A stretch of 36,151 bases of DNA from Pseudonocardia sp. (GTDB lineage: Bacteria; Actinomycetota; Actinomycetes; Mycobacteriales; Pseudonocardiaceae): contig JAQSWF010000017.1 of NCBI GenBank assembly GCA_029266775.1, positions 1 through 36,151 on the forward strand. The letters are read 5' to 3'. Positions 1-36,151 of this stretch are shown piece after piece (the stretch's first letter is position 1; every line of letters begins with the position of its first letter). A program made the translations under genes and the position numbers. A model generated the notes under the pieces. It worked only from the letters and a program-made list of their open reading frames with translations, made no database searches and was not told the origin of the DNA.

Positions 1-443
1 CCGTCCGGCAGCGCCGTCCACAGCTGCACGCCGTGCAGGATCGGCGAGCGGTCCGCCGGGCTCTCCTCGGAGTGGGAGATGCCGTGCCCGGCGGTCATCA
101 GGTTGAGCTGGCCCGGGGTGACGAGCTGCAGGCTGCCGACGCTGTCGCGGTGCAGCACCTCGCCGGCGACGAGCCAGCTGACGGTCTGCAGCCCGGTGTG
201 CGGGTGTGGCGCCACCTGCATGCCCGCGGAACCACTGAGGTCGTCCGGACCGTAGTAGTCGACGAAGCACCAGGCTCCGACCATGCGCCGGCCGCGGTTG
301 GGCAACGTCCGGGTGACCGACATCGCCCGCGGGCCGCCGAGCACGACGGGCCTGCCCTCCAGCAGCTCCCGCACCGGCTCGGCGGCCACGCGGGTCCGGC
401 CGCCGCACGGCGTCTCGCGCGGGCTCCGTTCGAGATTGCTCAT
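1..443 (-). CDS. Pirin family protein (partial, C-terminus beyond window)
   Basis: The visible 147 codons start with MSNLERSPRET at the ATG on 441-443 and run off the left edge. They carry the pirin cupin core: a HPHTGLQTVSWLVAGEVLHR stretch followed by GQLNLMTAGHGISHSEE. These histidines and the glutamate are the usual metal ligands of the N-terminal cupin. Pirins are cupin-fold metal proteins; some bacterial members show quercetinase activity and others have regulatory roles, so the exact role here is open. The start is supported by the family's length before the HPHTG motif. The neighbouring gene is on the same strand about 106 bp upstream and there is no sign of coupling. Family assignment is secure, function is not. 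Confidence 0.9.
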   Translation of the reverse strand, partial: MSNLERSPRETPCGGRTRVAAEPVRELLEGRPVVLGGPRAMSVTRTLPNRGRRMVGAWCFVDYYGPDDLSGSAGMQVAPHPHTGLQTVSWLVAGEVLHRDSVGSLQLVTPGQLNLMTAGHGISHSEESPADRSPILHGVQLWTALPD

Positions 444-549
444 TCACCGATCCCGTCACCGTCGACCCTGTCCGTCTAGTGATGCTCGGCCACCACGACC
501 CTGCCGCGCAACGCATCGGTCCGCCGGCCGGCCCGGCATGGACAACCGG

Positions 550-1201
550 TCAATAGTTGACGACGACCATCGGGACGTTCACGCCGCTGCCGTCGAAATC
601 GGCGACGAACTCTCCGTGAGAGAGCGCGAAGGCCGACATGGCGTACTCGACGCGGACGAAAATCGCGTCGTCCGGCAGGACGACCTCCGGCGTCGAGATC
701 GTCAGGAACTGCTCGAGAATGCCGGCGCTCGCCACCTCAGTCTGCGTCGTCGTGCCACCGGAACCGTCTGCGGTGACCTCGAGAAGGGTCCGGAACCCGG
801 TGTTCCTCGTCAGGAGGATCGCACCGTTTTCTCCACGGACGCGAACGCGCATCCTGGCGAGGAGGTTCACCTTCGCGAAGCCCGGGGTTGTCGAAGATCC
901 AGCCCGCGTTCTGCCCGATAACGGTCGACACACCGCCGTAGGTCAGGTGTCCGTGGACGGTGATCCGCCCCGGCTCCGGCAGCTGAAACCGGAAGAAGGA
1001 CCGCGCGCGGATGTCGACGCCGGCGAAGTCGAGCGCGGCGGCGAACCCGTTGCAGGCGAAGCGGACGTTGTTGACGGCGTCGGAGATCGGGTCGGCGGTG
1101 GGCGGTGTCGTCACCGCCACGGTGCTGTTGGGGCCCTCGGTGACGTCGGCGACCTGCGCCGTGACGTCGTCCGCCGTGAAGCCGAAGAGGATGCCCATCA
1201 C
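550..1201 (-). pseudogene. Unknown beta-rich protein, split by a one-base frameshift
   Basis: Two overlapping reading frames make one continuous product. The first frame starts at GTG 1201 (or ATG 1198) with MGILFGFTADDVTAQVADV and reads to GWIFDNPG. The second takes over at GFAKVNLLARMRVRVRG and ends with NVPMVVVNY at the stop on 550-552. The switch is at the CCCCGGG run (forward GGGG at 884-887): deleting one C gives NPGFAKVNLL without a gap. The total span of 652 nt is one base more than a multiple of three. The sequence is rich in predicted beta strands, with no signal peptide and no family I recognise. It overlaps the stop of the upstream gene (GTGA), which suggests translational coupling. 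It could be a real mutation, a sequencing indel or a programmed +1 shift. Confidence 0.6.
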
Positions 1202-1548
1202 GCCTCGCGCACGGTGGCGATGAGCTGTGCGGTTTCGGCCCGGTCGGTTGCCGTGCGGCGGCGCACGATGCCGGACGCCGTCGCCCGCTGGGCGGCCGCT
1301 GCTTCCCGGACACGAATCAGCTCCTGGTCGGCGCGCTCCCGGGCCTCGCCTTCGGACATCCCGGCGAGCTGCAGGAGTGCGGCCCGAACCGACGCCTGCT
1401 CAAGGTAGGCCCTTTCCCGAACCGCGCGGCCGTCATGCGCCACCTGCCTGCGCAACACCAGCTCATCGGCGAACTCGCGCTCGATCTCCTCGTCCCAATC
1501 CGCGAGGAACGCCCTGTCCTCGTCGGAAATGGGTGATTGTTGCGTCAT
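1198..1548 (-). CDS. Small charged helical protein of unknown function
   Basis: This 116-residue protein begins MTQQSPISDEDRAFLADWD at the ATG on 1546-1548, preceded by a good GGAGG ribosome site (GGAGGCGCCGC-ATG). A longer reading to 1698 exists, but its extra N-terminus is arginine-rich and looks non-coding. The protein is mostly charged alpha helix with heptad-like Glu/Arg/Ala patterns (for example RERAYLEQASVRAALLQLAG and GEARERADQELIRVREAAAA), so a coiled coil or helical bundle is likely. It has no membrane segment, signal peptide or recognised domain. Its stop overlaps the start of the frameshifted gene downstream, so the two probably form a two-gene unit. Function unknown. Confidence 0.7.
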   Translation of the reverse strand: MTQQSPISDEDRAFLADWDEEIEREFADELVLRRQVAHDGRAVRERAYLEQASVRAALLQLAGMSEGEARERADQELIRVREAAAAQRATASGIVRRRTATDRAETAQLIATVREA

Positions 1549-1645
1549 GCGGCGCCTCCGTATCGAGCTCGAGAACGCCGACAGCATAGGACGTCGACGA
1601 ATGACGCGGCTTCGGTCAGATTGGGGATCTCGACTGGTCCTGCTG

Positions 1646-1957
1646 CTACGGAAAGTCGGGAGGGCGACCGCTGTGCGGTGCATCCAGCACCGTCGCAAGG
1701 AGTCGAACGACGATCGGGAACACCGCCAGCAGCAGTAGTCCGCCGACGATCGTCGAGGAACTGCTCACTACCAGTCCCGCGATCACCAACACGACCGCGA
1801 TCGAGAGCACAGCCCAGGACAGGCGCGCAACGATGCGGGTCGTCGCGCCGGGACGCTTGGGCGACTCGTCCAGCAGACGAGCCAGAGCGGGGTCCTCGGC
1901 GTCCAGGTGCTGCTCGATCTCACGCAGCGTCCGTCGGTCGCGGGCCCTCAGCGTCAT
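1646..1957 (-). CDS. DUF3040 family membrane protein
   Basis: This 103-residue protein matches the actinobacterial DUF3040 pattern. The N-terminus is cytosolic, with LREIEQHLDAEDPALARLL (residues 11-29), where most family members have L-x-x-I-E-x-x-L-x-x-x-D-P. Two membrane helices follow: roughly 43-63 (LSWAVLSIAVVLVIAGLVV) and 70-90 (IVGGLLLLAVFPIVVRLLA). The cellular role of the family is not established. It begins at ATG 1957, which fits the family's short N-terminus (MTLRARDRRTL). The gene stands alone on the minus strand. Confidence 0.85.
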   Translation of the reverse strand: MTLRARDRRTLREIEQHLDAEDPALARLLDESPKRPGATTRIVARLSWAVLSIAVVLVIAGLVVSSSSTIVGGLLLLAVFPIVVRLLATVLDAPHSGRPPDFP

Positions 1958-2307
1958 GGTCGATCACCGCCCCTCTGGGCGCGTACCGGGGCAAGCCCCG
2001 GTGTCCGGCTGCGAAGCGTAGTTCGTCCCGCACCTCGGCAACAGGGCTTCAGCCGCGTGCGGAGAGGCGCTCGCGATCTGCAGGTGCAGACCTGCCGATG
2101 CGCTCTCCTCGGGATCCGGTGACCAGGGCCATACGCGTTGGGCAACACGATTGATCAACGAATGCCCGCTCGCTTCTCCAAGGTCGGGGACTGCGTTGAT
2201 GACATGGCGACTCCGTGAGTGAACTTAGTCAGTACTTCATCGCTCCCCCGGTGCGCTCACGCTCACGCTCATGCTCAACGCGAGACGCTCGAGCGGGGAG
2301 GTGCCGG
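1958..2307. other. Non-coding stretch with a hairpin and a tandem hexamer
   Basis: No convincing gene lies in these 350 bases; the open frames here are arginine-rich shadows without ribosome sites. Two structures are visible. One is the hairpin ACCGGGG-CAAG-CCCCGGT at 1985-2002, just upstream of the DUF3040 gene. The other is a short tandem array of four six-base units (GCTCAC, GCTCAC, GCTCAT, GCTCAA) at 2255-2278. The promoter of the DUF3040 gene is presumably here, but I cannot point to clear boxes. Confidence 0.5.
1985..2002. other. Stem-loop, 7-bp perfect stem
   Basis: Perfect inverted repeat ACCGGGG / CCCCGGT around a CAAG loop, in the leader of the DUF3040 gene on the minus strand. There is no U-run, so it is not a classical terminator. 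It could be a leader structure or the transcription end of the small gene at 2308-2544. Confidence 0.35.
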
Positions 2308-2544
2308 TCAGGCGGCCTCGATCAACGCGCGTCCTGAGGACGTCAGCTCCACGGGCCCGCAGGTCGGCGCCGCGATCAGGCCCGCCTGGGACAGGCGGCG
2401 CCCGCTGAACTGGTCGGCAACGCACAATCCGTCGACGACCAGCGAGCCGACGAATTCGCCGGAGGCCCGGCACCGGCCCGCCGCGACGGCGCGGAGGATG
2501 GCGAGATCCCGGTTCGACCAGAATGTGGTGATCGTCGAGGCCAT
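2308..2544 (-). CDS. Small winged-helix-like protein
   Basis: A 78-residue protein begins MASTITTFWSNRDLAILRAV at ATG 2544, with a clear AAGGAG ribosome site (GGAAGGAGCCCGGCG-ATG). The pattern is helix (SNRDLAILRAVAAGRC), helix (FVGSLVVDGLCVADQFSGRRL), turn (SQAGLI), beta hairpin (APTCGPVELT), helix (SSGRALIEAA). This resembles the MarR/PadR-like winged-helix ending in which 'L-T-x-x-G-R-x-L' is common. It is much shorter than a full MarR regulator. It may bind DNA or be a stand-alone wing domain; this is a fold guess only. Confidence 0.65.
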   Translation of the reverse strand: MASTITTFWSNRDLAILRAVAAGRCRASGEFVGSLVVDGLCVADQFSGRRLSQAGLIAAPTCGPVELTSSGRALIEAA

Positions 2545-2749
2545 CGCCGGGCTCCTTCCGGGATCTCCGTCCCAGCTGCTGAAGCTGGTTTGTCGCTACC
2601 GGAACAATGCGCGCGGACGCCCGCGCGAGACATACCGCCTGCCCCCGGCATGGAGGAGGCCGGCCCGCCAAGAGAGGTGGGGTGTTCCCCACCCGCGGCT
2701 GTGGGGTCGCTCCCGGTGAAGGTGCGCGCGGTTTCGCGTCGCCGCGCGC

Positions 2750-2790
2750 GGCATGGCGCGCGCAGCTCCTCGGTCCGCGGGCAGCTCCTC
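2750..2790. repeat. Short GC-rich repeat, copy 1
   Basis: The segment around 2752-2770 contains ATGGCGCGCGCAGCTCCT, which recurs with one change (T for C) at 13583-13600 beside another gene end. The sub-unit GCAGCTCCTC is itself repeated at 2762-2771 and 2781-2790. It lies in the 286-bp gap between the stop of the Hsp70-propeller gene and the start of the small 2308-2544 gene, where I see no gene. Confidence 0.4.
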
Positions 2791-2830
2791 AGGATGCGCG
2801 CAGCTGCGTCAGTTCGCGGCGGGTCCTCGG

Positions 2831-5317
2831 TCAGCCGGCGAGGTCGAGGACCGTCAGCGTGCCGCTGTTCAGGTTGGTGACGTAGGCCTGACGACCGTCG
2901 GGGAGCACGGCGACGCTCGTGGGTGCCTCCCCGGTCGGGACGGTGGCCGTCACGCGGTAACCGTCGACGGAGATCACCGTCATGTTGTCGCTGTCGACGT
3001 TCGTCGCGTAGAGGTGCCGCCCGTCCGGCGACCAGGTCACGTCCTGGGGGTGCGTGCCGACCGGGACGACGGCGGTCACCTGCTGCCGTTCGGTGTCGAT
3101 CACGGTCACCGAGTCGCTGTCGTAGTTGACGTTCGCGACGAGCGGCCGGGTGGGGTGGACGGCCACGCTGTGCGGGCTGATCTCCACCGGGATCTCGGCG
3201 GCCACGCTGCGGGTGGCCGTGTCGATCACCGTGATGACGTTGGACTCGTGGTTGGCCGTGTAGGCCTGCGTGCCGTCCTGCGAGAACTCCACCCAGTGCG
3301 GGTTCGGCTTGACCCGGATGTCGGTGACCAGCGCGTTGGCCGCGGTGTCGATGACCGAGACGGTGCCCGAGTCGTGGTTGGGCACGTAGATCTCGGACCC
3401 GTCGGGCTTGACGTCAAGGGCATAGGGGCGGCTGCCGACCTTGATCGTCGTGACGACGGTGTTCGTCTGCGTGTCGAGGACGGCGACCTCGTTGATCGAG
3501 CGGTCGGGGTCGTTGAAGACGCTCACGTAGAGACGGTGCCCGTCGGGGGCGAACGCCAGGTACTGCGGGGGGCCGTCGGGGATGGGGATCGTGGCGACGA
3601 CCTCGCTGATCGCGGTGTCCACGACGGTCACGACACCTGCGGCGCGGTTGGCGATGTAGGCGAACTTGCCGTTCGGTGCGATCGCGACGAAGCCCGGAGT
3701 CTTTCCGACCGCGACCTGTCCACGGACCGGCGGGATGGGCACGCTCGCGGCGATCGCTCGCGGCACCTCCGCGGGAGCCGGCGCGGGCGGCGGCAGCACC
3801 ACGGGTGAGGGAAGCGGCGCAGCGACGCTCGCGTCGACGTCAGTAGCTTGCGGGGTCCGGGCCTGGCTCAGGACATAGGAGACCGACGCGGCAAGCACGA
3901 GCAGCACGGCGACGGCGGCGAGGACGCGATTCCTGGTGCGGTGTCGTGCCGCAGGTACGGGCGGGGTGGCGTCGGACCACTCGGTCGACCAGCCTGCGAG
4001 CGGCGGAGGGGTGCGGCTAGCGTCGGCAGGCCGGGCGCCGTCCTGCCCGGCCCGGGGCGGGGGTGGGTCGGTGCGGGTGGCCGTTCCGACGGCCTCGAGC
4101 GGACCCGACGGTCCGCGGACCTGCTCGGCGCGGTCGGGAGCTGCCGCCCGAGCGGCGCCGACCACCTCGGACGTCGCGAGGGCAGCCACCGTCTCCACCC
4201 GCTCCGCACGGTCCTCGGCGAGCTCTGCCTCGGTTGTCTGCACCGGGGCCTCGCCGGCGAGTGCTGCGGCGCCCAGCGCTACCGCGTACTTGGGGTGGGC
4301 GTCGATCAACGTGGGGCGGTTGAGGGCCTCTGTGATCATCCTAGCTACGAGCGGGATCCGCGAGGAGCCGCCGACCAGCAGCACGGCGCTGAGCGCGGCG
4401 GGCTCCACCTGAGCGGAGCGCAACGTGCGGACCAGCGCGCCGATGGTCGACTCGATCGGCGCCCGGATCATGTCCTCGAACTCCGCCCGGGTCAGCCGCA
4501 CGTCGTGGTACCGCTGGGGCAGGAACACCGGGATCGTGGTCTCGGTGTCGATCGACAGCGCCTCCTTGGCCGCGACGCAGTCCTGACGCAGCCGTGCCAG
4601 CGCCACAGCGGTCGGCGGGTTGCTCATGTCCAGTTCGGACAGCGCACCTTTGAGGCTGTAGTTGACGTGGGCGAAGATCGCGTCGTCGAAGTCGACGCCG
4701 CCGAGGCGCTCGATGCCTTCCGGTGTGCCGAGGATGTCGATGCCGACGCCGTCGGTCCCGGCGCGCTTGCGGAGGACGGTGGCGTCGAAGGTGCCGCCCC
4801 CGAGGTCGTACACGGCGACGGTGTCACCGTCGCGCAGGTGCCGGGTCGCGGCGTAGTGGGCCGCGGCCGCCTCCGGCTCGGTCACCATCAGCGCCTGCGC
4901 CACCCCCGCGACCTGCGGGACCTCCTCGAACAACTCGCGCCGGTACGGGCCCCAGTTCGCCGGGTGCGTCAGGACGATCCTGCCCGGTGCGGCGCCTTCG
5001 GTGTCCGTGACGCGCGCGATCACGTCGCCCAGCAGCGTCCCCAACAGCGCGGTGACCACATGCGGCGCCCCGCCGAGCATCACTGGCGTCGGGTCGCCGA
5101 GACGGCGCTTGAACTCGCGGCCGACGCGGTCCGGGGCGCTGATCGCGCGGCGCTGCGCGGCCTCGCCGGTGACGATCGAGCCGTCGTCGCGGGCGTAGAC
5201 CATCGCCGGCATCACCACCGAGCGGTCGCCGAGGGTGAACATCTCGACCCGCGACGCGTGCGCGACAGCGGCCGCGACGAACGTCGTGCCGAGGTCCACC
5301 CCCAGGCTGTACGGCAC
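2831..5317 (-). CDS. Hsp70-type ATPase fused to a seven-bladed YVTN propeller through one membrane helix
   Basis: This 828-residue protein starts at GTG 5317, behind AAGGAGG; the longer open frame upstream is non-coding. Residues 1-355 form an actin-fold Hsp70 nucleotide-binding domain. It has phosphate-1 LGVDLGTTFVAAAV (5-18), phosphate-2 VYDLGGGTFDAT (169-180) and the adenosine motif VLLVGGSSRIPLV (312-324). The usual substrate-binding beta sandwich and lid are absent. A Pro/Ala/Glu-rich linker (356-460) leads to one membrane helix (464-484, VLAAVAVLLVLAASVSYVLS) and a second Pro/Ala linker. Residues 541-828 then hold seven repeats of the form P-x-x-V-A-x-x-P-D-G...Y-V-x-N...V-x-V-I-D-T. 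Arg-rich flanks before the helix suggest the ATPase is cytosolic and the propeller outside. It probably links an external signal or ligand to an ATP-driven switch. It is divergent from the kinase operon with 194 bp between. Domain calls are firm; role is inference. Confidence 0.92.
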   Translation of the reverse strand: MPYSLGVDLGTTFVAAAVAHASRVEMFTLGDRSVVMPAMVYARDDGSIVTGEAAQRRAISAPDRVGREFKRRLGDPTPVMLGGAPHVVTALLGTLLGDVIARVTDTEGAAPGRIVLTHPANWGPYRRELFEEVPQVAGVAQALMVTEPEAAAAHYAATRHLRDGDTVAVYDLGGGTFDATVLRKRAGTDGVGIDILGTPEGIERLGGVDFDDAIFAHVNYSLKGALSELDMSNPPTAVALARLRQDCVAAKEALSIDTETTIPVFLPQRYHDVRLTRAEFEDMIRAPIESTIGALVRTLRSAQVEPAALSAVLLVGGSSRIPLVARMITEALNRPTLIDAHPKYAVALGAAALAGEAPVQTTEAELAEDRAERVETVAALATSEVVGAARAAAPDRAEQVRGPSGPLEAVGTATRTDPPPPRAGQDGARPADASRTPPPLAGWSTEWSDATPPVPAARHRTRNRVLAAVAVLLVLAASVSYVLSQARTPQATDVDASVAAPLPSPVVLPPPAPAPAEVPRAIAASVPIPPVRGQVAVGKTPGFVAIAPNGKFAYIANRAAGVVTVVDTAISEVVATIPIPDGPPQYLAFAPDGHRLYVSVFNDPDRSINEVAVLDTQTNTVVTTIKVGSRPYALDVKPDGSEIYVPNHDSGTVSVIDTAANALVTDIRVKPNPHWVEFSQDGTQAYTANHESNVITVIDTATRSVAAEIPVEISPHSVAVHPTRPLVANVNYDSDSVTVIDTERQQVTAVVPVGTHPQDVTWSPDGRHLYATNVDSDNMTVISVDGYRVTATVPTGEAPTSVAVLPDGRQAYVTNLNSGTLTVLDLAG

Positions 5318-5511
5318 AGCCGCCTCCTTGACGAGCCTGACGAGCCTGTTCGTTGTCAGGAGTGTTCGCGGCGCAATCCAAATACCTACGAGCCACCCGG
5401 AGCAATACCGGGGCATTAACAATGTCTCGACGAAAGTCGCGGGGGACAACCCTACCTCTGCCTGGGGCCGGCCCCCTGTGATCCGCCGGCCGCGGCGATG
5501 ACACTCGCCGC
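5318..5511. promoter_or_regulatory. Divergent promoter region, Hsp70-propeller gene and kinase operon
   Basis: These 194 bp separate two genes that read away from each other, so both promoters must be here. A direct repeat of GACGAGCCT lies at 5330-5338 and 5339-5347 next to the Hsp70-propeller ribosome site. An AT-richer patch near 5413-5426 (CATTAACAATGTC) is the best candidate for a -10 box on the plus strand. No clear operator palindrome. Confidence 0.4.
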
Positions 5512-6201
5512 ATGACGGTCGAGCCCGCGCCCACCCCTGCCGGCTCAACGACCCGTCTCGGCGCTCCGCCGGGCCCGGCCTCCGCCAAGCCTGCTGCCGA
5601 CAGCGACGACGAGGCGCGCGCCCGGCGGACCGCCCAGGAGCAGTGGGTCCGCCTTCGGCATCTCGAGCGCCAGCTCCACGACGGTGCCGCGCTGCGGATC
5701 TCGGCGCTGGCACTGCGGCTCGGCATGCTCCGCCACCGCATGCCGTCCGACGAGCAGCAGTTCCAGGCCGCTGTGGAGGCCATCCAGGACGAGCTGCACC
5801 TGGTCCTGCAGGAGCTGCGCGACGTCGCGGGGATGCTGTATCCGCCTTTGCTCGACGAGGCGGGCCTCGGGCCCGCACTGCGCGAGGCCGCCGCGCGCTG
5901 CTCACGGTCGGTCAGGATCGACGCCGGTACCGAGCGCTTCGGTCCGGCGGCCGAAGGCGCCGCCTACTTCGCGGTGCTCGGATGTCTGGCCGCGGAACCG
6001 CGCGAGGGACGGGACGACCCGGTCGAGGTCGTCGTCCGCGGCGAGAGCGGCGACAACGGCGACGGCAGGACCCTCGTCCTGCTCGTCTTCGGCGTCGACC
6101 CCTGCCATGCTTCGACCGTTCACGACGGCGTCCGGCTGCTCGGCGGTACCGCCGTGACGGGCGAAACCGGTCTGATCACCGTGAGGATCCCATGCGAGTA
6201 G
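5512..6201 (+). CDS. Histidine-kinase-like protein with HisKA_3 helix and degenerate ATPase
   Basis: A 229-residue soluble protein. After a Pro/Ala-rich leader (1-35) comes a HisKA_3-type dimerisation segment, RHLERQLHDGAALRISALAL, with the phosphoacceptor candidate His56, and a second helix ending in LRDVAGMLYPPLLDEAGLGP. This is the usual LuxR-family kinase pattern. The following region (about 130-229) should be the GHKL ATPase, but the N-box (E-x-x-x-N) is missing and the glycine boxes are not recognisable, so ATP binding is doubtful. It may act as a phosphotransfer or dimer partner. Its stop overlaps the response regulator start by 10 bases, implying coupled translation. The start ATG at 5512 is the first in frame after the promoter region. 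Confidence 0.8.
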   Translation: MTVEPAPTPAGSTTRLGAPPGPASAKPAADSDDEARARRTAQEQWVRLRHLERQLHDGAALRISALALRLGMLRHRMPSDEQQFQAAVEAIQDELHLVLQELRDVAGMLYPPLLDEAGLGPALREAAARCSRSVRIDAGTERFGPAAEGAAYFAVLGCLAAEPREGRDDPVEVVVRGESGDNGDGRTLVLLVFGVDPCHASTVHDGVRLLGGTAVTGETGLITVRIPCE

Positions 6202-6869
6202 CGCTCGCCGAAGACGGCGCCCTGTTCCGCGAAGGACTGCTGATGCTGCTGAAGGCGGCGGGGCACGAGGTCGTGGCCTGCGCCGCCGGTGGGGACGAGC
6301 TGGTCGCGCTCCTGCGCACCCAACCGGTCGACGTCGCCATCCTCGACATCCGGATGCCACCCGAGCCGGACGGCGGGTTGGTGACCGCGGAGCGGCTGCG
6401 GGCGGTGCATCCCGAGCTCGGTCTGCTGTTCCTGTCGCACTACGCCGAATCGCACTACCTCATGCGCATACTCCAGATCGGCACCGATTCGATCGGCTAT
6501 CGGCTGAAGGAGAAGGTGGGCAGCGTCGACGTGCTGACCGACACGCTCACGCGGATCGCCGACGGTGAGATCGTCATCGAGCCGATGCTGGCCAAACGTC
6601 TCGTCGAGCGGCCGCGCAACGAGCGCAAGAGCGTCGTCTCGGCCCTGTCCGAGCGCGAGATCGACGTGCTGCGCCTGATGGCCGAGGGCCGGTCGAACAC
6701 GGGAATCGCCGGGCAGCTGTTCGTCACGCCCAAGGCCGTCGAGAAACACATCGCCAACATCTTCGGCAAGCTCGGGCTGCACGCCGACGCCAGTGAGCAG
6801 CACCGCAGGGTGCTCGCGGTCCTGACCTATCTCCGTTCGCAGCGCGACAGCGAGACGAGCGATCGGTAG
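6192..6869 (+). CDS. NarL/LuxR-family response regulator
   Basis: 225 residues beginning MRVALAEDGALFREGLLML. The receiver domain (1-120) has the acidic pair Glu7/Asp8, the phosphorylation site Asp52 in VAILDIRMPP, Ser82 and Lys106 (YRLKEK). The LuxR helix-turn-helix (about 150-200) reads LSEREIDVLRLMAEGRSNTG, then IAGQLFVTPKAVEKHIANIF. It should bind DNA as a dimer after phosphorylation. The gene overlaps the kinase-like gene upstream by 10 bases and is followed after 5 bases by a second kinase-like gene. It is the only receiver protein in the cluster, so three kinase-like neighbours may all feed into it. All catalytic receiver residues are present. Confidence 0.95.
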   Translation: MRVALAEDGALFREGLLMLLKAAGHEVVACAAGGDELVALLRTQPVDVAILDIRMPPEPDGGLVTAERLRAVHPELGLLFLSHYAESHYLMRILQIGTDSIGYRLKEKVGSVDVLTDTLTRIADGEIVIEPMLAKRLVERPRNERKSVVSALSEREIDVLRLMAEGRSNTGIAGQLFVTPKAVEKHIANIFGKLGLHADASEQHRRVLAVLTYLRSQRDSETSDR

Positions 6870-6874
6870 GAGCC

Positions 6875-8170
6875 ATGAGCCGGGCGTTCGTCGCGAAGCT
6901 GCTCCGGTTGCTCGTCGTCGCCGGCTGGACGGCGGGCATCTTCGCGGTCGTCGTGATCGCGGTGGACCGCGCGTCGGGCGCCCCTGCCGTCCTGCTCCCG
7001 TTCGTCGCTGCGATGCTCGCGGCCGCGGTGATCGTCTGGACCCGCGAGCCGCTCGACCGGTTCGTCGGCGGGCTGACCGGGCACCGGTTCACCACGCCGT
7101 ACGCGGTGCTGGCGGAGACCACGGCACGGGTCAACGCGGGCTCGCTCGACCAGGCACTTCCCGGCCTCGCGCAGGTGCTCGCCGAGGGGACCGGTGCCCA
7201 GCGGGCCGCCGTCTGGCTGATGGTCGAGGGGCGACTCGTGGAAACGGCGGCGTTCCCCGCCGAGGCCGACTCGTCCGCGGTCGCGGACAACCTGGCCGTG
7301 CTGCTGGCCCGACCCCACATCGACCACGTCGTCCCGGTGCTCGACGGGAGCGTGCTGCGGGCCGCGCTGGTCATCGACAAGGAGGACGGGTCGGTGACGG
7401 CGCCCGACCGACAGCTCGTACAGGAGGTGGCCGACAGCGCCGGACTCCTGCTGCGGAGCGTCCAGCGCGGTGCGGAGCTGCGCCAGCGCGTGTCCCGGGC
7501 CGAGGAGCTCGCCGTCGAGCGGCGGGAGTCCCGCGAGCGGCTGACACGGGCCCGGGAGGTGGAGCGCCGCCGCCTGGTCGCGGAGCTCTCCCATGCGACG
7601 ACCGACCGCCTCGCGGCTCTCCACGCGGCCCTGCGCGGGGCGGAACGTCAGCTGGACGCCGACCCGCGGGCGGAGCCGGTCCTGACGCGGCTCGGGCAGG
7701 CCCGCGCCGCGCTCGACGAGCTGTTGGACCGGTTCCGGGTGATCGCCCGTGGCGTGTACCCCGCCATGCTCCGTGCCGAAGGACCGGTCACCGCCCTCGA
7801 GGAGGTGGTCACGGACCTTCCGCGCCCCGTGCGGCTCACCGGCGGTGCGGCCGCCCGCCTCGGCTGGGAGGTGGAATCGGGGATTTACCACCTGACCGCC
7901 GCCGCGGTGACGCACCTCGGCTCTGCGGTGGACACTGAGCTGCACGTGCACCTCGAGCACCGCGACGGTCGGCTGTCTGTGCGCGTCGACGACCCTGCGC
8001 TCGAGCCCGGCTCGTCGAAGGGGTTGCGGGAGGCACTGGCGGGCGACATCGAGCGGCTCGCGGCGCTCGGGGGCGAGGCGGAGGTCGCGGAGCACGCCGC
8101 CGGCGGCACCGTCACGGCCTGGCTGCCGGACCGACTCGAACCCCTCGTCGAGTCCCGGATACGGTCGTGA
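6875..8170 (+). CDS. Membrane sensor kinase homologue, probably catalytically degenerate
   Basis: This 431-residue protein starts at ATG 6875 behind AGGAG. Two membrane helices lie at about 8-29 and 36-56, followed by the family's typical junction (LDRFVGGLTGHRFTTPYAVL). A GAF-like domain spans about 80-190. Next is a coiled coil and a HisKA_3 segment (REVERRRLVAELSHATTDRL) with His240 retained but the usual D-G-A-Q after it replaced by A-T-T-D. The GHKL region lacks the N-box asparagine (IYHLTAAAVTHLG where E-A-L-x-N is expected) and has weak glycine boxes. It looks like a pseudokinase that pairs with the full kinase downstream. Its stop overlaps the start of the next gene (GTGA). Family is clear, loss of activity is inferred. 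Confidence 0.85.
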   Translation: MSRAFVAKLLRLLVVAGWTAGIFAVVVIAVDRASGAPAVLLPFVAAMLAAAVIVWTREPLDRFVGGLTGHRFTTPYAVLAETTARVNAGSLDQALPGLAQVLAEGTGAQRAAVWLMVEGRLVETAAFPAEADSSAVADNLAVLLARPHIDHVVPVLDGSVLRAALVIDKEDGSVTAPDRQLVQEVADSAGLLLRSVQRGAELRQRVSRAEELAVERRESRERLTRAREVERRRLVAELSHATTDRLAALHAALRGAERQLDADPRAEPVLTRLGQARAALDELLDRFRVIARGVYPAMLRAEGPVTALEEVVTDLPRPVRLTGGAAARLGWEVESGIYHLTAAAVTHLGSAVDTELHVHLEHRDGRLSVRVDDPALEPGSSKGLREALAGDIERLAALGGEAEVAEHAAGGTVTAWLPDRLEPLVESRIRS

Positions 8171-11100
8171 TGGCCGGGTGGCGCGGCGTCCGTCACGGGG
8201 CCGCCGCTCGTGCGGCGCTCGACGTCCTGATCGTGCTGTGCTCGATCGTCGCGACGGGCTGGCTCGCGCTCGGCGCGCTCGCGCTGGCCACGCGTGACGT
8301 GCCGTGGGTGGCGCGGGCCGTCGGGGCGGCTGCGGCCGGCGGCAGTGCGTGGGGTCGGGTGCTCATCGATGCGGCCTCGGCCAGCGAGCCGCCGAGCCAG
8401 GCCGTCCTCGACTACGGTTTCAGCCTCCTGAACCTCGTGCTCGCCGGCGTGCTGCTCGTGGCCGGACGGCGGACGTGGCCGGTCCGGCTGCTGGTCCTCG
8501 CCCTCGTCGGCTCGGCAGGAGCGTTCAACCTGCAGTCCCACATCGCCGCGCGTGCCGTCGAGTCGGCCACGGGGCTCGCCGTTGGCGGCCTGCATCAGAT
8601 CGTGCTGCACGGCATCGCCTGCGCCGCGTACATCACGGCCCTGCTCGTCTTTCCCACCCCCTCGTGGGACGGCCTGCCGGGGGGGAAGTCCGTCCGCCGC
8701 GGGCTCGTCACCACGGCGGCGGTGACCTTCCTCCTCGTCGGGGTCGGCACGGCGCTGCTGCCGCACACGATCAGCTGCGTGGTGTTCTTCGGCTTCCTCG
8801 TGCCTGTGGTGGGGCTGCTGGTGCTGCCGCGCCGTATCCGACGTGGACCAGGCGCCGAGCTCCGAACGCAGGCCCGTTTGCTGTTCAGCACGCTCGTCGG
8901 CGGGTTCGCGATCGCGGTGGTCCTCGCCGTCGTGACGCTGCTGCTGAGCCAACTGACGGACGCGCCGGACCTGACGCTCGTCGATCCGACCGCACACGCG
9001 CAGGGGGCGATCGCCGGCGAGCCGATCGCGCTGCTGTTCTGGTTCGCGCGGCTCGAGTCGGCCGCGATCCCGGTCGTCGTGCTGGTGGCCACGACCTCGG
9101 ACCGGCTGTGGGCTGCTGAGCGCTGGTTCAGCCGCGCCCTGGCGGTGCTGCTCGTCGGGGTGGTCGGTGGCGGCGCTTTCGTCGTGCTGCGCACGATCGC
9201 GGTCGGGCTCGTCGGAGCCGGGGGCTCGGACGTCCTTGCGGCGGTCGTGGTGGCGCTGCTGCTCGGGCCGCTCTACGTGCGCGCCGAGCGGGTCGTCGAC
9301 CGGCTCCTGTACGGCACCCGCCCGGCGCCCTACCGCGTGCTCGCCGACATCACCGCCCTGTCTCATCTCTCGGCCACCGACTCGACATCTGCGCAGGCAC
9401 CGGACCTGGGCCGGGTTGCCCAAGCCGTCGGCCTCGCCCTCGGCGCCCGCGTGTGCCGGTTGACCGTGTACCGGCCGGGCCTGCGGGACCGGACCTACAA
9501 GTGGGCCGAGAGATCGGACCGCTTCTCGGCCCGCGACCTGCTCGACGTGCCGGTCCGGCACGGCAACGGCGAGGTCGGCCTCCTCGCCGTGGACCGCCAG
9601 GCGGTGTCCGGGCTCACCGAGCAGCGCCAGCATCTCCTCGCCGACATCGCCGATGCGCTCGGCGTCGTCCTCGAGGCCAGCCGCTCCGGGATCGAGCTGG
9701 AGCGGCAGCTGCGCGCCGCGCTGGCGCACGCCGAGGAGATCGCCGTGTCCCGCCGCCGGATCGTCGCCGAGATGGACGGCGAGCGGCGGCGCATCGAGCG
9801 CGATCTGCACGACGGGGCGCAGCACCACCTGGTCTCGTTGCGGCTGACCCTCGGTCTCGTCGAGCACCACGTCACCACCGGCGACCTCGGCCAGGCCCGG
9901 TCGTGGCTGCGGAAGCTGACGGAGCAGCTCGACGCCGCAGAGTCGGTGCTCGCCGCGACCGCGGACGGCGTCTCGTCGCTCGTCCTGTCGGAGCATGGAC
10001 TGGTGGCCGCGCTGGAGGCGCAGCTCGCTGCCGCTCATCCACCGGTCGGCTACGACGCTGCCGGCGTCGCGCCGGGCCGGCGGTTCCCGGCTGCGGTTGA
10101 GGCGGCGGTCTGGTTCTGCTGCGCCGAGTCGGTGGGCAACGCCCGCAAGCACGCGCCGAACGCACCGGTCAGCGTGCGGCTCACCGAGCGCGTCGGTGTC
10201 CTCGCGTTCGTCGTGCACGACGAGGGACCGGGCTTCGCCGTCGACGCTGCGGACGCCGCAGGAGGTCGGGGTCTGCGCAACATGACCACGCGTATGGCGG
10301 CGGTCGGCGGCACCGTGACGATCCGGTCCGCGCCGGGCGCGGGTACCGCGGTGGAAGGAACGGTGCCACTACCCGATGCTCCGGAGTCGGACGTCGCCTC
10401 GGCTCCCGTCGAGTCGGTCATCCCCGAGTTGCTGCCGTCCGACGACGCACCGCACCGGCCGAGCCGGTTGACCGGGCAGGTGCGGGAGGTGCTCCGGACA
10501 GCGTGCAGCGTCTACCGCCACACCAGAGCCGAGGAGCGGGTCGACGAGCTGATCAGTCGGCTCGACGGGCCCGTGCGCGTCGCCGTTCTCGGCACGTCCG
10601 AAGCCAGCCGGCAGATGCTGGTCGAGGCCCTGACCGGCGCTCCGACGGCTCCGGCCCGGCGCCCGGTCACGCTGATCGGCACGCCCGACGTCGACGGGGC
10701 AGCCGCGGACGCGTTCCTCCTGCTCCTGCACTACGGCCGCGCCGCGGACCTCGGGCTGCTCGATGCGCTGCACACCGCCGGGCTCACCGGCGTCATCGCG
10801 GTGCTGGCGCGGGCCGACGAGCCGGGCGACGTCGCGGACCGCGCGGTGGGGGAGTACGGCCAGGACCCCGCCGTCCGCCGCGTCTGCCAGGCCGTCGTCT
10901 CCGTTGCCCCGGACACGGCCGTCGCCGCCGCACGACTGCGCGAGCAGGATCACCGCCTGCTGCGGCAGTGGGCGACCGCGCCCGGGCTCGATCCGATCGA
11001 CCCCGATGGAGGCGATGTTCCCGACGAGCTGGCGCCGCTCGTCGACCGCCTCGGTCCGTCCGCTGCCCGCCGGGCGCTGGGACTGGTCCAGCGTGGGCAG

Positions 11101-11625
11101 GGGGACACCCGGGCGGCCCTGGCGGCCGCGCTGGTGCGACACAGCGGGCTGGACGACCTACAGGAGTTGATCACATCACGATTCGTCCACAGTGGTGACG
11201 TGCTGCGAACGCGGTCCGTGCTGGCCGGGCTCGACACCCTGCTGCGGTCGACACCGATCCCGGGGAAGGACGCGCGCGGGCTGGGCTACGAGCTCGAACG
11301 GATCCGGACGGGCGCCCACGAGCTGCGCGAGCTCGAGCTCCTCGACCTGCTGCGGTCCGGCGACCTGCCGCTGCCGCACGACGAGCGCCGTGAAGCCGAG
11401 CGGCTGCTGGGTGGCGACGGGAGCGATATACGGTCCCGCCTCGGGCTGGACGTGGATGCGACGACGGAGCAGGTGTCTGCGGCGGCGGCAGCGCTGCCGG
11501 CCCGGTGGCGGCAGGTCGCCGCACATCCGGTGGCCTCGGCCCGGGTCCGGGAGGCAGCGCAGATCCTCGTGCGCGCCGCCGAGCAGCTGATGATCGAGGT
11601 GGATGACCCGACCGTCGCCCGCTGA
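8167..11625 (+). CDS. Membrane histidine kinase fused to a degenerate dynamin-like GTPase
   Basis: 1152 residues. About ten or eleven membrane helices fill residues 15-375 and end in the family hallmark RVVDRLLYGTRPAPYRVLAD. A GAF-like domain follows (395-500). The kinase core looks active: HisKA_3 GERRRIERDLHDGAQHHL with His548, N-box ESVGNARKHA with Asn658, and glycine boxes DEGPGF and GRGLRNM. After a linker, residues about 765-1152 resemble actinobacterial dynamin-like GTPases. The evidence is VRVAVLGTSEASRQMLVEAL (P-loop position, Gly809), an A-R-A-D-E motif where T-K-A-D is usual, and the C-terminal pattern LVRHSGLDDLQELITSRF and GAHELRELELLDLLRSG. The P-loop lysine is gone and the segment between the P-loop and G3 is very short, so it is a pseudo-GTPase. 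Translation is coupled to the upstream gene. Confidence 0.9.
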   Translation: MMAGWRGVRHGAAARAALDVLIVLCSIVATGWLALGALALATRDVPWVARAVGAAAAGGSAWGRVLIDAASASEPPSQAVLDYGFSLLNLVLAGVLLVAGRRTWPVRLLVLALVGSAGAFNLQSHIAARAVESATGLAVGGLHQIVLHGIACAAYITALLVFPTPSWDGLPGGKSVRRGLVTTAAVTFLLVGVGTALLPHTISCVVFFGFLVPVVGLLVLPRRIRRGPGAELRTQARLLFSTLVGGFAIAVVLAVVTLLLSQLTDAPDLTLVDPTAHAQGAIAGEPIALLFWFARLESAAIPVVVLVATTSDRLWAAERWFSRALAVLLVGVVGGGAFVVLRTIAVGLVGAGGSDVLAAVVVALLLGPLYVRAERVVDRLLYGTRPAPYRVLADITALSHLSATDSTSAQAPDLGRVAQAVGLALGARVCRLTVYRPGLRDRTYKWAERSDRFSARDLLDVPVRHGNGEVGLLAVDRQAVSGLTEQRQHLLADIADALGVVLEASRSGIELERQLRAALAHAEEIAVSRRRIVAEMDGERRRIERDLHDGAQHHLVSLRLTLGLVEHHVTTGDLGQARSWLRKLTEQLDAAESVLAATADGVSSLVLSEHGLVAALEAQLAAAHPPVGYDAAGVAPGRRFPAAVEAAVWFCCAESVGNARKHAPNAPVSVRLTERVGVLAFVVHDEGPGFAVDAADAAGGRGLRNMTTRMAAVGGTVTIRSAPGAGTAVEGTVPLPDAPESDVASAPVESVIPELLPSDDAPHRPSRLTGQVREVLRTACSVYRHTRAEERVDELISRLDGPVRVAVLGTSEASRQMLVEALTGAPTAPARRPVTLIGTPDVDGAAADAFLLLLHYGRAADLGLLDALHTAGLTGVIAVLARADEPGDVADRAVGEYGQDPAVRRVCQAVVSVAPDTAVAAARLREQDHRLLRQWATAPGLDPIDPDGGDVPDELAPLVDRLGPSAARRALGLVQRGQGDTRAALAAALVRHSGLDDLQELITSRFVHSGDVLRTRSVLAGLDTLLRSTPIPGKDARGLGYELERIRTGAHELRELELLDLLRSGDLPLPHDERREAERLLGGDGSDIRSRLGLDVDATTEQVSAAAAALPARWRQVAAHPVASARVREAAQILVRAAEQLMIEVDDPTVAR

Positions 11626-11864
11626 CGCCGCGAGTTATGCATTTGAGCACGGCGAGTGTGGGGCGTTTTCGACGCAGCGAAATGCGCTCTCGGCACCGCG
11701 AGTTCGGCATTTGGCACCGCTCGCGTGACATTCGGTATCAGCTGACCCGGCAGTTCCGCGAGATGGACCTCAGTGCCCTTCATTCATGATCAAAGGACGC
11801 TCCTGTGCATTTCACGCGCCTCCCTGTCAAGTACGAAGAATCCCGTGATGCGGAGCGGCCGTGC
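11626..11864. repeat. Convergent intergenic region with a pair of related 23-bp repeats
   Basis: Between two genes that end towards each other lie two imperfect direct copies of a unit beginning CCGCGAGTT and containing GCATTTG (11628-11650 and 11696-11718). Between them is an inverted version of the same core (GCGAAATGCGCTC, near 11677-11690). This looks like a small interspersed or attenuator-type repeat. No gene is seen here. Confidence 0.5.
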
Positions 11865-12326
11865 TCACAGCAGGACGACGCACTCGTTCTCGACCGAGAC
11901 GGTCTCCCGACGCAGGCCTGTGCGCGCCGGGCCCTGGACGACCGACCCGTCGGTGATCGAGTACCGGCTCCCGTGGCACGGACAGTTGATCGTGCCGTCG
12001 GAGACCCGGTCCAGCTCGCACCCGTCGTGAGTGCACACGATGCCGAAACCGCGGAACTCACCTGGGGACGGCTGCGTGACGACCACCCGACGATCCGGGA
12101 ACACGGCGCCACCGCCGACCGGGACGTCGCTCGTCCGCACGATCGCCTGTCCGCACCCGGCACCGGTTGCCGGAGCCGATGCCGACGCTGGTACCGAGGT
12201 GGCGTCGGGTCGGCCGCCCGATCGGCCGCACGCGCCGAGAAGCGTTGCGATGCCCGCGGTCGCTGCTGCGGTTGCCAGCACGACCGCTCTTCGGGTCAAC
12301 TTCGGATCCGCGTCTGCCGCCCCCAC
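11865..12326 (-). CDS. Rieske 2Fe-2S lipoprotein
   Basis: With the GTG start at 12326 the product has 153 residues (an in-frame start at 12476 would give 203). The N-terminus KLTRRAVVLATAAATAGIAT has a twin-arginine motif, a hydrophobic stretch and the lipobox LGAC, so it is likely exported folded by Tat and lipid-anchored. The mature domain carries both Rieske motifs, CTHDGC and CPCHGS, which supply two Cys and two His to the 2Fe-2S cluster. It ends with a short beta strand (SVENECVVLL). Such single-domain Rieske proteins act in electron transfer at the membrane; no partner oxygenase or cytochrome gene is adjacent. It is divergent from the membrane-protein gene at 12508. Confidence 0.85.
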   Translation of the reverse strand: MGAADADPKLTRRAVVLATAAATAGIATLLGACGRSGGRPDATSVPASASAPATGAGCGQAIVRTSDVPVGGGAVFPDRRVVVTQPSPGEFRGFGIVCTHDGCELDRVSDGTINCPCHGSRYSITDGSVVQGPARTGLRRETVSVENECVVLL

Positions 12327-12507
12327 ACGCCGACCGTCCCACCGACTGCCGCACGGAACAAGGCTCGCGGTGGTCGTCGCCCGGGGGGCCTGCCCCCGCC
12401 CAGGAGTGGGGTCGTCCGCGCTGGAGCGGGTGTGCGCCTCATCGACCGGCCGGCGCTCCGATCGCAGACTGAGCACTCGAACGACGACGCTTCTACCGAT
12501 CGGAGTG

Positions 12508-13470
12508 ATGACGGTGACGGCGCACCTTCACTCGGTTTCCTCGGCTCCGGAAAAGCCGGAGATGCCGCCGGCGGTGGCCGGCTCATTGCACGATCTCATG
12601 CGTGCGTACCAGGAGCCGGGGATGCCGCGGTATGAGAAGGCACTGGCCGATTACCAGGAATCCGTCCGCCGCATCGTCATCGAGCACTGCTTCTCCGCTG
12701 ACCAGGCTCTGGGAGCCGTGCTCCTGCGTGAGCGCCGTCGGTTCGGTCGGCCGCGGTTCAGCATCGCGTTGGTGTACGGCAGCGAGGGTGTCGACACCGG
12801 CGTGGCCGAGCTGTTTCGCCGAATCCAGTTCGAGGAGGAGCAATCAGCAGTGCAGCTGAGTCGCCGTGCGCACCAGATCTACGTCCGGAGCCTGTTCGGC
12901 CTCATCAGCACCCTGCTGTCGGCACTCGTCGTCGCGGACACACGCGAGGTGCAATCGAACCGAGTAGTCGTCGCAGTCGAATCCGTCGGCCGCGAGCTCG
13001 ACAAACTGGCCACCTTCGTGCAGTCGTCGGCGCGCCGCACTGCGCTCGGTCTCTACCTGGCCGGTCTTCCGATCGGTGCACTGCTCGGGGGCGTGCTCGT
13101 CCTCCTGGCCGGCGAGTCGCTGACCATCGACAACTACATCCCGAACAACCTTCTCCCGATCTGTCTCGCGAGCGGAGCCATCGGAGCTGTGATCAGCGTG
13201 ATGGCTCGGGTCTCACGGGGCGAGGCACTGGATGTGGACAGCGACAAGGGCAACGTCGTCACCCTGCTCGCCGGAAGCTTCCGAGCGATCATCGGTGCCG
13301 TCCTCGGTGCCGTCCTGTGTGTCCTGATCCGCGGAGGAATTCTGCCGCTGGACGTGCCTGACCCGGAGGAGACGTCATGCCTGTTCTTCGCCGGGCTGGC
13401 ATTCCTCGCGGGGTTCACCGAGAGGTGGGCGCAGGACACCATCGTCAGCAGTGCCCCGAAGGTCAGCTGA
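12508..13470 (+). CDS. Membrane protein with long cytosolic N-terminus, unknown function
   Basis: About 320 residues. The start is uncertain between ATG 12508 and GTG 12514; the GGAG at 12502-12505 is better spaced for the latter. The N-terminal 180 residues are soluble and mostly helical (for example GMPRYEKALADYQESVRRIV and ELFRRIQFEEEQSAVQLSRR). Four membrane segments follow: ALGLYLAGLPIGALLGGVLV, LLPICLASGAIGAVISVMA, IIGAVLGAVLCVLIRGGI and CLFFAGLAFLAGFTER. The last resembles the F-x-A-G-F-x-E-R ending common in uncharacterised bacterial membrane proteins. No catalytic motif is visible. A GC-rich hairpin 18 bp after the stop may end the transcript. Confidence 0.75.
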   Translation: MTVTAHLHSVSSAPEKPEMPPAVAGSLHDLMRAYQEPGMPRYEKALADYQESVRRIVIEHCFSADQALGAVLLRERRRFGRPRFSIALVYGSEGVDTGVAELFRRIQFEEEQSAVQLSRRAHQIYVRSLFGLISTLLSALVVADTREVQSNRVVVAVESVGRELDKLATFVQSSARRTALGLYLAGLPIGALLGGVLVLLAGESLTIDNYIPNNLLPICLASGAIGAVISVMARVSRGEALDVDSDKGNVVTLLAGSFRAIIGAVLGAVLCVLIRGGILPLDVPDPEETSCLFFAGLAFLAGFTERWAQDTIVSSAPKVS

Positions 13471-13487
13471 ATGGGGTGAGCCACCGA

Positions 13488-13509
13488 ATCCGCGGCACCG
13501 GTCGCGGAT
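13488..13509 (+). terminator. Possible terminator hairpin
   Basis: Perfect 7-bp stem ATCCGCG / CGCGGAT around an 8-base loop, 18 bases after the stop of the membrane-protein gene. No T-run follows, so it is only a candidate. Confidence 0.4.
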
Positions 13510-13574
13510 GAAGCGGACGACTACCGTCGCGCGGCCCGAGCGGAGGCAGCGCGATCCGCGTGGCTTCAGGTCGG

Positions 13575-13600
13575 CGCGCGCCATGGCGCGCGTAGCTCCT
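13575..13600. repeat. Perfect 18-bp palindrome and copy 2 of the short GC-rich repeat
   Basis: CGCGCGCCATGGCGCGCG at 13575-13592 is a perfect palindrome. Its right half runs into ATGGCGCGCGTAGCTCCT, which matches the repeat near 2753-2770 at 17 of 18 bases. It lies between the membrane-protein gene and the hydroxy-acid oxidase pseudogene. Confidence 0.45.
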
Positions 13601-13650
13601 GATTCGGCGCTCGGCGCCACAATCCGCGCTTGCGGGCGGACGATGTCGAC

Positions 13651-14782
13651 ATGGGGAGTCCGCTCGGTGCCTACAGCACCGAGATCTACCTGCGCGGGCT
13701 CGATGGCGTGCGGCCGGACCTGCCCACCGACCCCAACCGCCTGGAGGACGCCGCCCGCGCGGTGCTCGCGGAGGAGCCCTTCGACTACGTCGCAGGCGGG
13801 GCCGGCACCGGGGCGACGATGCGGGCCAACCGGGCTGCGTTCGACCGGTACGGGCTGGTCCCGCGCATGCTGCGGAACAACACCTCACGCGACTGGTCGA
13901 CGACGCTGCTCGGCACGGCGATGCCGGCGCCGCTGCTGCTCGCCCCGATCGGCGTGCAGTCGCTCCTGCACGCCGAGGGCGAGCTCGCCGTGGCACGTGC
14001 CGCCGCGGAGCTGGGCGTGCCGATGGTGCTCTCGACGGCGGCGTCGCACAGCACCGAAGCGGTGGCGGCCGCGTCGGGGGAGGGGCCGCGGTGGTACCAG
14101 CTGTACTGGCCGACCGACGACGACGTCACAATCAGCCTGGTCGGACGCGCTCGCGCGGCGGACTTCGCGGTCCTCGTCGTCACGCTCGACACCTGGACGC
14201 TGGGTTGGCGGCCGCAGGACCTGGACCGCGGGTATCTGCCGTTCCTGCGCGGTATCGGCACCGCGATCCCGTTCTCCGACCCGGCTTTTCGCGCGGCGCT
14301 GGCCCGTCCGCCCGAGGACGACCTCGCCGCAGCGGTCCGATACCGGCAGCGGATCTTCACCGGCACCGCCCGAAGCTGGGACCGGCTCGCTCTGCTGCGC
14401 CGGCACTGGGACGGCCCGATCGTGCTCAAGGGCATCCAGCACGTAGACGACGCGCTCGCCGCGCTCGACGCCGGCATGGACGGCGTGATCGTCTCCAACC
14501 ACGGCGGGCGCCAGGTCGACCGCGCGGTCGGGTCACTCCAGGCGGCTGTTCGACTCCGGCATCCGCACCGGCGCGGACGCCGCGGTTGCGCTGGCGCTCG
14601 GCGCAGACGCGGTACTGCTGGGGCGTCCGTACGCCTACGGGCTGGCGCTCGGTGGGCAGGACGGGGTGCGGCACGTCCTGCGCTGCGTGCTCGCGGAGCT
14701 GGACCTCACACTGGCCCTCGCCGGGTACACCGACCTCGCCGGGCTGCGTGCGACGAAGGAGGCCGTCGCGGTCCTCGGGTGA
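13651..14782 (+). pseudogene. FMN-dependent alpha-hydroxy-acid oxidase / lactate 2-monooxygenase-like, broken by a deletion
   Basis: From ATG 13651 (MGSPLGAYSTEIYLRGLDG) the frame reads as an LMO-type FMN oxidoreductase: FDYVAGGAGTG, LLLAPIGVQSLLH, YQLYWPTDD and the catalytic-histidine motif [10 protein letters not shown] (about 14488-14522). After GSLQA near 14545 the homology leaves this frame and resumes at once in another, as [20 protein letters not shown], and runs to [13 protein letters not shown] and the stop at 14780-14782. About 14 residues normally found between these blocks are missing. The arithmetic fits a deletion of about 41 bases plus the frame change. Everything else is intact, so the loss looks recent or is an assembly error. 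It sits 21 bp before the persulfide dioxygenase gene. Confidence 0.8.
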
Positions 14783-14803
14783 GAAGGGTAGAAGGGTAGC
14801 GAC

Positions 14804-16162
14804 ATGATCGAGGTCGTCACCGTCGAGACGCCCAGCCTCGGCGACCGCAGTTACCTCGCCCACGACGGACAGCTCGCGGTGGTCGTCGACCCCCAGCGCG
14901 ACATCGACCGGATGCTGGCGGTCGCCACCGAGCGCGACGTGCGGATCGCCTGGGTGCTGGAGACGCACGTCCACAACGACTACGTCACCGGCGGGTGGGA
15001 GCTCGCCCGGACGTGCGGAGCGACGTACGCCCTGCCCGGCGGCAGCGGTGTCGAGGTCGAGCACGCGGCGCTCGCCGACGGCGACATGCTCGTGATCGGC
15101 GAGATGCGCGTGCGGGTGCTGGACACCCCGGGCCACACCCACCACCACGCGAGCTACGTCCTGGCCGACGTCGGCGGCGCGGTCCAGGCGGTGTTCACCG
15201 GCGGCTCGATGCTCTACGGCGCAACGGGACGCACCGACCTGGTCGGTCCACAGGCGACAGTGGAGCTGACCCACGCCCAGTACCGCTCCGTGCGCCGGCT
15301 TGCTGCCGAGCTGCCCGACGACGCCACCGTGCTCCCGACGCACGGGTTCGGCAGCTTCTGCTCGGCGACCCCCACGAGCGGCGACACCTCGACGATCGGC
15401 CAGCAGCGCCGGGAGAACGTCGCGCTCACGCTGGCCGAGCAGGACTACGTCGACACCCTGCTCGCAGGGCTGGACGCCTACCCGGCCTACTACGCGCGCA
15501 TGGGCCCGACCAATCGGCACGGGCCCGCGCCGGTGGATCTGTCGCCCCCGAAGCCGGTGGACCCCGCTGAGCTGCGCCGTCGCATCGAGGCGGGGGAGTG
15601 GGTCGTGGACCTGCGCGCGCGCGCCGCGTTCGCTTCCGGGCACCTGGCGGGGTCGCTGGGGTTCGATGGCGGCGGCCAGAACTTCGTGACCTACCTCGGC
15701 TGGCTCTACCGCATCGGGACCCCGCTGACGCTCATCGGCGAGACAGGCGAGCAGGTGGCGCACGCGCGCCGCGAGCTGGTCCGGATCGGCGTCGACGACC
15801 TCGCCGGCGCCGCGACCGGCGACATCGACACCCTCGCCGACGGCCGTGCACTCAGGTCCTACCCCGTCGCGGACTTCGCCGCGCTCGCACGGGCCCGCAG
15901 CGCGGGGCCGGTCCCGGTGCTCGACGCCCGCCGCAACGGCGAACGCGCGCTCGGCAGCGTGGCCGGCTCGGTGCACATTCCGCTGCACGAGCTGGCCGAC
16001 CGGCTCGACGAGGTCCCCGACGGGGAGGTCTGGGTCTACTGCGGCTCGGGGTACCGCGCGTCCATCGCGGCGTCGATCCTGGACCGCCTCGGGCGGCAGG
16101 TGGTGCTGATCGACGACGCCTACGACGCCGCCCGGGCTGCCGGCCTCGAAGGCACTCACTGA
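14804..16162 (+). CDS. Persulfide dioxygenase-like metallo-beta-lactamase fused to two rhodanese domains
   Basis: 452 residues. The N-terminal half is an ETHE1-type metallo-beta-lactamase domain with THVHNDYVTGG (His55, His57, Asp59), DTPGHTHHHASY and FTGGSMLYGATGRTDL. Enzymes of this group oxidise glutathione or protein persulfide to sulfite with a single iron. The C-terminal half has two rhodanese modules. The first (about 255-330) lacks an active cysteine; the second (about 360-450) has VYCGSGYRAS with Cys413, which can carry sulfane sulfur. Sulfite is a substrate of phosphosulfolactate synthase, encoded about 10 kb away, so it may feed CoM synthesis; that link is inference. The gene ends convergently with the SDR at 16156, overlapping by 7 bp. 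Confidence 0.92.
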   Translation: MIEVVTVETPSLGDRSYLAHDGQLAVVVDPQRDIDRMLAVATERDVRIAWVLETHVHNDYVTGGWELARTCGATYALPGGSGVEVEHAALADGDMLVIGEMRVRVLDTPGHTHHHASYVLADVGGAVQAVFTGGSMLYGATGRTDLVGPQATVELTHAQYRSVRRLAAELPDDATVLPTHGFGSFCSATPTSGDTSTIGQQRRENVALTLAEQDYVDTLLAGLDAYPAYYARMGPTNRHGPAPVDLSPPKPVDPAELRRRIEAGEWVVDLRARAAFASGHLAGSLGFDGGGQNFVTYLGWLYRIGTPLTLIGETGEQVAHARRELVRIGVDDLAGAATGDIDTLADGRALRSYPVADFAALARARSAGPVPVLDARRNGERALGSVAGSVHIPLHELADRLDEVPDGEVWVYCGSGYRASIAASILDRLGRQVVLIDDAYDAARAAGLEGTH

Positions 16163-16920
16163 GCCGTCATGCCGCCGTCGGCGGCCACGGTGACCCCGGT
16201 GACGAACGACGCGCCCGGTCCCGCGAGGAACAACGCCACGTTCGCGATCTCCTCGGGCTCGCCGAGCCGCCCGATCGGGTACTGGGGAACGGTTGCCGCG
16301 ATCCCGGCCGCCCGGTCGCCGCCCCCGCGGGCGAGGATCAACCGCTCGCTCATCGGCGTGACCACCGTGCCGGGGGAGACGGCGTTGACCCGGACGCCGA
16401 GTGGCGCCAGGTCGACGGCCATCGAGCGGGTCAGCGCGACGATCGCGCCTTTCGCGGCGGTGTACGCGGCGAGCTCACGCACGCCGACGTGTGCGGCGAC
16501 CGAGGCCGTGTTCACGATCGCGGCCCCGGGCCCGAGATGCGGCACGACGGCGCGGCTGCACACGACGGTGCCCATCACGTTGACCGACCAGCATCGCTCC
16601 CACTCGTCGTCCGATGTGGTCAGCACGGTCCCGCCGAGCGAGACGCCGGCGTTGTTGTAGAGCACGTCGACGCCCCCGAACGCGTCCAGCACGGTGCCGA
16701 CTGCGGCGGTGATCGCGGCGGTGTCGCGGACGTCCGCGACGAGGGCGGTTGCTCGTCCGCCGGCTGCGAGGATGGCGTCGGCGGTCCGACGGGCGCCGTC
16801 GGCCTCCTGGTCCAGGGCCGCCACGGCAGCGCCCGCCCGGGAGAACAGCTGCGCCGCACACCGTCCGATGCCCGAGCCGGCGCCGGTGATCAACGCGACC
16901 CGCCCGTCCAAGCTGGCCAC
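16156..16920 (-). CDS. SDR-family dehydrogenase, paralogue of the one at 29511
   Basis: 254 residues from GTG 16920, with AGGAG six bases upstream. Classical SDR signs are VALITGAGSGIGRCAAQLF (NAD(P) binding), YNNAGV, the catalytic Ser in NTASVAAHVG, YTAAKGAIVALT (Tyr-x-x-x-Lys) and NAVSPGTVVTPM. The C-terminus DGGMTAQ is identical to that of the SDR at 29511-30284 and the two are clearly paralogues. In CoM-dependent propene metabolism a pair of SDRs oxidises (R)- and (S)-hydroxypropyl-CoM, so a stereochemical pair is possible here. It is the second gene of a minus-strand unit, nine bases after the other SDR. Confidence 0.93.
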   Translation of the reverse strand: MASLDGRVALITGAGSGIGRCAAQLFSRAGAAVAALDQEADGARRTADAILAAGGRATALVADVRDTAAITAAVGTVLDAFGGVDVLYNNAGVSLGGTVLTTSDDEWERCWSVNVMGTVVCSRAVVPHLGPGAAIVNTASVAAHVGVRELAAYTAAKGAIVALTRSMAVDLAPLGVRVNAVSPGTVVTPMSERLILARGGGDRAAGIAATVPQYPIGRLGEPEEIANVALFLAGPGASFVTGVTVAADGGMTAQ

Positions 16921-16929
16921 CGCACGCTC

Positions 16930-17682
16930 CTAGATCATGATCGTCGAGGTCACGCCGCCGTCGATGACCAGCGCGAGGCCCGTGACGTAGGCCAGCTTCT
17001 CGCTCGCCAGCAGCCCGACCGCCTCCGCGATCTCCGCCGGCTGCGCGACCCGGCCCATCGGGATCGGTGCCGTGACGCGTGGGCCGAGCTCGGGATCGTC
17101 GAGGCGCCAGCTTGTCATCGGCGTGTGCACCCAACCGGGACACACGGCGTTGCACCGGATCCCGTCGGCGGCGTAGTCCGCCGCGATCGACTTCGTGAAC
17201 ATCAGCGCGCCGCCCTTGGACGCCGTGTAGGCGCATCGGCCCCGCGTGGCGACCATGCCCGCGATGGACACCAGGTTGATCACATGCCCGGTGCCGGCCG
17301 CCAGCATCACGGGCAACACCGCGCGGGTCATGAGGAAAGGGCCGCGCAGGTTGGTGCTCAGCACGCGGTCCCACTCGACGACCGGCGTCTCGTGGCAGCG
17401 AGCGGCGGCCCGGCTACCGGTGATGCCGGCGTTGTTGAACAGCACGTCGATTCGTCCGAACTCGTCGACCACCCGGTCCACGGCGCTCTGGACGGCCTCG
17501 GCGTCGCCCACATCGACGGCGAGGGCCAGCCCGTCGGTGCCGGCGGCCGCCTTGGCGGTGTCGCCGTCGAGGTCGAGCACCGCGAGCCGCAGCCCGTCGT
17601 CGAGCAGCCGCTGGCAGCTCGCCCGGCCGATGCCGGAGCCGCCGCCGGTCACCACGGCCACCCGACCTTTGTCCGCAGCCAT
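16930..17682 (-). CDS. SDR-family dehydrogenase
   Basis: 250 residues from ATG 17682 (MAADKGRVAVVTGGGSGIGR). It has the Gly-rich cofactor loop, LFNNAGI, NLVSIAGMVATRG (catalytic Ser), CAYTASKGGALMFTKS (Tyr-x-x-x-Lys) and CNAVCPGWVHTPM. Asp at the end of beta-2 (LAVLDLDGD) favours NAD over NADP. It is less similar to the other two SDRs in the island than they are to each other. A longer open frame extends upstream, but the ATG at the cofactor fold is the family start. It leads a two-gene minus-strand unit and is divergent from the LLM oxidoreductase. The substrate is unknown; an alcohol or hydroxyalkyl-CoM is likely from context. Confidence 0.92.
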   Translation of the reverse strand: MAADKGRVAVVTGGGSGIGRASCQRLLDDGLRLAVLDLDGDTAKAAAGTDGLALAVDVGDAEAVQSAVDRVVDEFGRIDVLFNNAGITGSRAAARCHETPVVEWDRVLSTNLRGPFLMTRAVLPVMLAAGTGHVINLVSIAGMVATRGRCAYTASKGGALMFTKSIAADYAADGIRCNAVCPGWVHTPMTSWRLDDPELGPRVTAPIPMGRVAQPAEIAEAVGLLASEKLAYVTGLALVIDGGVTSTIMI

Positions 17683-17824
17683 CCGGCCACGGTAGGAAGG
17701 CGATGGTGCCCGCCGATACGTCCGACGGGGACAAGCTTGGTGGACCGGCCCTGATGCCACCGGCTGTCGCCGGCGCCGCACGATTCGTCCCGGCCGGACA
17801 TAGCCCACCCGGCCAGGCCCGACG
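17683..17824. promoter_or_regulatory. Divergent promoter region, SDR unit and LLM oxidoreductase
   Basis: A 142-bp spacer between genes reading away from each other, so it must hold two promoters. I see no strong palindrome and no convincing -10/-35 pair. Confidence 0.35.
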
Positions 17825-18763
17825 ATGCTGCTGCGCGTGCACATCGGGATGACCGTCGGCGGCGACGTCCGCGGGCGTCCGAGCTCGCCGCCGGACATTG
17901 TCGCCGAGGCCCGGCGGGCCGAGGAGGACGGCTTCACCACTGCCTGGTCCGTCCACTTCTCCCGGGCCTATGACGCGTTGACGACCCTCGCGGTCGCCGG
18001 CACCGTGACGCGGCGGATCGAGCTCGGGGTCGGCGTCGTGCCGACCTACCCGCGACACCCTCTCGCGCTGGCCCAGCAGGCGGCCACGGCCCAGGCGTTC
18101 TGCGGGGGCCGGCTTACGCTCGGCGTCGGCGTGTCGCACCGCCCCGTCATCGAGGGTCTGCACGGCCTGCCCTACGTCGCACCGGCCGCGCACATGCGGG
18201 AGTACCTCTCGGTGCTCGGGCCGCTGCTGCGCGGCGAGGAGGTGCGCGTGCGCGGCGAGCACTTCCGTGTCGAGGGTGGCTTCGCGGTGCCGGGGACGAC
18301 CCCGGTGTCGGTGCTGGTCGGCGCGCTGTCGCCGCGCATGGTGCAGGTCGCCGGGGAGCTTGCCGACGGGGTCGTCACCTGGCTCGTCGGACCCCGGACC
18401 CTGGCGTCGACGATCGTTGCGCCGCTGCAGCGCGCAGCCGAGGGCGCCGGCCGCGGGCTGTCGCGGGTGGTCGCCGCCCTGCCGGTGGCGGTCACGGACG
18501 CGCCGGACGACGCGCGGGCCGCCGCGGACGCGCTCTTCGGCCGCTACAACGGGATGGAGAACTACCGGCGCGTGTTCGGGCGCGAGGGCGTGACGTCGGT
18601 CGCCGATCTGGCGGTGGTCGGGACCGAGGCGGACGTGGAGAAGCAGCTGCAGCGCTACGCGGACGTCGGCGTCACAGACCTGTGGCCCGCCGTGTACCCC
18701 GTCGGTGACGACCCAGAGGCGAGCCTGCGCCGCAGCCGCGCCCTGCTGGCGGGGATGGCGTGA
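17825..18763 (+). CDS. LLM-class flavin-dependent oxidoreductase (probably F420)
   Basis: 312 residues with the luciferase-like TIM-barrel pattern. It starts MLLRVHIGMTVGGDVRG and has AEEDGFTTAWSVHFSRAYDA, RIELGVGVVPTYPRHPLALA, RLTLGVGVSHRPVIEGLHG and a C-terminal WPAVYPVGDD...RSRALLAGMA. This arrangement is typical of actinobacterial F420-dependent oxidoreductases rather than FMN alkanesulfonate monooxygenases, but the cofactor cannot be proved from sequence alone. Its stop overlaps the start of the lyase at 18760 (GTGA), so the two products are probably made together. A role in a redox step on a CoM intermediate is possible but unproven. Confidence 0.88.
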   Translation: MLLRVHIGMTVGGDVRGRPSSPPDIVAEARRAEEDGFTTAWSVHFSRAYDALTTLAVAGTVTRRIELGVGVVPTYPRHPLALAQQAATAQAFCGGRLTLGVGVSHRPVIEGLHGLPYVAPAAHMREYLSVLGPLLRGEEVRVRGEHFRVEGGFAVPGTTPVSVLVGALSPRMVQVAGELADGVVTWLVGPRTLASTIVAPLQRAAEGAGRGLSRVVAALPVAVTDAPDDARAAADALFGRYNGMENYRRVFGREGVTSVADLAVVGTEADVEKQLQRYADVGVTDLWPAVYPVGDDPEASLRRSRALLAGMA

Positions 18764-20253
18764 CCGGGCGCTACGCCGAGGAGCTGATCGACGCCGGGTT
18801 CGCGGTCGAGGTGGCCGACGCCCCGCTGCTGCACGACGGGCTGAACGTCGCCGACCTCGCGCACGTGCTCGTGCTGCACGAGCGCGCGGTCGTCCCCGAG
18901 GCCGCGGTGCGGCGGCTGCTCGGGGTGGTGCTCGAGGCCGCACGGACGCCGGTGGCCGAGTTCGGCTACGACCCCGCGTACGGCGAGGTCTACAACTGCC
19001 GGGAGCGGCGCTTCGCGGCGCGGATCGGCCACGACGCAGGCTGGTTGCACGCCGGGCGGCCGCGGCGCGAGGCGGTGCGGATCGCGCTGCGGCTGCGGGT
19101 GCGCCGCCACCTCGCCGACCTCGTCGCCGCGGCGGCGGAGTTCGCGCTCTCTGCCGCGCGGACGGCGGAGCGGCACGCCGAGACCGTCATGGCCGAGCAG
19201 ACCTACCTGCAGCACGCCCAGCCGTCGACCTTCGGGCACTACCTGCTCGGCACGGTTTACCCGGTGCTGCGCGACGCCGCGCGGCTCACCGCGGACCTGG
19301 ACTGGGTCAACCGCAGCCCGGCCGGCGCAGGCGGCGTCAACGGCAGCCCGCTCACGGGCGACCGGGGGCGGACCGCAGCGCTGCTCGGGTTCGACGACGT
19401 CATCGAGCACACCCGCGACGCGATGTGGCAGGCCGACGGGTTCACCTCCGCCGTTGTCACTGCCGCGAGCCTGGTCACGACGCTCGCGAAGCTCGCCGAG
19501 GACCTGGAGATCTGGAGCAGCGCCGAGTTCGGCTACGTCAGCCTGGCGGCCGAGCACACCCGCTCCAGCGTGCTGATGCCGCAGAAGCGCAACCCGTACG
19601 CGCTGACGATGGTCCGCGGGGAGGCGGGTGTGCTCATCGGGCGGGCCACCGGCATGCTCGCACTGGCCAAGAGCCCGTCGGCGCGCAGCGACAACCTGAT
19701 CTTCGCCTACGGCGAAGTGCCGCGCGCCCTGGATCTCGCGACCCGCGCAACGCGGCTCATGGCGGGTGTGGTCGGCGGGCTGACGGTGGATGCCGAGCGG
19801 ATGTACGCCGCGGTCGAGTCGGGGTTCGCGCAGGCCGCGGACCTCGCCGAGCACCTGATGGTCAGCACCGGCCTGGACTACCGCTCCGCCTACGACCTGG
19901 TGGGGGCGTGCGTGCGGCGCGCCGCGGCGGCGGGGCTGCGAGGCGTCGACATCACCGGCGCGATGCTCGACGAGGCAGCTGCGGACCTCGTGGCGGCTGA
20001 TCCGGGTCGGCCCGCTTTCCCCGTTCTGCGCGAGACCGACCTGTCCGCGGTGCTCGATCCGCGCGTGATCGTGCAGACCCGCACGTCGCGCGGCGGAGCC
20101 GCCCCGGATGTCGTGCGCGAGATGGCAAAGAGCTGCCGGGAGGCTGCCCTGGCCGAGCTGGAGGCTGTCGGAGCGCGCCGGGCCGGGTTCGAGCGGGCCG
20201 AGGCGGAGGTGTTGCGGCAGGCGACTGCCCTGGTCGGCGGCGCGTCAGGCTAG
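18760..20253 (+). CDS. Aspartase/fumarase-superfamily lyase (argininosuccinate-lyase-like); candidate CoM-synthesis enzyme
   Basis: 497 residues from GTG 18760. The superfamily signature is present as RSSVLMPQKRNPYAL (residues 268-282), with EQTYLQHAQPSTFGHYLLG (the T-H-x-Q-x-A-Q-like segment) and RSPAGAGGVNGSPL. It resembles argininosuccinate lyase, but the N-terminus differs from biosynthetic ArgH and no arginine genes are nearby. In Xanthobacter autotrophicus Py2, CoM synthesis uses superfamily members (XcbC1 eliminates phosphate from phosphosulfolactate to give sulfoacrylate). One of the two lyases in this island could do that step and the other a later addition or elimination. It is coupled to the LLM oxidoreductase and ends convergently with the E1-beta gene, overlapping by 9 bp. 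Confidence 0.85.
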   Translation: MTGRYAEELIDAGFAVEVADAPLLHDGLNVADLAHVLVLHERAVVPEAAVRRLLGVVLEAARTPVAEFGYDPAYGEVYNCRERRFAARIGHDAGWLHAGRPRREAVRIALRLRVRRHLADLVAAAAEFALSAARTAERHAETVMAEQTYLQHAQPSTFGHYLLGTVYPVLRDAARLTADLDWVNRSPAGAGGVNGSPLTGDRGRTAALLGFDDVIEHTRDAMWQADGFTSAVVTAASLVTTLAKLAEDLEIWSSAEFGYVSLAAEHTRSSVLMPQKRNPYALTMVRGEAGVLIGRATGMLALAKSPSARSDNLIFAYGEVPRALDLATRATRLMAGVVGGLTVDAERMYAAVESGFAQAADLAEHLMVSTGLDYRSAYDLVGACVRRAAAAGLRGVDITGAMLDEAAADLVAADPGRPAFPVLRETDLSAVLDPRVIVQTRTSRGGAAPDVVREMAKSCREAALAELEAVGARRAGFERAEAEVLRQATALVGGASG

Positions 20254-21246
20254 GGACACCACTGCGGGCACTGGCACGTCCAGCAGCCGGCTCACTGCCG
20301 CGACCACCCGGTCCGTCGACACCGACACCTCGGCCTCGAGCGGCGCAGCGACCGGCAGCGGAATGTTCCCGCCGCTGACCCGCACCACCGGCCCGTCGAG
20401 GTCGATGAACGCCTCCTCGGCCAGGATCGCTGCGATCCCCGCGCCCCAGCCGAGCTGGCCCGGGTTCTCCTCGACGATCACGGCGTGGCCGGTCCGGCGG
20501 ACGGACGCGAGCACGGTGGCAGCGTCCAGCGGCACCAGGCAGCGGAGGTCGATCACCGTCGCCGAGACCCCTGCGGCAGCCAGCCGGTCGGCGGCGGCCA
20601 GGCACAGGCCGACGGTCAGCGAGAGGGCGACGAGCGTGACGTCGTCGCCCTCCCGCAGGACGGCGGCCGAGCCGAGGGGCAGCACGTGCTCGCCGTCGGG
20701 GACGGGACCCTTCGTCCCGTAGAGGGCCTTGTGCTCGAATACCAGCACCGGATCGTCGTCGCGGACGGCCGCGGCGAGGAGGCCGACCACGTCGGCCGGT
20801 GTCGCCGGGGAGACGATCTTGAGGCCGGGGACGCAGAGCGCCCAGTTCTCCACGGCCTGGCTGTGCTGGGCGCCGAAGCCGAGGCCACCACCGTTCGCAC
20901 CCCGGACCACCAGCGGCAGCCCGAACTGCCCGCCGGTCATGTAGCGGGCCTTGGCCATCTCGACGGCGACCTGGTCCCAGCACACGCCGTAGAAGTCGGA
21001 GAACATGATCTCCGCGACCGGCCGCAGCCCGGCCATCGCGGCGCCCATCGCGGCGCCGGCGATCGCCGTCTCGGAGATCGGCGTGTTGCGCACGCGCGCC
21101 GGCCCGAACCGGTCCCGCAGGCCGACGGTGGTCTTGAAGACCCCGCCGGAGGCGATGTCTTCGCCCAGCAGCACCACCCGCTCGTCGCGGGCCATCTCCT
21201 GCGCCAGCCCCGCGCTGACGGCCTGCCGGTAGGTCAGATCCGGCAT
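20245..21246 (-). CDS. 2-Oxoacid dehydrogenase E1 component, beta subunit
   Basis: 333 residues from ATG 21246 (MPDLTYRQAVSAGLAQEMAR), with a GGAGG ribosome site lying inside the end of the alpha gene. It matches ThDP-dependent E1-beta of the pyruvate/acetoin type: VVLLGEDIASGGVFKTT (Glu activates ThDP), NTPISETAIAGAAMGAAMAG, EIMFSDFYGVCWDQ, AQHSQAVENW and the transketolase C-terminal part with TVIDLRCLVPLD and VIVEENPGQLGWG. It pairs with the alpha subunit four bases upstream. No E2 lipoyl transferase or lipoamide dehydrogenase is adjacent, which is unusual. The acceptor and substrate are therefore unclear. Confidence 0.93.
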   Translation of the reverse strand: MPDLTYRQAVSAGLAQEMARDERVVLLGEDIASGGVFKTTVGLRDRFGPARVRNTPISETAIAGAAMGAAMAGLRPVAEIMFSDFYGVCWDQVAVEMAKARYMTGGQFGLPLVVRGANGGGLGFGAQHSQAVENWALCVPGLKIVSPATPADVVGLLAAAVRDDDPVLVFEHKALYGTKGPVPDGEHVLPLGSAAVLREGDDVTLVALSLTVGLCLAAADRLAAAGVSATVIDLRCLVPLDAATVLASVRRTGHAVIVEENPGQLGWGAGIAAILAEEAFIDLDGPVVRVSGGNIPLPVAAPLEAEVSVSTDRVVAAVSRLLDVPVPAVVSLA

Positions 21247-21250
21247 GGCG

Positions 21251-22240
21251 TCAGTTCCTCCATCGCGAGCTGCCGTCGCTCCACATGTCCGTCCAGGCCG
21301 TGTCGGCGGACGGCGACGGCGCGGCGAGGGCCTCGACGGTGATCCGCTCGATCTCGGCGGCGACCCCGGTGGTGACCGCCTCGATGTCCCCATCGGACAC
21401 CCCCGACGCGCACAGCTGCTCGGCGTGGCGCAGCAGCGGGTCGCGCAGCTTCCACTGAGCCACCTCCTCGGTGCTGCGGTAGGTCGCAGGATCGGCGGCG
21501 GAGTGCCCGCCGTGCCGGTAGGTCTCGGCCTCCACCAGAGAGGGCCCGCCGCCGTTCCGGGCCCGGTCGACGGCGGCGCCGATTACCGCGCGTACGGCGT
21601 CGACGTCGTTGCCGTCGACGCAGAGCGGGGCGAGCCCGTAGGCGGCAGCCCGGTCCGCCGCCGGCTGCTTGACGGCGATCACATCGGCGATCGGCGTGTA
21701 CTCCATGTAGTGGTTGTTCTCGCACACGAACACCACCGGCAGCGACCACACCGCGGCGAGGTTGAGGGCCTCGTGAAAGGCGCCGATGTTCGTCGTTCCG
21801 TCGCCGAAAAAGCAGAGCGTCACCGCGTCGTCGCCGCGGATCTGGTCCGCCCACGCCAGGCCGCACGCGATCGGCAGGTGCGCACCGATGATCGCGTACG
21901 AGCCGTAGTAGCCGTGCTCGACGCTGGTGATGTGCATCGAGCCGCCCTTGCCGGCGCAGATGCCGCCGGTGCGGCCGAGCAGTTCACGCAGCACGGCATC
22001 GGGCGGTGCGCCGCGGGCGAGCGCGTGAGCGTGGCCGCGGTAGGTCCCGATCGAGCGGTCGCCGGGGCGCAGCACCGAGGCCGCGCCGACCGCCACCGCC
22101 TCCTGCCCGATGCCCAGGTGCGCCGGCCCGCGCACGCGACCCTGCCGGTACAGGGCGTCGACCTTGGCCTCGAACCGCCGGATGAAGACCATCTGCTCGT
22201 GCAGATGCAGCGCGAGCGCGGTGTCGACACCCGTGGTCAC
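21251..22240 (-). CDS. 2-Oxoacid dehydrogenase E1 component, alpha subunit
   Basis: 329 residues from GTG 22240. It has the ThDP-binding motif from GDGTTNIGAFHEALNLA (Gly146-Asp147-Gly148) to CENN (Asn175-176), the family blocks YRGHAHALARG, GGICAGKGGSMHI and ETYRHGGHSAADP (phosphorylation-loop region), and an N-terminus typical of acetoin/pyruvate E1-alpha. The enzyme decarboxylates a 2-oxoacid and normally passes the acyl group to a lipoyl E2. The gene is first in a two-gene unit with E1-beta and is divergent from the unknown gene at 22381. Its place inside a CoM island suggests a sulfonated 2-oxoacid or a catabolic oxoacid, but this is speculation. Confidence 0.93.
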   Translation of the reverse strand: MTTGVDTALALHLHEQMVFIRRFEAKVDALYRQGRVRGPAHLGIGQEAVAVGAASVLRPGDRSIGTYRGHAHALARGAPPDAVLRELLGRTGGICAGKGGSMHITSVEHGYYGSYAIIGAHLPIACGLAWADQIRGDDAVTLCFFGDGTTNIGAFHEALNLAAVWSLPVVFVCENNHYMEYTPIADVIAVKQPAADRAAAYGLAPLCVDGNDVDAVRAVIGAAVDRARNGGGPSLVEAETYRHGGHSAADPATYRSTEEVAQWKLRDPLLRHAEQLCASGVSDGDIEAVTTGVAAEIERITVEALAAPSPSADTAWTDMWSDGSSRWRN

Positions 22241-22380
22241 GGTAGGTGACGCTACGCACGACGGGACTTCGGCACCTCGGCCGCGAAGGCCAAGAACGCC
22301 CGCGGCTTTGTTCCCGCGCGGACAGGGCCCGGCGGCCTGCGCGGCGCTACCGTGAGGCGCCCGCGTCTCCGGGAGGCCTC
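22241..22380. promoter_or_regulatory. Divergent promoter region, E1 alpha and unknown 289-aa gene
   Basis: A 140-bp spacer between genes reading apart. It is very GC-rich with no obvious operator-like inverted repeat. The GGGAGG at 22371-22376 serves the plus-strand gene. Confidence 0.35.
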
Positions 22381-23250
22381 ATGATCCCGCTCCCGCCGCC
22401 GAACACGCGGGCGCACCCCTACCGCGGGCTGTCGGTGCAGGAGACGGACATCCCGCTCACGTCCGCGTCGATCGAAGCCTTTCTCGTCGGGCGCGAGGTC
22501 TATCGCCGCACCGACTTCCTGGTGCTGCGGGACGGTGGCGGGCGCACCGCGCTGGTGGCGGTGCGCAAGGCGAGCGTGGAGCCGCTGTTCTCGCCCGTCG
22601 TCGAGGCCCGGGTGCTCGCCGGGCCGGACGACGCGGCGTGGGTCGTCTCGCCCGAGACGGACGTCGGCAACGCGACCGCGCTGGCCGCCGCGGCCGTGCC
22701 GGGCGCACGGGCGAGCGTCGTGCTCGGGCGGTTCGAGCACGTCAACTTCATCTGGGAGCCGGCGCCGGTCCTGGTGCGGGTGACCGAGGTCGTCCCGCCC
22801 GAGCCACCCAAGCTTCTCGCCCAGGCACACCAGGCCGTGGCATACGACGAGGATCTGCCGCCGGTCCGGTTGGAGCTCGACGCGGTGCGCGTCGAGGAGC
22901 TCGCCGCCGCCCACCCGGCGCCGGTCTACCTGCTGCCATGCCGCGGCTCGGGCACGCAGCTCGGCGCCCCGGTCGAGTTCCTCGACACCCGCCCGGCGCA
23001 CCGCCGGGACGACTGGCTACTGATCGGGTGCGAGCGGTCGGTGCAGTTCCACCGCCACTTCTACGGTGACGAGCCCGGTCGGGTCGACCTGTGCCCGCGG
23101 ACCCGCGCCGCCGAGGTTCCGAGCGGGGCGACCCTCACCAAGTGCTGCCTGCTCGAACGCGGGCTCGAGGTGGACGGCGACACGGCCGTCGTGCCGTGGG
23201 GCGCCAACCTCGACGAGGTCCGCGAGGGATTGCGGAAGCTGTTGTTGTGA
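22381..23250 (+). CDS. Unknown 289-aa protein with conserved-looking cysteines
   Basis: ATG 22381 has a GGGAGG site and begins MIPLPPPNTRAHPYRGLSVQ. I do not recognise a family. The protein is soluble and alternates strand and helix. The second half holds isolated and paired cysteines (LLPCRGSG, LIGCERSVQFHRHFYGD, DLCPRTRAAEVPSG, TKCCLLERG), together with His-rich HRHFYGD, which would suit a metal site or thiol chemistry. It ends in an amphipathic helix (LDEVREGLRKLLL). It is followed at 23321 by a lyase of the CoM-synthesis type, so it could do one of the missing thiol-forming steps; this rests on position only. Confidence 0.75.
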   Translation: MIPLPPPNTRAHPYRGLSVQETDIPLTSASIEAFLVGREVYRRTDFLVLRDGGGRTALVAVRKASVEPLFSPVVEARVLAGPDDAAWVVSPETDVGNATALAAAAVPGARASVVLGRFEHVNFIWEPAPVLVRVTEVVPPEPPKLLAQAHQAVAYDEDLPPVRLELDAVRVEELAAAHPAPVYLLPCRGSGTQLGAPVEFLDTRPAHRRDDWLLIGCERSVQFHRHFYGDEPGRVDLCPRTRAAEVPSGATLTKCCLLERGLEVDGDTAVVPWGANLDEVREGLRKLLL

Positions 23251-23318
23251 GCGAGCTTGCGAGCGAACCAGTGTCACAGCACCTCCGGGCAGCGCCGACC
23301 GAGCGCAGCGAGGGAGTG
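23249..23318. repeat. Low-complexity GAGCGAGC spacer repeat
   Basis: The spacer between two plus-strand genes reads GAGCGAGCTTGCGAGCGAAC at its start and GAGCGCAGCGAGGGAG near its end. Elements of this style recur between genes in many actinomycete genomes (from memory). The last part supplies the AGGGAG ribosome site of the lyase at 23321. Confidence 0.4.
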
Positions 23319-23320
23319 TG

Positions 23321-24727
23321 ATGACCGCGCACCCGGCCGACTCGACGGTCTACCGGCACCTGTGGTCCACCCCGGAGCTGCACGTCGTATTCGACGACGC
23401 CGGACGCACCCAGGGGTGGCTGGACGTCCTGGTCGCGCTCGCACGGGCGCAGGCGGAGCACGGTCTGATTCCGTCGGACGCGGCCGAGGCCATCGCCGTC
23501 CACGCGCGGGTGGACGAGCTGGACCTGGACGCGGTGGCGGCGGGCACGCGCGCCACCGGGCACTCCACCCTCGGGCTCATCCGCGCCCTGCAGACCGTGC
23601 TGCCCGAGCACGCCCGCGAATGGGTCTACTACGGCGCCACCGTGCAGGACGTGACCGACACGTGGTTCGGCGTGGTCATGCGATCCGTGCTCGACGTCGT
23701 CGACCGGGACGTGACGCGCTGCGCGGACGCCGCGCTGGACCTGGCTCGCCGGTACCGCGACACCGTGATGTGCGGACGCACCCACGGCCAACCGGGCCTG
23801 CCGATCACCTTCGGGTTCAAGGCGGCGGTGTGGGCCGCGGAGCTGCTGCGGCACCGTGAGCGGATTGCCCAGGCACGGCCGCGGCTGCAGGTCGTCCAGC
23901 TCGGGGGAGCGCTGGGAACGATGGAGTTCTGGGGTCCCGCGGCCCTCGACCTGCTCGACTCCTTCGCCGCCCGGTTGGAGCTCGGAGTGCCGGAGACCCC
24001 GTGGATCACCGCGCGGGATCGCGTCGCCGAGTTCGCAACGCTGCTCGCCTTGGTCACCGCCACGCTCTCGAAGATCGGCAACGAGATCTACGAGCTGCAG
24101 CGCCCGGAGCTCGGTGAGCTCAGCGAACCGTTCACGCACGGTCAGGTCGGCAGCATCACGATGCCGCACAAGCGCAACCCGGAGCTGGCCGAGCACCTCG
24201 ACACCTTGGGCCGGGTGGTGCGCGCCAACGCGGGACTGGCCGTCGAGGGCATGACGGCGCTGCACGAGCGCGACGGGCGCGGCTGGAAGGCCGAGTGGCT
24301 CATCCTGCCCGAGAGCAGCCTGCTCACCGGCGCGGCTCTCGGCTTCGCGGCGCGGCTGCTCGAGGGGCTGCAGGTGCACGCCGGCCGGATGCGGGCGAAC
24401 GTCGACGCGCAGCGCGGCTACGTGCTCTCCGAGCCCGTGCTGCGGCTGCTGACCGAGCGGATCGGCAAGCACGCCGCCCACGACGCCGTCTACAAGGCCA
24501 CGATGGCTGGGCTCGACGCCGGCGTCGACCTGGCCACCGCCGTTCGTGACGCCGGCCTTGTGGGTCCGGGGCTGCTGACGGAGGACGAACTCGCCGCGGC
24601 ACTCGAGCCGGCCCACGCACTCGGGGCAGCGACCGCCTTCGTCGACCGGGTCCTGGCCCGCGTCAACCCCGCCGGTTCGGGGGGCGCTCAGCGGCGGCGG
24701 CCGTCAGGGGCGGCGCCGAGTTCCTGA
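23321..24727 (+). CDS. Aspartase/fumarase-superfamily lyase (adenylosuccinate-lyase/CMLE-like); candidate CoM-synthesis enzyme
   Basis: 468 residues from ATG 23321 behind AGGGAG. Superfamily landmarks are GATVQDVTDTW (first conserved block), CGRTHGQPGLPITFGFK (catalytic T-H-G-Q) and GSITMPHKRNPELAEHL (residues 277-293, signature loop with the catalytic Ser278). It is closer to adenylosuccinate lyase and carboxymuconate cycloisomerase than to argininosuccinate lyase, so it is not a simple duplicate of the lyase at 18760. No purine genes are nearby. A role in CoM synthesis, as for XcbC1/XcbD1 of Xanthobacter, is the best reading of context. The gene ends convergently with the second MetE-like gene, overlapping by 40 bp. 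Confidence 0.85.
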   Translation: MTAHPADSTVYRHLWSTPELHVVFDDAGRTQGWLDVLVALARAQAEHGLIPSDAAEAIAVHARVDELDLDAVAAGTRATGHSTLGLIRALQTVLPEHAREWVYYGATVQDVTDTWFGVVMRSVLDVVDRDVTRCADAALDLARRYRDTVMCGRTHGQPGLPITFGFKAAVWAAELLRHRERIAQARPRLQVVQLGGALGTMEFWGPAALDLLDSFAARLELGVPETPWITARDRVAEFATLLALVTATLSKIGNEIYELQRPELGELSEPFTHGQVGSITMPHKRNPELAEHLDTLGRVVRANAGLAVEGMTALHERDGRGWKAEWLILPESSLLTGAALGFAARLLEGLQVHAGRMRANVDAQRGYVLSEPVLRLLTERIGKHAAHDAVYKATMAGLDAGVDLATAVRDAGLVGPGLLTEDELAAALEPAHALGAATAFVDRVLARVNPAGSGGAQRRRPSGAAPSS

Positions 24728-25779
24728 CGGACGAGGCGGGTGCCGGCGACCAGCGCGCACAGCTTGCGGAAGGCCAGATCGCGCGGCTGCTGGTAGAGCC
24801 CGCAGTCGGTGCTGATCACCAGCCGCTGCGCCGGGACGTGCGCGAGTGCGAGCCGGATGCGCGCGGCGACCTGCTCCGCCGTCTCCACGTGCGGGCTCAT
24901 CACCTCCACGACGCCGATGCCGAGCTGCGTCCCCTCGCGGTCGAGCCAGCCGCTCAGCAGCTCCACCTCCGCCATCCCCGGCCGGGCGGTCTCGAGGTGT
25001 ATCTCGTGCCAGCCGAGGGCGCGGCCGGAGTCGAACAGCTTGGCCAGGCAGGCGGCGTTGACCTCGGGGTAGACGCAGTCGAACTCGCGGGCGTTGCCGT
25101 AGCACATATGCCACACGAGATGGGCCGGGACGCGATGGGCGGCGCGGTCCATCACCTCGAGCACCCACTCGTCGCGTCCTCCGGACGCGATGAAGGCCTG
25201 CTCGGTGAGCTGCAGGACGCCCGCGCCGTGCTCCGCCAGCCAGCGCAGCTCCCGGTTGAACGCGTCCGCGACGTCCCGGCGCAGCGCGGTGAGGTCGCCG
25301 TAGTACTCGTCCTCGCACCAGGTTGCGACCGTGGCCGGGCCGGCGTTGATATTGATCTTGAACGGCTTGTCGGTGGCCAGCCTGACGGCGTCCAGCACCG
25401 GCGCGAGCACCGGCCGCACCCAGTGGACCTTGTCGTACACCACCGGCCGGAAGTACTGCTCCATGCCCGGCACCCGTCCCGGGGGCCCGTAGCCGCGGAA
25501 GCCGTGGAGCCGCAGCGGCACCAGCAACATCTGGACCTTGTCGTACGGGGTCTCACCCTGGAAGTACTGGTTGCCGTCGGTGACGATGTCCAGGCCCGCG
25601 AGATCCTGGTCCTTCACGCACAGCCGCACCGCGTCCTCGTAGAGGGTGCGCTGGTACATGTCCAGGTAGTCGACCTCGTACGCCGACTCGCGCAGCACCC
25701 CGCCCCGCAACCACAGGGGACGCGGCCAGCTGCCGACCATGGTCGTCGGCAGCAGGACGTCGTGGTTGCCCACCCGCAT
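24688..25779 (-). CDS. MetE-fold zinc protein, second paralogue of epoxyalkane:CoM transferase
   Basis: 363 residues from ATG 25779 (MRVGNHDVLLPTTMVGSWPR, aligned with the EtnE start MRVGDREIVIPTSMVGNYPN). The C-terminal-type MetE zinc ligands are all present: His and Cys in LVWHMCYGN, Glu in IHLETARPG and Cys in STDCGLYQQ. The N-terminal half of methionine synthase is absent, so it is not MetE. It lacks the etnE-typical segments NYPNPRW and VKSTITETA. It follows the ComA-type gene after 28 bp in the same unit. It could be a thiol transferase for CoM, a CoM-synthesis step or an alternative epoxide transferase. Confidence 0.88.
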   Translation of the reverse strand: MRVGNHDVLLPTTMVGSWPRPLWLRGGVLRESAYEVDYLDMYQRTLYEDAVRLCVKDQDLAGLDIVTDGNQYFQGETPYDKVQMLLVPLRLHGFRGYGPPGRVPGMEQYFRPVVYDKVHWVRPVLAPVLDAVRLATDKPFKININAGPATVATWCEDEYYGDLTALRRDVADAFNRELRWLAEHGAGVLQLTEQAFIASGGRDEWVLEVMDRAAHRVPAHLVWHMCYGNAREFDCVYPEVNAACLAKLFDSGRALGWHEIHLETARPGMAEVELLSGWLDREGTQLGIGVVEVMSPHVETAEQVAARIRLALAHVPAQRLVISTDCGLYQQPRDLAFRKLCALVAGTRLVRQELGAAPDGRRR

Positions 25780-25807
25780 CCGGTACCGCCTAACGCTTGT
25801 GAGATGA

Positions 25808-26638
25808 CTAGTGGATCAGCGGGTGGACGGGGTGGATGGGGAAGGCCTCGCTCGGCCGGCCAGGGCCATCGGAGTCGGGCAGCAGGTCCAGCGTGTCCGA
25901 CCGCAGGCCGAGCCGCAGCGTCTCCAGGGCGATGACCTCGTCGGCCGGGATGTTGCCGAGGCTCGCCGACGGCCCGAGCCGGCGGACGAACCAGGCCTGC
26001 TGGTCCTTGCGGGGGGCCTCGAAGATGATCCGGTCGGGGGGCAGGTCCGCGACGAGCGCATCGACCAGCTCGGCGCGCACCCGTCCGTCGGGTCTGTAGA
26101 GCCCGACCGTCCCACTCTCGCGAGCCTCGGCGATGAGCAGCGACGCCCCGGCGTCAAGATCGCCGCGCATCTCCGCCACCCACGAGGCGGCGATGACGTC
26201 GACCGCCGGGTTCTTCGAGCCGCACTCGGAGAGCACGACGAACTCCTGCGCCAGCCGGTGGATCAGCTCGCGCTTGTGCGCGATGGTCATCCCGAGCGCG
26301 CCGTTGGACACCTCGACGTGCGTGACGCCCAGGCGCTCCAGCCACCGCACGTAGTCGTCGATCCGGTCCTGCCGGTCACAGATCTCCAGCAGCGTCCCGC
26401 CGGGACAGAGGTGGATGTCGGCAGACCGGCAGAGGGCGACCTTCGCCTTCACCCCGTCCGAGACGTATGCCGTGCCCCAACCCAGCTTGACGATGTCGAT
26501 CGACTCCCGGGCGGTCTGGATCAACGACTCCAGCCCGACCAGCGACAACCCCTTGTCCAGCACGTGGGTGAGGCCGTCCGATCGTGGCTTGGGCGACCGG
26601 TAGGGCAGGTTCAGGAACCCTGGCCCGATCTGTCCCAC
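25808..26638 (-). CDS. comA: Phosphosulfolactate synthase (ComA / XcbB1 type)
   Basis: 276 residues from GTG 26638, with AAGGAG seven bases upstream. The sequence follows the ComA family: GLTHVLDKGLSLVGLESLIQ (Lys in the barrel), DIVKLGWGTAYV, HLCPGGTLLEI, THVEVSNGALGMTIAHK, VLSECGSKNP and IIFEAPRKDQQAWFV. The enzyme adds sulfite to phosphoenolpyruvate to make (2R)-phospho-3-sulfolactate, the first step of CoM synthesis in methanogens and in X. autotrophicus. Some bacteria have homologues for sulfolactate in spores, but the EtnE gene opposite makes CoM the natural product. It leads the unit with the MetE-fold gene and is divergent from etnE. Confidence 0.93.
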   Translation of the reverse strand: MGQIGPGFLNLPYRSPKPRSDGLTHVLDKGLSLVGLESLIQTARESIDIVKLGWGTAYVSDGVKAKVALCRSADIHLCPGGTLLEICDRQDRIDDYVRWLERLGVTHVEVSNGALGMTIAHKRELIHRLAQEFVVLSECGSKNPAVDVIAASWVAEMRGDLDAGASLLIAEARESGTVGLYRPDGRVRAELVDALVADLPPDRIIFEAPRKDQQAWFVRRLGPSASLGNIPADEVIALETLRLGLRSDTLDLLPDSDGPGRPSEAFPIHPVHPLIH

Positions 26639-26865
26639 ACGTCGCTCCTTTGCGCGCCGGCGTCCTCGCTCGCGTCAGGTCTACGTCGCTGACGCCGTTT
26701 TGGCTCGGCCTGGCGAGCCGGGTTGGCCAGCGGGGACAGGACCGCTGTCCCGGCTGGCCAACAAATCCGGGCTGCAACGCCCCAGGGACTAGCGTCGGGG
26801 CCCGTCTGTGGCCTGGCCCACACGGTGACGCGGCGCGAGCCGCGGCGGATCGAGGGAGGAAGCGC
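26639..26865. promoter_or_regulatory. comA-etnE divergent control region with three inverted repeats
   Basis: This 227-bp spacer must hold promoters for both the CoM-synthesis unit and the etnE chain. Three dyads are visible: GCGTCAG-N10-CTGACGC (26672-26695), GGCTCG-N6-CGAGCC (26702-26719) and a large 39-bp near-palindrome (26723-26761). Their clustering between the two start codons fits operator sites for a shared regulator. No regulator gene of TetR, GntR or LysR type is seen nearby; the MEDS protein at 35490 is the only candidate in the window. The etnE ribosome site is GAGGGAGGA at 26852-26860. Confidence 0.6.
26723..26761. promoter_or_regulatory. 39-bp near-perfect palindrome, candidate operator
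   Basis: Arms TTGGCCAGC-G-GGGACAG (26723-26739) and CTGTCCC-G-GCTGGCCAA (26745-26761) pair at 16 of 17 positions, around a 5-base centre. It is 105 bp before the etnE start and 85 bp before the comA start. The lack of a T-run and the position between two start codons argue against a terminator. Confidence 0.6.
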
Positions 26866-27975
26866 ATGCGTGTCGGCGACCGGGAGATCGTCATCCCCAC
26901 CTCGATGGTCGGGAACTACCCGAACCCCCGCTGGTGGGACGCGGGGCCGGTGCGGAACTGGACGGGCGAGCAGTACCCGCCGGACTCGTTCACCGAGGAG
27001 GCGTTCGAGGACGCTATCGGCAGTCTCGTCGCCGACCAGGAGCGAGCCGGGCTCGACATCGTCACCGACGGCCGGGTCCAGGGCGACTGCTACTCCGAGC
27101 AGGCCGTCTACTACTACCACCGCCGCCTCGGCTACGACATCCACGGCGGCTACCTGGGCTTCCCGATCTACTCTCGCCTGCACGCGGGCACCGCGAAGCA
27201 GGAGATCAAGCGGCGTGGTCCGATCATGGTCGAGCAGGCCCGCGCGTTGAAGCGGCTCACCGACCGGCCTACCAAGATCCAGTACACGGGCCCGCAGGTG
27301 CTCGCGCAGACGACGAACGACCTCCACTACGACAACAGCCGCGACCGCGCGATGGCCATTGCCGCTGCGCTCAACGAGGACATCCTCGAGGTCGACGCCA
27401 TGGGCGTCGACTTCATCCAGCTCGACGAGTTCACCTGGCCCTACTTCTACGAAGACTGGGCGATCGAGGCGTTCAACCGCGCCGTGCAGGGCGTACAAAA
27501 TGCACAGGTCATCGTGCACGTCTGCTGGGGCAACTGGGGCGGCACACCTGCCTACATGCCGGATGACACCGCCGCAGCCGGCGAGATCTTCGACCTCACC
27601 CAGCGCAAGGGGCCAGAGCCCTCCGCGACGGCCTCGGTCGTGCCGAAGTCCTACGAAGCCGACATCAGCGTGCTCAACCTGGAGAACTGCGGGCGGCGGT
27701 CGGACGACGCATCCGGACTGGACGTCATGAAGAATCATCCGCTGCCGGACAACGTGACGTTCTGGGCGGGCGTGATCGACGTCAAGTCGACGATCACCGA
27801 GACCGCCGAGCAGGTTGCCGACCGCATCGAGCGGCTGCTCGAGTACATCCCGGCGGAGCGCCTGGGCGTGACCACCGACTGTGGCTTGATCATGATCCAG
27901 CGCTACATCGCACAGATGAAGCTGCACGCGCTCGTCGAGGGCACCGAGCTGGTGCGCAAGCGTCTCGGGGCCTAA
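26866..27975 (+). CDS. etnE: Epoxyalkane:coenzyme M transferase (EtnE/XecA type)
   Basis: 369 residues from ATG 26866, with a strong GGGAGGA site. The enzyme opens an epoxide by attack of the CoM thiolate, giving a 2-hydroxyalkyl-CoM. Zinc ligands of the MetE C-terminal fold are His218 and Cys220 (IVHVCWGN), Glu273 (LNLENCGRR) and Cys339 (VTTDCGL). The segments NYPNPRWW near the start and IDVKSTITETAEQVAD near the end match those used for etnE-directed primers in ethene and vinyl chloride degraders (from memory), which sets it apart from methionine synthase. Compared with MetE there is an insert of about 30 residues between the Cys220 and Glu273 blocks. It is first in a chain of tightly spaced genes running to the right edge. 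Confidence 0.93.
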   Translation: MRVGDREIVIPTSMVGNYPNPRWWDAGPVRNWTGEQYPPDSFTEEAFEDAIGSLVADQERAGLDIVTDGRVQGDCYSEQAVYYYHRRLGYDIHGGYLGFPIYSRLHAGTAKQEIKRRGPIMVEQARALKRLTDRPTKIQYTGPQVLAQTTNDLHYDNSRDRAMAIAAALNEDILEVDAMGVDFIQLDEFTWPYFYEDWAIEAFNRAVQGVQNAQVIVHVCWGNWGGTPAYMPDDTAAAGEIFDLTQRKGPEPSATASVVPKSYEADISVLNLENCGRRSDDASGLDVMKNHPLPDNVTFWAGVIDVKSTITETAEQVADRIERLLEYIPAERLGVTTDCGLIMIQRYIAQMKLHALVEGTELVRKRLGA

Positions 27976-27979
27976 CGCG

Positions 27980-28165
27980 ATGCCGGTGCTGGACCTGCGG
28001 TGCCCGGAATGCGGGCACACGTTCCGGTCGCTGGTGATGGACGGCACGAAGGAGCCGGAGGTCTGGGTCTGCTCGGCGTGCGGGAGCCGCCGGGCAGTAC
28101 CCGTCCACCGCCACACGGACGGCCACCCGTGGGCGGGCGGGTCACCGGATCTCTGCTGCGGCTGA
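27980..28165 (+). CDS. 61-aa FmdB-like zinc ribbon protein
   Basis: Starts four bases after the etnE stop, MPVLDLRCPECGHTFRSLVM. Two CxxC pairs (CPEC and CSAC) form a typical zinc ribbon, and the protein ends in CCG, an unusual cysteine tail. FmdB-like ribbons are often encoded next to amidase or zinc-enzyme genes. Because EtnE is a zinc enzyme, a role in metal loading or in a complex with EtnE is tempting but unproven. The length and motif make it a real gene despite its size. Confidence 0.85.
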   Translation: MPVLDLRCPECGHTFRSLVMDGTKEPEVWVCSACGSRRAVPVHRHTDGHPWAGGSPDLCCG

Positions 28166-28176
28166 CGGTGTCGAGC

Positions 28177-29508
28177 GTGTCGACGGTGCGCAGGCTGGTG
28201 GTCGTGGGCGGCGGCGCCGCGGGCATGTCCGCCGCGTCGGCCGCACGCCGGGTCGACCCGACGCTGGAGATCGTCGTGCTGGAGGCGACCGGGTACGTCG
28301 CCTACGGCCTGTGCGGGATCCCGTACTACCTCGCGGGGCTCGTGGAGCGGGCGGACGAGCTGGTCGCTCATCCGGCGGCCTACTTCGCCGAACGCCGCCG
28401 GCTCGACCTCCGCATGCACGCCGAGGTGACCGCCCTCGACCCGGACCGCGGCCGCGTCTCCTACCGCCAGGCCGGGCGGCACCGCACCCTCGGATACGAC
28501 GCGCTCGTCGTCGCAGCCGGCGGGGTCCCCGGCGCGGTGGCGCTCTCCGGGGTGCCGCGCGACCGCGTGTTCACCATCCGCACGCTCGAGGACGCGATCA
28601 CGTTGCGCACCCTGCTCGACGCGGGCCGGGTCGGCCGTGCCCTCGCCGTCGGCGCTGGCTACATCGGGCTGGAGATGGCCGAGGCGCTCGCGGCGCGCGG
28701 CTGCGCCGTGACCGTCGTGGAACGCCTGGACCGCGTGCTCACCTCGCTGGACGAGGAGGTGGCCGCCACGGTCGAGGCGCACGTGCGCGAGCACGTCGAC
28801 CTGCGCCTGTCCACCGGGCTCGACTCTGCGGAATGGGGGAGAGCGCTCGACGAGCAGCCGGACGTCGTCGTGCTCGCCACCGGCGTGCGGCCGGCGACGA
28901 CCGTCGCGGCGGCCGCCGGCGCGTACACCGGCCCGGCCGGTGCCCTGCTCGTCGACGACGAGATGCGCACGAGCCTGCCCCGGATCTGGGCGGCGGGCGA
29001 CTGCATCGCGCCCTACCACCGGGTCCTGGGGCGGCCGGCGTACGTGCCACTGGGCCCGGCCGCCAACCGGACCGGCCGGGTCGCGGGCACCGTGGCCGCG
29101 GGCGGCACGGCGAGCTTCCCGGGCGTGGTCGGGACCGCGGTGGTCAAGGTGTTCGACCTGGAGGTCGCGCGCACCGGGCTGACACTGGCCGAGGCGGAGG
29201 CCGCCGGGATCGACGCCGTCGCGACCGACGTCGTCCACCGGTCGCGGGCCAAGTACTACCCGGGGTCCGCGCCGCTGTCGGTGCGGCTGGTCCACGAACG
29301 GACCGGTCGGGTGCTCGGCGCCCAGCTCGTGGGGCGCGAGGGCGCGGCGAAGCGGGTCGACGTGGTGGCGGCGGCGCTGCACGCGCGGCTGACGGTCGCC
29401 GATCTCGGCGCGCTCGACCTGTCGTACGCGCCGCCGTTCGCGCCCGTGCAGGACCCGTTGCTGATGGTCGCACAGGCGGCCGCGCGGACCCGGGAGGCGG
29501 TGGCGTAG
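28177..29508 (+). CDS. FAD/NAD(P)-disulfide oxidoreductase, CoA-disulfide-reductase family
   Basis: 443 residues with GTG 28177 chosen as start (MSTVRRLVVVGGGAAGMSAA); GTG 28168 is also possible. It has the FAD loop VVVGGGAAGMSAASAARR, the single active cysteine in YGLCGIPYYLAG (Cys46, CoADR/NADH-oxidase type), the NAD(P) loop ALAVGAGYIGLEMAEAL, ATGVRPAT, the second FAD motif IWAAGDCIA and a dimerisation domain with KYYPGSAPLSVRL. It lacks the CxxxxC pair of lipoamide dehydrogenase and of 2-ketopropyl-CoM carboxylase. In ethene and vinyl chloride degraders a disulfide reductase of this kind is suggested to release CoM from the C2 unit; here it may do so or reduce CoM disulfide. Confidence 0.9.
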   Translation: MSTVRRLVVVGGGAAGMSAASAARRVDPTLEIVVLEATGYVAYGLCGIPYYLAGLVERADELVAHPAAYFAERRRLDLRMHAEVTALDPDRGRVSYRQAGRHRTLGYDALVVAAGGVPGAVALSGVPRDRVFTIRTLEDAITLRTLLDAGRVGRALAVGAGYIGLEMAEALAARGCAVTVVERLDRVLTSLDEEVAATVEAHVREHVDLRLSTGLDSAEWGRALDEQPDVVVLATGVRPATTVAAAAGAYTGPAGALLVDDEMRTSLPRIWAAGDCIAPYHRVLGRPAYVPLGPAANRTGRVAGTVAAGGTASFPGVVGTAVVKVFDLEVARTGLTLAEAEAAGIDAVATDVVHRSRAKYYPGSAPLSVRLVHERTGRVLGAQLVGREGAAKRVDVVAAALHARLTVADLGALDLSYAPPFAPVQDPLLMVAQAAARTREAVA

Positions 29509-29510
29509 CG

Positions 29511-30284
29511 ATGCCGACGGGTGAGCGGTTGGCGGGCAAGCTCGCCGTGGTCACCGGCGCCGGCTCGGGCATCGGACAGGCCACCGCCCTGCTCTTCGCT
29601 GCCGAAGGTGCAACGGTCGGGGTGCTCGACGTCTCGACCGACGCCGCGTCCGGCACCGTGACGTTGATCGACAAGGAGGGCGGTGCCGCCCAGGCGCTGG
29701 TCGCCGACGTCGCGCGCGCGGAGGAGGTCGAGGCGGCCCTGGGCGACTTCGTCGCGGCGCACGGCGGCCTGCACGTGCTCTACAACAATGCCGGGGTCGG
29801 CTCCCGGGGCTCGGTGGCGGTGGCGGACGAGGACGACTGGCATCGCTGCTTCGCAGTCAACGTGACGGGCACCTTCCTGTGTTCACGGGCCGCGCTGCGG
29901 CACATGAGCGACGGCGGGACGATCGTCAACCAGGGCTCGGTCGCGGCGTTGGTCGGCATCCCGAGCTTCGCGGCCTACTGCGCGGCCAAGGGCGCAATCG
30001 TCGCGCTCACCCGCTCCATGGCCGTCGACCTGGCTCCCCGCCGGATCAGGGTCAACGTCATCTGTCCCGGCACCGTCTACACGCCGCTGATGGAACCGAT
30101 GCTGCGGGCCCGCGGCGAGGGCGACCTCGAGCTCGGGCTGGCCCGGACGCTCGTCAAGTACCCGCTCGGCCGGCTCGGCAGCCCGGAGGACATCGCGAAT
30201 GTGGCACTGTTCCTGGTGAGCGACGAGGCGGCGTTCATGACCGGCGCCGTGATCACCCCCGACGGCGGGATGACGGCCCAATGA
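29511..30284 (+). CDS. SDR-family dehydrogenase, candidate hydroxyalkyl-CoM dehydrogenase
   Basis: 257 residues from ATG 29511 (MPTGERLAGKLAVVTGAGSG). SDR features are GAGSGIGQATALLF, YNNAGVGSRG, NQGSVAALVGIPSF (Ser), YCAAKGAIVALTRS (Tyr, Lys), NVICPGTVYTPLMEPML and the end DGGMTAQ. It is a close paralogue of the SDR at 16156. Position inside the etnE chain makes oxidation of 2-hydroxyalkyl-CoM to the carbonyl the likely job, analogous to the (R)/(S)-hydroxypropyl-CoM dehydrogenases. Arg residues after the TP-L-M-E motif (LRARGEGD) could hold the sulfonate; this is a suggestion. Its stop overlaps the next start (ATGA). Confidence 0.92.
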   Translation: MPTGERLAGKLAVVTGAGSGIGQATALLFAAEGATVGVLDVSTDAASGTVTLIDKEGGAAQALVADVARAEEVEAALGDFVAAHGGLHVLYNNAGVGSRGSVAVADEDDWHRCFAVNVTGTFLCSRAALRHMSDGGTIVNQGSVAALVGIPSFAAYCAAKGAIVALTRSMAVDLAPRRIRVNVICPGTVYTPLMEPMLRARGEGDLELGLARTLVKYPLGRLGSPEDIANVALFLVSDEAAFMTGAVITPDGGMTAQ

Positions 30285-31189
30285 CGGGCTTCCACCTCGG
30301 CACCGACAAGCGGGCGACGCTCGACGAGGCCGCCGCGCTCGTTCCCTCCGGTGCCACCGTCGCGCTCGGTGGCGGCCTGTGCGCGCGCCTGCCGATGGCG
30401 CTGGTCCGGGCGCTCGTCCGGGCGGACCGCAACGAGCTGCACGTGGTCGGCTCGGCCCACTCGATCGACGTCGACCTGCTGATCGCGGCCGGCGCCGTCG
30501 GGGTGTGCGAGGAGAGCTACGTCGGCTTCGAGCAGGACCTCGGCCTGGCGCCGGCCTACCGGCGCGCTGCCGAGACCGGCGCCGTCGCGGTGCGGGAGAG
30601 CTGCTGCGTCACCGTGCTGACGCAGCTGCGCGCCGCGGAGATGGGCCTGTCGTTCCTGCCCGTGCGCGGCGTCAAGGGCACCGACATGGAGGCGCTGCAC
30701 CCGGAGTACCGGCGGGTGCGGTGCCCCTTCACCGGCGACGAGCTGGTGGCCGTGCCCCCGCTCGCCCCGGATGTGGCGCTGCTGCACGCACCGATCGGCG
30801 ACGCGGCCGGCAACCTGCACCTGGACCAGCCCTACGTGCTCGACGAGCGGTTCGCGCACGCGTCCCGGATGGTCGTCACGACCGTCGACCGCCTGGTGCC
30901 GACGTCGGAGGTCGTCGCGGCCGGCGTCACCATCCCGGGACACACGGTCGCGGCGGTGGTGGAGGCGCCGTTCGGCGCGCACCCGGCGTCCTGCTACCCG
31001 GGCTACGCGTACGACCGCCCGCATCTGGCCGGGTACATCGCGGCTGCGGCGGCGGGCGGCAGCCAACTCGCGAGCTACCTGGACCGGTACGTGCACGCGG
31101 GCGAGGACGCCTACCGAGCGGAGATCGACGTCGCCCGCCTCACGTCGTGGTCGACGTGCGACACGGCATGGCAGGAGCTCTTCCGATGA
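30281..31189 (+). CDS. CoA transferase family, alpha subunit
   Basis: 302 residues from ATG 30281. The sequence follows glutaconate/3-oxoadipate CoA transferase alpha subunits: DEAAALVPSGATVALGGGLC near the start, ELHVVGSAHSIDVDLLIAAG, CEESYVGFEQDLGLAP, FTGDELVAVPPLAPDVALLH and HAPIGDAAGNLHLDQPY. It pairs with the beta gene by an ATGA overlap. The pair would move CoA onto a carboxylate, in this context perhaps a CoM-thioether acid. The related IpdA/IpdB hydrolases of steroid catabolism have the same fold, so ring-cleavage hydrolase activity is the main alternative. Confidence 0.88.
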   Translation: MTGFHLGTDKRATLDEAAALVPSGATVALGGGLCARLPMALVRALVRADRNELHVVGSAHSIDVDLLIAAGAVGVCEESYVGFEQDLGLAPAYRRAAETGAVAVRESCCVTVLTQLRAAEMGLSFLPVRGVKGTDMEALHPEYRRVRCPFTGDELVAVPPLAPDVALLHAPIGDAAGNLHLDQPYVLDERFAHASRMVVTTVDRLVPTSEVVAAGVTIPGHTVAAVVEAPFGAHPASCYPGYAYDRPHLAGYIAAAAAGGSQLASYLDRYVHAGEDAYRAEIDVARLTSWSTCDTAWQELFR

Positions 31190-31986
31190 GTTGGACGCTC
31201 GACGAGTGGTTCGTCGTCGCGCTCGCGCGCACCATCGGCGATGGCGAGGTCGTCTTCCACGGGTTCGCGAGCCCCTGCGCGCAAGTCGCCATGCACGTCG
31301 CGAAGCGGACGCACGCGCCCGGCTCGCTGCTGGTCGAGGGAGCCACCTACGCCGTCGACCCGGTGCCCGTGTTCGTCCCGCCCACCAGCAACGACCTGGC
31401 CCTGCACCGCGATGCCACCTACCGGATGCGGTTCGAGGAGTTCTTCGACGCGGCGTGCCGCGGTGCGATCGACCGCATGTTCCTCTCCGGTGGGCAGATC
31501 GACGGATACGGCAACACCAACGTCACGGCAATCGGCGGGCTGCCGCACCCGAAGATCAAGTTGGGGGGTGGGGGTGGCGGCTGCAACATCTCGGCGACCA
31601 TCGGCGCGCTGACGGTGTGGACGACGCGGCACCGCTCGGGGCGGACGCTCGTCCGGCACGTCGACTTCCTCACCGACATCGGTCACCGCACCCCGGAAGG
31701 CGACCGCGCCGAGCTGGGCTACCCGGGCCGGGGGCCGGAGTGGCTCGTCACCGAGCTGGGCCTCTTCGACTTCGTCGACGGACACGCCCGGCTGCGGGTG
31801 CTGTTCCCGGACGTGACCCTCGCCGACGTCGACGCGGCCACCGGCTTCGAGCTGCGCGTCGAGCTGGTCGACGGCCTCCTCCCGCCGCCGACCGCGGCCG
31901 AGCTGGAGGCGGTGCGCGCGGTCGATCCCCTCGGCGTGCGCCGGAGCGAGTTCGGACCCGACGAGCTGCGGCGCACCTTCCCGTGA
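31186..31986 (+). CDS. CoA transferase family, beta subunit
   Basis: 266 residues. It has VVFHGFASPCAQVAMHVAK, LLVEGATYAVDPVPVFVPP and FLSGGQIDGYGNTNVTAIG, followed by a Gly-rich turn (KLGGGGGGCNIS). Glu51 in LLVEGATY sits close to where glutaconate CoA transferase has its catalytic Glu54 (E-S-G motif), so true CoA transfer is possible. The start overlaps the alpha stop, and its own stop overlaps the next start (GTGA), so the three genes are coupled. Confidence 0.88.
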   Translation: MSWTLDEWFVVALARTIGDGEVVFHGFASPCAQVAMHVAKRTHAPGSLLVEGATYAVDPVPVFVPPTSNDLALHRDATYRMRFEEFFDAACRGAIDRMFLSGGQIDGYGNTNVTAIGGLPHPKIKLGGGGGGCNISATIGALTVWTTRHRSGRTLVRHVDFLTDIGHRTPEGDRAELGYPGRGPEWLVTELGLFDFVDGHARLRVLFPDVTLADVDAATGFELRVELVDGLLPPPTAAELEAVRAVDPLGVRRSEFGPDELRRTFP

Positions 31987-34064
31987 GGCTGCTCGACGCG
32001 CTGTTCGCCCCCCGGCGGATCGCGCTCGTCGGCGCCAGCGACCGGAACGGCACCGTCGGCGCCCTACTGGCCCGCAACCTCGCCGACTACCCGGGCGAGC
32101 TGGTCGCGGTGCGGGCCGGGGAGTCCCTGCGCAATGTGCCCGGGCCGGTCGACCTGGCCGTGGTCGCGGTGCCGGCGCGCGCCGTGCCTGAGGTCGCCGC
32201 CGACGCGGCGGCCGCCGGGGTCGCGGCGATGGTGGTGCTGTCCGGCGGGTTCGCCGAGACCGGGCCGGAGGGTGCGGCGCTGCAGGCTGAGCTTCTTCGC
32301 GCGGCCCGCCGCGGTCCGGTGCGCGTCGTCGGCCCCAACTGCTTCGGGTTGCAGAACTGCGACCTGCCGCTCAACGCCTCGATCGCCGCCGGCCTGCCCA
32401 GCGGTGGGGGAGGGATCTCGTTCGTCAGCCAGTCCGGCGCCTACGGGATGGCGATCTACGACCTGGCGAACGACGACCGGGCCCGCTTCGCGAAGGTCTG
32501 CGCCTCGGGGAACACCGCGGACGTCACCCCCGCCGAGCTGCTCGCCGCGCTCGTCGACGACCCGGCGTCGCGGACGCTGTGCTTCCTGCTCGAGTCGGTG
32601 CGGGACGGGCGAGCCTTCGTCGAGCACGCCCGTCGAGCGACGCCGCACAAGCCGGTGATCGTGGCCAAGACCGGGCGATCCGCCGCCGGTGCACGCGCCG
32701 CGGCGTCGCACACGGCGGCGCTGGCGACGTCCGAGGCGCTGTGGCGGGGAGCGTTCCGGCAGGCAGGGATCGTCGAGGTGCGCTCGGGTCAGGAGCTGCT
32801 CGACGCGGCGCGGGCATTGGACGGGCAGCCGCTCGTCGCCGGCGACCGGGTCGGGATCGTCACGAACTCCGGCGGTACGGGCGTCGAGCTGGCCGACCTG
32901 CTCGCCGACGACGGCCTCACCGTGCCCGCGCTGTCCCCGGCGCTGCAGGAGCGGATCCGGCAGAGGCTCCCGGCCTACGCCAGCTCGGCGAATCCCGTCG
33001 ACATGACGCCGGTGTGGTCGCGTTTCGGCGAGCTGTATCCGGCGCTGGTGGACGTCCTCGCGCGCTCCGGCGAGGTCGACGCCGTCGTGCCCGTGCTCGT
33101 CCAGCGCGCGGCGATGGACGAGGCCGCCCGCACGGGCCTGCGCGACGTCGTGTGGGCGCTGCGGGCCGACGCGGTCCCTGTGCCGGTGTACGTCTGCTGG
33201 GTGGCGCCGCGCCGGGCCCGCCCGCTCGCCGACCTGCTCGCCGAGGCCAGGCTGCCGGTGTTCGACGGGCCGTCCCGCGTGGCGCGGGCGGTGGGCCTCG
33301 CTCGGCGCTACGCCGTGGCGCGGCAGCGGGTGTGCCCGCCCGCGCCCGGGCCCGTCCGGCGCACCGGTCCGGTGCCCGCTGTCGGTGATCCGGTCGGCGT
33401 CGCCGCACTGCTGGCGGAGTTCGGGGTGGCGACCGCCCCGGCCGCCCTGTGCCGCACCGCGGATGCCGCCGCCGCGGCTGCGCACCGCTTCCCGGCAGTT
33501 GTCAAGATCGCCTCAGCGGAGCACCGTACCGAGCGGGACGGCGTGCGGCTGGGGCTCGCGGACGCCGCGGCTGTCCACGGGGCCGCCGCCGAGCTGCTCG
33601 GCACTGCCGACGCGGTGCTGGTGCAGCCCCAGCTGGAGGGAACCGAGGTGGCCGTCGGCGGGTTCCGCGACCCGTCGTTCGGGCCGATGGTGATGGTCGG
33701 GCTGGGCGGCGTCTGGGTCGAGGCGCTCGCCGACGTCGCGTTCGCACTCGCCCCCCTGTCCTGCGACGAGGCCGGCGACCTGCTGCGCACGCTGCGCGGA
33801 CACCGGGTGCTCGCCGGCAGCCGCGCCCGTCCGCCGGTCGACCGCACCGCGCTGGCCCGGATCGTCGTCGCCGTCGGAGACCTGCTCGCGGCGCAGCCGG
33901 AGGTCGCGGGGCTGGACCTCAACCCCGTGCTCGCGACGGTCGACGGGGCTGTGGCCGTGGATTGGAAGATCCAATTGGGCGAGCCAGGGCATGGCTTGCC
34001 GGGACGAGGATCGGACGACCTCTCGTCCGCGGCGCACGACGATTCCGCCGCCGGTTCGCCGTAG
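31983..34064 (+). CDS. Acyl-CoA synthetase, ADP-forming type (fused alpha-beta)
   Basis: 693 residues from GTG 31983. Order of domains: CoA-binding Rossmann domain (about 8-110, IALVGASDRNGTVGALLARN), a succinyl-CoA-ligase-like part with the phosphohistidine candidate His243 in AASHTAALATSEALWRG, VGIVTNSGGTGVELADLLA, and a C-terminal ATP-grasp domain (about 470-680, FPAVVKIASAEHRTERDGVR, VLVQPQLEGTEVAVGGF, GLDLNPVLAT). It resembles ADP-forming acetyl-CoA synthetase. The first domain is a little shorter than usual. The last 30 residues are low complexity. A thioether carboxylate of CoM would be a logical substrate, but this is inferred from neighbours. Confidence 0.9.
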   Translation: MRLLDALFAPRRIALVGASDRNGTVGALLARNLADYPGELVAVRAGESLRNVPGPVDLAVVAVPARAVPEVAADAAAAGVAAMVVLSGGFAETGPEGAALQAELLRAARRGPVRVVGPNCFGLQNCDLPLNASIAAGLPSGGGGISFVSQSGAYGMAIYDLANDDRARFAKVCASGNTADVTPAELLAALVDDPASRTLCFLLESVRDGRAFVEHARRATPHKPVIVAKTGRSAAGARAAASHTAALATSEALWRGAFRQAGIVEVRSGQELLDAARALDGQPLVAGDRVGIVTNSGGTGVELADLLADDGLTVPALSPALQERIRQRLPAYASSANPVDMTPVWSRFGELYPALVDVLARSGEVDAVVPVLVQRAAMDEAARTGLRDVVWALRADAVPVPVYVCWVAPRRARPLADLLAEARLPVFDGPSRVARAVGLARRYAVARQRVCPPAPGPVRRTGPVPAVGDPVGVAALLAEFGVATAPAALCRTADAAAAAAHRFPAVVKIASAEHRTERDGVRLGLADAAAVHGAAAELLGTADAVLVQPQLEGTEVAVGGFRDPSFGPMVMVGLGGVWVEALADVAFALAPLSCDEAGDLLRTLRGHRVLAGSRARPPVDRTALARIVVAVGDLLAAQPEVAGLDLNPVLATVDGAVAVDWKIQLGEPGHGLPGRGSDDLSSAAHDDSAAGSP

Positions 34065-34117
34065 CGTGCACGTCGCCCGCACCGGCCGTGCGGCGGAAAC
34101 CTCACAGAGGAGGCGCC

Positions 34118-35500
34118 GTGGACGTTGCCGATGTGATCGCCCGGGCCCGCGTGGCGCAGGCCGCGATCGACCGCTGGACGGCCGAGCAGGTCGAGGACCT
34201 GACGACGGCGGTGGCCTACGCCGTCGCCCGCAAGGACCGGGCCGAGGAGCTGGCCCGGATGGCCGTGGACGAGGCCGGCTTCGGCAACTACGCGGACAAG
34301 GTCACGAAGATCCAGCGTCGTGTCCTGGGCGTGTTGAGCGACCTGCGCGCGACGCCAACCGTCGGGGTGGTCGACACCGACCCCGAGCGCGGTACCGTGA
34401 CGATTGCCAAGCCGGTGGGCGTCGTCGCCGGCCTGATCCCCACCACGGGCCCCGATGCGACCCCGCCGACGAAGGCCCTGTGCGCCCTGGCCGGGCGCAA
34501 CGCCGTGGTGTTCGCCGCACACCCGCGCAGCAAGCACACGACCGACACCGTCGTCGCGTACATGCGCGAGGCGTGCGAGCAGGTCGGGGCGCCCGCCGAT
34601 CTCGTGCAGTCGCTGCCCGAGGCGAAGATCGCACATACGCAGGAGCTGATGCGCCAGGCCGACCTCATCGTCGCGACCGGCGGTGCCGGCATGGTCAAGG
34701 CGGCGTACAGCTCCGGCACGCCGGCGTTCGGCGTCGGCGTCGGCAACTGCGTGCACGTCGTCGACGAGACGGCCGACCTCACCGACGCGGCGGATGCCAT
34801 CGCCATCGCCAAGACGTTCGATCATGCCACCAGCTGCCTGGCGGACAACGCCGTCGTCGCCCACGCGGACGTCTACGACGAGCTGCTCGGCCTGCTCAGG
34901 GATCGCGGCGGGCACCTGTGCAGCGCAGCGGAGAAGGAGCAGCTCCGCGCCGCCATGTGGCCCGACGGCGGCCACATCCCGAGCATCGAGGTGATCGCCA
35001 AGCCGGCGACGCGGATCGCCGAGCTGGCCGGCTTCGGCGTGCCCGACGGCACCACGTTCCTGGTGGTCGCCGAGGACGGCGTCGGCCCCGACCACCCCTT
35101 CAGCGGAGAGAAGCTGTCGGTGGTGCTCGCGCTGTACCGCTACGAGGGAGGGATCGAGGCTGCGGTCGAGCAGGTCAACGCGATCACCGGGTACCAGGGC
35201 CTCGGCCACACCTGCGGCATCCACACGCGCTCCGACGAGCATGTCGACGCGCTGGCGGACGGCACCCGCACCGCCCGCGTGCTGGTGAACCTCAACCTCA
35301 ACGAGGGCGCCGGAAGCCCGCGCTGCGGCCTGCCGTTCACGCTCTCGCTCGGCTGCGGCACCTGGGGAGGCACGATCACCACCGAGAACATCGACGCCCG
35401 GCACTTCGTCAACCTGACGCGGGTGGCCCGGCCGATCCCGCCGCGCACCATGGACGCGGAGACGCTCTTCGCGCGACACTTCGCACGCTATGGCCGCTGA
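34118..35500 (+). CDS. CoA-acylating aldehyde dehydrogenase, similar to sulfoacetaldehyde dehydrogenase
   Basis: 460 residues from GTG 34118 with AGAGGAGG upstream. It belongs to the short acylating ALDH group (EutE/SauS-like): PVGVVAGLIPTTGPDATPPT, KALCALAGRNAVVFAAHPRS, VGVGNCVHVVDETADL, catalytic Cys240 in FDHATSCLADNAVV, and GLGHTCGIHTRSDEHVDALA. Such enzymes turn an aldehyde plus CoA and NAD(P) into an acyl-CoA. SauS acts on sulfoacetaldehyde; a CoM-bound aldehyde also bears a terminal sulfonate, so specificity may be shared. It stands 53 bp after the synthetase and overlaps the MEDS gene by 11 bp. Confidence 0.9.
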   Translation: MDVADVIARARVAQAAIDRWTAEQVEDLTTAVAYAVARKDRAEELARMAVDEAGFGNYADKVTKIQRRVLGVLSDLRATPTVGVVDTDPERGTVTIAKPVGVVAGLIPTTGPDATPPTKALCALAGRNAVVFAAHPRSKHTTDTVVAYMREACEQVGAPADLVQSLPEAKIAHTQELMRQADLIVATGGAGMVKAAYSSGTPAFGVGVGNCVHVVDETADLTDAADAIAIAKTFDHATSCLADNAVVAHADVYDELLGLLRDRGGHLCSAAEKEQLRAAMWPDGGHIPSIEVIAKPATRIAELAGFGVPDGTTFLVVAEDGVGPDHPFSGEKLSVVLALYRYEGGIEAAVEQVNAITGYQGLGHTCGIHTRSDEHVDALADGTRTARVLVNLNLNEGAGSPRCGLPFTLSLGCGTWGGTITTENIDARHFVNLTRVARPIPPRTMDAETLFARHFARYGR

Positions 35501-36116
35501 CCCGGTCTCGATGGGGATGCCGGGCGTGAACCTCACGCCGGGTGATCACACCTGCGCGTTCTACCGCGGGAGCCGGCAGCGGGACGACGTCCTGGTGCCG
35601 TTCCTCCGCGAGGGGATCCTCTCCGGCGACAAGTGCATCTGCGTGATGGACGATCCGAACACCGAACCGCTGGTGGGCCCGCTGTCGGTGGAGCTGGACA
35701 TCGAGAGCTGCTTGCGCACCGGACAGCTCGAGCTGCTGGACACCGACCACGCCTACCTTCCCGGCGGGTGCTTCGAGGTCGAGCGGATGATCGAGTTCTG
35801 GGAGCAGGGCTTCCACGCGGCGCCGGACGAGGAGGAGTACCCCTACATCCGGGCGTCGGGCGAGATGACGTGGGCGCTGCGCGACGTGCCCGGCGTCGAG
35901 CTGTTGGTCGGCTACGAGGCCCAGCTCAACCGCTTCCTCCCCAAGCACCCCCAGGCCGTCCTCCTGTGCCTGTACGACCTGGAGCGCTTCACCGACGCCC
36001 AGCTGCTGATGGGGCTCCTGCGGACGCACCCGAAGGTGTTGCTGTCGGGCCAGGTCCTGGACAACCCCTGGTACGTCGATCCCACGCCGCGCGCGACGAG
36101 ACCGCCGGCACGCTGA
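35490..36116 (+). CDS. MEDS-domain (DcmR-like sensory) protein
   Basis: 208 residues; ATG 35490 overlaps the ALDH stop, while ATG 35511 and 35517 are possible later starts. The domain begins LTPGDHTCAFYRGSRQRDDV, the D-H-x-C opening typical of MEDS, then VPFLREGILSGDKCICVMDD, ERMIEFWEQGFHAAPDEE, IRASGEMTWALRDVPGVELL and a C-terminus LLCLYDLERFTDAQLLMGLL. MEDS is known from DcmR, the dichloromethane regulator of methylotrophs, and from archaeal sensors. No DNA-binding part is attached, so it may work through a partner encoded after the right edge. It is the last complete gene of the etnE chain. Confidence 0.85.
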   Translation: MAADPVSMGMPGVNLTPGDHTCAFYRGSRQRDDVLVPFLREGILSGDKCICVMDDPNTEPLVGPLSVELDIESCLRTGQLELLDTDHAYLPGGCFEVERMIEFWEQGFHAAPDEEEYPYIRASGEMTWALRDVPGVELLVGYEAQLNRFLPKHPQAVLLCLYDLERFTDAQLLMGLLRTHPKVLLSGQVLDNPWYVDPTPRATRPPAR

Positions 36117-36151
36117 TGATGGCGCGCGGCAGCCAGGTGGTGCTGCTGGCG
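36116..36151 (+). CDS. Possible start of a further gene (cut by window edge)
   Basis: ATG 36116 overlaps the MEDS stop (TGATG), and twelve codons are open to the edge (MMARGSQVVLLA). The overlap style matches the rest of the chain, but there is too little sequence to classify it. Confidence 0.3.
   Translation, partial: MMARGSQVVLLA

Follow-up and report, generated by a model that had tools for sequence, protein, structure and literature searches.

A membrane histidine kinase that carries at its C-terminus a dynamin-like module with a presumably dead GTPase is encoded in the window, the stretch of 36,151 nucleotides of Pseudonocardia sp. DNA analyzed here. The module probably descends from an IniC-type dynamin whose G domain has eroded among the relatives while its helical stalk is retained. 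The architecture, ancestry and erosion of the module are documented by the comparisons below, and from these we infer a mechanism.

The kinase and its gene cluster

The frame at 8167–11625 on the forward strand is free of stops over 1152 amino acids, and its translation together with Pfam points to a membrane histidine kinase joined to a GTPase-dead dynamin-like module. All features of this ORF given here and below lie on the forward strand. The kinase begins with a hydrophobic membrane region (amino acids 10–374; 8194–9288), in which a Kyte-Doolittle scan predicts several segments, and it includes a GAF-like stretch whose Pfam score is below the cut-off. The HisKA_3 domain with His548 covers amino acids 539–591 (9781–9939; PF07730, E 4.5e-8), and the HATPase_c domain with Asn658 and the glycine boxes covers amino acids 652–736 (10120–10374; PF02518, E 1.5e-8, and alignment); both score above the Pfam cut-off. 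The first-pass annotation described His548, Asn658 and both glycine boxes as intact, and this was upheld, as the residue numbering is correct and Pfam and the alignment agree. The phospho-acceptor His, the N box and the G box are all present, and a LuxR-type response regulator shares the gene cluster, both of which are marks of the NarL type. Across 81 kinase rows, the His is conserved in 79, the Asn in 76 and the G-box Asp in 76, and the rows without these catalytic residues are those lacking the full kinase. On this basis, the ORF is read as an active sensor kinase in the membrane, serving a NarL-type two-component system of several parts, as far as sequence can tell. The best NCBIfam models (MctS, LiaS, UhpB and MadS) scored far under their curated cut-offs. 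Antisense ORFs over the kinase (777 aa, 7885–10218) were rejected, since they fail the codon-position G+C filter, which the forward frame passes, and the homology lies on the forward strand.

The locus has a conserved order: a small HisKA protein, a NarL-type regulator, a GAF-like pseudokinase and the kinase. The first of these (5512–6201, forward strand) is a small soluble HisKA_3 protein of 229 aa, recognized from its translation and PF07730 (E 8.4e-9), which overlaps the start of the regulator; its phospho-acceptor His is present, and no N or G boxes were seen in its ATPase half. It was matched in 117 of 135 loci at E 1e-6, a count that overstates the separate small genes, as in L173, L188, L198 and others the match falls on the main kinase. 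The NarL/LuxR-type response regulator (6192–6869, forward strand; PF00072 and PF00196), with its start near 6192 rather than 5643, is 66–89% identical across 41 family loci. It is followed by the pseudo-histidine kinase of 431 aa (6875–8170, forward strand), with N-terminal hydrophobic helices and a GAF-like part that is under the Pfam cut-off; Ser occupies the His position, and the ATP-binding boxes are degraded. Divergent from the operon lies an Hsp70-like and beta-propeller protein (2831–5905, reverse strand; PF00012, E 1.3e-43), whose start is probably below 5512. Matches to this gene came from 37 of the 41 family loci, 67 of the 80 from named genomes and 3 of 14 belonging to other groups.

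Origin and erosion of the dynamin-like module

The kinase tail (10456–11625, about 390 residues) had, taken alone, no match in Pfam, NCBIfam or PDB sequence searches. Its relative in the same genome, on another contig, is a protein of 489 aa with the motifs GKVKAGKS, DTPG and RAD (36–40% identity, E 2e-33 to 4e-33), which in turn matches the bacterial dynamin-like protein 2j68 (E 4.9e-8) and IniA 6j72 (E 4.7e-6). The gene of this paralogue overlaps the end of the gene for a GTPase of 601 aa (GEFKQGKS), and that gene is preceded by a glycine/asparagine-rich ORF of 323 aa. We call this set iniB-, iniA- and iniC-like from order, size and motifs rather than from comparison with the mycobacterial genes, and we likewise take the stand-alone relatives to be IniC-type from their operon position and size. 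An alignment of 52 fused modules (window included) compared by hhalign with 29 stand-alone relatives, the best-scoring loci of the genome search, gave a probability of 100 and E 2.8e-46; the kinase and pseudokinase alignments, used as controls, gave 0.3% and 0.7%. The homology to the IniC type spans both the G domain and the stalk. The module itself does not stand beside an IniA-type partner, as it is a kinase tail and the IniA-type gene is on another contig. A profile of the module alignment, which includes intact rows, matched GTPases and weakly BDLP (E 0.014).

The nucleotide-binding motifs of the window module are largely gone. At 10591–10614, GTSEASRQ replaces the GKVKAGKS of the paralogue, leaving no G1 P-loop of the dynamin-superfamily form GxxxxGK[ST]; the G2 stretch is absent, a gap of about 67 alignment columns; and GTPD stands where the paralogue has the G3 motif DTPG, so that DxPG is lost. 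In the G4-like ARAD (10807–10818), RAD is kept. The first-pass annotation had proposed a kinase fused to a nucleotide-dead dynamin-type module, and the homology (hhalign 100%), the replaced P-loop, the missing G2 and the retained RAD bear it out. According to this sequence comparison, the module derives from an IniC-type dynamin-like protein that lost nucleotide binding.

The AlphaFold2 model of the module (52 sequences; pLDDT 91.7, pTM 0.88) predicts a G domain and a helical stalk. The stalk helices before the G domain (model residues 16–49; 10465–10566) have counterparts in a module lacking the G domain; the degenerate G domain, delimited with VIA-align, covers residues 51–258 (10570–11193), and the C-terminal helical stalk, retained across the aligned modules, residues 259–395 (11194–11604). 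Foldseek found nothing in the PDB at E ≤0.001 for this model, with IniA at E 0.028 and probability 0.92. VIA-align, run on the 1000 best Foldseek chains, fitted residues 51 to about 258–267 to GTPase folds (Z up to 14.5), residues 9–303 to mitofusin-1 (Z 13.3, 235 residues, rmsd 5.9) and residues 18–296 to IniA (Z 12.2, 214 residues, rmsd 7.3). A G-domain fold is therefore clear in the model, and it is followed by a helical stalk, as in the dynamin superfamily. The possibility that the predicted fold would be unrelated to dynamin GTPases, raised in advance as the refutation of the fusion, did not materialize, as the module aligns with mitofusin-1 and IniA. As plain GTPase folds outrank these two proteins, the dynamin-type assignment rests mainly on sequence homology. 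The suggestion that the module senses the membrane found no favor in the hydropathy peaks: the IniA-like protein reaches 2.10, the window module 1.67 and its stand-alone relative 1.58, although one fused relative, L135, peaks at 2.11.

The erosion of the G domain is gradual among the relatives. The motif GxxxxGK[ST] is present in none of the 61 modules from named genomes and in 2 of the 41 modules of the overlapping family set (window included), both from genus g14 with GNHRCGKTT. A P-loop-like pattern with the Lys replaced occurs in 13 of 43 named kinase-fused tails; 12 of the 13 are seen in place in the alignment, and 8 have Thr for Lys. Among the stand-alone relatives, the motif is kept in 25 of 29 and lost in 4, and so the weakening of the IniC-type partner may predate the fusion. 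Tail lengths range from 175 to 1037 aa, and 15 named modules shorter than 260 aa have either lost the G domain or retain only a short piece of it (e.g., L131 and L200). What remains of the short modules matches the stand-alone stalk (hhalign 99.8%, E 3e-28). An eroded module of 214 aa, in which the alignment makes the pre-G helices continuous with the post-G helices, is modelled by AlphaFold2 as a helical bundle (pLDDT 92.7, pTM 0.79). Foldseek found nothing for it in the PDB at E ≤0.001, only weak helical-bundle matches (best E 0.18), and its 50 VIA-align matches, all at Z <7, include no dynamin row, which is not evidence against a dynamin origin. The series of intact P-loop, replaced Lys, folded dead G domain and removed G domain forms an unusually complete record of pseudoenzyme formation.

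The stalk appears to be retained under purifying selection while the G domain goes. The dN/dS values were calculated by the Nei-Gojobori method, with the stalk defined as the C-terminal 145 codons, for 16 pairs, some of them sharing members, and are compared here as ranges: 0.07–0.62 in the stalk, 0.05–0.33 in the kinase and 0.06–0.56 in the linker and G part. Gaps occur in the stalk of 2 of the 16 pairs, versus 11 of 16 in the linker and G part. In the window clade, the stalk (0.48–0.62) exceeds the kinase (0.26–0.33), and the values of 0.48–0.51 between the window and its two nearest relatives indicate only moderate constraint there. In five gap-free pseudokinase-fused pairs, the G part (0.06–0.26) is about as constrained as the stalk (0.07–0.19), and thus the G part may matter too. 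The linker between kinase and module ranges from 2 to 597 residues in the 35 kinase-fused rows, out of 44, in which a first helix can be recognized, and such variable length fits a tether better than a rigid coupling.

A J domain was also considered for the C-terminal hairpin. The idea arose from the Hsp70-like neighbor and the hairpin motif LGL..A..V..AA...W......HP, which resembles a J domain. Three rows among the 50 VIA-align matches of the eroded module are DnaJ-like (Z 5.8–6.3), the third being xRbj. In the window and most aligned modules, HP stands without D, leaving the HPD motif incomplete. The candidate was retained as a lead only, with no Pfam DnaJ match and 6–22% in hhalign against a two-sequence J profile.

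Distribution and history of the fusion

The pseudokinase, not the dynamin part, served as bait for the search of 200 family genomes, and 42 of the 43 best places, including the window, were taken as family loci, with the place in G431 left out. In the 41 loci besides the window, the module is fused in frame in 39 (16 on the kinase, 23 on the pseudokinase); it lies in another frame in one of the remaining two and is lacking in the other. As these loci were picked by the pseudokinase, the fusion is not due to chance. Of the 23 loci with a pseudokinase-borne module, 19 have the kinase gene on the opposite strand, and in 4 no kinase was found; all 16 loci with a kinase-borne module have the kinase and pseudokinase genes in tandem. 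A protein scan of the genome contigs with the module itself as query returned no relative. Beyond the earlier reading, the comparisons added the IniC-type source, the presence of the module on the pseudokinase as well, and the retention of the stalk everywhere among the aligned modules.

The scan of named genomes with the pseudokinase alignment gave 90 relatives, of which 80 loci were kept. Of these, 43 carry the module on the kinase and 17 on the pseudokinase; it is separate in 1 and was not found in 19. Four of these 19 are cut by or near a contig end, and among the others are four loci of Paractinoplanes, two of Geodermatophilaceae, one of Gandjariella and five of Frankia. Within the 19, L149 and L183 extend past their contig ends, and no full kinase is present in L137 or L150. 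In the five named Frankia loci, which have no module, the regulator and pseudokinase face the kinase. The same layout, again with no module, is found in nine loci of family f32, whose genomes are partly shared with the named Frankia set. The pseudokinase carries the module in part of the Pseudonocardiaceae; the kinase carries it in most loci of Pseudonocardia, in Actinomycetospora and in some loci of Geodermatophilus.

Trees were built by a quick method without bootstrap. The signalling-core tree has 80 rows and was rooted with Frankia; all its kinase-fused loci fall within a single branch of 55 rows (support 100), which also contains module-less rows, and outside this branch the pseudokinase-fused loci form two groups. 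Three of 83 loci were dropped for lacking one of the three genes, and L137, L150, L189, L200 and L206 were kept without a full kinase segment. The nesting of the kinase-fused branch among pseudokinase-fused loci suggests that both kinases act in one complex. The Geodermatophilus and Actinoplanes/Paractinoplanes loci, nested in Pseudonocardia, were probably acquired sideways. In the module tree, from which L142 (off the contig end) and L132 (separate frame) were dropped, one branch (support 94) splits 29 stand-alone from 62 fused modules. The trees are consistent with a single capture of the module, and two captures are also possible; a four-row pseudokinase clade is placed differently in the two trees.

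Possible role of the stalk and related systems

We propose that the stalk works without nucleotide as a scaffold, either bringing kinase and pseudokinase together or docking both to a partner, and we hold this at about an even balance. The helical stalk would act as a protein-protein interaction module, on a linker of 2 to about 600 residues, which joins the two proteins in a higher-order complex. Alternatively, it would dock the kinase-pseudokinase complex to a third protein, the leading candidate being the envelope dynamin IniA. Such assembly or docking would set the kinase output to the regulator, and the loss of GTP binding would keep the module permanently in the docking state. The proposal is supported by the IniC-type homology, the predicted fold, the loss of the P-loop, the retention of the stalk, the single 55-row branch and the RdcA precedent described below. 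Against it stand the dispensability of the module, absent from 19 of 80 named loci; the stalk dN/dS above that of the kinase in the window clade and the constrained G part of pseudokinase-fused pairs; and the G domain still folded in the model of the window module, together with the lack of Foldseek PDB matches at E ≤0.001 for both models.

The docking target may be more specific. The module could be a decoy IniC that co-assembles with an IniA-like dynamin, the kinase reading the assembly state of this envelope-stress dynamin, which we consider rather unlikely. IniA is attractive as a target, as bacterial dynamins act as pairs, usually encoded in one operon (PMC6104087), and as IniC has been suggested to regulate IniA or hetero-oligomerize with it (PMC6715688). 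The IniC-type source of the module and the iniB-iniA-iniC-like genes of its own genome agree with such a target. An IniA-type match (E 1e-10) was found in 42 of 42 family f1 genomes (41 with the module) versus 3 of 9 module-less f32 genomes; however, this contrast tracks family lines and may reflect phylogeny alone, and in two of these 42 genomes (genus g17) the matches are merely distant ones of 30–31% identity. In a set of 19 genomes, 6 of which (P. dioxanivorans and five Frankia) are shared with the former comparison, a match is present in 6 of 8 module-bearing genomes, two of the 8 being counted by a second locus (L139 to L146, L148 to L140), and in 7 of 11 module-less ones. The two module-bearing genomes with no match are Geodermatophilus, which rules out a strict requirement for IniA.

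The module could also be a captured gene tail that has no function and is eroding away. The piecemeal loss of the G domain, the lack of any module in several lineages that branch among carriers and the moderate stalk dN/dS of the window clade would all fit. This is unlikely, however, as the frame of the stalk is kept with dN/dS ≤0.62 in all 16 pairs and gaps in only 2, the module has been maintained in different genera, also in four Geodermatophilus loci that branch among those of Pseudonocardia, and the stalk is predicted to fold confidently without the G domain. That the G domain still binds nucleotide non-canonically and so regulates the kinase is highly improbable, as the window protein has lost G1, G2 and G3 and the G domain is missing or reduced to a remnant in 15 of the named orthologous modules, despite the G-domain fold confidently predicted for the window protein (Z up to 14.5 against GTPases) with its RAD, the two modules of one genus with GNHRCGKTT and the constrained G part of some pseudokinase-fused pairs.

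If the stalk is indeed a scaffold, a membrane-remodelling machine would have been recruited to signalling with its assembly surface preserved and its enzyme gone. The erosion series makes the function of a dynamin stalk without GTP testable, and the system offers a handle on actinobacterial envelope stress and a possible link of IniA/IniC to signalling. A broader claim would be a new class of signalling domain, in which the GTPase-free stalk is a portable scaffold linking the kinase and pseudokinase to the dynamin machinery, the system reads envelope remodelling directly, and even Hsp70 is a possible docking partner through the J-like hairpin; taken together, this is improbable.

The closest precedent is RdcA of E. 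coli, a dynamin-like protein which activates DgcE by direct contact, with the Walker A mutant K82A fully active (PMC6510439). The authors of that study regard the nucleotide-free form as the activator and the GTPase activity as needed to clear GTP (PMC6510439). As described there, RdcA/RdcB-DgcE resembles the window system in that a dynamin-like protein with a nucleotide-free activating form directly feeds a membrane signalling enzyme; it differs in being a separate, soluble GTPase whose hydrolysis is described as needed, in having a cyclase as output and in the absence of a fusion. The module is homologous to the presumed IniC-type partner in IniA/IniC of the mycobacterial iniBAC operon (PMC6715688), with a corresponding gene set in the own genome, but those are stand-alone proteins with GTPase domains, whereas the window module forms part of a kinase and is without nucleotide motifs. 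Another actinobacterial dynamin pair is DynA/DynB of Streptomyces, but with a divisome role, and the main text of the paper contains neither 'histidine kinase' nor 'two-component' (PMC8748795). The ChrS variant of Corynebacterium is also a pseudo-histidine kinase in Actinomycetota, with no dynamin-like module apparent in the portion available (PMC9491836). The actinobacterial conservons combine a kinase-like protein with a GTPase, but the latter is Ras-like and separate, and no dynamin-like module is apparent in the portion available (PMC13343842). A limited search of the open-licence literature (titles and abstract starts) yielded no described histidine kinase-dynamin fusion among the matches listed. 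NarL-family systems with HisKA_3 kinases share the kinase domains and the LuxR-type regulator with the window locus, which adds to them a pseudokinase and a dynamin-derived tail. What seems to be new, short of proof, is a NarL-type two-component system carrying a dynamin-derived, GTPase-dead module.

Terminal helices of the stalk

The stalk, which is the helical part of the GTPase-dead, IniC-type dynamin-like module, ends in J-like helices (11380-11622 of the window, forward strand) that are also present at the stalk ends of relatives. A short helix, LGL..A..V..AA, a long helix, HP and another long helix follow one another, and this layout resembles that of the J domain. In the structure alignment of the predicted 214-aa module without its G domain, 3 of the 50 rows listed are DnaJ-like structures (Z 5.8-6.3). 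The likeness is unsupported by profile comparison (Pfam, hhalign).

Neighbouring genes and variation of the locus

The Hsp70-like protein with a C-terminal beta-propeller is encoded on the reverse strand (2831-5905), divergently from the signalling operon, of which it is a possible target or partner. Its matches lie near the locus in 37 of the 41 family loci and 67 of the 80 named loci, some of them devoid of the dynamin module (L176, L188). The small HisKA_3 gene (5512-6201, forward strand) overlaps the start of the regulator; its product retains the acceptor histidine, has a degraded ATPase half and could be a phosphotransfer partner.

In Pseudonocardia dioxanivorans (L074, L162), the kinase-to-module linker comprises about 600 Ala/Gly/Pro-rich residues. 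Pseudonocardia alaniniphila and MAG RYN_114 each carry two locus copies; in the pairs L139/L146 and L148/L140, one copy lacks the module and the other has it, with L146 located on a record titled plasmid.

Stand-alone IniC-like proteins and the ini-like genes

The G1 P-loop motif GxxxxGK[ST] is missing from the stand-alone IniC-like proteins of four loci (L006, L011, L024, L029), which suggests that decay of the IniC-like partner may be common among dynamin pairs. The genome from which the window comes carries iniB-iniA-iniC-like genes on another contig (L038, 1913-8922); after them lies a LuxR-type ORF of 855 aa in convergent orientation, which may be the counterpart of IniR.
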